Shown: in pieces, positions 1 to 64,000 of the stretch | Layout of the letters: every line of letters begins with the position of its first letter | How positions within the stretch are numbered: the stretch's first letter is position 1 | Assembly: GCA_009780315.1 (NCBI GenBank) | Contig: WRAH01000012.1 | Coordinates: 1 to 64,000, forward strand | Direction of reading: 5' to 3' | Length of the DNA: 64,000 nucleotides | From: Defluviitaleaceae bacterium | Lineage (GTDB): Bacteria > Bacillota > Clostridia > Lachnospirales > WQUN01 | Program-made: the position numbers and the translations under genes | The notes under the pieces: generated by a model | The model's database searches: none | What the model was told of the DNA's origin: nothing | The model's input: the letters and a program-made list of their open reading frames with translations, nothing else

Positions 1-206
1 CTAAGTATATACAGATGGACATAAGACTGCTACAGGTGGATAACAGTATATTTACTTCTTTATAATAAGATTTAAACTGAATGTTTTTAAATCAAAAAAA
101 CATAATGAATGCTTAAATATGAGTTACTACAAGCTTTTGTATCAACAAGGTATTTGTAATATTTATGTAGAAAAGCGGAGAAATATGCGAAAAGGAGTGT
201 CAAAAT

Positions 207-308
207 ATGTTTTTGTATCTACACCTTGTAGCCTTTATATGTAATTTCTTTATACCGTTCAGACCTTTTGGTGATGACGAAGGCCCTGGCGGATTTGGAG
301 GAGTCTAA
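207..308 (+). CDS. 33-aa hydrophobic PFG/GPG peptide
   Basis: A short gene with an AAAGGAG ribosome site ending about 10 bases before its ATG. The peptide starts MFLYLHLVAFICNFFIP, which is almost wholly hydrophobic, and ends in a glycine-rich tail containing PFGDDEGPGGFGG. Its layout (MFL start, about 17 hydrophobic residues, PFG, then GPG) matches two tandem peptides near 46.8 and 47.1 kb, so I treat all three as one family. The stop codon is immediately followed by the ATG of the next gene, and the SD of that gene lies inside this one, so the two are probably translationally coupled. The function is unknown: a secreted signal peptide, a small membrane peptide or a toxin are all possible. 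What lies upstream is outside the window. Confidence 0.6.
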   Translation: MFLYLHLVAFICNFFIPFRPFGDDEGPGGFGGV

Positions 309-530
309 ATGGATAAAGAAACTGAAAAGTCATTATTGATTAAGGAATTTATGAAAGCACTGATAGCAACCTCTTCAGACGAAGATAAAAAAATGATACT
401 AGACCTTGCAGACGCATCCCTTCTAAATCAATCTGAAAATATCAGAATTTTAGAAGGGATGTTTTTTATTTTACAGTCATTTCCATATTCCAAGCCCCAA
501 AGCATTCTGATAATGCGTGGGAATGATTGA
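309..530 (+). CDS. hypothetical protein, 73 aa
   Basis: A small soluble-looking protein, acidic and lysine-rich in its first half (DEDKKMILDLAD). I recognise no domain. Its ATG directly follows the stop of the 33-aa peptide and is preceded by GGAGGAG, so it is probably the second gene of a small operon. A role in handling or answering the upstream peptide would be a guess from position only. No signal peptide or membrane span is visible. Confidence 0.6.
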   Translation: MDKETEKSLLIKEFMKALIATSSDEDKKMILDLADASLLNQSENIRILEGMFFILQSFPYSKPQSILIMRGND

Positions 531-588
531 AACACATTTGGTTCATACTACGAAAAGAAAGACCAATCAAGGAAGAGAGGATACCCTT

Positions 589-855
589 ATGAAACGACAA
601 ACGCTAATAAATCAAGTAAAAGAGGAATATGCAAGCATTGCCTCACATGCAAGCCAACAACATTTTCATCAAACAACCACGGAAATCACCCCAGAAGCAT
701 ATTATGAAAATTTGTTAAGTGCCGTCATATCTGAAATTCAAAAGGGAACTTTTGATAACTGTCGTTCTGGTTCTGAAGTGATAAACAAAGTGGCTGCGGA
801 TAAGTCCATTCTGTCTGAATGGAACAGTGAGACGAACCACTACCCTAATATGTAA
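589..855 (+). CDS. conserved hypothetical protein, 88 aa
   Basis: The start chosen is the ATG at 589, because GAGAGG sits about 8 bases before it; an in-frame upstream extension from 517 would overlap the preceding gene. The protein has a charged helical N-terminus (MKRQTLINQVKEEY) and a conserved-looking C-terminal half with GTFDNCRSGSEVINK. I recall short proteins with this kind of C-terminus in Lachnospiraceae, always without an assigned function. It contains one cysteine and no membrane span. It lies between two other very small genes on the same strand, so it is likely co-transcribed with them. Confidence 0.6.
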   Translation: MKRQTLINQVKEEYASIASHASQQHFHQTTTEITPEAYYENLLSAVISEIQKGTFDNCRSGSEVINKVAADKSILSEWNSETNHYPNM

Positions 856-866
856 GGAGTGACAAC

Positions 867-1001
867 ATGGCGAAAAAAGGTATGCGGCGGCCAAGCCCCG
901 AAGCACCCCATGGTACAGAAAGCAACAAGAAAAATAAAATTCCTAAAAATGATGTGTCGCCAGTCCCTGAAATTCAGGGAAAAGAAAAAAACAAAGGATA
1001 G
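867..1001 (+). CDS. small basic protein, 44 aa
   Basis: TAAGGAGTGACAAC precedes the ATG, an excellent ribosome site. The product starts MAKKGMRRPSPEAPHGTES and is rich in Lys, Asn, Pro and Gly, ending IQGKEKNKG. It should be unstructured and basic. I recall similar tiny proteins (MAKKGMR.P...PHGTE) annotated as hypothetical in Lachnospiraceae genomes, which supports this frame over the overlapping frame starting at 859. The role is unknown. It ends 17 bases before the convergent pseudouridine synthase gene. Confidence 0.6.
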   Translation: MAKKGMRRPSPEAPHGTESNKKNKIPKNDVSPVPEIQGKEKNKG

Positions 1002-1017
1002 TAAACACTTTCACACA

Positions 1018-1740
1018 TTAAGATTGTATGCATTGCTCCACCTCACCCTTTGTTAGATACCGCCATTTGCCGCGGGGCAAATCACCCAATTGAAGCCTAC
1101 CCACTGCCACACGTTTTAAAGTGATGACAGGGTGGTTTATAGCTTCACACATTTTACGTACTTGGCGGTTGCGCCCCTCTTTAATGGTGATACGCACTTT
1201 TGATTGACTGCCTTGGGATATGATTTCTATAGCGCAGTGGGCAGTGGGCTTGCCATCAATTTCTACACCATTGCGGAAGGTATCCAGTGCTTGGGGGCTG
1301 GGTGTGCCTTGTACAATGGCAATATATGTTTTGCTTACCTTATGGCGGGGATGGGTTAAAATATTTGTCCAGTCACCGTCATTTGTCAAGAGTAGCAAAC
1401 CACTGGTGTCATAATCCAGCCGCCCAACAGGGAATAGACGGGTGTGTTTTTCTTCTAAAATTTCCGTCAAAAATTCCATGACTGTGGGACGGTCAAAGGG
1501 GTCTGTCACTGTAGTGACGACCCCTTCTGGTTTATGAAGCATAACATAAAGGTTCTGCTTTGGTTTGCCCCCAATACCCTTACCATCTACAGCAATTTCA
1601 TCATTTGGGCTGGCTTTTGTGCCAAGTTCTGTGCGAATGATACCGTTTACAGTCACCCGCCCAGCGGTGATTAAAGCTTCTGCTTTCCTGCGGGAAGCCA
1701 CCCCTGCATTCGCCAATAATTTTTGTAGCCGTATTTCCAT
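1018..1740 (-). CDS. rluB: pseudouridine synthase, RsuA/RluB family
   Basis: This enzyme converts a uridine in rRNA (by homology in the large subunit) to pseudouridine. An N-terminal S4 RNA-binding domain (RLQKLLANAGVASRRKAEAL) is followed by the catalytic domain, with the signature GRLDYDTSGLLLLTNDGD carrying the catalytic Asp. The C-terminal part has the family motif EGRNRQVRKMCEAINHPV. I place the start at the ATG giving MEIRLQKLL, which matches where family members begin; an in-frame ATG at 1758 would overlap the uracil permease gene. Length (240 aa) is normal. It is the second gene of an operon with the upstream permease. The RluB versus RsuA/RluF assignment cannot be settled here. Confidence 0.9.
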   Translation of the reverse strand: MEIRLQKLLANAGVASRRKAEALITAGRVTVNGIIRTELGTKASPNDEIAVDGKGIGGKPKQNLYVMLHKPEGVVTTVTDPFDRPTVMEFLTEILEEKHTRLFPVGRLDYDTSGLLLLTNDGDWTNILTHPRHKVSKTYIAIVQGTPSPQALDTFRNGVEIDGKPTAHCAIEIISQGSQSKVRITIKEGRNRQVRKMCEAINHPVITLKRVAVGRLQLGDLPRGKWRYLTKGEVEQCIQS

Positions 1741-1744
1741 ATAA

Positions 1745-3085
1745 TCAACTCTTTTCATCAGGTAAAATGATATTTAATATTACGCCAATGACCACTGCAA
1801 TGGCAATACCTAAACGGTCTATTGGCACACTTGTACCAGATATCGTAAAAGTAATCGTTTGCCCAAAGCGCAATCCAAGCCCAGTCACCATCATGATTGC
1901 AATAATCGTAAGGTTTTTTGATTTGCTAATGTCCACCCGCCCTTCAACAAGATTACGAATACCCACGGCGGCTATCATACCATAAAGCATAAAAGATGCA
2001 CCGCCAATGATGGCATCAGGAATAGAGCGGATAATCACTTCAAACAATGGCGAGAAGCCAAGCACTGCCGCATACACTGCCGCAAGCTGAACCACCCGTG
2101 TATTTGTGATTTTTGTAAGGGCAACAACACCTACATTTTCCCCATAAGTGGTGCTGGCAGGCGCGCCAATAAAGCCTGAAAACACACTGGCTATCCCATC
2201 GCCAAGCAATGTACGGGTAAGCCCAGGTTTTTCTGTAAAGTCTTCCCCTGTAATGGTGCTGAGTGCCACCATGTCCCCCACATGCTCTGCAATGGTTGCA
2301 AGGGCAAAAGGAATCATCACCAGTATCACCACAAGGTTAAAGCGTGGCATCATAAAGGGTGGAAGCCCTACAACAGAAGCATATGCCGCTTGAGAAAAAT
2401 CAAGGATTGCCGTGCCATCAGGGTTTGTCATGCCTGCCGTGTGCATAATCAGTGCAATCATATACGCACCTGCAAGCCCAAGTAAAATGGGAATAATTTT
2501 TATCATACCCTTACCCCAAGAGGACGCAATCACAACAATGCCTAGGGTAATCAGTGCCAAAACCATATTATTCCGCGACTGATTGATAGCAAATGGCGCA
2601 AGCATAATACCAATAAGAATAACCGTAGGCGCAGTCACCACAGGGGGCATAAACCGCATAAACCGCTTCACGCCCACCACTTTTACAAGTGCGGCAAAGG
2701 CCAAGTATAATAACCCAGAAATCATAATACCCCCTGTGGCATAGGGCAAAACACTTTGAATATGGGCATTTCTAAGTATGGCTATATCTGCCGCCGCAAG
2801 CCCCTCAATTTGTTCTGCCCAGCTTGCCACTGCAAAAATGCCGTCTACAGGGTCAGTCACCAATTGAATGCCAACCAAAAACGCAAAGGATGAACCCAAA
2901 AATGCAGGTACACGCCCCTTTGCCAGCAAGTGAAAAATAAGTGTGCCAATCCCTACGCCAATCAGCGTAACTTGTACGCTAAGTCCACTAATCAGCGGCA
3001 CAAGAATGGTTGCCCCAAACATGGCAAACATGTGCTGTAACCCCAGTAACCCCATTTTGGGAAAACTTAACTTCTGTTCCTTCAT
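1745..3085 (-). CDS. uraA: uracil:cation symporter, NCS2 family
   Basis: A 446-aa, about 14-span membrane permease of the nucleobase-cation symporter-2 family, most like the uracil permeases UraA/PyrP. Family marks visible are the TIAEHVGD segment, whose Glu lies in the substrate site of UraA, and PASTTYGENVGVVALTK, the SxxTTYGEN signature of uracil and xanthine carriers. The role is import of uracil for pyrimidine salvage. It is transcribed from a clear promoter about 200 bases upstream through a terminator-like hairpin with a small leader ORF, which suggests regulated expression. The gene for the pseudouridine synthase follows directly. Confidence 0.9.
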   Translation of the reverse strand: MKEQKLSFPKMGLLGLQHMFAMFGATILVPLISGLSVQVTLIGVGIGTLIFHLLAKGRVPAFLGSSFAFLVGIQLVTDPVDGIFAVASWAEQIEGLAAADIAILRNAHIQSVLPYATGGIMISGLLYLAFAALVKVVGVKRFMRFMPPVVTAPTVILIGIMLAPFAINQSRNNMVLALITLGIVVIASSWGKGMIKIIPILLGLAGAYMIALIMHTAGMTNPDGTAILDFSQAAYASVVGLPPFMMPRFNLVVILVMIPFALATIAEHVGDMVALSTITGEDFTEKPGLTRTLLGDGIASVFSGFIGAPASTTYGENVGVVALTKITNTRVVQLAAVYAAVLGFSPLFEVIIRSIPDAIIGGASFMLYGMIAAVGIRNLVEGRVDISKSKNLTIIAIMMVTGLGLRFGQTITFTISGTSVPIDRLGIAIAVVIGVILNIILPDEKS

Positions 3086-3130
3086 ACCTATTACCCCTCT
3101 CTCATTTTACGTCTGATTGTCAATGCATAA

Positions 3131-3180
3131 AAAAATCCGATGAAATGATAAAAATTAAAATATCATCTCATCGGATTTTT
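3131..3180 (-). terminator. attenuator-like terminator upstream of uraA
   Basis: On the minus strand an 18-20 bp stem (AATCCGATGAGATGATA paired with TATCATTTCATCGGATT, one mismatch) closes a short A/T loop and is followed by a run of T. It lies between the uraA promoter and the uraA start, so it would stop transcription of uraA unless prevented. The 3' end of a leader ORF lies inside the left arm, so translating ribosomes could melt it. Confidence 0.75.
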
Positions 3181-3234
3181 AATATTTTTTAAAGAAGAAC
3201 CATCCCATTGAATGGGTTTATACATGCCCCTCAT
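3163..3234 (-). CDS. putative 23-aa uraA leader peptide
   Basis: A short ORF downstream of the uraA promoter. GGGAGGG precedes the ATG with normal spacing. The peptide begins MRGMYKPIQWDGSSLKNI and ends NPMR. The stop codon lies within the left arm of the terminator-like hairpin, an arrangement typical of translation-controlled attenuation. I recognise no known leader peptide, and there is no obvious run of one regulatory codon. It could alternatively be a free-standing small protein. Confidence 0.45.
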   Translation of the reverse strand: MRGMYKPIQWDGSSLKNIKNPMR

Positions 3235-3281
3235 TAGAAGCCCTCCCTTAACCATTAGCAACTAAACGCTCAAACGGACGA

Positions 3282-3310
3282 AGTATATCAGAAGATAATC
3301 AAATTGGCAA
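3282..3310 (-). promoter_or_regulatory. sigma-70-type promoter for uraA operon
   Basis: Minus strand TTGCCA, a 17-base spacer, then TATACT. It points toward uraA and lies just past the end of the rnf operon. Confidence 0.7.
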
Positions 3311-3332
3311 GGGTTTTTATAATTTTTTTTAA

Positions 3333-3659
3333 CTAAATTTTATTGACATCCAACGTCTCACCATGAGGCCCTTGAGCAGTAGATAAAAACGCTCTAATGG
3401 CGTTCTCCCCGTCAGATTTTAGGGGCGGGCAATCTTTTAACCTTCCCTTACTTTCTATAATTGCATGGGCCAAACCTGCACAGCCAGGATACCCACATGC
3501 CCCGCAATTGATACCAGGCAAAAGGTTTATTATCGTTTCAACCCGAGTATCTACCGCAACCTTAAAAAACTTGTCTGCAATCCCAAGGGCAAGCCCCAAA
3601 ATCAATCCTATGCTCAACAGTATCAATGATGGTATTGCAATATCGTTTAATACATTCAT
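3333..3659 (-). CDS. rnfB: RnfB subunit, short form lacking ferredoxin domains
   Basis: RnfB is the electron-entry subunit of the Rnf complex and normally has an N-terminal membrane span, a four-cysteine 4Fe-4S (Fes) domain and one or more C-terminal ferredoxin domains. Here the span (SLILLSIGLILGLALGIA) and the Fes domain (NCGACGYPGCAGLA then KDCPP) are present, but the protein stops at 108 aa with ETLDVNKI. The stop is followed by A/T-rich DNA and the uraA promoter, so no continuation exists in another frame. Either this is a real short form that relies on a separate ferredoxin, or a truncation. It is the last gene of the operon, after rnfA and the 56-aa Cys protein. Confidence 0.8.
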   Translation of the reverse strand: MNVLNDIAIPSLILLSIGLILGLALGIADKFFKVAVDTRVETIINLLPGINCGACGYPGCAGLAHAIIESKGRLKDCPPLKSDGENAIRAFLSTAQGPHGETLDVNKI

Positions 3660-3679
3660 TTCATCATCCCCTCACTATA

Positions 3680-3850
3680 TCATTCATTGTGCTTGCCATA
3701 GTTTCTGCAAGATTTTATTGTACAACCATGGCAATGGGTGTCACTCACATCTGTTCCCTCGGGTACAGGAATACGCTTATTTAATAAATAACTTCCAATA
3801 AAACACGCTGCCAATACAACAAGTACAAGCACAGCTACAATAATATGCAT
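3680..3850 (-). CDS. 56-aa membrane-anchored cysteine protein in rnf operon
   Basis: This small gene starts 3 bases after the rnfA stop and ends about 20 bases before rnfB, so it is certainly inside the operon. The product has one N-terminal membrane span (IIVAVLVLVVLAACFIGSYL) and a cytoplasmic tail with HCHGCTIKSC, that is C-x2-C-x4-C. The pattern recalls small FeoB-associated cysteine-rich membrane proteins and half of an iron-sulfur motif. I infer a possible metal or iron-sulfur role with the neighbouring short RnfB; no direct family match can be claimed. Confidence 0.7.
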   Translation of the reverse strand: MHIIVAVLVLVVLAACFIGSYLLNKRIPVPEGTDVSDTHCHGCTIKSCRNYGKHNE

Positions 3851-3853
3851 AGG

Positions 3854-4435
3854 CTAACTTCCCATGCCCGCAAAGCCCATAAAGGCAATCGCCATAATCC
3901 CAGACACGATAAGGGCAATGGGTACACCTTTAAAGCCCTTGGGGGTATGGGGGGACATATCCAAACGCTCTCGCAAGGTAGAAAATATGAAAATCACCAA
4001 CAAAAAGCCCGCAGATATGCCAAAGGAATTAACCATAGCCTCTACAAAACTAAGGCTACGGTCAACATTCAGAAGAATTGCACCCAGAATCGCACAATTG
4101 GTAGCAATCAATGGCAGAAACAACCCCAAAGACTTGTACAAAGGGGGAAAAAACTTCTTCACAATGATTTCTACAAACTGCACCAGCGAAGCCGTAATCA
4201 AAATAAACACAACGGTACGCATAAACCGCAAGTCAAAAGTATCTAATATCCCATGATAAACAAAATAAGTGATGATAGAAGCCATCATCATAACAAACAT
4301 GACCGCTAACCCCATGCCTAAAGCAGAGCTTTGCTTTTTAGAAACGCCTATAATAGGGCAAATCCCCAAGAAGCCTGCAAGCACAATGTTTTGCACGATA
4401 AATGCAGTAATAAATATCTCAAAAAGACCAATCAT
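3854..4435 (-). CDS. rnfA: Rnf complex subunit RnfA
   Basis: RnfA is a six-span integral membrane subunit of the ion-pumping ferredoxin:NAD+ oxidoreductase and, with RnfE, holds a membrane-embedded [2Fe-2S] cluster. The 193-aa length is standard. The first helix carries NIVLAGFLGICPIIGVSKK, with the cluster-ligand cysteine region, and the later TNCAILG supplies the second conserved Cys; the corresponding pair is seen in RnfE. The gene follows rnfE by 13 bases and is followed at once by the 56-aa Cys protein. Confidence 0.95.
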   Translation of the reverse strand: MIGLFEIFITAFIVQNIVLAGFLGICPIIGVSKKQSSALGMGLAVMFVMMMASIITYFVYHGILDTFDLRFMRTVVFILITASLVQFVEIIVKKFFPPLYKSLGLFLPLIATNCAILGAILLNVDRSLSFVEAMVNSFGISAGFLLVIFIFSTLRERLDMSPHTPKGFKGVPIALIVSGIMAIAFMGFAGMGS

Positions 4436-4448
4436 ATGTGACCCCCTA

Positions 4449-5120
4449 CTATGCCTTGGTTACGCTTTTGTTTTTCAAAAGCCCGTCTTGCTTTTCTTGT
4501 TTCATCATTTTTACAGAAAATATTATCCCAATAATCATACCCAATACAATAAAAGCACCAGCGGGCATGATAAATAAGGGGATGGCAAAATGCTCTGGAA
4601 AGAGCCTAAAATACAGCCCAAATAAATCAATTGCCCCTGTACCCAAAAGCTCTCTAATAAAGCCCATTAAACCCAACGCCAAGAGGATACCCGCACTTAC
4701 ACCCAATGCATCTACAATGGATGGAATCAATTTATTTCTTATAGCAAAGGCTTCTGCCCGTCCAAAAACGACGCAGTTTACCACAATCAGCGGTAAAAAT
4801 ATACCCAAGGCAAAGTGCATTGCAGGAATATACGCATGGACAAGCATTTCCATAAGTGTAACGGAAGTCGCAATAATAGTAATTAAAACAGGAATGCGTA
4901 CTTCATTGGGTATAATCCTGCTTAAAAGGGATACCACAATATTCGTAAGCAAAATGACCAAGCCTGTCATTGCACCAATGCTAATGGCATTTACAAAATT
5001 AGAACTTACACCCAAAATAGGACAAAGGGATAGAAGCATAACAAATACAGGGTTTTCCCGTATGATATTAACAAAAAAAACTTCCTTCAAGTTCACATTG
5101 GGCTGTTTATGATTATCCAT
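4449..5120 (-). CDS. rnfE: Rnf complex subunit RnfE
   Basis: A 223-aa, six-span membrane subunit of the Rnf complex, a pseudo-symmetric partner of RnfA. Conserved segments are NPVFVMLLSLCPILGVSSN and VNCVVFGRAEAFA, which include the cysteines expected to share a [2Fe-2S] cluster with RnfA. A GGGGG ribosome site precedes the ATG. It sits in the canonical C-D-G-E-A order. The complex couples electron flow between reduced ferredoxin and NAD+ to transport of Na+ or H+; which ion cannot be told from this subunit. Confidence 0.95.
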   Translation of the reverse strand: MDNHKQPNVNLKEVFFVNIIRENPVFVMLLSLCPILGVSSNFVNAISIGAMTGLVILLTNIVVSLLSRIIPNEVRIPVLITIIATSVTLMEMLVHAYIPAMHFALGIFLPLIVVNCVVFGRAEAFAIRNKLIPSIVDALGVSAGILLALGLMGFIRELLGTGAIDLFGLYFRLFPEHFAIPLFIMPAGAFIVLGMIIGIIFSVKMMKQEKQDGLLKNKSVTKA

Positions 5121-5132
5121 TACAAATCCCCC

Positions 5133-5645
5133 CTACCGTCTGGACTCAAAATCATCATATGCGTAACGAATGGCTCTTATAATCGGGGTCGTTGTAACTG
5201 TTGCACCTGCCAATATATCTATGGAGGTGTCTCCAGGGGCATTGATAAACTGCCCTTCTGCCCAACTATAAAGTCTCACAGGGTCTGCAAAACCAATCGT
5301 TTCTGAATTAAGCAAGGTCAAAAAATCTCTAATATAACCATCATTGTCCATCACAAGCATATACCGCACAACATCAGCAAAACCTACAATTTCCTGTACA
5401 TAAACATATCCAAGAAGGGTATCCCCAGCCAAAGCACGTACAATCTCTATGGTATGAGGCGTATCTGTTTCCATGTGGACAAAGCGCGTTGCGTCTGGAA
5501 ACGCCACATCAAGCTGATGATAAAACAATTCATCTTGAGCCCTTGCAATCACAGGGGCAGTAATACTGTTGACCACAGTTAATGCAACCGTAGACAGTCC
5601 TACTAAGATACCCAAAAATAATCCTAAAGAAATAATTTTTTTCAT
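5133..5645 (-). CDS. rnfG: Rnf complex subunit RnfG, FMN-bearing
   Basis: RnfG has one N-terminal membrane span (LGLFLGILVGLSTVAL) and an extracytoplasmic FMN-binding domain with FMN covalently bound to a threonine. The flavinylation motif is seen near the C-terminus as DILAGATVTTTPI, the substrate site of ApbE-type flavin transferases; an ApbE gene lies about 3 kb upstream in the same direction. A 170-aa length is usual. GGGAGTGAC provides the ribosome site. Confidence 0.95.
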   Translation of the reverse strand: MKKIISLGLFLGILVGLSTVALTVVNSITAPVIARAQDELFYHQLDVAFPDATRFVHMETDTPHTIEIVRALAGDTLLGYVYVQEIVGFADVVRYMLVMDNDGYIRDFLTLLNSETIGFADPVRLYSWAEGQFINAPGDTSIDILAGATVTTTPIIRAIRYAYDDFESRR

Positions 5646-5658
5646 GAAAAGTCACTCC

Positions 5659-6759
5659 CTATCCCAGCATTATAGAAATTCCAAGGGCAAGGCCAATGGC
5701 ACAAACCCATGCGATACACAGCACAGCCGCTTTTGCCCAAGGCTTACTGGTGGTTATATTTCCAGTCTTGCGGTCTATAAAAGGTACAAACATGTTCATA
5801 ATCAATATAGAAAAGCCCATGGCTTCTGTATGGGTCGCGTTAAATCGTATAATCAGTGTAATCATTGCCAAAAATATAGCAAATAAAATACGCCCTTGAC
5901 GATTAACAGGGGTGGTTACAGGGTCGGTTGCCATGAATACCGCGCCAAAAATAAGACTGCCGGAAAACACATGTAAAACAGGATACCAAAGCCCAAGGCA
6001 TAAATATGAACCAAATATAAGTGTCGCAACAAAAACAGTCCCCACAAACACAACCGGTACAACCCAGTCAATCACTTTTTTATAAATCAAAAATACAAGG
6101 GCAATTAAAATAGCAGGCCTTGCGGCTTCACCAATCCCCCCGCGCACAGCTCCAAAGAAAATATGCCCAAGGCTACAGTGATTACAAATAAATTGTACAC
6201 CCACAGCCTCGGTAATTCTCCAGTTGTAGTGGCTTGCGATGGTTGCCATAGGCGTTGCCCCAGCATAAGCGTCTGGCGGTACAATGGTAGAGCCAAAGGC
6301 AAGCCCTGCAATAACAATACCTACTGCCGCAGGATTAAAAAGGTTACTTCCAACCCCGCCAAAAATAAGTTTGCCAATAAACTCGGCAAATATCGTTGCC
6401 ACAATGACTGCGTAAAGGGGTATGCCTACAGGCAAAGACAATGCAAGGATGAGTGCTGTAACCAACGGTGCTTCTTTAAATGCTTTAGGCAATGTAGCCT
6501 TTAATCGCTCCCCCAAAGTGGTGTACTTTACCCCATCTGTTTTTATTAAATAGAAAGCAATATCAGTGACAAATGCAGTTGCACAAGCTGTGAGGATAAT
6601 AAAAACAGCACGTATAGCGTAATCTGCACCAAAATTGATGTATTGAATAACAATACTCCATGCGGCAACAAATAAAAGTGCCAGCAAAACAGTGTGCAAA
6701 ACATGAGTAGTCGATACGTTAGCCTTTATATGAGGTGATGGTTTGTATGGGAATCGCAT
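5659..6759 (-). CDS. rnfD: Rnf complex subunit RnfD, FMN-bearing
   Basis: RnfD is an integral membrane subunit with about ten spans, related to NqrB, and carries a covalently bound FMN. The expected site is the Thr of DAYAGATPMATIAS. The protein starts MRFPYKPSPHIK, a typical RnfD N-terminus, and GCAGGAG precedes this ATG by 9 bases; an in-frame TTG further upstream is less likely. Another family mark is FGGVGSNLFNPAAVG. It lies between rnfC and rnfG with short gaps. Confidence 0.95.
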   Translation of the reverse strand: MRFPYKPSPHIKANVSTTHVLHTVLLALLFVAAWSIVIQYINFGADYAIRAVFIILTACATAFVTDIAFYLIKTDGVKYTTLGERLKATLPKAFKEAPLVTALILALSLPVGIPLYAVIVATIFAEFIGKLIFGGVGSNLFNPAAVGIVIAGLAFGSTIVPPDAYAGATPMATIASHYNWRITEAVGVQFICNHCSLGHIFFGAVRGGIGEAARPAILIALVFLIYKKVIDWVVPVVFVGTVFVATLIFGSYLCLGLWYPVLHVFSGSLIFGAVFMATDPVTTPVNRQGRILFAIFLAMITLIIRFNATHTEAMGFSILIMNMFVPFIDRKTGNITTSKPWAKAAVLCIAWVCAIGLALGISIMLG

Positions 6760-6777
6760 ATAATTTTTCTCCTGCAA

Positions 6778-8004
6778 TTATTTTTTTGAAAGATAAAATG
6801 CTTTTGCCTTTGTGGTGGTGCTGGTCAATTCGATAAAGGATGGGCAAACAGATGAACAATGGCCACATCCTACACATCGGTCAGCACCCAGTTTTTCTAA
6901 TAATTCATGGCTTTTTCCTGCCGCCGCAATTTGTACAGGCTGTATGCCTACGGGACAATAATCAATACAAGTACCGCAATGTATACAGGGCAACACTTCT
7001 TTTTCTATGTCGGTCAGGCACAAAAAAGCATTTGTGGTAGACAATATAGATAAATCATCTGTTATAACACTTGAACCCCTAAACGCCCCTCCTGCAACAA
7101 GCCTTGCATGTTTTGGGTTAAGCCCTTCAACGTATCCGCCAATGGCTTCCACAACATCTTTCAAAAGCGTGCCTATACGCACTTGTACATTTTGAGGTTT
7201 TCTAAAACCCTCTCCAGATAAGGTGACTATCCGTTCATATTGGGGTATTCCTGTTTTAAGAAATCGTGCAAATGCTATAGTCATATCAGTATCTACAGTA
7301 AGTACACCTACATCTAAAGGGGTATGCCCTTGGCACATAGGCAGAATATCCTCTACTGCTTTAATTTCTATAGGATGGTCTGCATATTTTTTTGCAGTAT
7401 TCGTTAAAACATCCAGCAAGGACTCAAAATTTTTTCGCACGGTGATGATGCCTTTTTCTGCACCGCTATTTTTCATCAGTAATAACAGTCCTTCAAAAAG
7501 CAAATCTGTATCAACCAACATACCTGCTTCATTGGAAGTTATGTAGGACTCACATATACCATTTAATAAGACCGTATGGATTTTCTTTGTAAAAACAGAC
7601 ATGTCCATGCCAAGCACACCATTTGGATATGCTCCAATACGTTCTTTTGTAAGGGTTTTTAGGTCTGGCACAGGGGCAATCAGCAATGCCTTTTCATCTA
7701 AAAAATTGTTCTCAATGATAATATGGTCGGCTTTTTTCAAAGAAACATGGTCACGTTTCTCAATGGCTGTTACTTTTCCTGACACAGTAGAAAAAAGGAT
7801 AATATTATCTTTACCTGCCGCAAGTTTAGTCCCTATTTTTACACTGTCACCAATGTCAACATGTCTATCAAAATGTTCAGACTGCATGTATTTAAGGGGT
7901 ATCGCCACTGTTTTAGGCTTTAAGTATTTTAACACAGGTTGAGATTCAGTCATTTTTTTACTATTTCTAATGACCACGCTTTTACGTTGACTAAAAAACG
8001 GCAT
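6778..8004 (-). CDS. rnfC: Rnf complex subunit RnfC
   Basis: RnfC is the peripheral NADH-binding subunit, with flavin and two 4Fe-4S clusters. Both cluster motifs are visible near the C-terminus: CIHCGTCIDYCPVG and CVGCGHCSSVCPS. The N-terminal part has the barrel-like segment seen in the family (DIGDSVKIGTKLAAGKDN), followed by an SLBB-type region. I chose the ATG giving MPFFSQRKS because GGAGGG precedes it; the longer in-frame start would fall on the promoter. It is the first gene of the rnfCDGEA(B) operon. Confidence 0.95.
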   Translation of the reverse strand: MPFFSQRKSVVIRNSKKMTESQPVLKYLKPKTVAIPLKYMQSEHFDRHVDIGDSVKIGTKLAAGKDNIILFSTVSGKVTAIEKRDHVSLKKADHIIIENNFLDEKALLIAPVPDLKTLTKERIGAYPNGVLGMDMSVFTKKIHTVLLNGICESYITSNEAGMLVDTDLLFEGLLLLMKNSGAEKGIITVRKNFESLLDVLTNTAKKYADHPIEIKAVEDILPMCQGHTPLDVGVLTVDTDMTIAFARFLKTGIPQYERIVTLSGEGFRKPQNVQVRIGTLLKDVVEAIGGYVEGLNPKHARLVAGGAFRGSSVITDDLSILSTTNAFLCLTDIEKEVLPCIHCGTCIDYCPVGIQPVQIAAAGKSHELLEKLGADRCVGCGHCSSVCPSFIELTSTTTKAKAFYLSKK

Positions 8005-8057
8005 ATTATTCCCTCCATCTTTGTTAAAAACACAAAAAATATGCATTGCCTTTTATA

Positions 8058-8086
8058 ATCTTATAGTACGTCTTAGGTGTTGTCAA
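8058..8086 (-). promoter_or_regulatory. sigma-70-type promoter for rnf operon
   Basis: Minus strand TTGACA, a 17-base spacer, TAAGAT. It lies between the terminator after the NusG-II-domain gene and the rnfC start, so the Rnf genes can be transcribed separately from the apbE group. Confidence 0.75.
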
Positions 8087-8120
8087 ATTTATTGTGCCTG
8101 TGTGAAAAACAATAAAAAAA

Positions 8121-8146
8121 TCCTCTCATAAAATTTCATGAAAGGA
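8121..8146 (-). terminator. intrinsic terminator after the apbE group
   Basis: Minus strand TCCTTTCAT paired with ATGAGAGGA around an A/T loop, followed by seven T. It overlaps the last codons of the NusG-II-domain gene. Confidence 0.7.
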
Positions 8147-8510
8147 TATCCATATCTTCATCATCTATTGCTCCAATAATAACCAAAGAAACCCAGTTAG
8201 GTAAACACGCACCGCTTTGCCCAACCCTGTGTAAAAAACCCAACCGCACACACACTTGGTCTGGACAGTCCGAAGCAATAAAAGCAACTGCACCATTTTC
8301 AACCTTGAAACGCACATTTGGATTTTGAGGTAGAGTAAACTCTGTATTTTCAGATAAATTCAAATAAACAACAGGATAGTTGCGTACAGAAATACGGGCA
8401 TAAACAGCGTCATCAGATGACCACGTGATAATCATGTAAGCCCCAAAAGCCAAGAGTAAAATAACTGCAATGAGCAATAACTCATTTTTTGAAATAAGCT
8501 TTCGAGCCAT
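8136..8510 (-). CDS. NusG domain II-containing exported protein
   Basis: A 124-aa protein with one N-terminal span (ELLLIAVILLLAFGAYMI) and an extracytoplasmic domain of the NusG_II family. The family pattern is seen at the end: DCPDQVCVRLGFLH then QSGACLPNWV. Such proteins commonly sit beside ApbE, Gx-type transporters and Rnf genes in Clostridia; no activity is established. The ATG giving MARKLISK is preferred, as it follows the apbE stop and has GGGAGC before it. Confidence 0.85.
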   Translation of the reverse strand: MARKLISKNELLLIAVILLLAFGAYMIITWSSDDAVYARISVRNYPVVYLNLSENTEFTLPQNPNVRFKVENGAVAFIASDCPDQVCVRLGFLHRVGQSGACLPNWVSLVIIGAIDDEDMDILS

Positions 8511-8514
8511 TTTA

Positions 8515-9573
8515 CTATGCTCCCAATTCAGCAGATATACGGATATATCCCGGTGTGGCAAACCATTCACCGTCTATATCTATCCAAAGTACCTCTGCCT
8601 CATTGTCCAATGCCATTTGCCATCCTTCTTCCAATGGCAAAATAAATAAAGCGGTAGACAGAATATCTGCCATCCAAGAACTTGAGTGCAATACCGCAAC
8701 TTGTTGAAACCGATTTGCGGGCATTAAAGTCACAGGGTCAATAATATGCCCCAAATGCTGACCATCCACTTCAAAAAATCGCTCATATCCTCCGCTAATG
8801 GATAGGGTCATGTCCGTAAACGCCACCGTATCTATGACCCTTGGCGCACCAACACTGACATCAGGGTTTTGAATGCCCACATTCCAAGTTTCTCTTGCAC
8901 TGGGTTGCCCATGGGCAACTACATGACCGCCAGCACTCACAAGGGCGGCAGGCATACCCGCATCTATCGCAGCTTGCATAGCCAGTTCTGTAGCAAAGCC
9001 CTTAGCAATTGCCCCCACATCCAAAGACATGCCTGGTGTCCGTAAGAATACCGTACTATTTTCTACATCAATAATGATATCATCTATATTTGCAAGTATA
9101 GATGCATTCATTAAGTCATTGATATATGGAATAGTCCCGTAATCAAGATGGGCTATGCCCCTTTGGCGGTGTTCATGCCAAATACGCAAAACAGACCCCA
9201 TGGCAACATTTGTCATGCCATCGGTCATATGATAAGCTCCTATTGCCGCCTGTAGCATGTCAATGATAGGTTGCTCTACAACAACAGGGCTAACCCCTGC
9301 ATTGGCGTTGATAGTGTATAAATTATTAACCCCTTCATAAGGGTTAAAGATATCAAACAGGCGATGGAGTTCCCCTAATGTGTCAAAAAAAATCTCGGTG
9401 TATTGCATAAATTCATCTTCATCTTGGGCATAGCCTATAAAGTTGATGAGTGTGTCAAAATACCCTATACGTTGCTGGGTTGGAAAGCGGCTGTATACCC
9501 TTTCTTGTGTTTGTGAACAGGCAGTAAAAAAAATACACACAAACAAGAAAACAATCAAATATCGCTTATTTAT
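8515..9573 (-). CDS. apbE: FAD:protein FMN transferase ApbE, lipoprotein
   Basis: ApbE moves FMN from FAD onto a Thr of target proteins outside the membrane; likely targets here are RnfG, RnfD and the FMN-binding lipoprotein. The motifs DVGAIAKGFATE, SAGGHVVAHG and HIIDPVTLMPAN fit the family. The N-terminus reads NKRYLIVFLFVCIFFTACSQ, a lipoprotein signal with lipobox FTAC. No ATG, GTG or TTG fits upstream of the signal; GGAGG lies 6 bases before an ATA codon that overlaps the preceding stop as ATAA. I therefore infer an AUA start at 9573. The TTG at 9558 is the fallback but would clip the positively charged start of the signal peptide. Confidence 0.9.
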   Translation of the reverse strand: MNKRYLIVFLFVCIFFTACSQTQERVYSRFPTQQRIGYFDTLINFIGYAQDEDEFMQYTEIFFDTLGELHRLFDIFNPYEGVNNLYTINANAGVSPVVVEQPIIDMLQAAIGAYHMTDGMTNVAMGSVLRIWHEHRQRGIAHLDYGTIPYINDLMNASILANIDDIIIDVENSTVFLRTPGMSLDVGAIAKGFATELAMQAAIDAGMPAALVSAGGHVVAHGQPSARETWNVGIQNPDVSVGAPRVIDTVAFTDMTLSISGGYERFFEVDGQHLGHIIDPVTLMPANRFQQVAVLHSSSWMADILSTALFILPLEEGWQMALDNEAEVLWIDIDGEWFATPGYIRISAELGA

Positions 9574-10085
9574 AATAATCCTCCAATGTGAAACCGTTTT
9601 AAAGCGGGCATTAAAACCTTTAACAGAATACCCGTAATAACCCCGCTGATTACACCTGATACGACAAGCATAGGCGCGTAATAAATCAATGCTGGCGTTG
9701 CCATGAGCAGCATGAAAATAATAAACTGTCCCAAGTTGTGAAACAAAGCACCAGTTACACTAATCCCAATGTAACTGGCTTGCTTTTTTTTCACGCTGGC
9801 TAATAAAATAATCACTGCAATAGACAGCAACCCGCCGCTTAAACTTAAAAGCCCCCCTATCGCCCCACGGGTGATGAGAACAAATAAAGATTTAAGCATA
9901 TTCAGCGTAAAAGCCTGTCGGCGGCCTATCCCAAACACGCAGAACATAATCACAATATTTGCAAAACCAGGCTTCACATGGGGCGGCATAAACGGTACAA
10001 CAAATATATGCTCTAAGGTGGTTATCACAATAATGAGCCCAAGCATGATACCCATTAAAGCAATATTTTTAGTATGCGATGGCAT
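9570..10085 (-). CDS. Gx transporter family membrane protein
   Basis: A 171-aa, about five-span membrane protein of the Gx transporter family (also annotated as heptaprenyl diphosphate synthase component I). The conserved N-terminal segment (GLIIVITTLEHIFVVPFMPP then VKPGFANIV) matches ECF-like S components. It lies between the FMN-binding lipoprotein and apbE, a common grouping with Rnf. It may bring in a flavin- or quinone-related small molecule, but the substrate is not known. Its stop codon overlaps the inferred apbE start. Confidence 0.85.
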   Translation of the reverse strand: MPSHTKNIALMGIMLGLIIVITTLEHIFVVPFMPPHVKPGFANIVIMFCVFGIGRRQAFTLNMLKSLFVLITRGAIGGLLSLSGGLLSIAVIILLASVKKKQASYIGISVTGALFHNLGQFIIFMLLMATPALIYYAPMLVVSGVISGVITGILLKVLMPALKRFHIGGLL

Positions 10086-10097
10086 GAATCATAAGGT

Positions 10098-11288
10098 TTA
10101 ATAAAAGTCGGCAGGGTCTGCTCCAGCCATCCGAATCGCCTCTGCAACCGCTTCAAGAAAAGCATTATGGGTTCTGGTTGCACCTGCTGTTATGTCTATA
10201 TCATGTATGGTTTGTTCTTCTTCCACAATGGTTGCTAAAGTAACACTGCCTTGCCCCGAGGGGAAAACCATATCAAAGAAGTTTTCTGTTTCAGCATGTT
10301 CAACCACTCTTGCACGCACCAATTCGCCCCTGCTGAATATGGCTTGAACCGTAAGCGGCCCGCCGAAGCCATCAGCCGTGGCATAGTAAACACCAGGGTG
10401 GAATATTGCAGGATTTCCACCGCCTGCGCCATATGGCCAGAAAGTACCTGCTGTACGGGTACGTGGCTGTAGACTGGCAGGGTCAGCACCGGCAAGGGTA
10501 ATGGCTTCATTGATTAAATAGAGTACATTTGTTGATGTTGTTGTTGCACCAGCAATAATATCTATCCCTACAGTGGATTGCACTTCTTCAACTTGGTGAG
10601 GGATTATTGGAATCGCACGTCCTGCCCAGTTTCCGCCTGTGGTGGTGTCTCCATGGGACTCTACTTGTACACGCACAATTTCATCTTGGGAAAACACGAC
10701 TTGAATAACCATGGGCGCGCCCTCCCAGCTGTTGGTTTCAACGATATGCTGTCCCGCTATAAATGTAGCATTGGGTAAGGGTTCTGTCGGTATGTTGGGG
10801 ACAAGTGCGTCTGGACTTGCGCCAGCTTGCACAATGGTGTCGTTTACCGCAGTTAAAATAGCGTCAGAGGTTATGGTGGCAGACGCAATGGTATCTATAT
10901 TTTGGGTAGACTGCCTGTGAAGTATCATTTGTGGTATGGTTGGAATCGCACGTCTTGCCCAATTGGGTGTGTCACTATGTTGGACTTCAATATTTGCAAT
11001 ACTGCTGTCTGTAAACGTCACTTCCACTGTAAGTTCTCCGCCAAAACTTTCTGCTGTCGCGGTAAAAGTGCCGGGTGTAAAAGAAGCCGTAGCTACAGTG
11101 GGTGTTTGTGTTTCAACAGGTGGTTGAGCCGTTGGTTGTACCGTTACAGCTTCAACAGCTTGTCCTTGTTCAGCGGATTGCTCACAAGCAACGCAGGCAG
11201 TCAACGCGCCAAGCATAAACACGGTCATGCCCAGCCCCAGTAGGGTGCATAAAATATTACGTTTTGTTCTATTTCTTGGGTTCATCAT
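10098..11288 (-). CDS. lipoprotein with three FMN-binding repeats
   Basis: An exported lipoprotein (lipobox LTAC) with a Pro/Thr/Gln-rich linker and three tandem FMN-binding domains of about 90 aa. Each repeat ends with an ApbE-type site: repeat 1 DTIASATITS, repeat 2 DIIAGATTTS, repeat 3 DITAGATRTH. Repeat 1 has Ser in place of the conserved Gly, and repeat 3 has His in place of the last Ser/Thr, so modification of those two is uncertain. I infer an extracytoplasmic electron carrier flavinylated by the adjacent ApbE. The ATG at 11288 has GAGAGGA 8 bases upstream. It is the first gene of the apbE group. Confidence 0.88.
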   Translation of the reverse strand: MMNPRNRTKRNILCTLLGLGMTVFMLGALTACVACEQSAEQGQAVEAVTVQPTAQPPVETQTPTVATASFTPGTFTATAESFGGELTVEVTFTDSSIANIEVQHSDTPNWARRAIPTIPQMILHRQSTQNIDTIASATITSDAILTAVNDTIVQAGASPDALVPNIPTEPLPNATFIAGQHIVETNSWEGAPMVIQVVFSQDEIVRVQVESHGDTTTGGNWAGRAIPIIPHQVEEVQSTVGIDIIAGATTTSTNVLYLINEAITLAGADPASLQPRTRTAGTFWPYGAGGGNPAIFHPGVYYATADGFGGPLTVQAIFSRGELVRARVVEHAETENFFDMVFPSGQGSVTLATIVEEEQTIHDIDITAGATRTHNAFLEAVAEAIRMAGADPADFY

Positions 11289-11361
11289 AGACACCGTCCT
11301 CTCAAATTTTCCGCCCTCATTATATCATGACTGTATAAAATGTAAAAGGGATTTGATACAT

Positions 11362-11410
11362 AAAAACCCCGATGAAATGATAAAAGCTAAAATATCATTT
11401 CATCGGGGTT
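11362..11410 (-). terminator. intrinsic terminator upstream of the FMN-lipoprotein operon
   Basis: A perfect 18-bp inverted repeat (AACCCCGATGAAATGATA and its complement) with a 10-base loop, followed on the minus strand by five T. It separates the structured RNA region from the lipoprotein gene. The stem is very close in sequence to the uraA attenuator stem at 3131-3180. Confidence 0.7.
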
Positions 11411-11439
11411 GAATTTTACGTAAAATTTACTATAATCAG

Positions 11440-11665
11440 ATTATTTGTTACGAAAGGATGTTACCATCACTAACATGCTTGACCCACACACAATCAACAG
11501 CTACACACCTTTATTAGTACTTGTAACAAGCAGGTCGTATAGTGTATAATTGGTAAACCGTGGTGACAGGTTAACCTGTACATGTTGAGTGATGGTAGTC
11601 GAAAATCATCCCTCCATGCGCCGATAGGTGAGGGTGGAATTTCACCTGTAGGACACTGCGGTTAT
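11440..11665. ncRNA. candidate structured RNA, class unknown
   Basis: No convincing ORF lies here, but the DNA is rich in complementary segments. In plus-strand terms GGATG, CCATCACT and AACATG near 11457-11478 pair in order with CATGTT, AGTGATGG and CATCC near 11582-11612. Internal hairpins include ACAGGTTAACCTGT (11568-11581) and CTTGTAACAAG, and a further hairpin AGGTGA...TCACCT lies near 11625-11648. Both strands have a TATAAT near their 5' edge: plus strand TTGAAT-16-TATAAT ending near 11428, and minus strand TATAAT near 11670. The strand is therefore unresolved, though the terminator favours minus. I tried FMN, cobalamin, T-box, SRP, tmRNA and RNase P signatures and none fits; 6S-like or another orphan class is possible. 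Confidence 0.5.
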
Positions 11666-11724
11666 TATATCCTAAAACTTTCACAATTGGAAGCTATTTT
11701 TAAAATAAATTTTGGAGGTGTGCA

Positions 11725-12243
11725 ATGATTATTGATGTGATTAAAAACCGCAGAAGCATTCGCAAGTTTAAAACCACAGAAGTTAGCCGTGAACAAGTAC
11801 AAACACTACTTGAAGCCGCAATGCTTGCGCCATCAGCATGTAACACAAGGGCATGGCGGTTTATTGTTGTAACAAACCGTGATGTACTTAATCAGTTGGC
11901 AGAAATCCATCCTTATGGAAAAATGCTGACTGCTGCGCCAGTATGTATTGTGGTTGTAGGGCTTCCCGCATTGCAAGAAGGGCATGAGCATGACTTGCCA
12001 AAAGGCTTCTTGTCCCAAGACTGCGGCGCAACCACACAAAATATCCTGTTACAAGCAGAAGCCATGGGACTAGGCTCTTGCTGGTGCGGTGTATATCCCA
12101 AAGCACCACTCATGAAATCTATCTCGGATATTTTAAATATTCCACCAGATGAAATTCCCTTTAATCTTATTGCCATTGGGGAAAAAGACCAACACCCCGA
12201 AGTACGGGGCAAGTATGAAGAGGAAAAAGTTACTTGGCTTTAG
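11725..12243 (+). CDS. nitroreductase family flavoprotein
   Basis: A 172-aa FMN-dependent oxidoreductase of the nitroreductase superfamily. The N-terminal signature VIKNRRSIRKFKTTEV (FMN phosphate-binding Arg-Ser-Arg-type motif) and LEAAMLAPSACNTRAWRF are clear, and the C-terminal GLGSCWCGVYP is typical of the small anaerobe subfamily. The natural substrate is unknown; members reduce nitro compounds or quinones with NAD(P)H. TTGGAGGTG precedes the ATG. It converges on rsmG with a 14-base overlap. Confidence 0.9.
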   Translation: MIIDVIKNRRSIRKFKTTEVSREQVQTLLEAAMLAPSACNTRAWRFIVVTNRDVLNQLAEIHPYGKMLTAAPVCIVVVGLPALQEGHEHDLPKGFLSQDCGATTQNILLQAEAMGLGSCWCGVYPKAPLMKSISDILNIPPDEIPFNLIAIGEKDQHPEVRGKYEEEKVTWL

Positions 12244-12871
12244 TCACAACCACAATCGTGCGCGTAAGCCCTTCTGCAATCTCTACAATATCCACACGTT
12301 CAATCAACCCGCCTTTTTTTATAAGGGCGGGTTTTGCTTTTTCCAATTCGTCAGTCACTTCTGCACCTTTCATTGCCAAAAAAGTACCCCCCGACTTGAC
12401 CAAAGGCAATGCAAACTTCGCCAGCTTGTCCAGTGCCGCCACTGCACGGGCTGTACATATGTCATATCTTGCACCTGTGCGTGCCCATTCTTCTGCACGG
12501 GCATGAATACACTCTACCTCTGTAAGGGCAAGCATGTCCACCACTTGCCGCAGAAATTCTACACGTTTGTTTGTGCCGTCAAGTAAGGTCAACTGCAAGT
12601 CCTTTCTCATGATTTTTAGCACAACCCCAGGAAAGCCCGCACCTGTGCCTATGTCAATGAGACTTGCGCCTTGAGGAATATATTTTAAAAGGGTCATTGA
12701 GTCGATAATATGCTTTATTGCAAAATCCACAGGGTCAGTAATGGCGGTAAGATTCATGGTTTGATTCACTGTCAATACTTTTTCCTGATAAGCTTCAAGT
12801 TGTGCCAGTTGAGCGTCAGTGATTTCAATATGATGTCTGTCCGCCCATGTTTTGACTATATCCGTCCGCAT
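12230..12871 (-). CDS. rsmG: 16S rRNA (guanine527-N7)-methyltransferase RsmG
   Basis: RsmG (GidB) methylates N7 of G527 in 16S rRNA using S-adenosylmethionine; its loss gives low-level streptomycin resistance in other bacteria. The SAM site is LIDIGTGAGFPGVVLKI, preceded by the family motif NLTAITDPVDFAIKHIIDS. The start is the ATG giving MRTDIV, which overlaps the end of the upstream small gene by 16 bases. At 213 aa it is slightly shorter than the usual 230-240 aa. Confidence 0.95.
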   Translation of the reverse strand: MRTDIVKTWADRHHIEITDAQLAQLEAYQEKVLTVNQTMNLTAITDPVDFAIKHIIDSMTLLKYIPQGASLIDIGTGAGFPGVVLKIMRKDLQLTLLDGTNKRVEFLRQVVDMLALTEVECIHARAEEWARTGARYDICTARAVAALDKLAKFALPLVKSGGTFLAMKGAEVTDELEKAKPALIKKGGLIERVDIVEIAEGLTRTIVVVTKAK

Positions 12872-13236
12872 TCTTCTTGCTCCACTCCAAAGATTTTCCA
12901 CTGCCCATTATGGTCTGGTTCCCGAATCATACGCAGGTGTAAAAGGCGTTTGAAATTACGCTGGGGGTCTTCTACATAAATTGAACGCATGAGACAGTTT
13001 TTTGAACCGCTTAAATACATGGCTTTGCTCACCATTTTTTGCGCACTGCCAGACAGGACTTCCCGCAGTTCATTTAAGTCAAGCCCAGGTGAATACACTT
13101 TGCTGACAAATGCCCACGCTTCATCTGGGTTGGCTTTCACCGCATCAAGAAAACATGCAGCAACTTGCTTATCACCAGATAATTTCATTTGGGGAATAGA
13201 AAAACTTAATTTGCGCTTCAGGACAGGAAAAGTCAA
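12856..13236 (-). CDS. conserved hypothetical protein between mnmG and rsmG
   Basis: A 126-aa soluble protein of unknown family. It starts with a TTG preceded by AGGAGG seven bases upstream. The sequence is basic and aromatic toward the end (QRNFKRLLHLRMIREPDHNGQW), possibly nucleic-acid binding, with a central SPGLDLNELREVL. It sits within the conserved mnmE-mnmG-rsmG block where most genomes have no gene. Its Shine-Dalgarno lies in one arm of an 11-bp inverted repeat, so translation may be controlled. Confidence 0.7.
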   Translation of the reverse strand: MTFPVLKRKLSFSIPQMKLSGDKQVAACFLDAVKANPDEAWAFVSKVYSPGLDLNELREVLSGSAQKMVSKAMYLSGSKNCLMRSIYVEDPQRNFKRLLHLRMIREPDHNGQWKIFGVEQEECGRI

Positions 13237-13237
13237 T

Positions 13238-13282
13238 GGAGTTCCTCCTAGAATATATGGGTTATGTAGGGGGAGGAACTCC
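13238..13282 (-). promoter_or_regulatory. inverted repeat covering a Shine-Dalgarno
   Basis: Minus strand GGAGTTCCTCC (13282-13272) is perfectly complementary to GGAGGAACTCC (13248-13238), with a 23-base loop. The second arm contains the GGAGG used by the TTG start at 13236, so the folded RNA would hide the ribosome site. No T-run follows, so it does not look like a terminator. Confidence 0.6.
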
Positions 13283-13308
13283 TCCCTTTATACTATGCGT
13301 TCAATACG

Positions 13309-15174
13309 TTATTGTTCCAGAGATTTTATATAAACCATCAACACACTAATATCTGCTGGGGATACACCTGTTATCCGTGATGCTTGTCCAAAGTTGACAG
13401 GGCGTAGGGCATTTAATTTTTGCCGCGCTTCAATACGTAAGCCCTTGATTTTTTCATAATCAATCCCTAGTGGAATCTTGCGGTTTTCTGTTTTGCGGAA
13501 GGCTTCTGCTTGTGCCAATTGCATGGCAATATAACCTTCGTATTTGATTTGAATATTCACTTGTGCTTGCACCGTTTCAACCATGAAATCAGGCAAGTCT
13601 ATGTGGGGATTGTCTGTGAGGGTTATAACATCCCAATAGGTTAGCTCTGGGCGTTTGATAAGTTCTGTTAAACGAACGCCCGATTTTACAGGGGTGCTAT
13701 TTTTGGTTTCCAGCATTGGATTTACTTTTTCAGGAGACAGTATTATTTTTTGCAAGCGGGCTTTTTCAGCTTCAATTGCTTGAGATTTTTTTAAAAAAGT
13801 ATCATTTCTTTCTTCTGAAATTAACCCTGCGGCATAACCTTTTGGGGTTAACCGAAGGTCAGCATTGTCTTGACGCAGGAGTAAGCGATATTCTGCACGG
13901 GATGTCATCATGCGGTATGGCTCACTTGTGCCTTTTGTCACAAGGTCATCAATGAGTACACCAATATATCCATCTGCGCGCCCTATCGTCATGTCTGCCC
14001 CTGCGGCATTCAGCCCTGCCACAATACCCTGCGCCGCCGCTTCTTCATATCCTGATGAACCGTTGATTTGTCCTGCAAAAAATAAACCGCGTATATGTTT
14101 TGCCTCAAGCCCTAATGTGAGTTGTGTTGGGTCAATACAGTCGTATTCAATGGCATATGCCACACGCATAATTTCACAGTTTTCTAAACCAGGAATTGTA
14201 CGGTAGACTTCATGTTGCACATCCTCTGGCAATGCAGAACTCATGCCCTGTACATACATTTCTGATGTATTAAGTCCTTCGGGCTCTATGAAAACTTGAT
14301 GACGTTCTCTTTCGGCAAAGCGCACAATTTTATCTTCAATAGAAGGGCAATAACGTGTGCCTGTGGCATCTATCAATCCACTGTACATGGCAGAACGGTT
14401 GATGGATGCCTGTATACGTTCATGGGTTTTGGGTGTGGTATAGGTTAAATGACAAGGCACTTGGTTGCGTTTTGCCACGGCTGGGTCAGTTTCAAAAGAA
14501 AATGGAACAAGCTTTTCATCCCCATGCTGAACAACCATTTTAGAAAAGTCTACACTTCTGGCGTGGATTCTGGCAGGGGTACCTGTTTTAAAGCGTTGCA
14601 AAATAAAGCCTAAATTTTTAAGACTTGTGCTTAGGTGTGTTGCGTTGCGCAAGCCATTTGGGCCTGTATGGTTTATGGTTTCGCCATACAAACATCGTGC
14701 ATTAAGATAGGTACCTGTACAAACAATCACCGCATCACAATGGATTATCATGCCCGATTCCGTTTTTATGGCATTCACGGCATTATCACTTTCACTGGTG
14801 ATAATTTCTACAACTTCTCCTTCACGCAGGGAAATATTGGGCTCATTTTCTAGGACAGTTTTCATATATGCCATGTATTGCTTTTTGTCTGCTTGGGCGC
14901 GAAGGGAGTAAACGGCTGGACCTTTTGCTGTGTTTAGCATTCTGCTTTGGATAAACGTCGCGTCAATTGCCTTGCCCATTTGCCCGCCCAATGCGTCAAC
15001 TTCCCGCACAAGATGTCCTTTGGCACTGCCGCCAATGCAAGGGTTACAGGGCATGAGCGCGATACTGTCAAGATTAAGGGCGAAAAGGGTGACACGCTGT
15101 CCAAGCCGTGCCGCCGCAAGTGCGGCTTCACAGCCAGCATGACCCGCGCCAATAACAATAATATGCTTAATCAT
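13309..15174 (-). CDS. mnmG: tRNA uridine-5-carboxymethylaminomethyl enzyme MnmG
   Basis: MnmG (GidA) with MnmE modifies the wobble uridine (U34) of several tRNAs, using FAD, NADH and a methylene-tetrahydrofolate-derived carbon. The N-terminal FAD site [17 protein letters not shown] and the motif [19 protein letters not shown] with its cysteines are present, as is the C-terminal helical domain. The length, 621 aa, is standard. GGAGT precedes the ATG. It lies 33 bases after mnmE. Confidence 0.97.
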
Positions 15175-15207
15175 GGAAAGACTCCATGGCTTTGAGATAC
15201 AAGCCCC

Positions 15208-16545
15208 TTATTTGCCCACGCAAAATTCTGCGAAAATTCTGTCAACAATATCATCCCCTATTTCCACACCCAAAACTTCCCCAAGTGCTATATATGCGGC
15301 GCGCAGGCTTATGGAAACCAAATCCTCTGGCACATGGGCGTGCAGTTCCTCAAATGCTTTGTTTACATATGCAATGGCTTGCTTAATAAGCACACGATGG
15401 CGTTCACGAGTGATGATGTCAGACTCTTGAGAAGAAATTACACCCTTATGGAATTGTTCCTGAATTTTTGCAAAAAGCTTGTCCATTCCCTGTCCTGTTT
15501 TGGCAGAAATTTTTAAACCATCATGGGTATTGTTATTTTGCAAGTCTGCTTTATTCATTATCACAAGAGGGTTGTTTAAACCCTTTAAAATGGCTTCATC
15601 TTGTGGAGTGATTCCCCGTGTGCAATCTGCCACATAAATAATTAAATCTGCATCATCCGCAGTTTGTATGGATTTCTCTACACCAATTTTTTCAATAGGG
15701 TCATTGGTTTCACGTATTCCTGCGGTGTCCATAATAACCAAGTGTAAGTCACCTACACGCACTTGTTCAGTCAATACATCTCGGGTAGTGCCTGGCAACT
15801 CATGTACTATGGCACGGTCTTCACTTAAAATGGCATTTAGCAATGTAGATTTTCCCACATTAGGCTGTCCGATGATGGCGGTTTTAATGCCTTCGCGCAT
15901 GATACGTCCTATGTTTGCCGTTTCAAGCAATCCTGCTAGGTCTGCATGCACTTCTCCAACTTGAGCCAAAATTTCACTTGCATTTTGTGCTTCGTTTTCA
16001 TGCTCGGGGTAATCAATGCTTAATTCAATATGGGCAAGCCAAACAAGAATTTTATCCCGTACTTTTTCGATTCTTTGGGTTAACCCTCCACCAAGCTGTC
16101 TAAGCCCTGCCCGTCTTGCCCCTTGGCTTCCTGCACTAATAATATCCATGACAGCTTCTGCTTGTGAAAGATTTATGCGTCCATTCATAAAGGCGCGCTT
16201 TGTAAACTCTCCTGGTGTTGCAAGCCGTGCGCCATGGGCAACAACCACTTTTAATACTTCCTCAAGTACAAGCATTCCACCATGGGCATAAATTTCCACA
16301 GTATCCTCACGGGTGTAAGAACGGGGGGCAAGCATTGGGCAAACCATGACCTCATCAATGACTTCTCCTGCGTTTACAATTTCCCCATAGTACATTTTAT
16401 GGGAAGCAAAATGGGCTGGCAAAGGCGTAAAAACCTGCTTTAGTACGTTCAGCACATGCTCGCCAGAAAGCCGTATAATACCAATAGCCCCCTGCCCTGG
16501 GGCGGTGGCTATTGCTGCAATAATATCTGTATTTTTGTCGTTCAT
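15208..16545 (-). CDS. mnmE: tRNA modification GTPase MnmE
   Basis: MnmE (TrmE) is the GTPase partner of MnmG. An N-terminal tetrahydrofolate-binding domain (DIIAAIATAPGQGAIGIIR) is followed by the helical domain and an inserted G domain with GQPNVGKSTLLNA, DTAGIRE and NKAD. The protein ends FAEFCVGK, the conserved C-terminal C-x-GK. Its ATG overlaps the jag stop as TAATG, so translation is probably coupled. Length 445 aa is normal. Confidence 0.97.
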   Translation of the reverse strand: MNDKNTDIIAAIATAPGQGAIGIIRLSGEHVLNVLKQVFTPLPAHFASHKMYYGEIVNAGEVIDEVMVCPMLAPRSYTREDTVEIYAHGGMLVLEEVLKVVVAHGARLATPGEFTKRAFMNGRINLSQAEAVMDIISAGSQGARRAGLRQLGGGLTQRIEKVRDKILVWLAHIELSIDYPEHENEAQNASEILAQVGEVHADLAGLLETANIGRIMREGIKTAIIGQPNVGKSTLLNAILSEDRAIVHELPGTTRDVLTEQVRVGDLHLVIMDTAGIRETNDPIEKIGVEKSIQTADDADLIIYVADCTRGITPQDEAILKGLNNPLVIMNKADLQNNNTHDGLKISAKTGQGMDKLFAKIQEQFHKGVISSQESDIITRERHRVLIKQAIAYVNKAFEELHAHVPEDLVSISLRAAYIALGEVLGVEIGDDIVDRIFAEFCVGK

Positions 16546-17153
16546 TATTTGTGTGTTACCACCACATGACGATAGGGTTCGTTGCCTTCGCTATAGGTGC
16601 GAATTTGTTTATCATATTGAAGCATGGTGTGAATAACATGACGCTCGAAGCGGGTCATAGGCTCAAGCTTTACGCTTTGCTTAGTTTCTTTCACTTTACG
16701 TGAGATTGAACGCGCTAAAGCTTCCAGCGTATCACGGCGGCGTTTACGATAGTTTTCTGTATCAATGACGATATTCATTTGTGTATCGCCATGACGGCCT
16801 ACGGCTAAATTTGTGATATACTGCAAAGCGTCAATGGTTTGCCCGCGCTTTCCAATTAAAATGCCCATGTTTTCGCCTTTGATGTTTATATACAAGTGCT
16901 TATCTTTTTGGTTTGCTTCAAAATCCACACTAAGCCCCATGGCAAGGGTCACTTCCCGTAGAAAGTTTTTGACAGTTTGGATAGGGTCGGGCTTCATTTC
17001 TACACGAATTTTTGCAGGGCGTGAGCCAATACCAAATAATCCACCCTTTGCACCTTCATCTAAGACTGTAATAATCACTTGGTCTTCAGTGACTTCCATT
17101 ATTTTTAAGGCTTCAGCTTTTGCGTCTGCTACTGTTTTAGCTTGTCTCTCCAT
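16545..17153 (-). CDS. khpB: RNA-binding protein Jag/KhpB
   Basis: A 202-aa protein with a Jag-N domain (AEALKIMEVTEDQVIITVL), a type II KH domain whose GKRGQT motif lies in MGILIGKRGQTIDALQYI, and a C-terminal R3H domain (MTRFERHVIHTML). KhpB acts with KhpA in RNA binding and affects cell division and elongation in several Firmicutes. It is placed between yidC and mnmE, as in most Firmicutes. Confidence 0.95.
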   Translation of the reverse strand: MERQAKTVADAKAEALKIMEVTEDQVIITVLDEGAKGGLFGIGSRPAKIRVEMKPDPIQTVKNFLREVTLAMGLSVDFEANQKDKHLYINIKGENMGILIGKRGQTIDALQYITNLAVGRHGDTQMNIVIDTENYRKRRRDTLEALARSISRKVKETKQSVKLEPMTRFERHVIHTMLQYDKQIRTYSEGNEPYRHVVVTHK

Positions 17154-17164
17154 AAATATGCTCC

Positions 17165-18331
17165 CTACTTTCCTTCGCTTTCCTTCATAAATGGTAATCT
17201 AAATTTTGTGCCAGACCGTTTAAGCATAATTAAATCAGTAACCAATTGGAATGTTGAACCTGTTATCCAGAAGATAGCTACACCAATAGGGAAGTTTACT
17301 GTAAACACAGCCATCATTACCGGCATGACAAACAACATGATTTTCTGCATCATTTTAGCTTGGTCGTTAGCATTGGGGTCATAATTGCGCAATTGCATAA
17401 TCCAAGAAGATGCAAACATGGTGACAGCAATTAAAATAGGAATGATAATACCAGGCCAGTTCCAACCCCCGCTTTCAACCACACGGAAACCTAAAAATGT
17501 TTCAATTTGCATAAGGTCATTCACCATGGCTTGAATCTCTGGTAAGTATGCATCAGGAATGTATGCGTAAATACTATTCCAGTCTTCCATGTTAAAGCGG
17601 CTAATCAGTCTCGACAAATGCTCTGGAACACCAAGGAATAATACATCCCCAACTTCGGCTATCACTGCTGATAATTGTTCTGCGGTGCGTTCATACCATA
17701 AACCCCGTTCGGCAAGCATTTGCCCTGCGGCGATGTTGTTTTCGTTGATGCTTGATGGAATAAGCTCGTCAGACAAGGCTTGCATTGGCGGTGAATGGAT
17801 AAGCCCAGGTACGCGAATCAACGCCGCACTCAAGTTATAGTACATATCACTTAGTCTGTTAATATACAAAAAAGTCTGCCTCATAATAAAGTTAAGCCCA
17901 AAAAACAATGGCATTTGAATGAGCATAGGCAAACAACCAGTCAGCGGATTTGCACCATGTTTTGCAATGAGTGCGCTTTGCTCTGCCTGGGATTTTCTCA
18001 TAATTTCAGGGTCTTTAGAATTTCCGTATTTTTCTTTGATTTTAGCAAGTTCAGGTTGCAACTCGCGCATTTTCATCATGGACTTTTGTTGTTTTAAATG
18101 GAGGGGAAACATTAAGCCCCTGAAAATGATAGTCATTAAAATAATCGTAATCCCCAGCGAATGAGCAGGACCAATGGAATATACAAGATTAAATAATAAG
18201 TCGATAAGAAAACCAAAAACTTGGGCAATTGGGCCAACAATCATCCCGGGCTGCCCTTCTACTTGACGTGCCGCAATGGCAAAAGTTAAATCAAACAAGA
18301 ATAAAAAATCCTCTCTAAGGAACAGGGTCAT
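17165..18331 (-). CDS. yidC: membrane protein insertase YidC/SpoIIIJ
   Basis: YidC inserts and folds membrane proteins, alone or with SecYEG. The conserved five-span core starts near [20 protein letters not shown], followed by the cytoplasmic loop ([15 protein letters not shown]) and the late spans around [20 protein letters not shown] roughly 100-aa extracytoplasmic insertion lies between the second and third core spans. The start is uncertain: the ATG at 18331 overlaps yidD, while a TTG at 18298 has AGAGGA correctly placed just after the yidD stop. Confidence 0.93.
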
Positions 18332-18524
18332 ACCCGCCTTTACTAAAAGGCTGGCATCTGGCAAGGCGTTTTACACCCATCCAAACTCCCTTGGCTGCGC
18401 CATATTTATCAACGGCTTCTAACATGTACATAGAACATGATGGATAAAATCTGCAATTGTCACCAAGCAGTGGAGAAATAAACCGCTTGTAAAGCCGCAA
18501 AGAAGCCATAATGAACACCTGCAT
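18315..18524 (-). CDS. yidD: membrane protein insertion efficiency factor YidD
   Basis: A 69-aa protein with the DUF37/YidD signature: [20 protein letters not shown] followed by SCSMYMLEA and a Lys/Arg-rich tail, ending GGYDPVP. YidD assists membrane protein insertion at the inner membrane. Its ATG overlaps the rnpA stop as TAATG. Confidence 0.95.
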
Positions 18525-18877
18525 TACTGCTTGTCCTTTATGACTAAAACTTTCTTAAATAAACCTTCTAAAGAATCACGCACTTTAACAAGCGCACCAT
18601 CCTTAGGCAGATTCCCTACAGGAACACGGGCAACAATAACAAAATCGTAACCACTGCGCACATTCATCATCCGACAGCATTCCCTTACAAGCCGTTTAAC
18701 GCGGTTGCGAACAACCGCGCCACCAACCTTCTTACTTACAGAAAGCCCAATCCTGCTTACATTTAAGTCATTGGCAAGGGCATAAACAACAAATACTGGT
18801 GAAACAGCATGTCTGCCCTTTTTAAAAACTTTTTGGAAATCCTGCGTTCTTTTAATAGACGGAAGCGGACTAAGCAC
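18524..18877 (-). CDS. rnpA: ribonuclease P protein component
   Basis: RnpA is the protein subunit of RNase P, which trims the 5' leader of tRNA precursors. The signature [16 protein letters not shown] contains the RNR motif. The start is GTG at 18877, overlapping the last codons of rpmH, a common arrangement. Length 117 aa is normal. Confidence 0.95.
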
Positions 18878-19004
18878 TGAGTTTATGTCTGCCTCTTAAA
18901 CGTCTTCTTTGCAACACTTTGCGTCCACCTGCGGAACTCATACGCTTACGGAAACCATGTTCCTTTGCGCGTTGCCTTTTCTTAGGCTGAAACGTTCTTT
19001 TCAT
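18870..19004 (-). CDS. rpmH: 50S ribosomal protein L34
   Basis: A 44-aa, very basic protein starting [20 protein letters not shown] and ending GRHKLSA, an unmistakable L34. AGAGGTGACAT lies before the ATG. It heads the rpmH-rnpA-yidD-yidC-jag run. In many bacteria dnaA is the divergent upstream neighbour, but here an ABC exporter operon on the same strand lies upstream instead. Confidence 0.97.
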
Positions 19005-19105
19005 ATGTCACCTCTTACTCTGCAAATTCCTATGCCTTATTCTAAGGCTACGTCCGAACATTATAGCTACAAAGCCAGTATTCGTCAATCCTTTTCATGA
19101 AACTG

Positions 19106-19900
19106 TTACATCTGCCTTGTGGCAGTGACCTTTGTTGCCGCCAATAAAGACAAAACGGTGATTAGAATGGTTGAAATGAAAGCAATAATAAATCTGTCAG
19201 GCGTATGCCCTAGGGTAATCTCTATTGGGCTTCCTGCCATAAGCGTTCCAGGTGTGAATACGCCAATGACAGGAATTGCACTAAGAACTATAAAAAAGAA
19301 GAATGCAAAAAATCCAAGTACAGCACTAATGGCTGTGCTTCTTGCAATGGCAGAGCAAAGCATGATGATTGCAAGCATCATCAGCATAAATACGCCAAAC
19401 ACTAACCCGCCAAGGAATACATGCCCAAGATTTCCGCCATACTCAAATAACACCAACGTATAGATATATCCAATCAGTACGCTTGCAATGACAGTAATCA
19501 GTATGAGTATCCCTGCCATGGTGAATTTCGCAAGTACGAATGCGCTGGGCTGAAGCCCTTTAGTAAAAACCAAGTCTGCTGTGCCACTGCGCTTTTCACG
19601 CAAGATAATACCCATGAACAAAAGTAAAACGGTAATTGCACCAATTTGCCCTAAGTTACCATAAATCTGAATATAGCTATCCACCCACGTGGGCGTACCC
19701 ATTGCATTTGCCATTGCCATCGCCATTTCATCTTCACCAGGCAGCATAAAGGCTAAAAATTCCCCCATAAAGCGTGTCAAAAGCGGGCTTGTCATGGCAA
19801 AAGATAAAAACACACATATCATCACCAAGAATTTTTTGGTACGCAAGTTTTCCATAAGTTCCTTCCCCAGGAAGGCACGGTAGTTATTGAATAACCTCAT
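19106..19900 (-). CDS. ABC-2 type transporter permease
   Basis: A 264-aa membrane protein with six spans, typical of ABC-2 permeases (NosY/GldF-like). It begins MRLFNNYRAFLGKELMENLR, cytoplasmic and basic, then spans such as FLVMICVFLSFAMTSPLL. GGAGG lies upstream of this ATG, within the end of the ATPase gene, which it overlaps. It pairs with the upstream ATPase. The substrate is unknown; an exported lipid, peptide or drug is plausible. Confidence 0.88.
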   Translation of the reverse strand: MRLFNNYRAFLGKELMENLRTKKFLVMICVFLSFAMTSPLLTRFMGEFLAFMLPGEDEMAMAMANAMGTPTWVDSYIQIYGNLGQIGAITVLLLFMGIILREKRSGTADLVFTKGLQPSAFVLAKFTMAGILILITVIASVLIGYIYTLVLFEYGGNLGHVFLGGLVFGVFMLMMLAIIMLCSAIARSTAISAVLGFFAFFFFIVLSAIPVIGVFTPGTLMAGSPIEITLGHTPDRFIIAFISTILITVLSLLAATKVTATRQM

Positions 19901-20780
19901 AAAAAATATCCTCCAACGTGGGGGTGTGGTTTGCCAGTGATTCAAATGCAAGCCCATGGGTGTGCAAAATGCCGATGGCTGCACGGGCTTCTGCACGAAT
20001 CAGCATTTCTACAGGGTTGACCACTTCAACAGAAAGTTTTGATTCAATTGCTTTTTGCGCAAACTTTTGTGCGTCACTTTCCTGTAGGAAGCGGATTTTA
20101 GATGTATTTGATGCATGTTTTTGTTTCAAATTGACTAAATAATCCTGTGCTAAAATTTTTCCCTTTTCGATGATGAGTACATAGTCACAGCTATGTTCCA
20201 CATCAGCCAAGATATGTGTTGAAAGGATGACCGTTGTATTTTCTAAAGAACGGATTATTTCTGCAACATCCCTGCGTCCTATAGGGTCTAAGGCAGAAAT
20301 AGGCTCGTCTAAAAATATAACAGGTGGGTGGTTAATCATGGCTTGTGCGATACCCAGCCTTTGTTTCATACCGCGGGAAAATCCTGCAATTCTGGTGCGG
20401 GTTTTATCAAGCCCTACTTTTTTAAGTAAAGACTGTATGCGTTCCTTACGCGTTGTTTTTGGAATACCGCATAATTTACCGCTTAAATCAAGAAATTCAG
20501 GTGCGGTCATATATCCATAAAAATTGGGTACGTCAGGAAGATAGCCAAAGGACTTTGTACCTTGGTGTCCATAGCGTTGCGCCTCGCCCATGATGGAAAT
20601 ACTGCCCTTGGTTGGTTTGTTTAAGCCTACCAGCATTTTTAAAGTAGTGGTCTTGCCTGCACCGTTTTTGCCCAAAAAGCCACAAGTACAACCTTCCGGC
20701 ACAGATATGTTAATGTTGTCTACAGCCAGTGTCGTTTTATATTGCTTGGTTAGATTTTGTGTTTCAACAGCATTTTTCAC
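19884..20780 (-). CDS. ABC transporter ATP-binding protein
   Basis: A 298-aa ATPase with Walker A GKNGAGKTTTLKML, signature SRGMKQRLGIAQ, Walker B VIFLDEP and the switch His in STHILADVEH. The C-terminal extension of about 80 aa is typical of ABC-2 exporter ATPases (CcmA/YxlF type). It overlaps the small membrane protein upstream and the permease downstream, so the three form one operon. Confidence 0.93.
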   Translation of the reverse strand: MKNAVETQNLTKQYKTTLAVDNINISVPEGCTCGFLGKNGAGKTTTLKMLVGLNKPTKGSISIMGEAQRYGHQGTKSFGYLPDVPNFYGYMTAPEFLDLSGKLCGIPKTTRKERIQSLLKKVGLDKTRTRIAGFSRGMKQRLGIAQAMINHPPVIFLDEPISALDPIGRRDVAEIIRSLENTTVILSTHILADVEHSCDYVLIIEKGKILAQDYLVNLKQKHASNTSKIRFLQESDAQKFAQKAIESKLSVEVVNPVEMLIRAEARAAIGILHTHGLAFESLANHTPTLEDIFYEVIQ

Positions 20781-21031
20781 AAGTTCATTCCTTCCTGCAT
20801 GTCTGTATATCTTGCAAAGTTTTCATCCATTTTACTTGAACCCACTGCGAAATAAATAATGGGGCCAATGATATTGATTAAAATAACTATCAATAGCCAT
20901 ACCGTCTTATCACTATTTCCGGGGATATTCGGTTTTTTTGCAATACTTACAATAGCTGCAATCATTAAAGCAATTGTAAGTATTGCAATAGGGATTAAAA
21001 TGAGAATCAATAGACTTAGCGTACCATACAT
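20777..21031 (-). CDS. PLDc_N domain small membrane protein
   Basis: An 84-aa protein with two membrane spans (LILILIPIAILTIALMIAAI and WLLIVILINIIGPIIYFAVG). The second span, followed by a charged tail, matches the phospholipase D-nuclease N-terminal (PLDc_N) family, as in the YxlE accessory protein of the B. subtilis YxlFG transporter region. It overlaps the ABC ATPase gene by 4 bases. It is likely an accessory or regulator of the exporter. Confidence 0.85.
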   Translation of the reverse strand: MYGTLSLLILILIPIAILTIALMIAAIVSIAKKPNIPGNSDKTVWLLIVILINIIGPIIYFAVGSSKMDENFARYTDMQEGMNL

Positions 21032-21145
21032 TTTAAACGCTCCTTTTCTTCACTGAAAAAGTCATTTTTTAAGGGCTTTTGATTGACAATGTGTACAATA
21101 TAGTATGACATAATCTTAACAAGCAAGCAAGATAAAATTCATTTT

Positions 21146-22000
21146 CTATTTTGTTTCGCTGTCAAACGCGGAACTTGTGCGGGCATAATGGAATAAAAAC
21201 TGCTGGGCTATTCCGCTATAAGGTTGTAATGTCTTTGGAAACCCTTGAGGGTATAGGGTGGTCATCACACGCTTCATCCACACATCCAGTGGAAAACGCT
21301 CTATGCGTGCAAACCCAAATAATAAAACACAGTCGGCAACTTTTGGGCCTACACCGTGGATTTTTAAAAGTTGGGAATGTATTTCATCGGAAGTTTTTTG
21401 AGATAATTCTGTTGGATTAAATCTTCCTTCAGCAGTACAGCGGGCAGCGTCTATTATGTATGCGGCACGGTATCCTGTTTTTATGTCAGCAAGGTCTTCT
21501 TGTGTCAGTATTGCAAGGGTTTCTGCCTTTGGAAAAGTATAGCCGCCGCAGGGTAGTTTCGTTCCGTATTTTTCGCATAGTCCAGATATCATCTTTTTTA
21601 TGCGTGGAATATTGCTGTTTTGGCTGAGTATAAATGAAATTAAAATTTCCCACGGGTCTTGTTTCATTAGGCGAAGCCCAGGGGAAAATACCATGGCACG
21701 GGATAGATTTTGACAGTCCTTTGAAAGGTCTTGACGGAGAATCGTATAGTTTCGTGTAAGGTCAAAGTAAGGTTTCCATAGGGTTTCAAATCCTTGTAAT
21801 GTCGTGTCGTGAAGCGTTAATGTTGCATTTTTGAGTGTAAGATTGAGACGACGATTATGGGCTATGCCTGTAAAAGATGTAGGCGATGTTGCTGTCCATC
21901 GAAAGGCTTGCCCATTGTCCAGAATTTGCCCAAGGTCAAAATGCTTGATATCTGACAAAATAACATCATTGTTTACTTGAACTGCTGATGTATAATCCAT
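21146..22000 (-). CDS. ogg: 8-oxoguanine DNA glycosylase
   Basis: An OGG1-type bifunctional glycosylase/lyase that removes 8-oxoguanine. The N-terminal domain has LGQILDNGQAFRW, and the HhH-GPD region has SQNSNIPRIKKMIS with the catalytic Lys, then LLKIHGVGPKVADCVLLF and RFPLDVWMKRVM with the catalytic Asp. I chose the ATG giving MDYTSAV, since AGGTG precedes it; an upstream in-frame GTG is possible. Length is normal. Confidence 0.92.
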   Translation of the reverse strand: MDYTSAVQVNNDVILSDIKHFDLGQILDNGQAFRWTATSPTSFTGIAHNRRLNLTLKNATLTLHDTTLQGFETLWKPYFDLTRNYTILRQDLSKDCQNLSRAMVFSPGLRLMKQDPWEILISFILSQNSNIPRIKKMISGLCEKYGTKLPCGGYTFPKAETLAILTQEDLADIKTGYRAAYIIDAARCTAEGRFNPTELSQKTSDEIHSQLLKIHGVGPKVADCVLLFGFARIERFPLDVWMKRVMTTLYPQGFPKTLQPYSGIAQQFLFHYARTSSAFDSETK

Positions 22001-22017
22001 TTTTTTCACCTGTCTTT

Positions 22018-22055
22018 AATAAAAGGGCTGTAGTTTTTCTACAAGCCCTTTTATT
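22018..22055 (-). terminator. terminator after the chemoreceptor gene
   Basis: A stem AAAAGGGCTTGTAG with CTACAGCCCTTTT around a four-base AAAA loop. It is A/T-flanked on both sides and so may work in both directions, but it sits just after the minus-strand chemoreceptor gene. Confidence 0.75.
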
Positions 22056-22061
22056 GGGTTT

Positions 22062-24077
22062 TTAATACTTTCCAAAATCTTTGCGCTCATACTCATGGGC
22101 ACCTGATGGTGCATTGACCTTTACTTTTGTAGCAGGTGCGGGTGCTTGGTCTAAACTTTTTTGTTGTGAAGGTCTTTTATAGGGTGTTGGTTCAGGTTTT
22201 TTTGTTGGTGCAGGCACGGGTTTTGGTGTTTCTGCCTTTGGTGGTGCTGTGGGAACGGCTTTGGGTAGTGCCGGTGGTGTATACGTTGGCATTGTGGGTT
22301 TAGCCGCAACAGGTGATACTGGAGCTGGCTTTATTGAAGGTGTAGGTTTTTTTTCAATAGGTTTTGTCACCACAGGCTTTGATTCTATTGGCTTTGCTGG
22401 TGTTTTGGGTATTGGTTTTTCAACAGGCTTTGGGGCAGGTGGTGGGGTGTCATTTCTTTTTACAGTCTTAGCATACGTTCCACCGCCATTGTTGGTGGCT
22501 AATTTGCGTAAAACATCTGCTTGATTTCCTAGTGCTTCTGCGGTTACCGTTGTTTGCTCAATGGCAGTGACGACTTGTTGCGCGCTGTCAGCAAGTCGGG
22601 TTGTGCTATTTGCCACTTGTGCAATGGCATGATGTTGTCCACCTGCTACTTGTGCAATACCACCTACAATTTTATCAATTTCCTGTACATCACTGACGAC
22701 ACGTTCTAGTGCTGATGCCGTGTTTTTTGCAGTCATTGTACCTTGTTGCACCCTATTCATAGACTCTGCAATAAGTTCAGTCGTTTGGGCAGCCGCTTCT
22801 TTGCTTTTGACAGCAAGACTGCGTACTTCTTCTGCAACGACTGCAAATCCTTTACCATGAACCCCTGCCCGTGCCGCTTCAACGGCGGCATTTAACGCCA
22901 GCAAGTTTGTTTGCATGGCAATGGAATTGATTACATCCGTGATGCGGGAAATGTTTTCAGAAGAAACACGAATCCCGTCGATGGCATCTAACATGTTAGC
23001 CATTTCATTTTGCCCAGCATTTGCATTTTCCACGGCAGTTGATGCAAGCCCTGCGGCACGGTTTGCACCATCAGCAGTTTTTTCTGATTGGGAACTAACC
23101 TCTGCCAATGCAGTATTGATGTTTTGCGCCAAGTATTGCTGTTCTGACGCAGGTTGTATTATCATGCGGGTATTACCAATAATTTGTGTGATATCTGTAT
23201 CAAGGGCTTGGGTAATGGCTGTAAGTTCTGCTGCCATTTTTTCAAATTTGCCATCATTCACAGGCATATTTTGCTCAATAGGTTTCAGGGGTTCAGCCGC
23301 TTGATTTTTACCTGCGGCATCAACAGCTTTTGCCATTGCAGAAAAAAGCCCGTTTAGTTCATCTGCAAGTGTACGCCAGTGTCCTACATATGTCGATGTG
23401 TTCATTTGGTGGGATTCTCCACGCTTTGTAGCATTTGTTGCCGATTGAATATCTCCGCTGAATGTGCGAATACATGTGTGGAGTTCCTCAATGGCGGTGC
23501 TGACTTTAGCCTTTTTTCCGTATAAAGGTGCAACTTCTGTATCAAGCTTACCGTGTGCAAGTGCTTGAACGCTGTCAGCAATGATAAACGCTGTCTTCAC
23601 ATGCTCGGATATTGTGCCGTTAAGGTGTTCAACTAAACCGCGGTATCCGCCATGATATAACTTTTCATCAATGAGTACATCTGTATCACCTTCCTTATGA
23701 TGCTTTGTCAAAGCGTCAACATCCATAATTAAATCTTTTTGAACTTGTGCCAACTGATAGAGTGACGCTTCAATTAAACCAAGTTCATCCAATTTATGAG
23801 GACTTAAATTGGCATTAAAATTGCCTTCTGCCATGGCAGAGACAGCGGCATGAAGATAGCCTGTGTCTTTGGTATATGTTTTGCTAATTTCTGAACTTTG
23901 GGACATTAAAATAGCAAATCCGATACCTAGTATGACTGTGGCAATGACAATAGCAATGATAAATGCCATTCCGCCAAGTCCCATGAGTAGAGAAAAAAGT
24001 AACGAAACGACTACGGCAGCGGCACCTACGCCTAATCCAATCATGACAAGTGACTTCATTTTTGCGTCAATTTTCAC
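22062..24077 (-). CDS. methyl-accepting chemotaxis protein without ligand domain
   Basis: A 671-aa chemoreceptor. Two membrane spans follow each other with almost no loop (about residues 9-56), so there is no extracytoplasmic sensor domain. HAMP-like helices follow, then a cytoplasmic signalling domain with the hairpin-tip sequence [19 protein letters not shown]. The last roughly 125 residues are a Pro/Lys/Ala-rich tail ending YERKDFGKY. The start is a GTG with AGGTGAGC close upstream. It probably signals to CheW/CheA from an internal or membrane cue; no che genes lie in the window. Confidence 0.9.
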
Positions 24078-24081
24078 ACGC

Positions 24082-25899
24082 TCACCTACCTATTCCTAAA
24101 TAATGACTTATTGTATCCCATGTTTCTGGAGTTTCCATTCCTCTTCTCCAACTTGCAACGCCAGCTAAATCGTGGGCAAGAACAATTTGCATTTTTGCAC
24201 CAATAGAGCGGGGGTCTTCCAGCCATACGCGATATGTGACAAATTCGTTATCTTCAATAACACCGGCTTCCCCAAAGTAAGAACCATAACTGTCATCCCA
24301 AACCCAATTGACATTCCGTTCTTCCATAAAGTTTCGAGCGTAGTCCATATATAAAGCCCTTTGGCTTAAATCATTTGTGGCAGAAACTTCACGCCACACA
24401 CGGCTGTAAAAGGGTAGCCCCATAATAAGCTGATTGGCGGGCACACCAAACTCTGGCGCAATGCCATTAAGCATATTATTCACGCCCCATTCTACCCATG
24501 GAAGTGAGGCATTTGGCCCAACACCAGCGGCAACACCCCAATGTTGGTCATAGGTCATCACTTGAACAAAATCTACGGTGAGTGCAATCAAGTCTCTGCG
24601 ATAAAAAGTCGTGTCAGGCAAGGGTACAAGTACTGCTGTAGAAAGCACAACACCTCTTTGACGCATTGGGATGGCGAGTTCACGTAGAAATTGAACTTTG
24701 TATGGGCCTTGGGTTGCTGTTAAATGTTCAAAATCAATATTTAAACCATCCAGGTTGTAAGTTTCCACAAAATCAATGAGTTGTTCAATGGCATGACGAC
24801 GATGTTCCCGTTCAAACAAAAAGTCACGAACACGCCCGTTATCCACATCAAAAACCTTCGGCCAAACATATACATCATGACTATGCGCCCAGTCAACGTA
24901 GGCACGGCTGGCAATAGAATTGATATGCGTCCCCGCAGGGTCAATACGAAACCATTGGGGTGAGATAACATTCAAGCTTGGATGTAACGGAAGCTGCATT
25001 CGATTGACATTTGCGTCTACGTGATAAATTGCATCCCACGTCATATTTACAGGTACGCCTTCTTGCCAATTTGGCGGGTGATGTTGAAAGTTATTCACCC
25101 AGTCATGCAAAATGGGTTCGCGGTCAAGGGGCAGATACCCTTCATAAATATTATCTAAGCTGGAACGCTCTACATAGCCTAAAAGTCCATGAGGGGTGCG
25201 TACACGTATCCATACTTCATTGCTGTTTTCACTTTCGGGAAAAACAAATAATTGTGTCCCCTGCCCAACCTGAGCGGTTATTGGAGCATTGTTTCCGCCC
25301 CAGTAGCGAATGTCTGCACGAGCGACGGAAACAGTGCTTACAGATTGTAACTGATTCGCAGAAGTGATAACAACCATGTTGTATTCAGGGTGATAATCAA
25401 TGGTGATGGCATATAACCCATGAAGTAACGCCGCAGGAACATACACCATATCGTACATGCGGCGAATAGGCACTTCCAAGGATTGTACACTGTCATTAAG
25501 CAAAAATGTGTGGCTGTTTGGTGTAAATTCCATCATGTCATACCTTGTGGATGCGAAGAAAACCCCTGCACCATTATCCCAAAAGAGAAAAGGGTCAATA
25601 TACTCTCGAAGAAAATCAAAGCGAAGATACACATGACCAACCCCATCTTGGTATTCTACCAAGGGAGGTTGGATATTGGTCATGCGCTGTCCGTCAAGCA
25701 CTAATTGCGGCACATTGGGATTGAGATTAAAATGAGTGTGGAAATCTACAACATTTCGGTTTGTCGAGCCTAAGTTTGGCATAATGTCCATATCTTGAAC
25801 TGCGGGAATAATCACAAAAATCACCAACAGTGCAAGACCGCCAACGATTAACAAAGTGGTGATAAACCCTACAAAAGCCATTTTTGCTTGCCTATTCAT
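24082..25899 (-). CDS. exported glycoside hydrolase family 18 protein with SH3 domain
   Basis: A 605-aa protein anchored by one N-terminal span. Residues about 50-190 resemble the copper amine oxidase N-terminal-like domain found in Firmicutes wall proteins. An SH3-like segment follows ([19 protein letters not shown]), then the GH18 barrel with the catalytic motif LDGLNIDFE. Similar proteins (YaaH/SleL, YdhD) cut peptidoglycan, often in spores. It starts 182 codons' worth of signal and linker before the barrel, as usual. The gene ends 4 bases before the chemoreceptor start, so they may be co-transcribed. Confidence 0.88.
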
Positions 25900-25936
25900 G
25901 GATTAAAATATTCCTTTCACATCTGCAAATCACGTG

Positions 25937-28393
25937 TTAAATTTTTACCGTTTTTAAATTCCAAATTTCATCTGCATACTGGCGAATTGTACGGTCGCTA
26001 GAGAACTTGCCTGCACTAGCAGTGTTCATGATTGCCATTTGCGCCCAGCGGCTCTTGTCTTTATATGCAAGGTCAACTTGCGCTTGGGCAGCTTTGTATG
26101 CCGCAAAATCTTGCAATACATAATATTCATCAGGACGCGCTCCGCCATAGCCATTAAGCATGGCATCATAAACCTCACGGAAAAGGTCATGATTTGGGTC
26201 TAGTGTCCCGTTTATAAGGGTCGTTAGCACGTTTCGCACATTAAAATCCATGTTGTACAAGTCCCATGGGGCGTAATTGCCACTGACCGTCAACGAATGC
26301 ACTTGGTCTGCTGTCATGCCAAAGATGAAAATATTATCTTTGCCTACTTCTTCAAGCATTTCAACATTTGCACCGTCAAGTGTGCCTATGGTTACTGCGC
26401 CGTTGAGCATGAATTTCATATTCCCTGTTCCGCTGGCTTCTTTGCCTGCGGTGGAAATTTGCTCGGAAACATCACATGCAGGGATGAGATATTCTGCCAT
26501 GCTAACCCTGTAATTGGGCAAAAACAGCACTTTAATGCGCCCATCAATGGCAGGGTCATTGTTAACAACTTCTGCAACAGAGTTAATGAGCTTAATGATA
26601 ATCTTTGCCCGATGATAACTGGCGGCGGCCTTTGCTGCAAAAATAAAAGTGCGCGGCTGAATGTCCAAGCTGGGATTCATCTTGATTGTGTTATACAAAT
26701 CAATGACATGGAAAATATTTAAAAGTTGCCGTTTATACTCGTGCAAGCGTTTCACTTGAATATCAAAAATAGAATCAGGGTCAATACCAATACCAAAATC
26801 TCTGCGGAACTGATTTGACAATTCAACTTTATTTTCCCGTTTCACATCCATGAATGCTTTTTGGAAAGCTTTATCTTTTGCCAAGGGCTTTAACTGTGCA
26901 AGCTGGTCTAAATCTGTCACCCAATCGCCGCCAATTTTTGAAGTGATAAGGTTAGAAAGGGCAGGGTTACATTTTGCAAGCCAGCGGCGCGGAGTGATAC
27001 CATTGGTTTTATTATTAAACTTCTCAGGATAAAGCTCATTGAAGTTTTTAAGCTCAATTTCTTTCAAAATATTGGTGTGAATTGCCGCAACGCCGTTTAC
27101 AGAATGACTGCCTACAATTGCAAGATGTGCCATTTTTACCTGCCCATCGGCGCAAATGGCCATGGAGCGAATACGCTCGGGGTCATTGCCATACCACTCG
27201 ACTAAATTGGCACAGAATCGGCGGTTAATTTCATCAATAATCATATAAACCCGCGGAAGCAAACGGCTGAAAAGTTCAACAGGCCATTTTTCTAACGCTT
27301 CACTCATAAGGGTATGGTTTGTATAGGCACAGGTTGCCCGTGTAATTTCCCACGCTTTATCCCATGGCAAATAATACACATCAAGCAAAACACGCATGAA
27401 TTCTGCAATAGCCATTGCAGGGTGTGTGTCATTCAATTGAAATTGTACATGGTCAGCCAACTTTTCAAAGTTTTTACCATGACGGGCTTCAAATTGTAGT
27501 AATACCCGCTGAATGGTTGCAGAAATGAAGAAATATTGCTGGCGTAAGCGCAATTCCTTACCAGAAACATGTTCATCTGCCGGATACAAAACCGATGATA
27601 ATTTACGTGCAAGGTTAAGCTCCTCAACTGCATTGTCATATTGCCCTTGGTTAAAAGATTGCAAATCAAAACGATTTACAGGCTCTGCGTCCCACAGGCG
27701 CAAAGTGTTAACCATTTTCGTGTTATATCCCACTACAGGATAATCATAGGGGACAGCCATTACACTTTGGTAATCTTCTAAGTCAAAACGGTATTCGCCA
27801 TTTTCATCTTTTTTAGTGATGACTCGTCCGCCGAATTTAATTTCTTTGGCATATTCATCACGTCTTACACCCCAAGGGTCGCCATGCTGAATCCAGTTAT
27901 CAGGCTTTTCCACTTGATATCCATTTTCAATATGCTGTTCAAAAATACCGTAATGATAGCGGATTCCACAGCCATATGCAGGATAACCAAGGGTTGAAAG
28001 TGAGTCAAGAAAACATGCCGCAAGCCGACCAAGCCCGCCATTGCCAAGCCCAGGGTCAGGTTCAGAATCTTCTGCCAAGTTAATGTCAATGCCTAATTCA
28101 TTTAAAGCTTCTGCCACTGTGTCTGTAAGGGATAAATTCAAAATTGCATTACCCATGAAGCGTCCCATCAAAAATTCCATGGATAGGTAGTACACGGTTT
28201 TTACATCAGATTTTTCAAAATAGTCATGGGTTTTAATCCAATTATCACTAATTACATCTTTAATGGTCATCGCAAGTGCATTGTAAATTTGCGCGTTGCT
28301 TGCCGTGGCAATAGTCTTGCGATAATCCTTTCTTAAATGTTCGATAACACCGTCTTTTATTTGTTTTTTAGTAATTTTGCTACTTGCTGCCAT
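25937..28393 (-). CDS. glgP: glycogen/starch phosphorylase
   Basis: An 818-aa GT35 phosphorylase releasing glucose-1-phosphate from alpha-1,4-glucans. The pyridoxal phosphate motif EASGTGNMKFMLNGA is intact, as are PGLGNGGLGRLAACFLDSL and the nucleotide/phosphate region around IFAAKAAASYHRAK. AAAGGAG lies before the chosen ATG (MAASSKITKK). The gene is alone, divergent from ridA. Its role is glycogen breakdown. Confidence 0.96.
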   Translation of the reverse strand: MAASSKITKKQIKDGVIEHLRKDYRKTIATASNAQIYNALAMTIKDVISDNWIKTHDYFEKSDVKTVYYLSMEFLMGRFMGNAILNLSLTDTVAEALNELGIDINLAEDSEPDPGLGNGGLGRLAACFLDSLSTLGYPAYGCGIRYHYGIFEQHIENGYQVEKPDNWIQHGDPWGVRRDEYAKEIKFGGRVITKKDENGEYRFDLEDYQSVMAVPYDYPVVGYNTKMVNTLRLWDAEPVNRFDLQSFNQGQYDNAVEELNLARKLSSVLYPADEHVSGKELRLRQQYFFISATIQRVLLQFEARHGKNFEKLADHVQFQLNDTHPAMAIAEFMRVLLDVYYLPWDKAWEITRATCAYTNHTLMSEALEKWPVELFSRLLPRVYMIIDEINRRFCANLVEWYGNDPERIRSMAICADGQVKMAHLAIVGSHSVNGVAAIHTNILKEIELKNFNELYPEKFNNKTNGITPRRWLAKCNPALSNLITSKIGGDWVTDLDQLAQLKPLAKDKAFQKAFMDVKRENKVELSNQFRRDFGIGIDPDSIFDIQVKRLHEYKRQLLNIFHVIDLYNTIKMNPSLDIQPRTFIFAAKAAASYHRAKIIIKLINSVAEVVNNDPAIDGRIKVLFLPNYRVSMAEYLIPACDVSEQISTAGKEASGTGNMKFMLNGAVTIGTLDGANVEMLEEVGKDNIFIFGMTADQVHSLTVSGNYAPWDLYNMDFNVRNVLTTLINGTLDPNHDLFREVYDAMLNGYGGARPDEYYVLQDFAAYKAAQAQVDLAYKDKSRWAQMAIMNTASAGKFSSDRTIRQYADEIWNLKTVKI

Positions 28394-28473
28394 GAGGATG
28401 GCTCCTTTCGCTGACATATTCTAATATACAGTATATCACAGCTTGACGAAAAGGCAAAAAAAGAGTTTGCACA

Positions 28474-28502
28474 TTGACACAACATGTCAAAGTCTTTAGA
28501 AT
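28474..28502 (+). promoter_or_regulatory. sigma-70-type promoter for ridA
   Basis: TTGACA, a 17-base spacer, TAGAAT, about 40 bases before the ridA ATG. The spacer contains the palindrome-like TTGACACAACATGTCAA, a possible operator. Confidence 0.65.
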
Positions 28503-28542
28503 CAATCCTATTATAGTATGTAAAAATATTAGGAGGATAATC

Positions 28543-28920
28543 ATGAAGAAGACAATCAACACCGAAAAAGCCCCGGCAGCTATCGGGCCATATGTTCAAG
28601 CGACTGTGGATAACGGCACGGTGTACGTATCTGGTCAACTACCTATCGACCCTGCTACAGGCGAATTTGTACCCGGTGGTATTGAGGAGCAAACAACTCA
28701 AGTAATGAAAAATTTGGAAGCCATTTTAGAAGCCGCAGGAAGCGGAATGGACAAGTTGCTAAAATGCACAATTTTGTTAACAGACATGGCAAACTTTTCA
28801 AAAATGAACGACATCTATGCAAGTTTCTTCAAAGGAGAGCCTCCTGCAAGAATTTGCTACCAAGTCACAGCCTTGCCAAAAGGTGCAATTGTAGAAATTG
28901 ATGCCATTGCAGTGGTGTAA
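28543..28920 (+). CDS. ridA: RidA family enamine/imine deaminase
   Basis: A 125-aa RidA (YjgF/YER057c/UK114) protein that hydrolyses reactive 2-aminoacrylate-type intermediates. Visible motifs are GPYVQATVDNGTVYVSGQLP and PARICYQVTALPKGAIVEID, including the conserved Arg and the GA-E pattern. TTAGGAGGATAATC precedes the ATG. It has its own promoter and terminator. Confidence 0.96.
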   Translation: MKKTINTEKAPAAIGPYVQATVDNGTVYVSGQLPIDPATGEFVPGGIEEQTTQVMKNLEAILEAAGSGMDKLLKCTILLTDMANFSKMNDIYASFFKGEPPARICYQVTALPKGAIVEIDAIAVV

Positions 28921-28943
28921 CTTTAAGTAAAAACATAAAACAA

Positions 28944-28973
28944 ACCCCATCTGTAATTTCAGATGGGGTTTTT
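28944..28973 (+). terminator. intrinsic terminator after ridA
   Basis: ACCCCATCTG paired with CAGATGGGGT around a 6-base loop, then T5. Confidence 0.85.
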
Positions 28974-29042
28974 AGCATAGTCACCACTAGAGGAATCGCA
29001 TGTTTCATGAAACGCAAAACAATGGAGGGCAAGCGGGCGGTG

Positions 29043-29456
29043 CTAGCTTTTGACTAGCGTTTCATATAAATGAGAATACATCATTTTTTTCCATCCGCTT
29101 TTAAGCATAATTTTTGTAAGCCATTGCGTACTTTTGAAACCGCTGTGTTCAAGGGCTAATTGGGTTGTACTATTTTTTTCTATCAATGTCCATTTTACTA
29201 TCGTATCCAGCTTTGGTTTTGTAGCGGTGCATTTATAGGATAGCAATGCACCGTCTTCAAAATCTATGACGGTATTATGAAAAGTGCCGCTGAAAAAAAT
29301 ATTGGGCGGAATGTTAAAAACAAACCCTTGCCCCTTTTCTAGTACAAAGCCTTTTGTAGGCATACACCAGGATGTTAAAAGTTCATCTTTTATTAAGTAC
29401 GCCCATACGGCATCCTTAGGCACAGGGTAAGTTTTTTCAAGTCTTATGCTAGACAT
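29043..29456 (-). CDS. SRPBCC (AHSA1/START-like) domain protein
   Basis: A 137-aa protein of the SRPBCC fold, which binds hydrophobic ligands. The N-terminal IRLEKTYPVPKDAVWAYLI and the later TIVKWTLIEKNSTTQLALEH fit the AHSA1-like family. GAGGTGA precedes the chosen ATG (MSSIRLEK). No ligand can be inferred. It is divergent from the CPBP protease gene. Confidence 0.85.
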   Translation of the reverse strand: MSSIRLEKTYPVPKDAVWAYLIKDELLTSWCMPTKGFVLEKGQGFVFNIPPNIFFSGTFHNTVIDFEDGALLSYKCTATKPKLDTIVKWTLIEKNSTTQLALEHSGFKSTQWLTKIMLKSGWKKMMYSHLYETLVKS

Positions 29457-29540
29457 ATGATTCACCTCAATAAAATGATAGCATAATTGACAATAGGTGT
29501 CACTTGCAATATGCTTTTGAGAAATGGAGGACTTTATACT

Positions 29541-30443
29541 ATGACACCCAGAAAATCTAATCGGTTTATGCTTTTGATGTTTTTGTGGTTTATTATCGCA
29601 AGTGTGATACTTGTGACGCTCATGGATTTTGTGACCTTATCCCCAGGCATGGGACTTTTTGCTATGCAAGTTTTAGGCTTTGGTATTCCTGTTGCAGTTG
29701 CTTTGTGGCTTAATCGCGGGCGAATCAAAGATATACTTCCCATGCAAAAACTGGGGATTTTAAACATACTTATGATTTTCGGCATGACCATTACACTCGT
29801 GCCTGTGCTTACGCTGGTTGCTACAATCTCTCAATTGTTTTTTACTGATTATATTACTGAAACGGCTAATGAAATTGTGTTTGAATATAATTTATTATGG
29901 GCATTGTTTTTTATTGGCATTGTGCCTTCATTTTTTGAGGAATTAGTCTTTAGAGGTGTGATTTTTTCTGGATATAAAAAAGCACCTGTTATTCAGGCGG
30001 CATTAGTCAACGGGCTTTTTTTTGGGATAATTCACATGAACATGCAACAGTTTTTTTTCACAGCAGTCGCAGGTTTTGTGTGGTTTCTTTTTGTATACTA
30101 CACAAGGTCTATTTGGGCTGGAATTTGGGCGCATATCATAAACAATACAATACAGGTGTTCATTGCTTTTTTTGTAATGAATGCAGAGGATGTTGCTTAT
30201 GATTATTATACCCCTGAAATTTCTTCTGCAATGGCAATGCTTACACTTGGGATTTTTGCAGCATTTAGTCTTGGGCTTTTCCTTGCCATTTATACCCCTT
30301 TTAAAGTGTGGAATGGGCGTAGAAATGTGCAGGTTAATGCTGACATTGAAACTGTTGAAGAAAGACAACCCATTATCACCAAGTCTCTTGTTATCGTTAC
30401 AATTTTATTTGCAATGTTTATGATTTTAATGGAAGTTGTCTAG
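29541..30443 (+). CDS. CPBP family intramembrane metalloprotease
   Basis: A 300-aa membrane protein with about eight spans and the CPBP (Abi/CAAX protease) motifs: PSFFEELVFRGVIFSGY (EExxxR), NGLFFGIIHMNMQQF with a metal-binding His, and WAGIWAHIINN (HxxxN). Such enzymes process prenylated proteins or bacteriocins or confer self-immunity to them. The start is ATG at 29541, with ATGGAGG upstream. It is not close to the peptide genes of this window. Confidence 0.92.
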   Translation: MTPRKSNRFMLLMFLWFIIASVILVTLMDFVTLSPGMGLFAMQVLGFGIPVAVALWLNRGRIKDILPMQKLGILNILMIFGMTITLVPVLTLVATISQLFFTDYITETANEIVFEYNLLWALFFIGIVPSFFEELVFRGVIFSGYKKAPVIQAALVNGLFFGIIHMNMQQFFFTAVAGFVWFLFVYYTRSIWAGIWAHIINNTIQVFIAFFVMNAEDVAYDYYTPEISSAMAMLTLGIFAAFSLGLFLAIYTPFKVWNGRRNVQVNADIETVEERQPIITKSLVIVTILFAMFMILMEVV

Positions 30444-30501
30444 TTTTACTTGGCATTTGTAGTATTGTTGTTTATAATAGACTTTGTCTGGAGGATATAT
30501 T

Positions 30502-30837
30502 GTGGACTTCGCTCATATAAATATTAAGTGGCATAATATGCCTAAGCTTGCCGCGTTGGTTTTATTTTTGTCTGGAACGATTTTTATTTTCACGCGATTC
30601 AATGCATTTCGGAAATCGTCCGTGGTGCGGTTTGGGGCGCGTTTTTTTAAGTTAATGAAATCAGCTTGGGGAATTTATATATTGATTTCTCCATTTTTAT
30701 CAAAATTTTTAAAGCTACATAATGACGAGGTGTCTGATGAAAAGATTGCAACTTCGGCGGAGATTGCCGAAATTATCAAGTCGAAGGCTGCGAAAGCAAG
30801 CCAGACTGGAACGTCAACAACAAATTTGGATATATAA
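30502..30837 (+). CDS. hypothetical membrane-associated protein, 111 aa
   Basis: The start is GTG at 30502, with GGAGG 7-8 bases upstream. There are two hydrophobic stretches (AALVLFLSGTIFIF and WGIYILISPFLSKFL) and a C-terminal Ala/Lys/Glu-rich helical tail. No family is recognised. It overlaps the start region of the phosphatidylserine decarboxylase gene, so it may be co-transcribed with lipid synthesis genes. Confidence 0.6.
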   Translation: MDFAHINIKWHNMPKLAALVLFLSGTIFIFTRFNAFRKSSVVRFGARFFKLMKSAWGIYILISPFLSKFLKLHNDEVSDEKIATSAEIAEIIKSKAAKASQTGTSTTNLDI

Positions 30838-31687
30838 TGATGGGCAGTTAGAGAAAGAAAAAATAAACCCCGAACGCTGGATGCGTCTTATTTACGAAAA
30901 CCCTATAGGCGGCGCATCACTTTTATGGCTAGTGAAACGAAAGACCCTTAGCCGTATATATGGGGCGTATTGCCGTACAAAAATGTCTGCCAAAATAATT
31001 CCCGAGTTTATTGAAAAATACAATGTAGATATGACAGGCTGTGAGGGAACATACAAAAACTTTGCACAATTTTTTGCGCGGGAAAAGTCTGGTGTCGCAT
31101 TTCCAGACGTGCCATCGTCCCTTGGTTCACCTTGTGAAGGGTTTGTTAGTGTGTTTCCTGACATTAAATCAGAACAGATTATTACGGCGAAAGGTTCACA
31201 TTTTTCACTGGAGGAACTTTTTGCTGACGCAGCGCTTGCCCGTGAATATGAAGGCGGCACAATGGTTAGTATTCGGCTAACACCTGCCCATTATCATAGA
31301 ATGCATTTTTTTGATGATGGAATGGTTAAAAGCACCCGTATGATTAAAGGGGATTTATATTCTGTCAGCCCCCTTGCATTAAAGCGCGTCATGGGTTTGT
31401 ACTGCCGAAATAAGCGCGCACTTATTCAATTTTCTACAGAAAATTTTGGTGATGTTGCATTGGTGGAAGTTGGTGCAACCTTTGTCGGCAGCATTGTACA
31501 TTGTTTTGATGAGGGACAAAAAGTGAAGCGGGGGGAAGTTGCCAGTTACTTTAAACCGGGCGGTTCACTTGTACTTATGTTTTTGAAAAAGGATACTTTT
31601 ATGCCGTCAATAGATTTAGTTTTGCGTACCATTGATGGCATAGAAACAAAAACCACCATCGGCACTGCTATTGGAGGCATAGTATGA
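30737..31687 (+). CDS. psd: phosphatidylserine decarboxylase proenzyme
   Basis: Psd makes phosphatidylethanolamine from phosphatidylserine. The self-cleavage site is visible as KPGGSLVLMFLKKD, where Ser becomes the pyruvoyl group; other marks are RLTPAHYHRMHFFDDG and the GSPCEGFVSVF region. Homologues start near IWIYNDGQLEKEK, but no ATG lies there. The ATG at 30737 with GAGGTG gives about 35 extra, very basic residues, so the true start is uncertain. It overlaps the upstream small gene and is coupled to pssA. Confidence 0.92.
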   Translation: MKRLQLRRRLPKLSSRRLRKQARLERQQQIWIYNDGQLEKEKINPERWMRLIYENPIGGASLLWLVKRKTLSRIYGAYCRTKMSAKIIPEFIEKYNVDMTGCEGTYKNFAQFFAREKSGVAFPDVPSSLGSPCEGFVSVFPDIKSEQIITAKGSHFSLEELFADAALAREYEGGTMVSIRLTPAHYHRMHFFDDGMVKSTRMIKGDLYSVSPLALKRVMGLYCRNKRALIQFSTENFGDVALVEVGATFVGSIVHCFDEGQKVKRGEVASYFKPGGSLVLMFLKKDTFMPSIDLVLRTIDGIETKTTIGTAIGGIV

Positions 31688-32301
31688 CTAAATATTTCCC
31701 CTCACTAAAACATTTTAACATTCCCAACTTGATAACCACCTTTGGAATGGTTTTAGGTATTTTTGCTTGCTATTTTTTAACTCAACGTGACTTGCGCATG
31801 GCTATTATTTTTCTGTTTCTTGCAGGGGTCATGGATGTGGTTGATGGATTTGTTGCAGCAAAACTTAACCAAGTGTCCGATTTTGGGCGGTATCTTGATT
31901 CCTTTGTAGACTTTTTTACATGCATCATCATTCCCATTTGGATGGTTCATGATGTGTTGGGTGAATATCCCCTTTATCCGCTGGTGGTTGCAGGTTTAAT
32001 CGTGTACTGCATGTGTGGGCTTTGGAGACTTTCTTACTATAATATTGGTGATGCAGGCAAATTTTTTACAGGCTTGCCTGTGCCAGGGTCAATGATGCTT
32101 GTGACTATTGCAATCTGGTGTGTCGTTATGTATGGGATTCCCATTTGGGTTTCCGCTTTGACTTTCTTTGTTGTTGGGGCACTGATGATTTCTGGTATTA
32201 AACTGCCTAAATACGGTATCTGGCAAAAGGTAATGGCGGGTATTGGTGTTGCATTTTTGGTTTTGGTTGTGGCTTCAGATTTTATATCAACTGCATATTA
32301 A
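31684..32301 (+). CDS. pssA: CDP-diacylglycerol-serine O-phosphatidyltransferase
   Basis: A 205-aa CDP-alcohol phosphatidyltransferase that joins serine to CDP-diacylglycerol. The catalytic pattern DVVDGFVAAKLNQVSDFGR then YLDSFVD matches D-x2-DG-x2-A-x9-G-x3-D-x3-D, with Lys where Arg is usual. Its ATG overlaps the psd stop (ATGA), supporting coupled PS to PE synthesis. Six membrane spans are visible. It converges on the DJ-1 gene with a 20-base overlap. Confidence 0.93.
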   Translation: MTKYFPSLKHFNIPNLITTFGMVLGIFACYFLTQRDLRMAIIFLFLAGVMDVVDGFVAAKLNQVSDFGRYLDSFVDFFTCIIIPIWMVHDVLGEYPLYPLVVAGLIVYCMCGLWRLSYYNIGDAGKFFTGLPVPGSMMLVTIAIWCVVMYGIPIWVSALTFFVVGALMISGIKLPKYGIWQKVMAGIGVAFLVLVVASDFISTAY

Positions 32302-32830
32302 CAGCTACTTTGGCAGCGGCTTCGCTGCCTTTTATTATGCGCACTAATTCTAGGGCAAAGTCCATTGTTGTGCCTGCGGATTTGGAAGTGGTTATGTTAC
32401 CATCGGTTACAGTAGAGGTTTCACCGTAACGGGCGGCTTTTAGATTGTTGGCTAGGGATGGATAGCAAACAGCGGTTTTGTCCGCTAAAATTCCCAGTTT
32501 ACCCAGAATGGTTGGCGCAGCGCATATGGCGGCTATTTTGCCGCTATCAGAATGGTGAAGTTTCAACAATTCATGTAAAATTTCATGCTTGTGTAAAGCT
32601 GCAATGCCTGAACCGTCACAGGAAATGATTAGCATTGTACCTTCTATACCAGGCAGTTGGTCAAGTATAATATCGGCTTGGATGGTTATACCATGGGCAC
32701 CTGTTACACTGTGTTGCCCTGTAAGGGATACGCTGGCGGCTTTTACCCCGCCGCGCCGCAAGATATCTAAAGTGCCTATGGCCTCTATTTCTTCAAAGCC
32801 TTCTGCTAGAAAGACTATGGCTTCATACAT
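32282..32830 (-). CDS. DJ-1/PfpI family protein
   Basis: A 182-aa protein of the DJ-1/ThiJ/PfpI superfamily, YajL-like subgroup. The nucleophile Cys is in the elbow KIAAICAAPTILGKLG, and the acidic partner is in FLAEGFEEIEA. Suggested roles in the family include glyoxalase III-like or deglycase and oxidative-stress functions, all debated. The start is ATG at 32830, since the upstream extension has no homology. Confidence 0.9.
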   Translation of the reverse strand: MYEAIVFLAEGFEEIEAIGTLDILRRGGVKAASVSLTGQHSVTGAHGITIQADIILDQLPGIEGTMLIISCDGSGIAALHKHEILHELLKLHHSDSGKIAAICAAPTILGKLGILADKTAVCYPSLANNLKAARYGETSTVTDGNITTSKSAGTTMDFALELVRIIKGSEAAAKVAVNMQLI

Positions 32831-32891
32831 ACTTTTATAATGCTCCTTCCACAACGATTAGGATACCTATAATGAAAATACTTTCTGCACA

Positions 32892-33887
32892 TTATTCCGC
32901 TTCTGCGTCTTCCTCTACACGTTCAAGGGCGGCTCTCATAGTTGCATCTCTGGCAGTTTCTCCTGGGCGAAGTCCTCTAAACTCAAAGCCAGGCACTAAT
33001 CCGCCATAAAAGTAGTCGATAAGATAGGATGCGGTAACAAGCTGAAAACCCTGTTCAATCAGTGACGGAATAACACGCTCCATTGCCTCAATGGTGGTGG
33101 GATGAATGTCATGCAATAGAACAATTGCGCCGTCACGGGCTTCTTCCATAATGCGTTCGTAAATGATATCTGCATCGCGGTCACGCCAATCAACAGAATC
33201 TATTGTCCAATTTAAAATGCTATAGCCCAGCTCACGTGAGGTGTTGCGCACGCGTGTATTAACAATTCCATAGGGCGCACGGAAAATGGGAGGCGTTTGA
33301 ACACCTGTAATTCCTTCAATTGCCGCACTTGTGTCAAGAATCTGTGCGGCGATGGCATCTTCGTTAAGCAGACTAAAATTTTGGTGATTCCATGAATGCC
33401 CAATAACTTCATTTCCAGACTCAACGATTTGTAAAACAACATCATCCCATCGCTCAACACGATTGCCAATGACACAAAAGGTTGCGTATCCGCCATATCT
33501 TACAAGCATATCTACAATATACAGGGTAAGTGGACCAGGCCCATCATCAAAGGTGAGTGCTATCATAGGCTGTCTTCCAAGTTCTGGGTGTATTTGTAGT
33601 GTTTCCATGGGATTGTCCTCTATTATATCATTGTAATCTTCGTCATCAGGCGAAGTAGGGTTTGTAAAAACACTCGTGTGAAATGAATCTTCACTTTGGG
33701 TGATAATGAGTGATGGACTTTCATCTGCTTCAGTAATTTCATTGTAATCATCGATATATAAACTTTGCGGCAAGGATATATTTTCACTTTCTGCCCACAT
33801 CATTTCCAGTGTATTGTCTCCAGCGCAAGCTGTAAGAACAATAACCCCAAAAATGACTGTTAGTACTAACTTAAATCTAATCAACAC
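32892..33887 (-). CDS. polysaccharide deacetylase lipoprotein
   Basis: A 331-aa exported lipoprotein (lipobox LTAC) with a NodB-type carbohydrate esterase family 4 domain. Motifs in order: ALTFDDGPG (catalytic Asp and metal Asp), GHSWNHQNFSLL (metal His pair), RAPYG, and IVLLHDIHPTT. It probably removes N-acetyl groups from peptidoglycan. About 95 acidic residues lie between the lipobox and the domain. The start is GTG. Confidence 0.93.
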   Translation of the reverse strand: MLIRFKLVLTVIFGVIVLTACAGDNTLEMMWAESENISLPQSLYIDDYNEITEADESPSLIITQSEDSFHTSVFTNPTSPDDEDYNDIIEDNPMETLQIHPELGRQPMIALTFDDGPGPLTLYIVDMLVRYGGYATFCVIGNRVERWDDVVLQIVESGNEVIGHSWNHQNFSLLNEDAIAAQILDTSAAIEGITGVQTPPIFRAPYGIVNTRVRNTSRELGYSILNWTIDSVDWRDRDADIIYERIMEEARDGAIVLLHDIHPTTIEAMERVIPSLIEQGFQLVTASYLIDYFYGGLVPGFEFRGLRPGETARDATMRAALERVEEDAEAE

Positions 33888-33997
33888 GTCACCCCCAAAA
33901 ACTCATCTTTAAGTATAACTTACTCCTTAGATTTCGTCAAAGGCATATCACTATCAATTTTTAAGGATTCTTGATGAAATGAAACGAATCTTGTTAG

Positions 33998-34026
33998 TTG
34001 ACAAAAAATAAAAATCAATATATCAT
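33998..34026 (+). promoter_or_regulatory. sigma-70-type promoter for the FMN riboswitch and ribU
   Basis: TTGACA, a 17-base spacer, TATCAT, about 10 bases before the riboswitch. Confidence 0.75.
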
Positions 34027-34034
34027 AAAAACAT

Positions 34035-34172
34035 ACTTCAGGGCAGGGTGAAATTCCCTACTGGCGGTACAGTCCGCGAACATCCTATATGCAGGATGCC
34101 GATTCGGTGAAACTCCGAAACCAACAGTGATGAGATTTTTTCTAAAATCTCCAAGTCTGGATGGAAGAAGTG
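34035..34172 (+). ncRNA. FMN riboswitch (RFN element)
   Basis: The conserved RFN blocks are present in order: CTTCAGGGCAGGGTGAAATT, CTGGCGGTACAGTCCGCGA, GATTCGGTGAAACTCCG, ACCAACAGTGA and GTCTGGATGGAAGAAG. FMN binding would favour the terminator that follows and turn off the riboflavin importer. Confidence 0.96.
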
Positions 34173-34206
34173 TCATATGTTTTATTTGTGTATGGCTTTG
34201 CTTTTA

Positions 34207-34235
34207 TTGCCCTGTGTTCATTTTGCACGGGGCTT
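34207..34235 (+). terminator. riboswitch-controlled terminator before ribU
   Basis: GCCCTGTG paired with CACGGGGC, then TTTTTAT, located between the RFN aptamer and the ribU start. Confidence 0.8.
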
Positions 34236-34269
34236 TTTATATGCCCCCAAATTATAGGAGGTTTATATA

Positions 34270-34914
34270 ATGAACACAAAAAAACTCACAACTTTAGCAA
34301 TGTTAAGTGCAATCGCTTTTGTTTTGGCGGCTTTTGCTAGGGTACCCATTGTCCTATTTCTTAGATACGACCCCAAAGATGTGGTTATTGCAATTGGGGG
34401 TTTTATCTTTGGGCCTATGGCTGCTTTTATGATTACAGTAGTGGTTTCTGTGGTACAAATGTTCACGGTCAGTCAAACAGGTTTTTGGGGATTGATTATG
34501 AACATCATCGCAAGTAGTGCCTTTTGCTGTCCGGCAGCGTACATTTACAAAAAAAATCGCACCCTGAAGGGTGCGGTATATGGGCTGATTGCAGGGTTCT
34601 TTACAGCCACTATCGCTATGATGCTTTGGAACTATCTCGTTGCGCCTATCTATATGGGTGTTCCCAGAGCGCAAGTTGCTGAACTTTTATTGCCTGCATT
34701 TTTGCCTTTTAACTTAATAAAAAATGGTTTAAATGTTGCATTTACTATACTTCTATACAAACATGTAAAGTCTGCTTTGGGATTGGCAAACCTTTTACCA
34801 CCAACAACAGAACAAGACAGTTCTGTTAAATTCAACTTTGGTATTATCGCTATAATGATTTTTGTTGTTATAACTTGTGTGTTATGGGTGCTTGTGTTGC
34901 AAGATATATTTTGA
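34270..34914 (+). CDS. ribU: riboflavin ECF transporter S component RibU
   Basis: A 214-aa, six-span substrate-binding component of an energy-coupling-factor transporter for riboflavin. The N-terminus TLAMLSAIAFVLAAFARVP and the segment YDPKDVVIAIGGFIFGPMAA are typical of RibU. Control by the FMN riboswitch makes the substrate assignment firm. The ATPase and T components are elsewhere. TAGGAGG precedes the ATG. Confidence 0.95.
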   Translation: MNTKKLTTLAMLSAIAFVLAAFARVPIVLFLRYDPKDVVIAIGGFIFGPMAAFMITVVVSVVQMFTVSQTGFWGLIMNIIASSAFCCPAAYIYKKNRTLKGAVYGLIAGFFTATIAMMLWNYLVAPIYMGVPRAQVAELLLPAFLPFNLIKNGLNVAFTILLYKHVKSALGLANLLPPTTEQDSSVKFNFGIIAIMIFVVITCVLWVLVLQDIF

Positions 34915-34916
34915 TA

Positions 34917-35636
34917 TTAAGTGAGATTAAATAATATGATGCTTGTGGCCACGCCAACGTTTAAAGACTCACACTTTTCATGCATTTTTATATTTATCTT
35001 GACATCACAAAAGTTTAGCAGGTCATCACTCACCCCTTCGCCTTCATTGCCTACCAAGACAGCATGTTTACCCCTTGATTTGACTGTATGAAGGTCTATA
35101 CCTTCTTTTACATCCGTGCCTATGATTTGATACTTTCGGGTTTTTAGCTCCAAAATAAAATCTTTTATAGGGCGTTTTAGTATATTTAAGTGGAATATCA
35201 TCCCTTGTGATGCTTGTATGACTTTTTGATTATATGCATCAACACTGTTGTTTAACACAAGGGTGTCAATGCCAAAAGCAACAGCACTTCTCATGATTGT
35301 GCCAAGATTACCAGGGTGATGTATTTGGTCAATCAGTAAAATTTTATTGCCATAATCAGTCTCTTCGGGATAACAACAAATGCCTATGATTTTTGTGGGT
35401 GTTGCCATAGATGATATTTTTTCCATGACTTCATAGGTGACTTGAAATGATGGCACGTTAACATCTCTGTTTTTCTCGGTTGTAATGACTTCCTTCAGAC
35501 ATCCTGCTTTAGATGCCTCAAGCACAGAATGATAGCCTTCTGCGATAAATAATTTCTGTTTATCGCGGAAGGCTTTATTTTTTAACTTACACCATTGCAA
35601 AACTCTAAAGTTTGTTGTGGAGTTTATGATTGCCAT
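34917..35636 (-). CDS. TrmH/SpoU family RNA 2'-O-methyltransferase
   Basis: A 239-aa SPOUT methyltransferase. An N-terminal substrate-binding domain (KLKNKAFRDKQKLFIAEGYH) is followed by the trefoil-knot motifs HHPGNLGTIMRSAVAFG, VLVGNEGEGVSDDLL and ESLNVGVATSIILF. It resembles the 23S rRNA group (RlmB/YsgA-like), but the target nucleotide cannot be assigned. Its ATG overlaps the upstream gene's stop (TAATG). Confidence 0.9.
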   Translation of the reverse strand: MAIINSTTNFRVLQWCKLKNKAFRDKQKLFIAEGYHSVLEASKAGCLKEVITTEKNRDVNVPSFQVTYEVMEKISSMATPTKIIGICCYPEETDYGNKILLIDQIHHPGNLGTIMRSAVAFGIDTLVLNNSVDAYNQKVIQASQGMIFHLNILKRPIKDFILELKTRKYQIIGTDVKEGIDLHTVKSRGKHAVLVGNEGEGVSDDLLNFCDVKINIKMHEKCESLNVGVATSIILFNLT

Positions 35637-36205
35637 TATGTTTTCCTCTGTTTCTTGTTTGCATAGTGTATGCCGCGTTTTTCTGCAAGGAATACAAAAT
35701 AACTATCGACTTCCCTTACTTTTACGCCGCCAAAGATGGCTTGAAGTTTATTTTTATACCAATCTTTCCTTTTTGTCACCATAACCATTGTACCGCCAAC
35801 TTGTAGGCGATTAAAACCTTTTTCTATAAAATGCTTGGCAATGGAAAAATCAGCATGATAGGGTGGGTTTGAAAGAATAAATGTAAAATCTTTATCGTAA
35901 AGGTCTTTAAACCCGTCACTTTGAATGATTTTTATATTACCGACGTGATTATTGAGGGCATTTTTTTGTGATAGTTCTATACACTTTTTGCTTATATCGC
36001 TCATGACGACATTTTCTTCCCCAATGACCTTTGCGGCATAAATTCCAACTACGCCATATCCGCAACCAAGGTCAAGTATTTTATCCCCTTGGGAAAACGC
36101 AACAAGGGAAAGCATTGCAAGCGTCCCCTTGTCTATGCCTTGAGGCGAGAATACTGTGCTGGCAGTTTCAAATGAAAGTTCTACGCCTTTTATATTACTT
36201 CTCAT
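35636..36205 (-). CDS. class I SAM methyltransferase, RsmC/YbxB-like
   Basis: A 189-aa methyltransferase with SAM motif LDLGCGYGVVGIYA and the N6/N2-type motif SNPPYH, as in RsmC and YbxB, which methylate guanines of rRNA. The C-terminal GGTMVMVTKRKDWYKNKL is typical. Its ATG lies inside the end of the upstream flavodoxin-like gene, so the three genes form an operon. Confidence 0.9.
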   Translation of the reverse strand: MRSNIKGVELSFETASTVFSPQGIDKGTLAMLSLVAFSQGDKILDLGCGYGVVGIYAAKVIGEENVVMSDISKKCIELSQKNALNNHVGNIKIIQSDGFKDLYDKDFTFILSNPPYHADFSIAKHFIEKGFNRLQVGGTMVMVTKRKDWYKNKLQAIFGGVKVREVDSYFVFLAEKRGIHYANKKQRKT

Positions 36206-36845
36206 ACTTGCCTTGATTCATGGGAACCATTGTTTTGCCATTATAATAGGCGTACATTTCTGTGATTGCTGATTTTAATGTATCGCGTTTATAGGCTTGG
36301 TTCCAACGGTTGACTGCAATCATGTCAAAAATACCTGCTGTTTCCCGAGGCCATTCGTCACCGCCCATTTGAACAACTGCACGCTCTAACCCTGCAAAGG
36401 TTGACACAATACCCCCACCGCCGCCGCCTGCATTGGCTACAAAAATACTGGGTTTGCCTTTGATAAATGATATTTGTGCTTCACGGCTGTCCCACTGTTT
36501 TGTGGCTTCACAACGGCGGAGTTTGTCTAAGAAAATCTTGAGCATTTCACTCATTTCACCCCAATACACAGGGGTTATAAAAATGTAAGCATCTGCACTT
36601 TTAACTTTTTCCTGCAATAGGCTAAAACCGTCTTTTTCTCCGAAGATACAGTAATGTTCTTTAAAACATATGCCCCAACCTTCGTCACACATTTTACATT
36701 TTTGAAGGTTTACACCATATGCCCCAGCCAAGGTTATAATATCTGACTCTGCCCCAATGCTGATACAGGTTTCTTTTGCTGTTTCCACAAAAGAATATGT
36801 GATTCCATCTGTTTTGGGTGTTCCGTTGATGATTAAAATTTTCAT
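36195..36845 (-). CDS. iron-sulfur flavoprotein, flavodoxin-like reductase
   Basis: A 216-aa NADPH-dependent FMN reductase-fold protein. The N-terminus KILIINGTPKTDGITYSFVE binds FMN phosphate, and ITPVYWGEMSEMLKIFLDKL is the second flavin loop. A compact cysteine motif CKMCDEGWGICFKEHYC resembles the 4Fe-4S motif of archaeal/clostridial Isf proteins. It may be an anaerobic electron carrier; partners are unknown. Confidence 0.85.
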   Translation of the reverse strand: MKILIINGTPKTDGITYSFVETAKETCISIGAESDIITLAGAYGVNLQKCKMCDEGWGICFKEHYCIFGEKDGFSLLQEKVKSADAYIFITPVYWGEMSEMLKIFLDKLRRCEATKQWDSREAQISFIKGKPSIFVANAGGGGGGIVSTFAGLERAVVQMGGDEWPRETAGIFDMIAVNRWNQAYKRDTLKSAITEMYAYYNGKTMVPMNQGKYEK

Positions 36846-36936
36846 GACATTTCCTCCTTATTTATGCAAATCAGTCCCCAGCTACTATACATAGCCGTCT
36901 ATGTATAACCCACTGCCGCAGGAAAACAGAGGGGTT

Positions 36937-37269
36937 TTAGCATATTGTTGTATTCGTCTCTACAACTTCTTCTAAAAACAGCTTCTTTTCAAACCTGCCA
37001 TTCTTCAAAGTCTTTGCCGATTGAGCTGATTTAATCTCGGCATTGGTAAAGTTCATATTTTTTTTAATCGCATCCATGACTTCTAAAATGTCACAAAATT
37101 CTTCTATACAGTTATCTTCAAGATACTCATGGACTTCTTCCAGCAATTTTTTGCCTAGAAAATGCTTGTATTCATCATCTGAAAGCACCTTTGTAACGGG
37201 TATTTTGCCTTGTGATTTGATAATATCTGGAATGTTGTCACGAATGAGTTTGCCATATTTTATTGTCAT
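36937..37269 (-). CDS. MazG-like nucleotide pyrophosphohydrolase family protein
   Basis: A 110-aa all-alpha protein starting MTIKYGKLIRDNIPDIIKSQ with LGKKLLEEVHEYLEDNCIEE followed by FCDILEV, matching the phosphoribosyl-ATP pyrophosphohydrolase-like/MazG fold with its EEvxE and D metal ligands. The substrate is unknown; house-cleaning of nucleoside triphosphates is the usual idea. It lies just downstream of lepA. Confidence 0.85.
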   Translation of the reverse strand: MTIKYGKLIRDNIPDIIKSQGKIPVTKVLSDDEYKHFLGKKLLEEVHEYLEDNCIEEFCDILEVMDAIKKNMNFTNAEIKSAQSAKTLKNGRFEKKLFLEEVVETNTTIC

Positions 37270-37283
37270 GATATAACCTCAAA

Positions 37284-39083
37284 TTATGCTTCGTCCAGCT
37301 TTAATACGTTCATGAATGCTTGTTGAGGTACTTCAACTGAACCTATGCTACGCATACGCTTTTTGCCTTCTTTTTGTTTTTCAAGCAACTTTTTCTTACG
37401 GGTAATGTCACCGCCATAGCATTTTGCTAAAACATCTTTGCGCATTGCGCCTATGGTTTCTCGGGCAATAACTTTTGCACCAATACATGCCTGAATGGGA
37501 ATTTCAAACTGATGTCTTGGTATTTCCTTCTTGAGCTTTTCAGCCATTCTGCGCCCGCGTTCAGCAGCAGTTTTAGAGAAAACAATAAAAGAAAGTGCGT
37601 CAACAGGCTCATGGTGAACCATAATATCAAGTTTGACAAGTTCACTGCGCTGATACCCCAGCAAGTCGTAATCAAAGGATGCATAACCACGGCTTCTGGA
37701 TTTTAGCGTGTCAAAGAAGTCATAAATAATTTCATTCAATGGCAATTCATAGCGTAAAATGGCGCGGTTTGCAGCCATATATTCCATGCCAATATAAACG
37801 CCACGCCGTTCTTGGCACAATTCCATGACAGGGCCAATATAGTCCGAAGGCAGCATAATTTCTGCTTTTACAATAGGTTCTTCCATAAAATCTATGCGGG
37901 AAGGGTCTGGCAGGTCGGCAGGGTTTGATAGCTCTACCACTGTGCCGTCAGTTTTGTGTACTTTGTAGATTACACTTGGGGCAGTGGTTACAATGTCAAA
38001 GTTATACTCACGTTCTAACCGCTCTTGGATAATTTCAAGGTGCAAAAGCCCTAAAAATCCGCAACGAAAGCCAAAGCCCAGTGCAATTGAGGTTTCTGGT
38101 TCAAATTGCAAAGATGCATCGTTTAACTGTAATTTTTCAAGGGCATCACGGAGGTCTGTATACTTAGAACCATCCGCAGGGAAAAGGCCGCAATACACCA
38201 TTGGGCTCACTTTTTTATATCCAGGAAATGGCTCTGCCGTGGGGCGGGACACCTCGGTAACAGTGTCTCCAATTTGGGTATCACGCACGTTTTTTATACT
38301 GGCGGTAATATATCCTACCTCTCCAGCAGAAAGACCGTCTGAGGGAATAAATTTACCAGGCCCAAAATAGCCTGTTTCCACAATGTCAAATTGCTTGTCC
38401 GTTGCCATAAATAAAGCCTTTGAACCTTTTTTAATGCAACCGTCCATTACGCGGATAAATACAATCACGCCTTTATACTGGTCAAAAAGGGAGTCAAAAA
38501 TTAAAGCTTTAAGGGGTGCATTAGGGTCGCCTGTTGGCGGTGGTATCGTATCCACAATGCGGTCAAAAACATGCTGAATGTTTAGTGATGTTTTTGCAGA
38601 TATTAGGGGTGCATTTTCTGCGTCCAATCCAATGATGTTTTCTATATCTTCTTTAACCTTGTCTGGGTCGGCGGCGATTAAATCAATCTTGTTGATGACA
38701 GGCACAACCTCAAGGTCGTTATCTAACGCAAGATATACATTGGCAAGGGTTTGTGCTTCAATACCTTGGGCTGCGTCCACAATAAGCAACGCACCTTCAC
38801 ACGCCGCTAAAGAACGGCTGACTTCATACGTAAAGTCAACATGCCCAGGGGTGTCAATCAGGTTAAGGATATATTCTTCTCCGTCTTCTGCCGTATAGAC
38901 TAGACGCACGGACTGTGCTTTTATCGTGATTCCGCGCTCTCGTTCTAAATCCATATTGTCAAGCACTTGTGATTGCATTTCTCTTTTGGTAAGAGCCCCA
39001 GCCAATTCTATTAAACGGTCGGCTAGGGTTGATTTTCCGTGGTCAATATGAGCGATTATGCAAAAATTTCTTATTTTGTTCAT
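37284..39083 (-). CDS. lepA: elongation factor 4 (LepA)
   Basis: A 599-aa translational GTPase that acts on stalled or mis-translocated ribosomes and in initiation. The G1 motif is [14 protein letters not shown], followed by DTPGHVDF and NKIDL, EF-G-like domains and the unique C-terminal domain with [20 protein letters not shown]. Length is exactly typical. Confidence 0.97.
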
Positions 39084-39164
39084 TTTAATAACTCCTACTT
39101 TATCCTTGTGAGACTTTTTCTTAGCTTATAGTATCAAAGTATGGGGAAATGTACAACACACGTG

Positions 39165-40604
39165 TTAATTTACTGTAACTGCGGATACCAGTGCTTCACT
39201 GAGAGACTCCATCCATGCGTAAAATTTTTCATCGGTAGTATATTGTGCAATGGCATCTTCCCGCGACACATCTGCGGCTATAAGTTCCAGTACATAAGCT
39301 CTAGCGGCTCTGGCTTCGTTTCTCAAACTATGGGTTAAAATGGCGCGGGCTTCTACTGCACCAACAAATGCTCCAGTAGAGTATAGTTCACTGGTTTGGA
39401 TTGCTTCAATGGCAACATGAAGGGTTTGATATGTGACATCAGTCAAAGAAATCCCTACATCTTCCGCTGCCGCTCTCACCAAGTCTGCGTCCATAGCTTC
39501 AACCCTTACAGGCAAACGTCCAGACGCGGCGGAAAAATGCAGGTTTTGTGTTGGTTCGGTTAACCATCTTAAAAATACTACACTGGCATATTCTTCTTCC
39601 GGTGTGGACAGCATGACAACTTTTCCTGCCCCTTGCTTAACAATCACATTGGTTGCATCTGCAAAGCTTGGGGGCGGTAAAACACTTGATTGGATGGCTC
39701 TGGTTGTACCGTCAATGGTAACATCCTCTGGAAAGAATGCCGCTGACGCAGTTGAGCCTACAAATGCCAACAAGTCGCCTACGCGTAAATCATCAGTACG
39801 AAAGTTGGCATCAGCGGCAAAATATCCACTAACAAAAGGGGTATAGTAGTAATCCCAAAACCTACGCATGGCTTGCTCATTGATATTTATTGTGGCAAGG
39901 AACTCCCCATCAACTTTATGCACTTCAAAAATTTCTGTACCAAACATTTTTGAACCAATGATGAACATGTTTGCCATGGCATCCCTACCCCAAAATGCTT
40001 GTCCGCCGCTCCAATGATAGTATGCTTGGGCAACGCTGGCGAGTCCTTCCATCGTTTGTAAATTATCATAAGTGAATCCGTTTTCACTGGCAAATATATG
40101 CCAGTCAGTTTCATTCAGCATCATGACTTCTGCGGACATTGCTACAGGAAAAATACGAAGCGCATTGTTTGCGCCCATTCTGCCTCTTTCGACAAAAGGT
40201 GCAAAATATTCATCTAACTGTGCTTGGGTTATATAATCATCCAAGTCAACCAGCAACCCCAGCCGTTGGGGCAAATATGCAGTATCAGGAAAGGACGAAA
40301 AAATGTTGGGCAATGGCATTGCCCCTGCTTCGCCTAGTGCAGACCCATGGATATTAGATTCAACGCCCCCCATATTGCCAAAGCTGATGGCTTCCACAAA
40401 AATTCCCCGCTCAACGCCTACGGTTTCGTTAAACTCCAAAACCATCATGTCAAAGGCATTAAGCAACGCACCTGTGTAGTAATGCCATAGTCTTATTTCC
40501 ACAGGATTGTTTGGGTCAAGCAGTGACGCTTCTTCTGCACTACATCCTGTGGGCAATAGCATGAATATAAAAAACATCGTAAGCAGTAGTAATATTTTCT
40601 TCAT
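39165..40604 (-). CDS. extracellular solute-binding lipoprotein
   Basis: A 479-aa lipoprotein (lipobox LPTGC) of the family 1 ABC solute-binding type; VEIRLWHYYTGALLNAFDMM and the LPPPSFADATNVIVKQGAG region fit carbohydrate-binding members. No ABC permease or ATPase gene is nearby. Its ATG overlaps the histidine kinase stop (TAATG). I infer that it delivers ligand to the kinase's sensor domain rather than to a transporter. Confidence 0.85.
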   Translation of the reverse strand: MKKILLLLTMFFIFMLLPTGCSAEEASLLDPNNPVEIRLWHYYTGALLNAFDMMVLEFNETVGVERGIFVEAISFGNMGGVESNIHGSALGEAGAMPLPNIFSSFPDTAYLPQRLGLLVDLDDYITQAQLDEYFAPFVERGRMGANNALRIFPVAMSAEVMMLNETDWHIFASENGFTYDNLQTMEGLASVAQAYYHWSGGQAFWGRDAMANMFIIGSKMFGTEIFEVHKVDGEFLATININEQAMRRFWDYYYTPFVSGYFAADANFRTDDLRVGDLLAFVGSTASAAFFPEDVTIDGTTRAIQSSVLPPPSFADATNVIVKQGAGKVVMLSTPEEEYASVVFLRWLTEPTQNLHFSAASGRLPVRVEAMDADLVRAAAEDVGISLTDVTYQTLHVAIEAIQTSELYSTGAFVGAVEARAILTHSLRNEARAARAYVLELIAADVSREDAIAQYTTDEKFYAWMESLSEALVSAVTVN

Positions 40605-43600
40605 TATATTTCCTCCTTTTTAAGCAATCGTTTTAATAAAGCCAACAATGCTTCACCATTGATAGGTTTGCTTATGTGGTCATTCATCCCTGATTCAGCA
40701 GATTTCTTCCAGTCTTCGTCAAAGGCATTTGCAGTGAGTGCAATAATGGGAATCGTGGGGGCATCTGCCCTTGAGGCAATACTGCGAATTTGAGTGGATG
40801 CGGTGATACCATCCATCACAGGCATTTGAATGTCCATGAGAATAGCATCAAAGTATCCTTTTGGTGTCATTGAAAATGTATTCACAGCTTCCTGTCCATT
40901 GGTTGCAAATTCTACTTCAAAACCTGCACTTTCTAAAATAAATGCGGCAACTTCCAGATTTATCTCAACATCATCTACCAATAAAATGCGCTTGCCCGTA
41001 AAATATCCACTGTAATCTATAGCTGGCTTCATTGCTTCAATCGGCTCTTTACTATAAGGCAGTTGAATAGTAAAGTAAAACTCACTGCCTATATCAGGTT
41101 CGCTTATCAGTTCAATATCACTGCCAAAGGCACGGATAATATTGCGGCTAATCGACAGCCCAAGTCCTGTTCCTTTTTGGGTAATTGATGGGGTTTCTGC
41201 TTGTTCAAAAGCGTTAAAAATATCCCCTTGTTTATCCATCGGAATACCAATGCCTGTATCGCGTACAGAGAATGTAAAGTGTTCATCTTCATGCTCTGTA
41301 ATGGATAAAGTGATTATCCCGTTGGGCTTTGTAAATTTATTTGCATTGCCCAATAGGTTAATAAGCACTTGTTTAATTCGGCTTGCGTCACCCGTTAAAC
41401 AAGCCCCTCTAAAATCTCGATGGATTATAAATTGAATGCCGCTACTTTCTATAGAGAAGCGAATCACGGCTTCAATATCGTCAATCATGCCATGCAAACT
41501 AAACGGATTATTTTCCATGATGAGTACTTTACCGCTTTCAATGCGAGACATTTCTAATACATCGTTAATCAACCCAAGTAGGTAATTGGCAGACACACCA
41601 ATTTTGTCTAGGTAATTGACGATGTCTGTCCCATTGTTGTTTTTAACAGCATCTTTAGCGATGTTTGTAATGCCAATAATCGCGTTCATAGGGGTGCGGA
41701 TTTCATGGGAAACACGAGATAAAAATTTACTTTTTGCTTTTGAGGCTGAACGGTTTTTTTCTGCATCCATATAAGTGGAAATCACTTTAACAAGGGTGCG
41801 TAAAATATCTTTTTCTTCATCTGTCCAAGCACGGGTTTCAGCCATAAACATCATACGCCCAGAGTGTGCCGTGCCATTGTGAAGGGCGCAACAGAACATG
41901 CTGACACTTTTGCCAAGTTCTGAAGCAATACATAAAAGGGGATTGATAGAATCAAATCCAATATTTTTTTTGACATAAACCATCGTATCGTCAAAGTCCA
42001 GCATAGATTGAAACTTAGCAAAAGCTTCTTCTGATATCGTTTGAATATCTCTTGGGGTTTCTATGCCAGATTGATTCCACTCAAAGGCAATTTGGTCTGT
42101 AGAAAGACTGGTATCATAGTTGCAAGCAACAATTCTATTGAGTTCAAACAACCGCCCAATCAGTCCAAGTAATGCCTGTACAGAGCTTTTAATATTGGGT
42201 GAACGCTCTAGCAGTTCCATTGCGACATTTCCCAAATTACTTTTGTTAGCCACATCTAAGAAAATTTTTATAGGACGTTCAACTTTGCTGTGTTTCAGCC
42301 GTAAAAATTCTTTTTCATATATAAAAGGCTTGATATTGAGACGAACTTCTGTTTCACCGCCAGTATATAAGCTTGCAAAGGCAGTTCTAATATTATCTTC
42401 GTTAATTTCATCTGGCCCATGTCCATGAAAAATAAGAAATTCGTCATTGCCTAGGCGTGTAATAAAGTGATTGCTTTCTTGTTTTGAAATAAACTGCAAG
42501 AGTATATGACTAAACTCTGCAATAAAAATCCCGCCAAAAACCAAGCCGAATCGAAGCTCCAATGTTTCAAAGTTTTCGATATGCAAAAAGGTCATGCTGA
42601 ATGCTTGCTTATCATTTATCGCGTTTTCTGCAAAGCGTTGTATTTGTTCTAGTCCATAGTCCCGATGAAAACATCCTGATGTGATGTCTCGTTGACTTAA
42701 TGCTATCGCTTTCATTTCACGCACTTTTTCTTGGGTTATTTCTCGGGCAGTACCTATTACTTTTGACACATTTTTACCATGACTATCATCATTTATCAGA
42801 ATGGTTTTCAATGACATCCAATAATAGCCGTCCACAGGGTCAACACTTTGAATATGAGAAAAGACAGATGATTTTATCCTAATTTCATGGTGGGTTACTT
42901 TAAGGAAGTCAAAATTATCATGAGGATGGAAAACTTCATGTATGTTTTTTAGAAAGTCAGGAATAGTCTTGCTTTCTGGCAGTTGTTGGGGTGTATTGGT
43001 AAAATAAAATATTTGTAAAATATCATTTTCAATGTCATATTCAATAAAGGTGTCGTTAGATGATTCCAGTGCCAGCAAATAGCGTTGACGCTCTCTGCGG
43101 ATTTCATTTTCTGCCAAAACTCTTTGTGCTGTGATATGATTTATGGTATCACAAAGTAAGTCCATTTCGGCAGAACTGGGCTTGTAGTCAATGGCTGTAT
43201 CCCCACCATGGGCTATCAATTGGTGCGTAATAAGCCCAATGGGCTGTGTAATGCGTTTGATGGTCATAAATACAAGCAGTCCCCCAAGTAAAACCGACAA
43301 TGCCAAGCCAATAATCATAGTCGTAATGAAATGACGGGATACAGAAAACAATGTTTGTTCAGTACTCATGGCAATAAGCGACCATTGTTGTTGGGCAAAA
43401 AATGAAGAAGCATTATAAATATGAAGGGGACGGTAAACCAAGCGAATGTCTGGCACCTCTACAATGGCATACACCCCTTCGCGGTTGGAGGTTTGCAATT
43501 GAATTTGCGAAACATGATTAAAAATACGATTTGCAAATGGGCCTGAAGCACGCAGGATTTCACGCACTGTCGTGTCTGAACAGTCACCCAGAAGCAGTAC

Positions 43601-44434
43601 ATACCCACTGTCTCCAATGTATTCAAAGTCGCGCACGGGCAAATGCCTTTCGACAATGGCAGTCAGTTGCATTTCAGTACCAATCATGGCTATCATTTGA
43701 CCGTCAAAAAAGACAGGCCGCGTATATGTGATTTGACCAGTGGATATGGGCGAATTGTGTCTAAGATAATGTAGAGGGTTCCAAAAAGATAAATCCGCAG
43801 TATCCGCGTCGGGCATGGCTTGGGCGGCAAGTTGAGGGTATGCAAAACCTCTCCACATGCCCTCATGTTCGGGATAAAAAACAAGGGGTTCTGTCCACAA
43901 TGTATCTTGTGAAATATTATGTTTACGTGCAATCTGATGATATCCTGCCATAAACAGTAAGTTTGCAGGAATATTGGGCAACGCAGAAAGGTCACGAATA
44001 TACAGCCCATTTAAGTGCCGTGTGCCACCTTCGCTGGGGCATATCCCATCTAAAAAGTACATGAAAACTCCCGTTGTTGCGGTTATGCGTAGTGCTTCAA
44101 TTACATTTTCAGAAAATGCATACATAAAATCAAGCTCATGCCGCCTATGCCCAAGAAACTCGTCAAGGGAAATTTCCTGTGTTTCTAAATATATGTATAG
44201 TGCTTCTGTCATTTCTGTCTCAAATTGGTCTAAATTTGACCAGTGCAAAAGCATTAAGTCTTGTAAATTTGCCCCACGCACTTCTGCGTTGTTTGTCAAT
44301 AGACCTATTGCATTATCATCCAATGCATTCACTGTTCCGCTGGAAAGTAAAAAAATGCCGATAATCCCAGATTGCATCAGCATAACGCATATGATTGGTA
44401 TAAGCATCTTTACAAAAATAGGCGTTTTCTTCAA
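40604..44434 (-). CDS. hybrid sensor histidine kinase with Cache and degenerate GGDEF domains
   Basis: A very large (about 1,276 aa) kinase. In order: a membrane span, an extracytoplasmic Cache-like domain (about 300 aa), a second span (FITTMIIGLALSVLLGGLLV), HAMP, a PAS-like segment, a degenerate GGDEF domain (RLGNDEFLIFHG), a GAF-like region, HisKA with SRVSHEIRTPMNAIIGI, HATPase with N box NLLGNANKFT and VRDTGIGI, and a receiver with LMDIQMPVMDG. The start is uncertain: no ATG fits, and I prefer TTG at 44434, with AGGAG upstream. It is coupled to the solute-binding lipoprotein. Confidence 0.9.
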   Translation of the reverse strand: MKKTPIFVKMLIPIICVMLMQSGIIGIFLLSSGTVNALDDNAIGLLTNNAEVRGANLQDLMLLHWSNLDQFETEMTEALYIYLETQEISLDEFLGHRRHELDFMYAFSENVIEALRITATTGVFMYFLDGICPSEGGTRHLNGLYIRDLSALPNIPANLLFMAGYHQIARKHNISQDTLWTEPLVFYPEHEGMWRGFAYPQLAAQAMPDADTADLSFWNPLHYLRHNSPISTGQITYTRPVFFDGQMIAMIGTEMQLTAIVERHLPVRDFEYIGDSGYVLLLGDCSDTTVREILRASGPFANRIFNHVSQIQLQTSNREGVYAIVEVPDIRLVYRPLHIYNASSFFAQQQWSLIAMSTEQTLFSVSRHFITTMIIGLALSVLLGGLLVFMTIKRITQPIGLITHQLIAHGGDTAIDYKPSSAEMDLLCDTINHITAQRVLAENEIRRERQRYLLALESSNDTFIEYDIENDILQIFYFTNTPQQLPESKTIPDFLKNIHEVFHPHDNFDFLKVTHHEIRIKSSVFSHIQSVDPVDGYYWMSLKTILINDDSHGKNVSKVIGTAREITQEKVREMKAIALSQRDITSGCFHRDYGLEQIQRFAENAINDKQAFSMTFLHIENFETLELRFGLVFGGIFIAEFSHILLQFISKQESNHFITRLGNDEFLIFHGHGPDEINEDNIRTAFASLYTGGETEVRLNIKPFIYEKEFLRLKHSKVERPIKIFLDVANKSNLGNVAMELLERSPNIKSSVQALLGLIGRLFELNRIVACNYDTSLSTDQIAFEWNQSGIETPRDIQTISEEAFAKFQSMLDFDDTMVYVKKNIGFDSINPLLCIASELGKSVSMFCCALHNGTAHSGRMMFMAETRAWTDEEKDILRTLVKVISTYMDAEKNRSASKAKSKFLSRVSHEIRTPMNAIIGITNIAKDAVKNNNGTDIVNYLDKIGVSANYLLGLINDVLEMSRIESGKVLIMENNPFSLHGMIDDIEAVIRFSIESSGIQFIIHRDFRGACLTGDASRIKQVLINLLGNANKFTKPNGIITLSITEHEDEHFTFSVRDTGIGIPMDKQGDIFNAFEQAETPSITQKGTGLGLSISRNIIRAFGSDIELISEPDIGSEFYFTIQLPYSKEPIEAMKPAIDYSGYFTGKRILLVDDVEINLEVAAFILESAGFEVEFATNGQEAVNTFSMTPKGYFDAILMDIQMPVMDGITASTQIRSIASRADAPTIPIIALTANAFDEDWKKSAESGMNDHISKPINGEALLALLKRLLKKEEI

Positions 44435-44516
44435 TCCACTCACGTCTCCTAGGAAAACCTTAACATATTCAACGACAAGTTGCAATGAGAAAGTCAGAGT
44501 ATAAACTATTTTTTTC

Positions 44517-44545
44517 TTGTCAATGTCTTGAGGGAAGATTATACT
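44517..44545 (+). promoter_or_regulatory. sigma-70-type promoter for comEA
   Basis: TTGTCA, a 17-base spacer, TATACT, about 27 bases before the comEA ATG, in the divergent region with the histidine kinase. Confidence 0.7.
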
Positions 44546-44572
44546 TAAAAAAACAAGCGAAAGGGGATTTAT

Positions 44573-45259
44573 ATGCAAAATTCAATTTTAGACCACATAA
44601 AAAGACACGCCTTTTTCATTCTTGGAGGGGCGTGTCTTGTCGCTGTAGGGATTATATTTGTGCTTATTCGCCAACCCGGCGCAGAAGTGATGAACAGCGT
44701 AGATAGTACAGTGGATATTGTGACAGAAGCCGACACAAATTTCTTACCAGAGCCAATGATAGAACCTGAACCCGAGCCAATACTTGAGCCAGAAAGTATA
44801 TACATTGCCGTACATGTTGTAGGCGCAGTGAATGCCCCTGGGGTGGTAGAACTGCGTGAAGGCTTGCGGGTGGTTAATGCCTTAGAACTTGCAGGTGGTG
44901 CAAGGGAAGATGCTGACTTGACCCGCATTAACCTAGCCACCGTATTACATGACGCAATGCAAATTATCGTGCCTGCTTATAATGAAGTCATAGAAGAAGT
45001 TTTTATTTTTTCAAATAATGCAACACCTCAAACAAGTGCAGATGCTGCCGTACAAGCCCATAGTGGGTTAATAAACATTAACACGGCTTCGGCTATAGAG
45101 TTGCAAACCTTACCTGGGGTTGGGCCTGTTTTGTCACAAAATATTATTAACTTCCGCGAAGCTAACGGCGGTTTTACATCTGTTGAACAGCTTATCCATG
45201 TGCCTAGAATTGGTGCTTCAACACTTGACCGCTTGCGTGACTTGGTTACTATTGATTAG
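44573..45259 (+). CDS. comEA: ComEA-like DNA-binding competence protein
   Basis: A 228-aa protein with one N-terminal span (FFILGGACLVAVGIIFVLI), an acidic Glu/Pro linker, an SLBB domain (VHVVGAVNAPGVVELREG) and two helix-hairpin-helix motifs (INTASAIELQTLPGVGP; VPRIGASTLDRLRDLVTID). ComEA binds double-stranded DNA outside the cell for uptake. No comEC follows, which normally would. The gene sits at the edge of the accessory island. Confidence 0.92.
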   Translation: MQNSILDHIKRHAFFILGGACLVAVGIIFVLIRQPGAEVMNSVDSTVDIVTEADTNFLPEPMIEPEPEPILEPESIYIAVHVVGAVNAPGVVELREGLRVVNALELAGGAREDADLTRINLATVLHDAMQIIVPAYNEVIEEVFIFSNNATPQTSADAAVQAHSGLININTASAIELQTLPGVGPVLSQNIINFREANGGFTSVEQLIHVPRIGASTLDRLRDLVTID

Positions 45260-45303
45260 TTTAAGGGGTTAGAGAAACAAGCCTATTAAAACACATCATT
45301 TTT

Positions 45304-45510
45304 CTATTCATCTTCACGCAATGCTTTAGCCCAATCAGATAAACCATTACGCATAATGAGTTCAGGTCGCACATTGTTTATTCTTGCATATTCACAAAAA
45401 GTAGCCCAATCCTCCTTTGTAATGGCAACTTCTACTTTTGTCATCAGCTTGTCAAAGTGAGGATTTTTAATGGCACGTTCAATATCTTTTTCGGTCAACT
45501 CTCTAATCAT
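45304..45510 (-). CDS. brnA: BrnA-like antitoxin
   Basis: A 68-aa protein (MIRELTEKDIERAIKNPHF then NVRPELIMRNGL) placed directly after, and overlapping, the end of a BrnT-like reading frame (AAATGATT, start in stop). The position and the C-terminal short DNA-binding-like helices suggest the BrnA antitoxin of the type II BrnT/BrnA module, though the sequence is divergent. The toxin gene upstream is 5'-truncated. Confidence 0.65.
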   Translation of the reverse strand: MIRELTEKDIERAIKNPHFDKLMTKVEVAITKEDWATFCEYARINNVRPELIMRNGLSDWAKALREDE

Positions 45511-45674
45511 TTGGCATATCTCCTTTCATAAAGCGCAATTTCGTTCTTTGTTGCACGTCTTGCAGAAATTATCCTAATCACATCACCGCTATTTCTGTAG
45601 CAATGACACACCATAAGCTCCCTCGTCTTACTGCTTATCCCGATGATTATATCATAGGGATAACGATAGGCGAT
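45507..45674 (-). pseudogene. brnT: 5'-truncated brnT toxin remnant
   Basis: The minus strand codes YDIIIGISSKTRELMVCHCY then GDVIRIISARRATKNEIALY, the well-conserved C-terminal half of BrnT RNase toxins. The N-terminal half, about 35 residues including the usual FEWDxxKxxxNxxKHG, is absent: the frame runs into the end of the XRE regulator gene. No start codon with a ribosome site is present. The toxin is therefore probably inactive. Confidence 0.75.
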
Positions 45675-45683
45675 TTTTTTTGT

Positions 45684-46766
45684 CTATTCTTCACGGGGCT
45701 GTTCATTTTTAGTTGCTTTTTTCTTTGGCTTGCCATGGTTGGGGTACTTGTATTTTGAATGCAGTGCAATGAAGTCTAAAATATGCTGTTTGTCTTCGTC
45801 TGTCATATGTTTTGTGGCAGCGATGACAGATAGCAAAAATGGGTCTGCATCTTTTATTTTTGCATTTTTATTGCCAAAGAAAAACCCAACATCTACACCT
45901 ACAAGGCTTGCCAACACTTGAAGCCTGTCTATAGAAATGCCATCATCCCCACGCTCTATGGCGGCAACGGTGCTTTGGTCTGTACCCAGCCCTCCTGCAA
46001 TGTGAAGGGTTGATATATCTTTTTCCAGCCGTTCTTTGCGCAGTTGATATCCTATTGAAATGTAGGACAAAGGCGCGGCTAGAGGGGTTCTCATGTATGA
46101 AAGATATTCTGCTATTTCATCACGGGTGGTTTTATATATTTTTCTATCACCCAGCTTTTTAAGCTCTATCATTGCGTCCTTTGCCGCTTCTGCGTCACAC
46201 TCATAAACGCCGTACCGTATTTGTAAGACATACTGAAGCGGTGAGTTGTTTTTCTTAGCCCTGCTGAAAACATATTCAAAGCAACTTTCAAACAGTTCAT
46301 CTACTTTTAATATATCAACATCAGATTCAATGAACTTAGCACGAAGTAGACGGTATGTTAGATTATATTGTAATGAAAGATAATTTTTTCTAAATTGCTT
46401 GTTATCTGATTCATCTTCGTCAGTTAATAAATCCTTTGCTTCATTAAAGAACTCTAATGTGGTTTTAACTGATGGAATGTATCCAATGACAGAGGATATT
46501 GAATGCAGTTCCACTCTTGCCCATGGATTAGTGTCCTCTAGTTGTTTAAAAATAGGTGCGGCAATGGCACAACACTCTTCAAATGTTTGTTGGTTATTAT
46601 CTGCATTAAGCGTATTTAAAACATTTAGAGCCAAAATCAATTCAGAATCTATTGATTTTACTAGATATTTTTCAATTCTCTTGATAAGTTCGTCTGATTT
46701 TTGTTCCTCAAGACTCGCATATTCTAGAAACTCATCAATTAGGATTTCCTTTGTGTCCACTGTCAT
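45684..46766 (-). CDS. TPR-like/XRE transcriptional regulator with C-terminal HTH
   Basis: A 360-aa regulator with an unusual layout. Residues 1 to about 225 are all-helical and TPR-like (ELILALNVLNTLNADNNQQ; LQYNLTYRLLRAKFIES). The XRE helix-turn-helix comes afterwards, at about residues 240-300 (SYISIGYQLRKERLEKDIST and STVAAIERGDDGISIDRLQV), and a Lys-rich tail follows. In classical RRNPP regulators the HTH is N-terminal. It lies directly downstream of two tandem peptide genes on the same strand, so I infer a peptide-responsive regulator. BrnT/BrnA remnants follow. Confidence 0.75.
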   Translation of the reverse strand: MTVDTKEILIDEFLEYASLEEQKSDELIKRIEKYLVKSIDSELILALNVLNTLNADNNQQTFEECCAIAAPIFKQLEDTNPWARVELHSISSVIGYIPSVKTTLEFFNEAKDLLTDEDESDNKQFRKNYLSLQYNLTYRLLRAKFIESDVDILKVDELFESCFEYVFSRAKKNNSPLQYVLQIRYGVYECDAEAAKDAMIELKKLGDRKIYKTTRDEIAEYLSYMRTPLAAPLSYISIGYQLRKERLEKDISTLHIAGGLGTDQSTVAAIERGDDGISIDRLQVLASLVGVDVGFFFGNKNAKIKDADPFLLSVIAATKHMTDEDKQHILDFIALHSKYKYPNHGKPKKKATKNEQPREE

Positions 46767-46802
46767 TTTTGTTCACACGTCCTTTACTTGAAAATATAAG
46801 TT

Positions 46803-46910
46803 TTAAAAATTTAAGTCCCAATTGTCAACACATCCAGGTCCACCAGACCCTCCAAACGGTACAAATGATAAAAAACTAGATATCAATGTAAATACGTTAG
46901 GCAAGAACAT
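46803..46910 (-). CDS. 35-aa PFGGS/GPGC peptide
   Basis: AGAGGATGAGCGATT precedes the ATG. The peptide begins MFLPNVFTLISSFLSFVPFG and continues GSGGPGCVDNWDLNF. It is nearly identical in its first 80 bases, and in its ribosome site, to the gene at 47019-47120, so the pair arose by tandem duplication. Differences are mostly conservative at the amino-acid level, which supports real coding. It ends about 37 bases before the XRE regulator. Likely a small secreted or membrane peptide, possibly the signal sensed by the regulator; this is inference. Confidence 0.65.
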   Translation of the reverse strand: MFLPNVFTLISSFLSFVPFGGSGGPGCVDNWDLNF

Positions 46911-47018
46911 AATCGCTCATCCTCTTCTAAGAAACTCTATAAATTTGTTGGTTGCAGCCGTCAGTTGCAAGAGGTGTCAACTCTTTTCTTGTTTGTTCTA
47001 TAATTTTGAAAATAAACT

Positions 47019-47120
47019 TTAACCGTTCCAGCCTTCAAAACACCCAGGCCCAGCAGAACCACCGAAGGGGGTAATTGAAAAGAAACTACATATTGATGTA
47101 AACAAGTTAGACAAGAACAT
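47019..47120 (-). CDS. 33-aa PFGGS/GPGC peptide
   Basis: AAAAAGGATGAGCGATT precedes the ATG. The peptide begins MFLSNLFTSICSFFSITPFG and continues GSAGPGCFEGWNG. Shared with its neighbour are MFLxNxFT, the Ser/Phe-rich hydrophobic core, PFGGS-GPGC and a C-terminal Trp. A related peptide with PFG and GPG lies at 207-308. An extended -10 (TGATATAAT) lies about 60 bases upstream. No processing or export enzyme specific to it can be named. Confidence 0.65.
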   Translation of the reverse strand: MFLSNLFTSICSFFSITPFGGSAGPGCFEGWNG

Positions 47121-47176
47121 AATCGCTCATCCTTTTTAAGAAATGCCCATGATTTAATGTACTAATATCCAAGAGC

Positions 47177-47185
47177 ATTATATCA
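47177..47185 (-). promoter_or_regulatory. extended -10 element for the tandem peptide operon
   Basis: Minus strand TGATATAAT; no good -35 is seen 17 bases upstream, which would suit an activator-dependent promoter. Confidence 0.4.
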
Positions 47186-47242
47186 CAATATAATATAACT
47201 TATTTTTAGATGACAAAGCAATAAAAAATAAGGATAACACCC

Positions 47243-47271
47243 TTTACAAGTTGCATGAGTTATGTTATTAT
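47243..47271 (+). promoter_or_regulatory. sigma-70-type promoter for the AbrB pair
   Basis: TTTACA, a 17-base spacer, TATTAT, about 45 bases before the first AbrB-type gene. Confidence 0.6.
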
Positions 47272-47315
47272 TTGGATAAATCAGTAGAAAAACAAATTTT
47301 TAAGGAGGAAGTGTC

Positions 47316-47618
47316 ATGGAAAAAATTGAGTTATGTACATTAGACGAGCGTGGGGGGATTTTCATTTCAGAGGAATTTCGCAATTGCATGGGATGGAAAA
47401 TAGGAAGTAAAATAACTGCAACCATTAGCGAGGCCGAGCGCAGTATTACCCTATATGCAAAGGAAGATGGTGAGCTTGAACTAGATGAACACGGCAGAAT
47501 ATATTTCAGCGAAGGTTCTCGCATACTACTTGAATGGCATGAACAAGACGAAATGGAAATCACTTTAGACCATGATAAACTACATGTGTGGCGATTTGCA
47601 GAGGAAGGTGTGGCATGA
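47316..47618 (+). CDS. SpoVT/AbrB-like domain protein
   Basis: A 100-aa protein with two swapped-hairpin-like segments: IELCTLDERGGIFISEEFRN with IGSKITATI, and a second, acidic copy ELDEHGRIYFSEGSR. The pattern of Gly-x-hydrophobic-x-hydrophobic followed by a helix is that of AbrB/MazE folds. AAGGAGGAAGTGTC precedes the ATG. Its stop overlaps the next AbrB gene (ATGA). It may be a partner or modulator of that protein. Confidence 0.7.
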   Translation: MEKIELCTLDERGGIFISEEFRNCMGWKIGSKITATISEAERSITLYAKEDGELELDEHGRIYFSEGSRILLEWHEQDEMEITLDHDKLHVWRFAEEGVA

Positions 47619-47875
47619 GGGCAACTGGGATAGTAAGAAATGTTGATGATGTGGGTAGGCTTGTAATCCCCAAAGAAATTCGCAAAATTTTTGGTATTAG
47701 TAGGGAGCAAGGTTTGGAAATTCATGTGGATGGTCAGAACATTATCATCAGAAAGTACTACGATAAATGTGTGCTTTGTGATAGTGATGATGGGCTTACT
47801 TCTTTCAATGGTAAGTTTATCTGTTGCCATTGTACTGGACAAATAGGTCAACTATGTTTAAGTGTTTTTACCTAA
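47615..47875 (+). CDS. AbrB family transition-state regulator
   Basis: An 86-aa protein. The AbrB/SpoVT DNA-binding domain is clear: MRATGIVRNVDDVGRLVIPK then EIRKIFGISREQGLEIHVDG. A C-terminal zinc-ribbon-like part follows with CVLC and CCHC. Many Clostridia have this two-part form; AbrB proteins repress stationary-phase and competence or antibiotic genes. It is coupled to the upstream AbrB-like gene. Confidence 0.9.
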   Translation: MRATGIVRNVDDVGRLVIPKEIRKIFGISREQGLEIHVDGQNIIIRKYYDKCVLCDSDDGLTSFNGKFICCHCTGQIGQLCLSVFT

Positions 47876-47928
47876 AGCCAAATGTTATTGTTGATTCCAT
47901 GGTTTAATATGTTATTTATTTACATGGG

Positions 47929-47957
47929 AAAAGCCCGAATTTGAAATCGGGCTTTTT
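47929..47957 (+). terminator. intrinsic terminator after the abrB gene
   Basis: AAAAGCCCGA paired with TCGGGCTTTT around an 8-base loop, T-run on the plus strand. Confidence 0.8.
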
Positions 47958-48045
47958 CACTACTATGTACGCATTGACAAAAGAATGGATATAAAATTTA
48001 GCATATAACTTGTATTTTATTTAGAAATTTGTGAGGAGAAAACTT

Positions 48046-48960
48046 ATGTATTATACAGCGGAAGCAATCCTAAAAATGTTGAGAGAGCAAACAGGAATTT
48101 CACAAGATGAACTTACAGAAGGTATTATGACAAGGGCGAACTTATCCAGAATTGAAAATGGAGAACAAAGCATTAGACATGATAAATTTGTTGCCTTGCT
48201 GGAAAGAATGGGTGAATCACCAGAGAAATTTCTATCACTTACGCTGGGCAATGAAGACCACATGACTTATAAACTACGCGAAGACCTTGATAATTGCTTA
48301 AGTATTTTTAATTTTACAAAAGCTGATGAATTGATTGCACAAATGGAAGCCCTTAAACCTTTTGAAAAAGGATTGCACAAGCAATATCTGTTAAAAAGTA
48401 AAGCCACAATTTATCGCCAAAGAGATAAAGATTTAACAAAAGTGCATGAACTTTTGGACGAAGCCATTAAAATGACTAAACCAAATTTTAATGAAAAACT
48501 TGTACACACTTATTTCTTAACCATAAGTGAAGTTGAGCTTATCCATTCATTAGCATCATTCTTTCACGAAAGCGGAGAAACGGACAGGGCAATAGAATTG
48601 CTAGAAAAACTTATACAAAGCATAAAAAAACGCATGAAAGATGCATATGCGAAAGCTCGCCTATTAACTTTCACCCTACACAGCATATCCAGTTACCTTG
48701 GTCAAAAAAAGCGATATAAGGAAGCCCTAGCTCTGTGTGATGAAGCTATTGACGCAGGCAGAAATAATCGTGTTTATGGTTTATTGCCTATGTTGGCGTA
48801 TAACAAGGCTTATTTTCTTTATTACTTAGGACAGCGTGATAAAGTAAAATGGTGGTTATATCAAGCTTATTTTGCTTGTATAAATCTTGGACAAAATAAA
48901 ATGGCTTTAGATATCAAACAAAATGCAAAAGAGAATTTTAATGTTGATATTATTTTATAG
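48046..48960 (+). CDS. RRNPP-type HTH-TPR peptide-responsive regulator
   Basis: A 304-aa regulator. An N-terminal XRE helix-turn-helix (about residues 8-60: LREQTGISQDELTEGIMTRA then NLSRIENGEQSIRHDKFVAL) is followed by five or six TPR-like helical pairs (DRAIELLEKLIQSIKKRMKD; YKEALALCDEAIDAG). This is the layout of PlcR/NprR/Rgg-type regulators, which bind re-imported signal peptides. GAGGAG precedes the chosen ATG (MYYTAEA). A 57-aa secreted pro-peptide gene lies tail to tail, 3 bases away, and is the natural candidate for its ligand. Confidence 0.85.
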   Translation: MYYTAEAILKMLREQTGISQDELTEGIMTRANLSRIENGEQSIRHDKFVALLERMGESPEKFLSLTLGNEDHMTYKLREDLDNCLSIFNFTKADELIAQMEALKPFEKGLHKQYLLKSKATIYRQRDKDLTKVHELLDEAIKMTKPNFNEKLVHTYFLTISEVELIHSLASFFHESGETDRAIELLEKLIQSIKKRMKDAYAKARLLTFTLHSISSYLGQKKRYKEALALCDEAIDAGRNNRVYGLLPMLAYNKAYFLYYLGQRDKVKWWLYQAYFACINLGQNKMALDIKQNAKENFNVDIIL

Positions 48961-48963
48961 TAT

Positions 48964-49137
48964 TCATTTAGGCACTATATCAGGAATTTCCAAGTCTGCC
49001 AAAGGGTCACATGCAGTATATACGCTAACGCAATCATCATATCCCTTTTCATAAGCATGAGTGATATCGCATATTAAAGTTGTTGTCCCACCAAGAAATA
49101 AGGCAGTAAGTAAAAGTGTCACAATACGTTTTTTCAT
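48964..49137 (-). CDS. secreted Phr/PapR-like pro-peptide, 57 aa
   Basis: The peptide starts MKKRIVTLLLTALFLGGTTT, a clear signal-peptide-like N-terminus, with a probable cleavage after THA, then an acidic stretch with two or three Cys and a C-terminus DLEIPDIVPK. The end resembles the active NprX heptapeptide SKPDIVG as I recall it (shared PDIV). AAGGGAATACTTGATT precedes the ATG. A weak promoter (TATACT at 49168-49163) lies in the adjacent repeat module. It ends 3 bases from the convergent RRNPP regulator. I infer a signalling pro-peptide; a small secreted Cys protein is the alternative. Confidence 0.7.
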   Translation of the reverse strand: MKKRIVTLLLTALFLGGTTTLICDITHAYEKGYDDCVSVYTACDPLADLEIPDIVPK

Positions 49138-49158
49138 AATCAAGTATTCCCTTCAAGA

Positions 49159-49297
49159 AATAAGTATAAATACTATTTTACACGATTAAAGGATGACTGT
49201 CTGTATAGTTTCACGCACAATTATTTTAAAATGTGCGTGAAACTATACAGACAGCATCTTTTTTTAGTGCTATGATTATATCAATCGCGCGATTGAT
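49159..49297 (+). repeat. leader module copy 1 (hairpin plus palindrome)
   Basis: First of three related modules. A long inverted repeat, CTGTCTGTATAGTTTCACGC at 49197 onward and its complement ending 49254, forms a stem of about 23 bp with an A/T loop and is followed by seven T, so it is terminator-like on the plus strand. About 20 bases later comes the perfect 18-bp palindrome ATCAATCGCGCGATTGAT (49280-49297). It lies between the pro-peptide gene (minus) and an exported protein gene (plus). Confidence 0.85.
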
Positions 49298-49371
49298 GTC
49301 ATTATATAGGGGAGGGATAATTTCAATAGAATCTTAATTTAGTTGCACATTAAAAGTTATTGAAAAAAATA

Positions 49372-49408
49372 TTTACCATGTGCTTTACTAAATATTACAC
49401 ATGGTAAA
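49372..49408 (+). promoter_or_regulatory. leader hairpin before exported protein gene
   Basis: TTTACCATGTG pairs with CACATGGTAAA around a 15-base loop, 13 bases before the ribosome site of the 49437 gene. It may affect translation or mRNA stability. Confidence 0.5.
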
Positions 49409-49436
49409 TGGATTTCCTAAAGGGAGGATTTTATTT

Positions 49437-49976
49437 ATGAAAAAATTATTGTTGCTAGTTTCCATTGTCACTATCTTGGTGATTGCTATGTCATCAGTAG
49501 TTTTTGCGTCAGATGAGAATGACAAATATACAGAGTATATACCCGTACAAGTAATTTTTGAGGTAATCGACTTTGAAAGTGGTGAGTTCGTAAGCAGGGA
49601 GTTTTTTGATGTATACTTACCTGAAATTTATGCTTCAACAGAATTTGTAGGGATTGCACCTCGTACTACACTATCTCAACGGGAATTTACGTTTTTTTCA
49701 AATCAAGATAGAATAACAACAGGAATAATAGAAACACCATTAGCCCTTGGACATACGAGACATCTCCTTCATCATTCAGGGACACTCGGAAACACAACGT
49801 TGAGGGTAGCTCCAATAACGATTCATACTCAAACTGAATTAGGGGTGGGCTTTCTGCTGCCGGGTCAAGCTCTTCGCATTCATGTGCCATTTAACACTAT
49901 GTCATACCAAGTTTTTATGGATAGACAAGCACAATTCGTTGGGCGAATGGATCGTGTTATTATATCGATATTTTAA
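49437..49976 (+). CDS. exported protein of unknown function, 179 aa
   Basis: The ATG at 49437 has AGGGAGG upstream and gives MKKLLLLVSIVTILVIAMSS, a signal peptide with likely cleavage after VFA. The mature part, about 155 aa, has alternating hydrophobic and polar residues suggesting beta structure (IPVQVIFEVIDFESGEF; LPGQALRIHVPFNTMSYQVF) and no Cys. I do not recognise a family. It is the gene controlled by module copy 1, next to the RRNPP regulator and its pro-peptide, so it may be a quorum-controlled secreted product. Confidence 0.7.
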   Translation: MKKLLLLVSIVTILVIAMSSVVFASDENDKYTEYIPVQVIFEVIDFESGEFVSREFFDVYLPEIYASTEFVGIAPRTTLSQREFTFFSNQDRITTGIIETPLALGHTRHLLHHSGTLGNTTLRVAPITIHTQTELGVGFLLPGQALRIHVPFNTMSYQVFMDRQAQFVGRMDRVIISIF

Positions 49977-49998
49977 CCTCTTTTAATTTAAGCCAAAT

Positions 49999-50031
49999 AA
50001 AAACACTCGTATCATTTGACCGAGTGTTTTT
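49999..50031. terminator. bidirectional terminator
   Basis: AAAAACACTCG paired with CGAGTGTTTTT around an 11-base loop, between the convergent 49437 and 50064 genes. Confidence 0.8.
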
Positions 50032-50063
50032 ATTTTATACTTATCTTCAGTTGTTTTATTTAA

Positions 50064-50429
50064 TTATTCATATAGGTAATCAAGTAAGTCCCAGCCACGA
50101 TGACTGACATAGTTCCTAACTAGCCAGCTCGCGTCATTTCTCCTTATTGCTATTACCCTAGCTGTTTCGTATGTGCGTAAATCGGTATCAATCAATACTT
50201 CTACGTATTCTACTTTATACCTTACCAAAAGACCATCTAATATTATTGTTGTATTTTGGTAACTTTCAATGTCATCCATTCTAAAATAATATAATCTCGT
50301 ATATACACTGCCATGTATCATAAAGCCAACATTAACTGCTACAGACAAAAATAGTAGAGACACTAATGCTAAAATCAATATTTTTTTTAGCCGACCTTTA
50401 TTTTCATACTTTTTTATCACGTCATCCAT
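50064..50429 (-). CDS. small single-span membrane protein, family A
   Basis: A 121-aa protein with a charged cytoplasmic N-terminus (MDDVIKKYENKGRLKK), one span (ILALVSLLFLSVAVNVGFMI) and an extracytoplasmic domain with LYYFRMDDIESYQ, VEVLIDTD and ARVIAIRR. It is clearly paralogous to the 50504 gene (same N-terminus, span and MDDIESYQ) and more distantly to the 51358 gene (shared V-x-I-x4-D/T and VI-x-IRR). I know no function. TAGGTGTTAAA precedes the ATG. Confidence 0.75.
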   Translation of the reverse strand: MDDVIKKYENKGRLKKILILALVSLLFLSVAVNVGFMIHGSVYTRLYYFRMDDIESYQNTTIILDGLLVRYKVEYVEVLIDTDLRTYETARVIAIRRNDASWLVRNYVSHRGWDLLDYLYE

Positions 50430-50503
50430 TTTAACACCTACGCTTTTCTAAAATATAACATTTTACTATTATTGAACTTGCATGACACCCAGCAGAGACA
50501 AAT

Positions 50504-50881
50504 TTATTCAATATTTGTATCAAGTAAACCCCAGCCGCCACTAATATCGCTAAGGCTGACGTAATGCCTAAGTAATTGATATGCGTCAACTCGCCAGACT
50601 GCTATTACCCTAGATGTTGCATAGGTGAGTAAATCTGCATCAATTAGTACTTCTGTATATTCTGTCCTATGTCTTACAGAAAGATAATTTAATATATCCA
50701 CTGTATCTTGATAGCTTTCAATATCATCCATTCTAAAATAATATAGGCGTACATATACACTTCTATGTACAACAAAGCCTATATTAATTGCTACAGACAC
50801 AAGCAATAAAGGTACTAATAATAAAATCAGTATGTTTTTTAAACGATTCTTATTTTTGTATTTTTTTATTATATTGTCCAC
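50504..50881 (-). CDS. small single-span membrane protein, family A
   Basis: A 125-aa paralogue of the 50064 gene, starting with GTG after TAGGTGTTAAA. It keeps DNIIKKYKNKNRLKNILIL, LYYFRMDDIESYQDT and EVLIDADL, and ends SGGWGLLDTNIE. A fragment of a third such gene survives at 52300-52359. The immediate upstream DNA (TTAACACCTACACTTTTCTA, seen from the plus strand) is also found at 53752, where the gene itself is missing. It is divergent from the 51358 gene across module copy 2. Confidence 0.75.
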   Translation of the reverse strand: MDNIIKKYKNKNRLKNILILLLVPLLLVSVAINIGFVVHRSVYVRLYYFRMDDIESYQDTVDILNYLSVRHRTEYTEVLIDADLLTYATSRVIAVWRVDAYQLLRHYVSLSDISGGWGLLDTNIE

Positions 50882-50882
50882 T

Positions 50883-51094
50883 TTAACACCTACACTTTTC
50901 TAAAATACAACATTTTATCAATGTTGAACCTACACTATATAAGTCCATTTCAAAAAATAATTATAAATACCATTATACACGATTAAAGGATGACTGTCTG
51001 TATAGTTTCACGCACAATTATTTTAAACTGTACGTGAAATTGTACAGACAGAATCTTTTTTTAGTGCTATGATTATATCAATCATGCGATTGGT
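50883..51094 (+). repeat. leader module copy 2
   Basis: It contains the hairpin arms at 50994-51051 (CTGTCTGTATAGTTTCACGC and a slightly diverged complement) followed by seven T, and the imperfect palindrome ATCAATCATGCGATTGGT at 51077-51094. The left 110 bases (from TTAACACCTACAC) are shared with copy 3 at 53752 but not with copy 1, and a shorter piece of it recurs at 50431-50480. It separates two divergent genes. Confidence 0.85.
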
Positions 51095-51263
51095 GTAATC
51101 ATAGTTTTGGGTTGTAATAATGATGGTTGACATAAATATTTTTTAGGTCATGAAGCGTATAAGAAGCAGGATATTTAAGATTACAAATGATTTTGACTAT
51201 CGTAAGGAAAAGGAATAGTTCACTCTAGTTCTCCAGTTTAAACCATTGCATAGCACTTTCAAC

Positions 51264-51318
51264 AACTCAAAAATAAGACTCGGAAAGCGACTCACCTTTC
51301 GGGTCTTATTTGAGAGTT
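51264..51318 (+). promoter_or_regulatory. strong leader hairpin before the 51358 gene
   Basis: AACTCAAAAATAAGACTCGG pairs with a complement ending at 51318 (CGGGTCTTATTTGAGAGTT) with one or two mismatches and a small loop. No T-run follows, so it is more likely an RNA stability or regulatory element than a terminator. Confidence 0.55.
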
Positions 51319-51357
51319 AGCTAAATATAAAAATTATTCTGAAAGGAAGCTTAGTTT

Positions 51358-51708
51358 ATGATAAAGCATAAATTTAAAATTCTACTTATATTCACTATAT
51401 TTATTTCTCTAGTATTTAGTTTGTTGTTATTGTTTTATACGCAATCTTATGTTTCAGTATATATGTTTACCACTGCGCAACAGGATAGGTATGATAAAGT
51501 AATGAACACTTTAGAAGAATTAAACATTGAGCCTAGACATACCAAAGTAGATATTTTTATTGGTACTACTAGCGAGTATATACCCGTTGTGATTCTATCA
51601 ATACGCAGAATAGATTTACCCTTATTAGCAATTCGTTATAGTGACTATGACTTGCACAATATTATTCGTGAAGAACTGATACGCTTAGAGGGAAATCATG
51701 ACCAGTAG
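51358..51708 (+). CDS. small single-span membrane protein, family B
   Basis: A 116-aa protein: basic N-terminus MIKHKFKI, one span (ILLIFTIFISLVFSLLLLFY), then an outer domain with YVSVYMFTTAQQDRYDKV, HTKVDIFIG and VVILSIRR. The next gene (51740) is a broken paralogue, and the family A proteins look like distant relatives, with the same span-plus-domain layout and the IRR motif. Its first 30 bases recur at 56027-56058 upstream of the ABC exporter. Function unknown. AAAGGAAG precedes the ATG. Confidence 0.7.
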   Translation: MIKHKFKILLIFTIFISLVFSLLLLFYTQSYVSVYMFTTAQQDRYDKVMNTLEELNIEPRHTKVDIFIGTTSEYIPVVILSIRRIDLPLLAIRYSDYDLHNIIREELIRLEGNHDQ

Positions 51709-51739
51709 CTTATTGCTATTTTATGAAAGAGGATGAATA

Positions 51740-52127
51740 ATGAAAAAACATGCGCCTAAGATTGCAATAGTTCTTGCAGTCATTGCCACAATCTCTATAG
51801 TGATTAAATATATCCTTTGTGTATTTGATGAACATATATATCCCCACTTTTGCTTTTTCCATAGCGCAAGAAGAAGAACTGAATGAGATGATAGAGAGAC
51901 TAGATGCGCTATGGGTAAACCATAGGGTAGAACTTACACCACATACACTTACTACAAGGAACGAAGCGGGAGAGGTAGAGCATTCAGAAGTAATGATATG
52001 GGAAGTTTCCATATTAAGGGGAAATTTGTCTAATTGGACAGTTAGTAATCACATGTCTAATCTTTTCATGCTTATATATCCTGACCACCGACCTGTTTCA
52101 GATGTGTACCATGAAATGACGGAGTAG
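51740..52127 (+). pseudogene. frameshifted family B membrane protein
   Basis: AAGAGGATGAATA precedes an ATG coding MKKHAPKIAIVLAVIATISI, a membrane-span start like its neighbour. The frame closes soon after, but a one-base shift within the TATATATA run near 51834-51842 restores a frame with IPTFAFSIAQEEELNEMIER and HRVELTPHTLTTRNE, aligning with the 51358 protein (MFTTAQQDRYDKVMNTLEEL). Either it is a pseudogene or the TA repeat permits phase variation. It ends at 52127. Confidence 0.65.
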
Positions 52128-52138
52128 AAGGCGATACA

Positions 52139-52357
52139 ATGAATTTCAGAAGGAAATCACAACGAATAGTTTTTATAACAATGCTGATTGTGAACTATGT
52201 ATATGTATTTCTTTTTCCTGTAAAAGCAGATGAGGAATTGTTTGGGACTGATTATTTACGTTTGGATTTCATTATTAAAACACGTCTTGAATGGATATTT
52301 TATTCAACATCCATATCAAGCAAGTCCAAGCCACCACCAATACCAATTGTAGCGTAA
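52139..52357 (+). CDS. short ORF, possibly chimeric, 72 aa
   Basis: The ORF starts MNFRRKSQRIVFITMLIVNY, a signal-like or single-span N-terminus, then FLFPVKADEELFGTDYLR. The last roughly 17 residues (from STSISSKSKPP) are encoded opposite a remnant of a family A gene, so the natural C-terminus has probably been lost in a rearrangement. The ribosome site is weak. It may be a dead gene. Confidence 0.4.
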   Translation: MNFRRKSQRIVFITMLIVNYVYVFLFPVKADEELFGTDYLRLDFIIKTRLEWIFYSTSISSKSKPPPIPIVA

Positions 52358-52359
52358 TT
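52300..52359 (-). pseudogene. remnant of a family A membrane protein gene
   Basis: The minus strand codes ATIGIGGGLDLLDMDVE and stop, aligning with the end of the 50504 protein (SDISGGWGLLDTNIE and stop). Only about 19 codons survive; the rest of the gene is missing. This shows that a third family A gene was once present here. Confidence 0.6.
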
Positions 52360-52406
52360 AAGGGGCTTGAGAAAAGAACCTGTTGAAAACATTGTCAGCA
52401 GGTTAA

Positions 52407-52748
52407 TTACGGTGTGTTTAGCTGCTTTTGCAGAAATAAAACCAGTTCAGGAAGGTGATTATTAACAACGTCCCAAATAATTTTGTGGTTCATAACATGA
52501 TAACCATGAGCCGCAATATCACGCATTCCGGAAATGTTCTTCCACGGGATTTCACTATGATTTGTTTTATATTCCGGCGGCAGATGCTTCGTTAATTCAC
52601 CAATATTTAAGATGGACATTACAACTGCCTTACAAATCATTTTATTGGATGTAAAAACCTCTATACTACCTGCTTCATTGGCAAACATTATTGCGTCCTG
52701 CGCGTCTTCCAACATATGCGTTAAAATGTTACGTATTCGGATGTTCAT
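52407..52748 (-). CDS. hepT: HepT-like toxin (HEPN RNase, DUF86)
   Basis: A 113-aa HEPN-domain toxin. The RX4HXY motif is intact as RDIAAHGYH. The start is the ATG at 52748 (MNIRIRNILTHMLED), overlapping the end of mntA by 20 bases, the usual arrangement of MntA-HepT pairs. In studied systems the partner MntA blocks HepT by adding AMP to the Tyr of the motif. Confidence 0.88.
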   Translation of the reverse strand: MNIRIRNILTHMLEDAQDAIMFANEAGSIEVFTSNKMICKAVVMSILNIGELTKHLPPEYKTNHSEIPWKNISGMRDIAAHGYHVMNHKIIWDVVNNHLPELVLFLQKQLNTP

Positions 52749-53067
52749 AAATGATTCTTTCCTCTCGCATGACATTATTGCGAAAATCGGGTTTTGCGTT
52801 CTCAAGTGCATCCCAAGTAAGAAGGTCAACATGGCAACCAAATGCTTCTTTTAAGTCAACATGCAAACCAAAAAAGTCAAGACCGGGTGTGCCGGGCAGG
52901 AACTCGACAAGCATATCTATGTCACTTTTTTCGTTCATTTCTTGCCTTGCCGCAGAACCAAAAAAGGCAGCACGCTTAATAGGATATTGGATTAAGACTG
53001 CACGGGCAACGGTTTCTGCACTTTCCAAAACTAGACACTCCTTTGCTATATCTGCGCATTTATACAC
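52729..53067 (-). CDS. mntA: MntA-like nucleotidyltransferase antitoxin
   Basis: A 112-aa minimal nucleotidyltransferase. The catalytic signature AAFFGSAARQEMNEKSDIDM gives GSxAR-x7-SDxD, followed by LVEFLPG. It forms a toxin-antitoxin operon with hepT and should act as the AMP-adding antitoxin. It ends YEHPNT. Confidence 0.88.
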   Translation of the reverse strand: MYKCADIAKECLVLESAETVARAVLIQYPIKRAAFFGSAARQEMNEKSDIDMLVEFLPGTPGLDFFGLHVDLKEAFGCHVDLLTWDALENAKPDFRNNVMREERIIYEHPNT

Positions 53068-53153
53068 CGACAGAATCGGTATAATGCGCAGCTGACCTGC
53101 CTATTGACGTAGAAAAAAGACGGTTTGCATCCATTGGCAATTAAAGAAAATAT

Positions 53154-53672
53154 TTAACTTGGTTTGGGTTGCGCAAGACCAGAACGCATCATACCGCCGC
53201 ACAATGTTGATTGCAGTACGGCCTCCTTCAACAGGTGTAAATTCGGCAAAATGCGTACTTCAACATTTCTATCAAACAGCTGTTCAAATAAATTATCAAT
53301 CTTTGTTACCGACAACGGTATCTGTGTTTGCTCGCTAACCATATACATCGGACCGTCAGCCGGGTAGAACGTTGCGCCGTCAAATTCGTAAATGTAAAGG
53401 AAAGCTTTTGTCATTCGCTCGTGCCATATGCTTTCAATCGCTATACCCTGCCGCGCAGATGACACAAAAAATCTCGCTATATCTTCCTCAGTTGTGTCCT
53501 CAGTTGCACGATAATAAACACGAGGACATTGTCGTGGCACTAAAAAATTCACAATGCCGCTCTCTTCCAACGCCCAAACTAACCCTTTTGTTTGTTGCAT
53601 ATCAGTTCGAGTAGTAATGCGTGGAGTAAATTTAGTAATGTCAGGGTCGTCACTTACATGATATAGTCGCAT
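53154..53672 (-). CDS. DUF6886-like protein
   Basis: A 172-aa protein starting MRLYHVSDDPDITKFTPRIT, the usual opening of the DUF6886 family as I recall it, with VWALEESGIVNFLVPRQCPR and a C-terminal helical part with several Leu. GAAGGAAG precedes the chosen ATG. The fold and function are unknown; the YHVSDDP opening recalls ADP-ribosyl/RES-like domains, but I cannot prove this. It is upstream of the toxin-antitoxin pair on the same strand. Confidence 0.75.
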   Translation of the reverse strand: MRLYHVSDDPDITKFTPRITTRTDMQQTKGLVWALEESGIVNFLVPRQCPRVYYRATEDTTEEDIARFFVSSARQGIAIESIWHERMTKAFLYIYEFDGATFYPADGPMYMVSEQTQIPLSVTKIDNLFEQLFDRNVEVRILPNLHLLKEAVLQSTLCGGMMRSGLAQPKPS

Positions 53673-53751
53673 ATGAACTTCCTTCATCACAAATCTCGTT
53701 TAATTTAAATTATACTTGCTTACAATTATATTATAACATGAGCATAACAAC

Positions 53752-53964
53752 TTAACACCTACACTTTTCTAAAATACAACATATTATCAATGTCAAACCT
53801 ACACTACATAAGTCCATTTCAAAAAATAATGATAAAGACTATTGTACCCTATTTAAGGATGACTGTCTGTATAGTTTCACACACAATATATTTTAAACTG
53901 TGCGTGAAACTATACAGACAGTCTCCCTTATCTATGTTAAAATTGTGTCAATTGCGCGATTGAT
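53752..53964 (+). repeat. leader module copy 3
   Basis: The hairpin arms are at 53863-53921 (CTGTCTGTATAGTTTCACAC and complement); there is no T-run, unlike copies 1 and 2. The palindrome GTCAATTGCGCGATTGAT lies at 53947-53964. The left part matches copy 2 from TTAACACCTACAC onward, though here no family A gene follows. It leads into the SH3-like protein gene. Confidence 0.85.
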
Positions 53965-53999
53965 GTAAAAATTAAAAATTTAAAAGGAGAAATGCACTT

Positions 54000-54386
54000 A
54001 TGCACAAATTTAAAAACATTGTAAAAAAAGCAGTGGCTACAATGATGTTAGTCACACTAGCAACTACTCCTGTATTTGCAAATCACCTCATTACCCTTGA
54101 GTTGCCAACAGTAGCATCCACGTCTATTCCTCAAGCAAGACAAGCCGAGTGGCTTGCTTGCGTTTCTGGTGTTAATCAAGGCTCCACGCTTTCTGTAAGA
54201 AGCGGGCTAGGAGCGAGCTATCGTATTGTTGGTAGTTTACAGCCACGCACGTTAGTAGCCGGAAGTAATTGGATTTCACCGCAAAATGGATTTTGGAACA
54301 TACATCATCCTATGGCTGGATGGGTTAGTTCTTCATTCCTTGGGAATATCAGTGGTAGTATATCAAATCCAAGCTGTCCCGCATAA
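54000..54386 (+). CDS. exported SH3-like protein with Cys pair, 128 aa
   Basis: A signal peptide (VKKAVATMMLVTLATTPVFA) is followed by a bacterial SH3-like domain: GSTLSVRSGLGASYRIVGSL, then GFWNIHHPMAGWVSSSFLG. The mature protein has only two Cys, one just before the domain (LACVSG) and one at the end (NPSCPA), which could form a disulfide closing the domain. It may be a wall-binding secreted protein or the cargo of the downstream locus. AAAAGGAG lies before the ATG. It is the target of module copy 3. Confidence 0.75.
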   Translation: MHKFKNIVKKAVATMMLVTLATTPVFANHLITLELPTVASTSIPQARQAEWLACVSGVNQGSTLSVRSGLGASYRIVGSLQPRTLVAGSNWISPQNGFWNIHHPMAGWVSSSFLGNISGSISNPSCPA

Positions 54387-54412
54387 TGTTACTGGCTAAA
54401 TAGTGCTGTTGA

Positions 54413-54454
54413 CAAATAAGGGTTTTGACTATGAACAGTTAAAGTCCTTATTTG
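54413..54454 (+). promoter_or_regulatory. intergenic hairpin
   Basis: CAAATAAGG pairs with CCTTATTTG, and the inner GGTTTTGACT pairs partly with AGTTAAAGTCC. It lies between the SH3-like gene and the lipoprotein gene and may tune their relative expression. Confidence 0.45.
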
Positions 54455-54487
54455 CATATTGATAATATCAGAAAGGAACTAGCCTAT

Positions 54488-55996
54488 ATGTATAAAATTA
54501 CAATAGCTATACTCATATTTTCTTGTGCCATGTTTTTATCCGCGTGTTCTTCTCACAATGATTGCTTATTTGATGATGATACGGCTATTCAAACGTCTAT
54601 AATCCAAGATGATGAACATGTTGAGCCCATACGCATTACTATCGAACAAGAAGAATATCGTATACAAGACATGAGTGTTTACGACCCTGCGTTTTCTGCT
54701 TTCATTGCCCAAGCTGCAAACGAGCTGAGAAGCAATTTTGATTTTCACGTTGATGTAACTACACTTGTACTGGACATACAAAGCAATAGTATCGTTGCAT
54801 CTTATGGTGATATAGACAGATATGGGCTTGCTGCACATGCCCTTTGGCCTGTTTCTTCTGCGCTTATGTTTGATGTGTATGATATAAGTGTTTATGATGA
54901 ATTTATCAATGTTCCCTTTGTACTTGAGAGTGGAGAGACAGTAAGGTCTGCCATATCACTTTGGTCAGACGAATACTACGTTGGAGACATTTCATTTATG
55001 CAAGGTATCTTTGACGGTAATCAATCTTTATTTTTTCATGCATTAGAGAATAAAGACCTCAATATCTTTTTTGACGCACTTAAAAAATTAAATCTTAGTC
55101 AGTTTGAGGACACACCATCTCGGGATTCACTGTTTGAGTATATGACTATTGTGCAAGGAAATTTTTTAATAAACCCAAGAGAATTTGCCTTATTGTATGC
55201 ATCACTTGCCAATGGGGGTAGGCTTTTTTCAGATATAGACGCGAATGATTATGTACAAGCTTTTAGCGAATCATCTTTGGGGCAAACAGGGCAAATACTA
55301 GACGGGCTTTTGAATGCAATTGATAATAACTGGGTCATATTGGAACAAGTGTGGGACAGGCAATTATTTAGCGATTTTGAAAGAAATGTCCTCGGTACAA
55401 CTGTATCTTATATTACTGAGCTTACTCATGAAGATATATTTAGTGGTGCATGGTTTATAGGTATTTATCCCGCAGATTCTCCTAGATATATTATCGTAAT
55501 AAATGCGTCACATAGCGGACGATATTTTATGCAAGATTTTCCTGGTTATCAAAATAGAAGACCTGTAGGAATGCATACAGTCTCCAATGTTGCCTATGAA
55601 ATATACGAATATATGCAATTGCGGGACTTGGATGAAGATTTAGGCGAGGGTATTCCTACAGATTTCTTGCCTCGTATAGAGGATATCAATATTTTGCTAA
55701 ATGGTGAATTTGAAGGTTTTTTATATGTAGGCAGAGACACTTGCCATGTCTGTTTGGTATTTAATGTGTATTTATATGAAATATATTCTAGCGCAAATGA
55801 ACTGTCAATCTATTTTTTTGACACAGACTATTGGCGAGAACACGAGTATTTCAATGTTGTATTAGAGCGTTTTCATACATCAAATGTCCCTGCGCTAGTA
55901 CACATGATTGATGAAGATTCATTTTACACTTTTCTGCCCAATATTTTGACAATTTCGGAAGAAAGAGAATTGTTGAATCAATTTTTTGAGTTGTAA
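54488..55996 (+). CDS. lipoprotein: degenerate transpeptidase-like domain fused to thioredoxin-like domain
   Basis: A 502-aa lipoprotein (lipobox LSAC). The middle part resembles a penicillin-binding transpeptidase: NPREFALLYASLANGGRLF is typical, and the place of KTGT reads LGTTVSYITE, followed by WFIGIYPADSPRYIIVIN. A good SxxK was not found, so it is probably inactive. From about residue 410 there is a thioredoxin-like domain: YVGRDTCHVCLVFNVYLYEI with CxxC, and NVPALVHM with the cis-Pro. That domain resembles bacteriocin-accessory PedC-type thioredoxins. A possible partner is the Cys-pair protein just upstream. AAAGGAAC precedes the ATG. Confidence 0.7.
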   Translation: MYKITIAILIFSCAMFLSACSSHNDCLFDDDTAIQTSIIQDDEHVEPIRITIEQEEYRIQDMSVYDPAFSAFIAQAANELRSNFDFHVDVTTLVLDIQSNSIVASYGDIDRYGLAAHALWPVSSALMFDVYDISVYDEFINVPFVLESGETVRSAISLWSDEYYVGDISFMQGIFDGNQSLFFHALENKDLNIFFDALKKLNLSQFEDTPSRDSLFEYMTIVQGNFLINPREFALLYASLANGGRLFSDIDANDYVQAFSESSLGQTGQILDGLLNAIDNNWVILEQVWDRQLFSDFERNVLGTTVSYITELTHEDIFSGAWFIGIYPADSPRYIIVINASHSGRYFMQDFPGYQNRRPVGMHTVSNVAYEIYEYMQLRDLDEDLGEGIPTDFLPRIEDINILLNGEFEGFLYVGRDTCHVCLVFNVYLYEIYSSANELSIYFFDTDYWREHEYFNVVLERFHTSNVPALVHMIDEDSFYTFLPNILTISEERELLNQFFEL

Positions 55997-56058
55997 TAGT
56001 GATGGTTGATATAAATATCTTTTAGGTTACGATAAAACATAAGTTTAAAATTCTACTT
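55990..56058 (+). repeat. mosaic copy of sequences from 51.1 and 51.36 kb
   Basis: GTTGTAATAGTGATGGTTGA and the following 25 bases match 51111-51155, and ATAAGTTTAAAATTCTACTT matches the start of the 51358 gene. The two pieces are about 200 bases apart at 51 kb but fused here, so a deletion or recombination made this upstream region. Confidence 0.65.
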
Positions 56059-56089
56059 ATTGCAGAAAACAACTAAGGAGTTGCTATCT

Positions 56090-58033
56090 ATGAAAAAGTA
56101 TATTCTGAAACATCCATTTCTTTTATTCTTTGTAATTTTCTTTGGCTTGATTTCCCAAGGGATGGTTATATATGTATCCCTATTTATTATGCACATTGTT
56201 GATACGATAATTGCTGGAGACATGACAAGTCTGGTTCAACTTATTGGGTTTGGCTTAGTCATTATAGGGGTCAAGCTATTGTCAAGTATACTGGCTTCAT
56301 ATCTAAATAATTTGTACGAATACAAGACGGTTCTGTACATGAAGACAGATGTATTTTCTCTAATATACAAATCAGATATCTATTCCTTTTTAAAAGACAA
56401 TAGCGGTAAGTACATTTCTATTGTTAATAATGACATTACTTTAATATACAATAATTATATAACTTCTCTAATACAGGGTACAAAGATAATTTTTGCTGTT
56501 GTTGTGTCTCTTGGCGTTTTGTTTTTTATTAGTCCTTTTAATGCTTTACTGTCCATACTTTTTGCGATAATACCCATCACATTGCCCCTTGTGTTTGCTA
56601 AAAAATTAAGTTCGACAAATCTAGAGCATATGGAAAAATTAGAAATTTTAAATACAAAGCTCAAAGATTACTTAGGCGGGTTTGAAGTAATAAAAAAATT
56701 TAAAGCAGAAAATGGTGTGGTGGACAGATTTTTAGGTCATGTAGAACAAACAGCGAAAGCCAGGCTAAAGCTTGCCAATGTCAATGCGGTTATTACTATT
56801 TATTCTCTTGCGGTAGCACCCATTACACGTATCATCACTATTTTTGTAGCTGGATATTTTGCAATAACAGGTCACATTACGATAGGTGCTATTATGGCAA
56901 TAGTATCTTTAGATGGCACAGTACAACACCCCATAAATGCTATTTCAATGGTTACTGGTTTTATAAAATCTACAACGGATGTAAGAAAGAAAATACTAGA
57001 TTTAAGCCAGCTAAATAATAGAGATAGCCAAAGAAAAACGAATCTGGGAAGCACTGATTCAATAGTATTTGACAATGTGTCATTTTCTTATGAAGAAAGA
57101 ACAGCAACAACAAAAAATAATGCCGTTGCAAGTCCAAGTTCTAAAGTGAATCTTAAATCGGGTACAGCATTTAAGGTTTCAAGTGTTGAGGAAATGAAAG
57201 CCATAATGGCAGCCCATGGAACATCAGAAGAAGAAATAGCGACTTTTTTTAATATGACACCACAAATGCCCACAGGTGTCATGCAGGATAATGGAGAAAA
57301 TAGTAATACACCCTTGCCAATAAGCATGATGCCGATAGGTTTACCGATACAAACGCAACTGCCAATTTTAGAGCATTTCTCGAAAGGAACAATAAATAAC
57401 TTTACATTCACCTTTGAAAAAGGCAAAAAATATGCATTATTAGGGGAAAGCGGTAGCGGAAAAAGTACGATACTAAAACTAATCATGGGGTATTATGATA
57501 ATTACGAGGGTCATTTGTTGATAGGAGACTCCCAAGTAAGAGATATCAACAGAGACAGTTTATATGACCAATTGATGTTAATGGAGCAGAATGTATTTAT
57601 ACTAGATGATACACTAGAGAATAATGTTACTTTGTATAAGGAATTTTCTAAAGAAAATTACGACAAAGCCTTAGCATTAGCACAGGTGGATTTTTATAAA
57701 GAAGATGATTCTTTTCTTGGTGAAAATGGCAACAAGCTATCAGGCGGACAACGTCAAAGAGTAGCACTTGCAAGAATTTTCATGGATATGCCTAGGGTAT
57801 TGCTTTTTGATGAAGCCACATCAAGTGTTGATAGCGTTATTTCAGAAAAAATAGAACATACAATACTAGACCAAAATGCCACTGTAATACTTGTATCCCA
57901 TAAGTACACCAAAGAGATGTTGGGCAAATTTGATACGATTATTGTTATGAAAAATGGCACAATCGTAGAAAGCGGAAGTTTTGAAGCCCTCTACAAACCA
58001 GGGTCATTTTTGTATTCCCTTCAAAACTTTTAA
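56090..58033 (+). CDS. ABC exporter (TMD-NBD) with large insertion in the ATPase domain
   Basis: A 647-aa half-transporter. The N-terminal part has six spans (e.g. FLLFFVIFFGLISQGMVIYV), followed by an ATPase domain with Walker A GESGSGKST, Q-loop MEQNVFILDD, signature LSGGQRQRVALAR, Walker B VLLFDEATSSVD and switch VSHKYT. Between the first strand (IVFDNVSFSYEER) and Walker A lies an insertion of roughly 90 residues, Ser/Pro/Met-rich with a helical piece (SVEEMKAIMAAHGTSEEEIA). There is no N-terminal C39 peptidase. AAGGAG precedes the ATG. Likely a peptide or lipid exporter working with the preceding genes. Confidence 0.85.
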   Translation: MKKYILKHPFLLFFVIFFGLISQGMVIYVSLFIMHIVDTIIAGDMTSLVQLIGFGLVIIGVKLLSSILASYLNNLYEYKTVLYMKTDVFSLIYKSDIYSFLKDNSGKYISIVNNDITLIYNNYITSLIQGTKIIFAVVVSLGVLFFISPFNALLSILFAIIPITLPLVFAKKLSSTNLEHMEKLEILNTKLKDYLGGFEVIKKFKAENGVVDRFLGHVEQTAKARLKLANVNAVITIYSLAVAPITRIITIFVAGYFAITGHITIGAIMAIVSLDGTVQHPINAISMVTGFIKSTTDVRKKILDLSQLNNRDSQRKTNLGSTDSIVFDNVSFSYEERTATTKNNAVASPSSKVNLKSGTAFKVSSVEEMKAIMAAHGTSEEEIATFFNMTPQMPTGVMQDNGENSNTPLPISMMPIGLPIQTQLPILEHFSKGTINNFTFTFEKGKKYALLGESGSGKSTILKLIMGYYDNYEGHLLIGDSQVRDINRDSLYDQLMLMEQNVFILDDTLENNVTLYKEFSKENYDKALALAQVDFYKEDDSFLGENGNKLSGGQRQRVALARIFMDMPRVLLFDEATSSVDSVISEKIEHTILDQNATVILVSHKYTKEMLGKFDTIIVMKNGTIVESGSFEALYKPGSFLYSLQNF

Positions 58034-58037
58034 CATA

Positions 58038-58078
58038 GGATATAAAAAAAGTGCCATAAGGCACTTTTTTTATATCCT
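58038..58078. terminator. bidirectional terminator between the ABC exporter and rpoC
   Basis: AGGATATAAAAAAAGTGCC paired with GGCACTTTTTTTATATCCT around a four-base loop. Confidence 0.9.
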
Positions 58079-58088
58079 ACAATATTTA

Positions 58089-61000
58089 TTATTTGGCTGT
58101 AGATTTTTTCTCTTTCTTTTCTTCCTTGTCTTCTTTTTCTCTTGCACGGGGTACTGTTTCATAAACCAGCAAATCGTCATCATCTGAATCATCATAGCCG
58201 GGTGCATTTTCTACTTCAATATTACGGTAAACAGGCATACCTGTTCCGGCAGGAATAAGCTGACCAATGATTACGTTTTCTTTAAGTCCGATAAGCCTAT
58301 CTTCTTTTCCTCGAATGGCGGCTTCTGTAAGCACGCGGGTTGTTTCTTGGAAAGACGCGGCAGAAAGGAATGAGTCTGTGGCTAGTGATGCTTTCGTGAT
58401 ACCCAATAACACACGTGTGCCTGTTGCTGGCTCTAACCCTTTGGCAATGGTTTCTTTGTTGATTTCTTCAAATTCCAGCCAATCAATCAGTGAACCAGGC
58501 AGTAAATCAGTATCTCCGTTTTCCTCAATCTTAATGCGCTTTAGCATTTGGCGAACAATCACCTCAATGTGTTTGTCATTGATATCAACACCATGAAGGT
58601 CATATACCCGCTGAACTTCTTGAATCATATAATCTTGTACACCGCGAAGTCCTTTGATTTTTAGGATATCATGAGGGTAAATGCTACCTTCGGTTAGTTC
58701 GCTTCCCGCTTCAATTACATCCCCATTGTACACTTTTATACGTGAACCATATGGGATAAGATATGCCTTTTCTTCACCTGTTTCACGGTTAGAAATAACC
58801 ACTTCACGTTTTTTCTTACTGTCAACGATAGTGACAGTACCGCCGAACTCTGCAATAATTGCCAAGCCCTTTGGTTTACGTGCTTCAAAGATTTCTTCAA
58901 CACGGGGCAATCCTTTTGTGATATCGTCATTGGTTGCAACACCACCCACTTGGAATGTACGCATGGTAAGCTGTGTACCTGGTTCACCAATGGATTGTGC
59001 GGCAATAATTCCAACAGATTCACCTAGGCGTACTGCCCGTCCGCTTGCCATATTCGCGCCATAGCATTTTGAGCAAAGCCCAATGCGGCTGCGGCAAGTG
59101 AGTACTGTGCGTACAAGTACCCGTTCAATCCCTGCGGCTTCAATGGCTTCCGCTTGGTCTGGTGAAATGAGTGTGTCACCAACAGCAAGGACTTCGCCTG
59201 TTTCAGGATGAAGAATGTCGTTAATTGCCCAACGGCCGCGAATACGGTCAACAAGCGGTTCAATCACTTCTTCACCATCTTTGAACGCATAAACTTCTAA
59301 GCCTGGCTTTTCTTCATCGCCCTTAACACAATCCTCTTCACGAATAATAATATCTTGGCTAACGTCAACCATACGGCGGGTAAGATATCCAGAGTCTGCT
59401 GTACGCAACGCAGTGTCAGACAGCCCTTTACGCGCACCATGCCCTGCAATGAAATATTCAAGAACGGTTAGCCCTTCACGATAGTTTGAGCGGATTGGAA
59501 TTTCCAGTGTTTTACCTGTAGGGCTTGCAAGCAGACCGCGCATACCAGCCATTTGCTTCATCTGAATTTTTGAACCCCTTGCACCTGAATCCAACATCAT
59601 GTAAACGCTATTATCGCGGCTAAGGTTTTCCATCAAATCTTCGGTAACTTTATCAGCGGCTTGCATCCAAATTTGCAAAACACGGTCGCGACGTTCATCA
59701 TTGGTCATAAGCCCACGATGGAACAGTCGTTCAATGCCGTCAACATCATCATCCGCTTTTTTTAAGATTTCGGCTTTTGTGCCGGGGACTTCCATGTCTG
59801 AAACAGAAACAGAAAGCGCAGATTGTGTGGCATATTTAAAGCCCAAGTCCTTCATATTATCCAGCGTAATAGATGTATCAACACTACCATGCTTGTTGAT
59901 ACATCGCCCAACAATTTTGCTTATCATTTTATTATTACATAAACAGTTAATCTCGTAAGAAAATCTGTCAACACTGCGGTCAATAAATCCTAAATCTTGA
60001 GGAATGGCTTGGTTGAATATAACACGCCCTGGTGTAACCTCTACCAGTTTGCTTTCCCCTGTTTCAGGGTCGTGACGGCGTACTCTTATTTTTGCATGAA
60101 GGTGAACTTCTTTGTTGTTCCATGCCAAAACAGCTTCATCATCATCACCAAAAACCTTACCCTCTCCAGGCATACCATCCCGTTCAAGTGTAAGATAGTA
60201 AATACCTAGAACCATGTCTTTAGACGGCACAGTAATGGGCAATCCATCAGATGGTTTTAATAGGTTATTGGGCGCAAGTAATAAAAAGCGGCATTCTGCT
60301 TGTGCTTCAACAGAAAGGGGAACGTGAACCGCCATTTGGTCGCCGTCAAAGTCTGCATTATAGGCGGCACAAACAAGGGGGTGAAGCATAAGGGCGCGCC
60401 CTTCAACAAGTACTGGCTCAAATGCTTGAATACCTAGCCTATGCAAAGTTGGTGCGCGGTTTAGGATGATAGGATGTTCGCGGATAACGTCTTCAAGTGC
60501 ATCCCACACTTTAGATTCAAGTTTTTCTACCATGCGTTTGGCAGACTTTATATTGTGTGCGTCACCTGCTTGCACAAGCTTTTTCATGACAAATGGCTTA
60601 AATAACTCAATCGCCATTTCACGAGGCAAACCGCATTGATAAATTTTAAGTTTTGGTCCAACAACAATAACGCTTCGTCCAGAGTAGTCCACGCGTTTCC
60701 CAAGAAGGTTTTGACGAAAACGCCCTTGTTTACCTGTGAGCAAATCACTTAAAGATTTTAATGCGCGATTGCCTGGCCCTGTGACAGGTCGTCCCCGCCG
60801 TCCATTGTTAATGAGCGCGTCTACGGCTTCTTGAAGCATACGTTTTTCGTTGCGGACGATGATATTGGGTGCGCCAAGGTCAAGCAGCCGCTTTAGACGG
60901 TTATTTCTGTTGATTACACGGCGGTAAAGGTCATTTAAGTCACTGGTTGCAAAGCGTCCGCCGTCCAACTGCACCATGGGGCGTAAGTCTGGCGGAATGA

Positions 61001-61769
61001 CAGGAATCGTATCAAGAATCATCCATTCAGGACGATTGCCTGATAAACGGAAAGACTCGATAACTTCTAACTTTTTAATGTAGCGCAAGCGTTTTTGCCC
61101 TGTGGCATCTTTAAGAAGATTTTTTAATTCTTCAGATTCACCCTCAAGGTCGATGGCAAGCAATAATTCTTTAATTGCTTCCGCACCCATGCCTACACGG
61201 AAAGTAGGTTGGCGTTGCCCATTGACCGTGCGCCATACACCATGTTCATCTTGGGCATCACGATATTCTTTTTCAGTCATTAAAGTCTTCGTCAAAATAC
61301 CTGTGTCGCCCCCGTCAAGCACAACATATGCTGCAAAGTAGAGAATTTTCTCTAAGGCGCGAGGGGACATGCCAAGAATAAGCCCCATTCTGCTGGGGAT
61401 ACCTCTAAAATACCAAATATGTGATACGGGGGCTGCCAGTTCAATATGCCCCATACGCTCACGTCTGACTTTCGATTTTGTTACTTCAACGCCGCAACGG
61501 TCACAAACTACACCTTTGTAGCGGATTCTTTTATATTTACCACAATGGCATTCCCAGTCTTTGTTTGGCCCAAAAATACGCTCACAAAATAGCCCGTCAC
61601 GTTCTGGCTTTAGGGTACGATAGTTGATGGTTTCGGGCTTTTTAACTTCACCGCGGCTCCATTCACGAATTTTCTCAGGCGATGCAAGGGCAATTTTTAT
61701 TGATGAGAATGTCATTGCCGGTTCGGGCTTTTCCCTTGGTTCTCTTGGTTCCCGCATTACTTGCTCCAT
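58089..61769 (-). CDS. rpoC: RNA polymerase subunit beta'
   Basis: A 1,226-aa beta' subunit. Near the N-terminus the zinc site [20 protein letters not shown] is intact; the catalytic magnesium motif is [12 protein letters not shown]; a second zinc site is seen around [13 protein letters not shown]. The start is ATG at 61769 after GAGGAG; an in-frame GTG lies three codons upstream. The C-terminal end is a Lys/Glu-rich tail ([16 protein letters not shown]). The gene follows rpoB by 15 bases. Confidence 0.98.
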
Positions 61770-61784
61770 TAAGCTCACTCCTCA

Positions 61785-64000
61785 TCATTCTTCATCATGG
61801 TATATGCCATAATCGTCATCAGTCATTTCGTCATCGGGAATATCATTTAAAATATCCTCATCAAGGTCGATGTCGAAGTCTTCTGTTTCTACATCAGGCA
61901 TATCTAATACTGCTGGGGCATCTTCTTCCATTGCGGCTGGATTGTCAGTCACAAGGTCAACCTCAAGCATGGCTTCAGGTGCTGGTTCGTCAAAGCTATC
62001 CTCTGATGTGTCTTCGATACCTTCATCAGCAGTTTCCCCACGGTCTGAGAGTGCTTCAATACCGCGGCGCACATATCCATGGTCGCCAACATCAGACTCT
62101 AAGCCTTCCATGTTTACATCCACAGGCATATCTTCGCCTTCTTCGGAAGCTTCTCTAATTTCAACTTCTTTTTCGTCGGCTGAAAGCACTTTAACGTCAA
62201 GACATAGGGCGTGAAGCTCTTTGAGCAGAACTTTAAAGGATTCTGGCACGCCAGGCTCTGGGATATTTTCGCCTTTTACGATAGATTCATAAGTTTTTAC
62301 CCGTCCAACAATATCGTCAGACTTTACGGTCAAAATTTCTTGCAAGGTGTAAGATGCACCATAAGCCTCAAGTGCCCACACTTCCATCTCACCAAAACGT
62401 TGTCCGCCAAATTGGGCTTTTCCACCGAGTGGTTGCTGGGTTACAAGTGAGTATGGCCCTGTAGAGCGTGCATGAATTTTGTCATCTACCAAGTGGTGAA
62501 GCTTCAAGTAGTGCATGAAACCTACAGTAATAGGATTGTCAAATTCCTCACCTGTACGTCCATCTCGCACCCGTACTTTACCATTCCGTTCAATGGGCAC
62601 ACCTTTCCATTCATCACGGTTGTCACGACTATCTTCTAATTGTTTAAAAATTTCATCATCGAGTATAGGCCGCCATTTAGATACAAATGCGCCCCATTCA
62701 AAATTTACATAATCATTGGCAAGCTCTAATGTGTCCATGATATCAATTTCATTTGCACCATCAAAAACAGGCGTTGCCGCTTTCCAGCCTAAGCATTTTG
62801 CCGCAAGTCCTAAGTGAACCTCTAATACCTGTCCAATATTCATACGAGAAGGTACGCCAAGGGGGTTAAGCACGATATCAAGAGGGCGGCCATTGGGTAA
62901 GAAAGGCATATCCTCAACAGGCAGTACTTTGGAAATAACACCTTTGTTTCCATGCCGTCCTGCCATTTTATCACCCACGGAAATTTTACGTTTTTGGGCA
63001 ATATAAACACGTACCAGTTGATTAACACCAGGAGAAAGCTCATCACGCTTTGCACCGGGGGCAAGGTCACTACGGTTATCCCGAGTGAAAACCTTTACAT
63101 CAACAATGATTCCACTCTCACCATGGGGAACACGCAAGCTTGTGTCGCGTACTTCCCGCGCTTTTTCACCGAAAATAGCACGAAGCAGACGTTCTTCTGC
63201 GGTCAACTCTGTTTCACCTTTTGGTGTTACTTTTCCAACCAATATATCATTTGGCCCAACTTCCGCACCAATGCGGATGATGCCGTCTTCATCTAAATCT
63301 TTCATTGCATCTTCGCCTACGTTTGGAATATCCCGAGTGATTTCCTCTGGCCCAAGTTTTGTATCCCGAGCTTCGGCTTCATATTCTTCAATGTGAATGG
63401 ATGTGTAAACATCATCACTGACAAGGGTTTCGCTAAGAAGAATCGCATCTTCATAGTTATAGCCTTCCCACGCCATAAAGCCAATCAACGGGTTTTTACC
63501 CAGTGCAAGTTCACCCATGTCAGTAGAAGGCCCATCAGCAAGGACTTCACCAGAAATAATCTCTTGACCTTTTTTAACAATAGGACGCTGGTTTATGCAT
63601 GTGCCTTGGTTAGAGCGCATAAATTTTGCAAGAGGATACACGTCTTTTCCGCCATTGAGATTACGCACAGCGATTTCACCTGCGGTAACTTTTTCAACTT
63701 TACCCGCGTTTTTTGCTGTAATAACAACGCCAGAATCAAGGGCAGCTTTATACTCCATACCTGTGCCAACAACGGGCGCTTCTGTTTTCATTAGCGGAAC
63801 CGCTTGACGTTGCATGTTTGAACCCATGAGGGCGCGGGATACGTCGTCGTTCTCAAGAAATGGAATGAGCGCAGTTGCCACAGAAACAATTTGCTTCGGC
63901 GAAACGTCCATCAGGTCGATACGTTCGGGCCCAAACTCTTGAATATCATCAAGGAAGCGTCCCTGTACACGGCGATTGATGAAATGTCCATTTTCATCAA
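61785..64000 (-). CDS. rpoB: RNA polymerase subunit beta, 3' part
   Basis: The reading frame is open to the window edge, so the 5' part lies beyond it. Visible conserved segments include [20 protein letters not shown] (rifampicin-region follow-up), [20 protein letters not shown] and [20 protein letters not shown]. After the usual end of the protein there is an extra acidic tail of about 110 residues (e.g. [36 protein letters not shown]). It is the first gene of the rpoBC operon in this window. Confidence 0.98.

Follow-up and report, generated by a model that had tools for sequence, protein, structure and literature searches.

Tandem small peptide genes ahead of a regulator with a predicted RRNPP-like sensor domain in inverted order in a Defluviitaleaceae genome

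In a stretch of 64,000 nucleotides from a Defluviitaleaceae draft genome (contig WRAH01000012.1, positions 1 to 64,000, in the following the window) two short peptide genes lie in tandem directly ahead of a gene for a DNA-binding regulator, and units of this kind are present in many copies in the source genome. We consider it likely that such a unit is a self-contained peptide/receptor module working like RRNPP signalling of the Rgg, ComR or PlcR type, with an inverted receptor architecture and mostly leaderless peptides. An earlier note on the window had proposed a peptide and peptide-sensor unit of a type it could not name; our analysis supports this proposal and, going by fold, the type can now be named as RRNPP-like with inverted domain order.

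Both short open reading frames described in the earlier note, which share a common ribosome site, were found ahead of the regulator (Table 1). Peptide genes 1 and 2 start with an identical GGATGAGCGATT-ATG and are separated by 108 nt, and 36 nt lie between the end of peptide gene 2 and the ATG of the regulator. The note had also described a regulator of 360 aa with an all-helical N-terminal part and an HTH behind it, which agrees with a Pfam match to HTH_3 at aa 242–295 (E 8e-6) and with a helical model of the N-terminal 225 aa. Pfam and NCBIfam gave no convincing match for the N-terminal 235 aa of the regulator or for the peptides, and a TPR or ComR_TPR match of the N-terminal part was absent in Pfam. 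Downstream of the regulator we noticed by eye what is apparently a decayed toxin-antitoxin pair.

Table 1. Positions of features in the window, numbered from its first nucleotide.
Feature	Position	Strand	Basis
Peptide gene 1, MFLSNLFTSICSFFSITPFGGSAGPGCFEGWNG, 33 aa	47019..47120	-	ORF; paralog matches; peptide profile E 2.6e-15
Peptide gene 2, tandem copy, MFLPNVFTLISSFLSFVPFGGSGGPGCVDNWDLNF, 35 aa	46803..46910	-	ORF
Shine-Dalgarno GGATGAG of peptide 1	47126..47132	-	Sequence; conserved with paralog L010
Shine-Dalgarno GGATGAG of peptide 2	46916..46922	-	Sequence
Promoter-like TTGTCA-18-TATATT upstream of peptide 1	47187..47216	-	10/12 consensus; weak, count not above shuffles
Regulator, 360 aa, repeat domain then HTH	45684..46766	-	ORF, family alignment, model
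N-terminal all-helical repeat domain, about aa 1-229	46080..46766	-	Predicted fold similar to Rgg/ComR/PlcR peptide-binding domain
XRE/HTH_3 DNA-binding domain, about aa 238-300	45867..46055	-	HTH match
BrnT-like fragment and BrnA-like ORF of 68 aa	45304..45614	-	By eye
Further family peptide, MFLYLHLVAFICNFFIPFRPFGDDEGPGGFGGV, Shine-Dalgarno AAGGAGTG	207..308	+	Peptide profile E 3.7e-7
Family-regulator remnant, N-terminal start and C-terminal tail, middle missing	309..530	+	By eye against family alignment and L028 tail
Divergent AbrB/MraZ-like protein, 100 aa	47316..47618	+	Profile matches; frequent unit neighbour in source genome
Divergent AbrB/SpoVT-like protein, 86 aa	47615..47875	+	TIGR02851 1e-12 over first 50 aa
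Canonical-order HTH-then-TPR regulator, 304 aa	48046..48960	+	
Small Sec-type propeptide, MKKRIVTLLLTALFLGGTTTLICDITHAYEKGYDDCVSVYTACDPLADLEIPDIVPK	48964..49140	-	

Peptides 1 and 2 are identical at 20 of 32 residues, with pS 0.52 and pN 0.19. Codon-wise comparison of peptide genes that are tandem copies or paralogs gave, for 12 disjoint pairs pooled, a pN/pS of 0.36 in the peptide frames (Fisher p 1e-14), compared with 1.13 and 1.25 for the same bases read in frames +1 and +2 (11 of the 12 pairs). Where the earlier note had considered that related loci might keep the DNA and lose the frame, the reading frame was thus found to be conserved. This purifying selection suggests that the peptides are very probably translated and that their amino acid sequence is under constraint and matters. 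Common to most peptides is a core consisting of a hydrophobic stretch and then P[F/L][G/S]; the stretch and P[F/L] recur in most families, the peptides being otherwise diverse. Most of them start with MFL or MFF without basic residues and carry acidic or Cys/Trp tails behind the core. The C-terminal Trp listed in the earlier note is neither strictly terminal nor universal.

The source genome, a draft of 2.9 Mb, contains about 19 full-length or near-full-length paralogs of the regulator, the one in the window included, as well as fragments. In the family alignment the paralogs are 25–52% identical to the window regulator. On reading the upstream regions we found 16 of the about 19 paralogs to be directly preceded by short peptides, one to four in number, that have a ribosome site, for example MFFSNLFTSICSFVPFMPFGGPGSAGSCKGWEF, MYLLNLFSLMCSTFVPFGQGYAPGDFKGWDL, MFLLNLFYFLGFIPIMPFADETDPEDW (four tandem variants in L014) and MFFCSIFALMFGGFGFMPIMPFGDPEDPCGF; three tandem copies each are present in L114 and L127. 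An upstream peptide was not found in the regions read for L011 and L024. Internal TAG stops considered in L011 and L020 apparently mark where these genes end, since both frames have their full length. A peptide profile built from 16 rows matched 21 sites in the genome, all of which (21/21) lie next to a regulator of the family or what is left of one. A search with the window peptide itself likewise matched only sites linked to a regulator. Peptides without a linked regulator, which according to the earlier note would speak against its reading, were therefore not seen among the 21 matches. One of the 21 sites lies near the start of the window, where a peptide is followed by a regulator remnant, apparently a decaying copy of a unit.

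Full-length homologs were found in at least 12 further genomes from the same taxonomic order, belonging to the three GTDB families f1, f16 and f19, with 1 to about 10 copies each; the genomes compared are draft MAGs. The distribution is patchy: the one same-genus genome compared (G001) has no regulator, and synteny with it was uninformative. Samples of 390 other genomes of the class and 397 of the phylum showed no homologs. The phages, plasmids and viral contigs searched also contained none, so that there is no evidence for a phage or plasmid origin. Three carriers are the termite-gut Defluviitaleaceae MAGs Emb289P1bin53, bin130 and bin51; they were detected among named genomes with homologs from f19 and f1 as queries, whereas close paralogs of the window regulator gave no match there. 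Emb289 stands for the termite Embiratermes neotenicus, and MAGs of Defluviitaleaceae come mostly from the P1 gut compartment (PMC7024585).

Manual reading in the source genome and the other genomes revealed a peptide upstream of 47 of 57 HTH-bearing family members and none for the remaining about 10. Examples from other genomes are three copies of the MFLSLFTQVFMPFGWCCCDIPIED type in G118, the MRITISIKPNTSLIIDGDGWD type in G088, MKAPIVVIPFGGGGKPNLPEDE and MKVKAPVVVIPFGGIIKPNLPEEDNNG in G116, MKIGFYFVIIRPFIWIGGDDIDDE in G090, MALLYYIYYVAFRPLGQLSAG in G051 and MYYILISACCLISPFMNWLA in G010. We also applied an automatic rule asking for a Shine-Dalgarno sequence, an ATG, a length of 15–45 aa, at least 55% hydrophobic residues in the first 20 and an end within 300 nt. 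It detected such a small ORF ahead of 39 of the 62 family members and overlooks the more polar peptides of G088 and G116. By the same rule the background was 26 of 165 intergenic-preceded genes of the source genome; 11 of these 26 are themselves family members, which leaves no more than 15 among about 154 other genes as the corrected background (about 10%). The co-occurrence of peptide and regulator that the earlier note wished to see followed into related genomes thus holds across three GTDB families. Five members in G051 (L134, L137, L139, L140, L141) have no HTH and consist of the repeat domain only (about 230–247 aa), a Rap-like layout; no peptide was found upstream of any of them. In L034 and L047 the C-terminal ~70 aa behind the HTH resemble, by eye, the RNA polymerase alpha CTD.

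We modelled the window regulator with AlphaFold2 from a 7-sequence alignment, obtaining confident helices for aa 1–225 (pLDDT mostly 80–94) and modest confidence for the HTH. Foldseek candidates were realigned with VIA-align; Foldseek's own E-values for these matches were not significant. The best match of aa 4–226 was Rgg144 residues 72–287 with Z 15.5, followed by RapF, ComR, Rgg2, RopB and NprR. Since helical repeats score generously, the search was repeated with the family member L147 (25% identical), likewise modelled from a 7-row alignment. Here the best 18 rows were all RRNPP receptors or close structural relatives, and the first other protein reached Z 13.4. Rgg144 scored Z 18.2 over 207 residues at 3.4 A, Rgg3-SHP3 16.8, a putative Listeria regulator 16.2, PlcR 15.0 and ComR 14.1. 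In HTH-bearing RRNPP matches the aligned part is the C-terminal peptide-binding domain (residues ~71–287). Sequence comparison did not link the N-terminal domain to RRNPP receptors or to TPR profiles, and a profile of 58 N-terminal domains matched no RRNPP chain among PDB sequences. The HTH part matches the HTHs of MutR, Rgg and ComR among many XRE proteins. The N-terminal half is thus predicted to be an RRNPP-like peptide-receptor domain by fold alone, and the regulator would combine this sensor domain with an XRE HTH in an order opposite to the known one. The repeat domain also precedes the HTH in the homologs that were aligned from further genomes. Because its HTH is C-terminal instead of N-terminal, we file the regulator as an inverted relative by fold and not as a member of RRNPPA. 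Highly conserved residues N135, R139, R142 and K144 lie in one helix of the N-terminal domain according to the family alignment and the model.

Distances between peptides and distances between receptors co-vary, with a Mantel r of 0.58 overall and 0.80 within the genome (p 1e-4), which would agree with binding of the peptide by the repeat domain but is not specific to it. A coevolution of the peptide specifically with the N-terminal domain over the HTH, apparent at first, was not robust after lengths had been equalised and is therefore not used as proof. Strong inverted repeats are located near the promoter in several units of other genomes (L118, L109, L107, L121); the inverted repeat in the window is weak, and no operator palindrome is shared across units.

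For the mechanism we propose that translation of a short hydrophobic peptide, or of several of them, takes place immediately ahead of that of the cognate receptor. The concave groove of the N-terminal helical-repeat domain would bind either the whole peptide or a C-terminal fragment that processing leaves around P[F/L][G/S], and binding would alter the seating of the C-terminal XRE-type HTH dimer on DNA. The simplest target would be the promoter of the peptide operon itself, perhaps together with other genes, and the about 19 paralogous pairs with diverged peptides might serve as separate channels. Besides binding and targets, we infer a direction of regulation and, for quorum sensing proper, an export and re-import of the peptide. 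Seven Opp-type binding proteins in the source genome are candidates for re-import. The source genome lacks EcsB/PptB, which is the PptB-like partner of the SHP exporter, whereas the controls were positive, and most peptides have neither a basic N-terminus nor a recognisable signal peptide; both findings count against the proposed export. One upstream peptide, at L124 820–960 in genome G109, carries a Sec-type signal by eye (MKGKKRGIIAVLLALVMVATLATPLVADEA..., in full MKGKKRGIIAVLLALVMVATLATPLVADEATPPVRARSLDPGDEPE) and is the only such member.

The strongest of the rival explanations takes up these transport data. The peptide might never be exported and instead act within the cell as a cis-acting co-regulator that reports its own translation or proteolysis, with no communication between cells. 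A hydrophobic opening mostly devoid of basic residues and the missing EcsB/PptB would fit, but a genome with peptides in tandem and as many as 19 diverged pairs is reminiscent of pheromone systems, and both the Sec-like propeptide of L124 and the Opp proteins speak against this rival. We regard an exclusively intracellular role as unlikely.

A toxin-antitoxin pair, in which the hydrophobic peptides would act as membrane toxins and the HTH protein as antitoxin and repressor, is quite improbable. The arrangement would fit such a pair, since a single transcription unit holds a short hydrophobic peptide and, behind it, an XRE protein, and XRE antitoxins are among the HTH matches; the model of the N-terminal domain, however, matches pheromone receptors and not antitoxins. 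Moreover, some genomes have polar or charged peptides with little hydrophobic span, such as MRITISIKPNTSLIIDGDGWD and MKAPIVVIPFGGGGKPNLPEDE. An intact peptide is tolerated beside the receptor remnant at window positions 207–530, and in L012, a further paralog of the source genome, the reverse is found, a broken peptide frame beside an intact receptor.

Genes surrounding the units were inspected by eye. AbrB/SpoVT/MraZ-like genes, often paired, are located divergently upstream of many peptide units in the source genome (in the window, L160, L161, L162, L164, L165, L166, L168 and L169). We considered these genes as a part of the unit; they are frequent in the source genome and not established in other genomes, and were therefore left outside the core. 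On their far side in the window lies a canonical-order HTH-TPR regulator with a convergent Sec-type propeptide (Table 1), so that two different peptide-sensor systems stand back to back with the AbrB-like genes between them. Similar convergent regulator/propeptide pairs are found beside other units (L160 8392–9531, L161 5238–6389), and the propeptides share YIE[S/T]IPFD. The neighbours otherwise vary by locus, and no maturation enzyme, exporter or immunity gene recurs near the units. This makes it highly improbable that the peptides are bacteriocin or RiPP precursors accompanied by a regulator, a reading to which the Cys-rich variants MCCYYYKWCECILEWFRRAAKCGG and MFLSLFTQVFMPFGWCCCDIPIED would lend themselves. 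Leader-peptide attenuation, in which translation of the small ORFs would control the downstream regulator gene, could draw on their co-directional position directly upstream of it, but is scarcely credible: selection acts on the peptide amino acid sequence, up to four tandem copies occur, and terminator-like structures are not above chance in the locus region and are lacking from the gap that separates peptide 2 from the regulator.

Turning back to the preferred reading of a peptide/receptor module, a 2025 structural phylogeny (PMC12700828) describes RRNPPA receptors as built on a core of five TPRs, to which an HTH may be added at the N terminus. The RRNPP_Detector survey dropped as suspicious those clusters in which the TPR region is N-terminal instead of C-terminal (PMC10075063) and requires TPR profile matches, of which the window family gives none; both the order filter and the profile requirement would explain how such a class could be passed over. 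No description of an RRNPP receptor with a C-terminal HTH was found in open-access literature text. We give about even chances to the broader claim that the units form an undescribed one-component class of peptide signalling in uncultured, mostly termite-gut, Clostridia, with inverted RRNPP-fold receptors, mostly leaderless peptides, about 20 channels per cell and an export unlike Sec or PptAB. Surveys of Gram-positive quorum sensing seek an N-terminal HTH with a C-terminal TPR region and secreted propeptides. If the claim is true, current counts miss a part of the peptide communication of bacteria, and the RRNPP fold has been coupled to a DNA-binding domain in both possible orders. Termite-gut Clostridia would then run many private signals in parallel, whose pairing is directly testable with synthetic peptides.

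Among known systems, the Rgg/SHP pairs of streptococci (Rgg144, Rgg2/Rgg3) are similar in the fold of the receptor domain, as judged from the predicted models with the Z scores for Rgg144 given above, in the XRE-type HTH, in a short hydrophobic peptide gene adjoining the receptor and in a one-component cytoplasmic design. They differ in that the HTH of Rgg is N-terminal whereas it is C-terminal in the window family, whose repeat domain has no detectable sequence homology to theirs. SHPs have a basic start and a hydrophobic C-terminus ending in Gly, and most peptides of the window family have neither. The window family furthermore has one to four co-directional upstream peptides and many paralogs, and EcsB/PptB was not found in the source genome.

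ComR/ComS, PlcR/PapR, NprR and PrgX (RRNPPA) likewise join a five-repeat peptide-binding domain, an HTH and an adjacent peptide. Their receptors have about 250–500 aa with a TPR-like domain; intact HTH-bearing members of the window family have 304–391 aa, with the fold taken from models. In the window family, by contrast, the domain order is reversed and TPR/RRNPP sequence profiles do not recognise it. Mature PapR7 is ADLPFEF (PMC6568020), and its PF core recalls the PFGG of the window family, as a resemblance only. With Rap/Phr the family shares the fold of the repeat domain, which matches RapF, RapI and others, and the HTH-less members of G051 are analogous in layout; the units of the window family end in an HTH, however, and its HTH-less members have no adjoining peptide. 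The multi-pair systems of Paenibacillus are RRNPP systems with the known domain order and secreted propeptides. More than 25 peptide-receptor pairs in one genome are given for them in PMC7425212, and the window family, in another host group, is like them in having very many pairs per genome.
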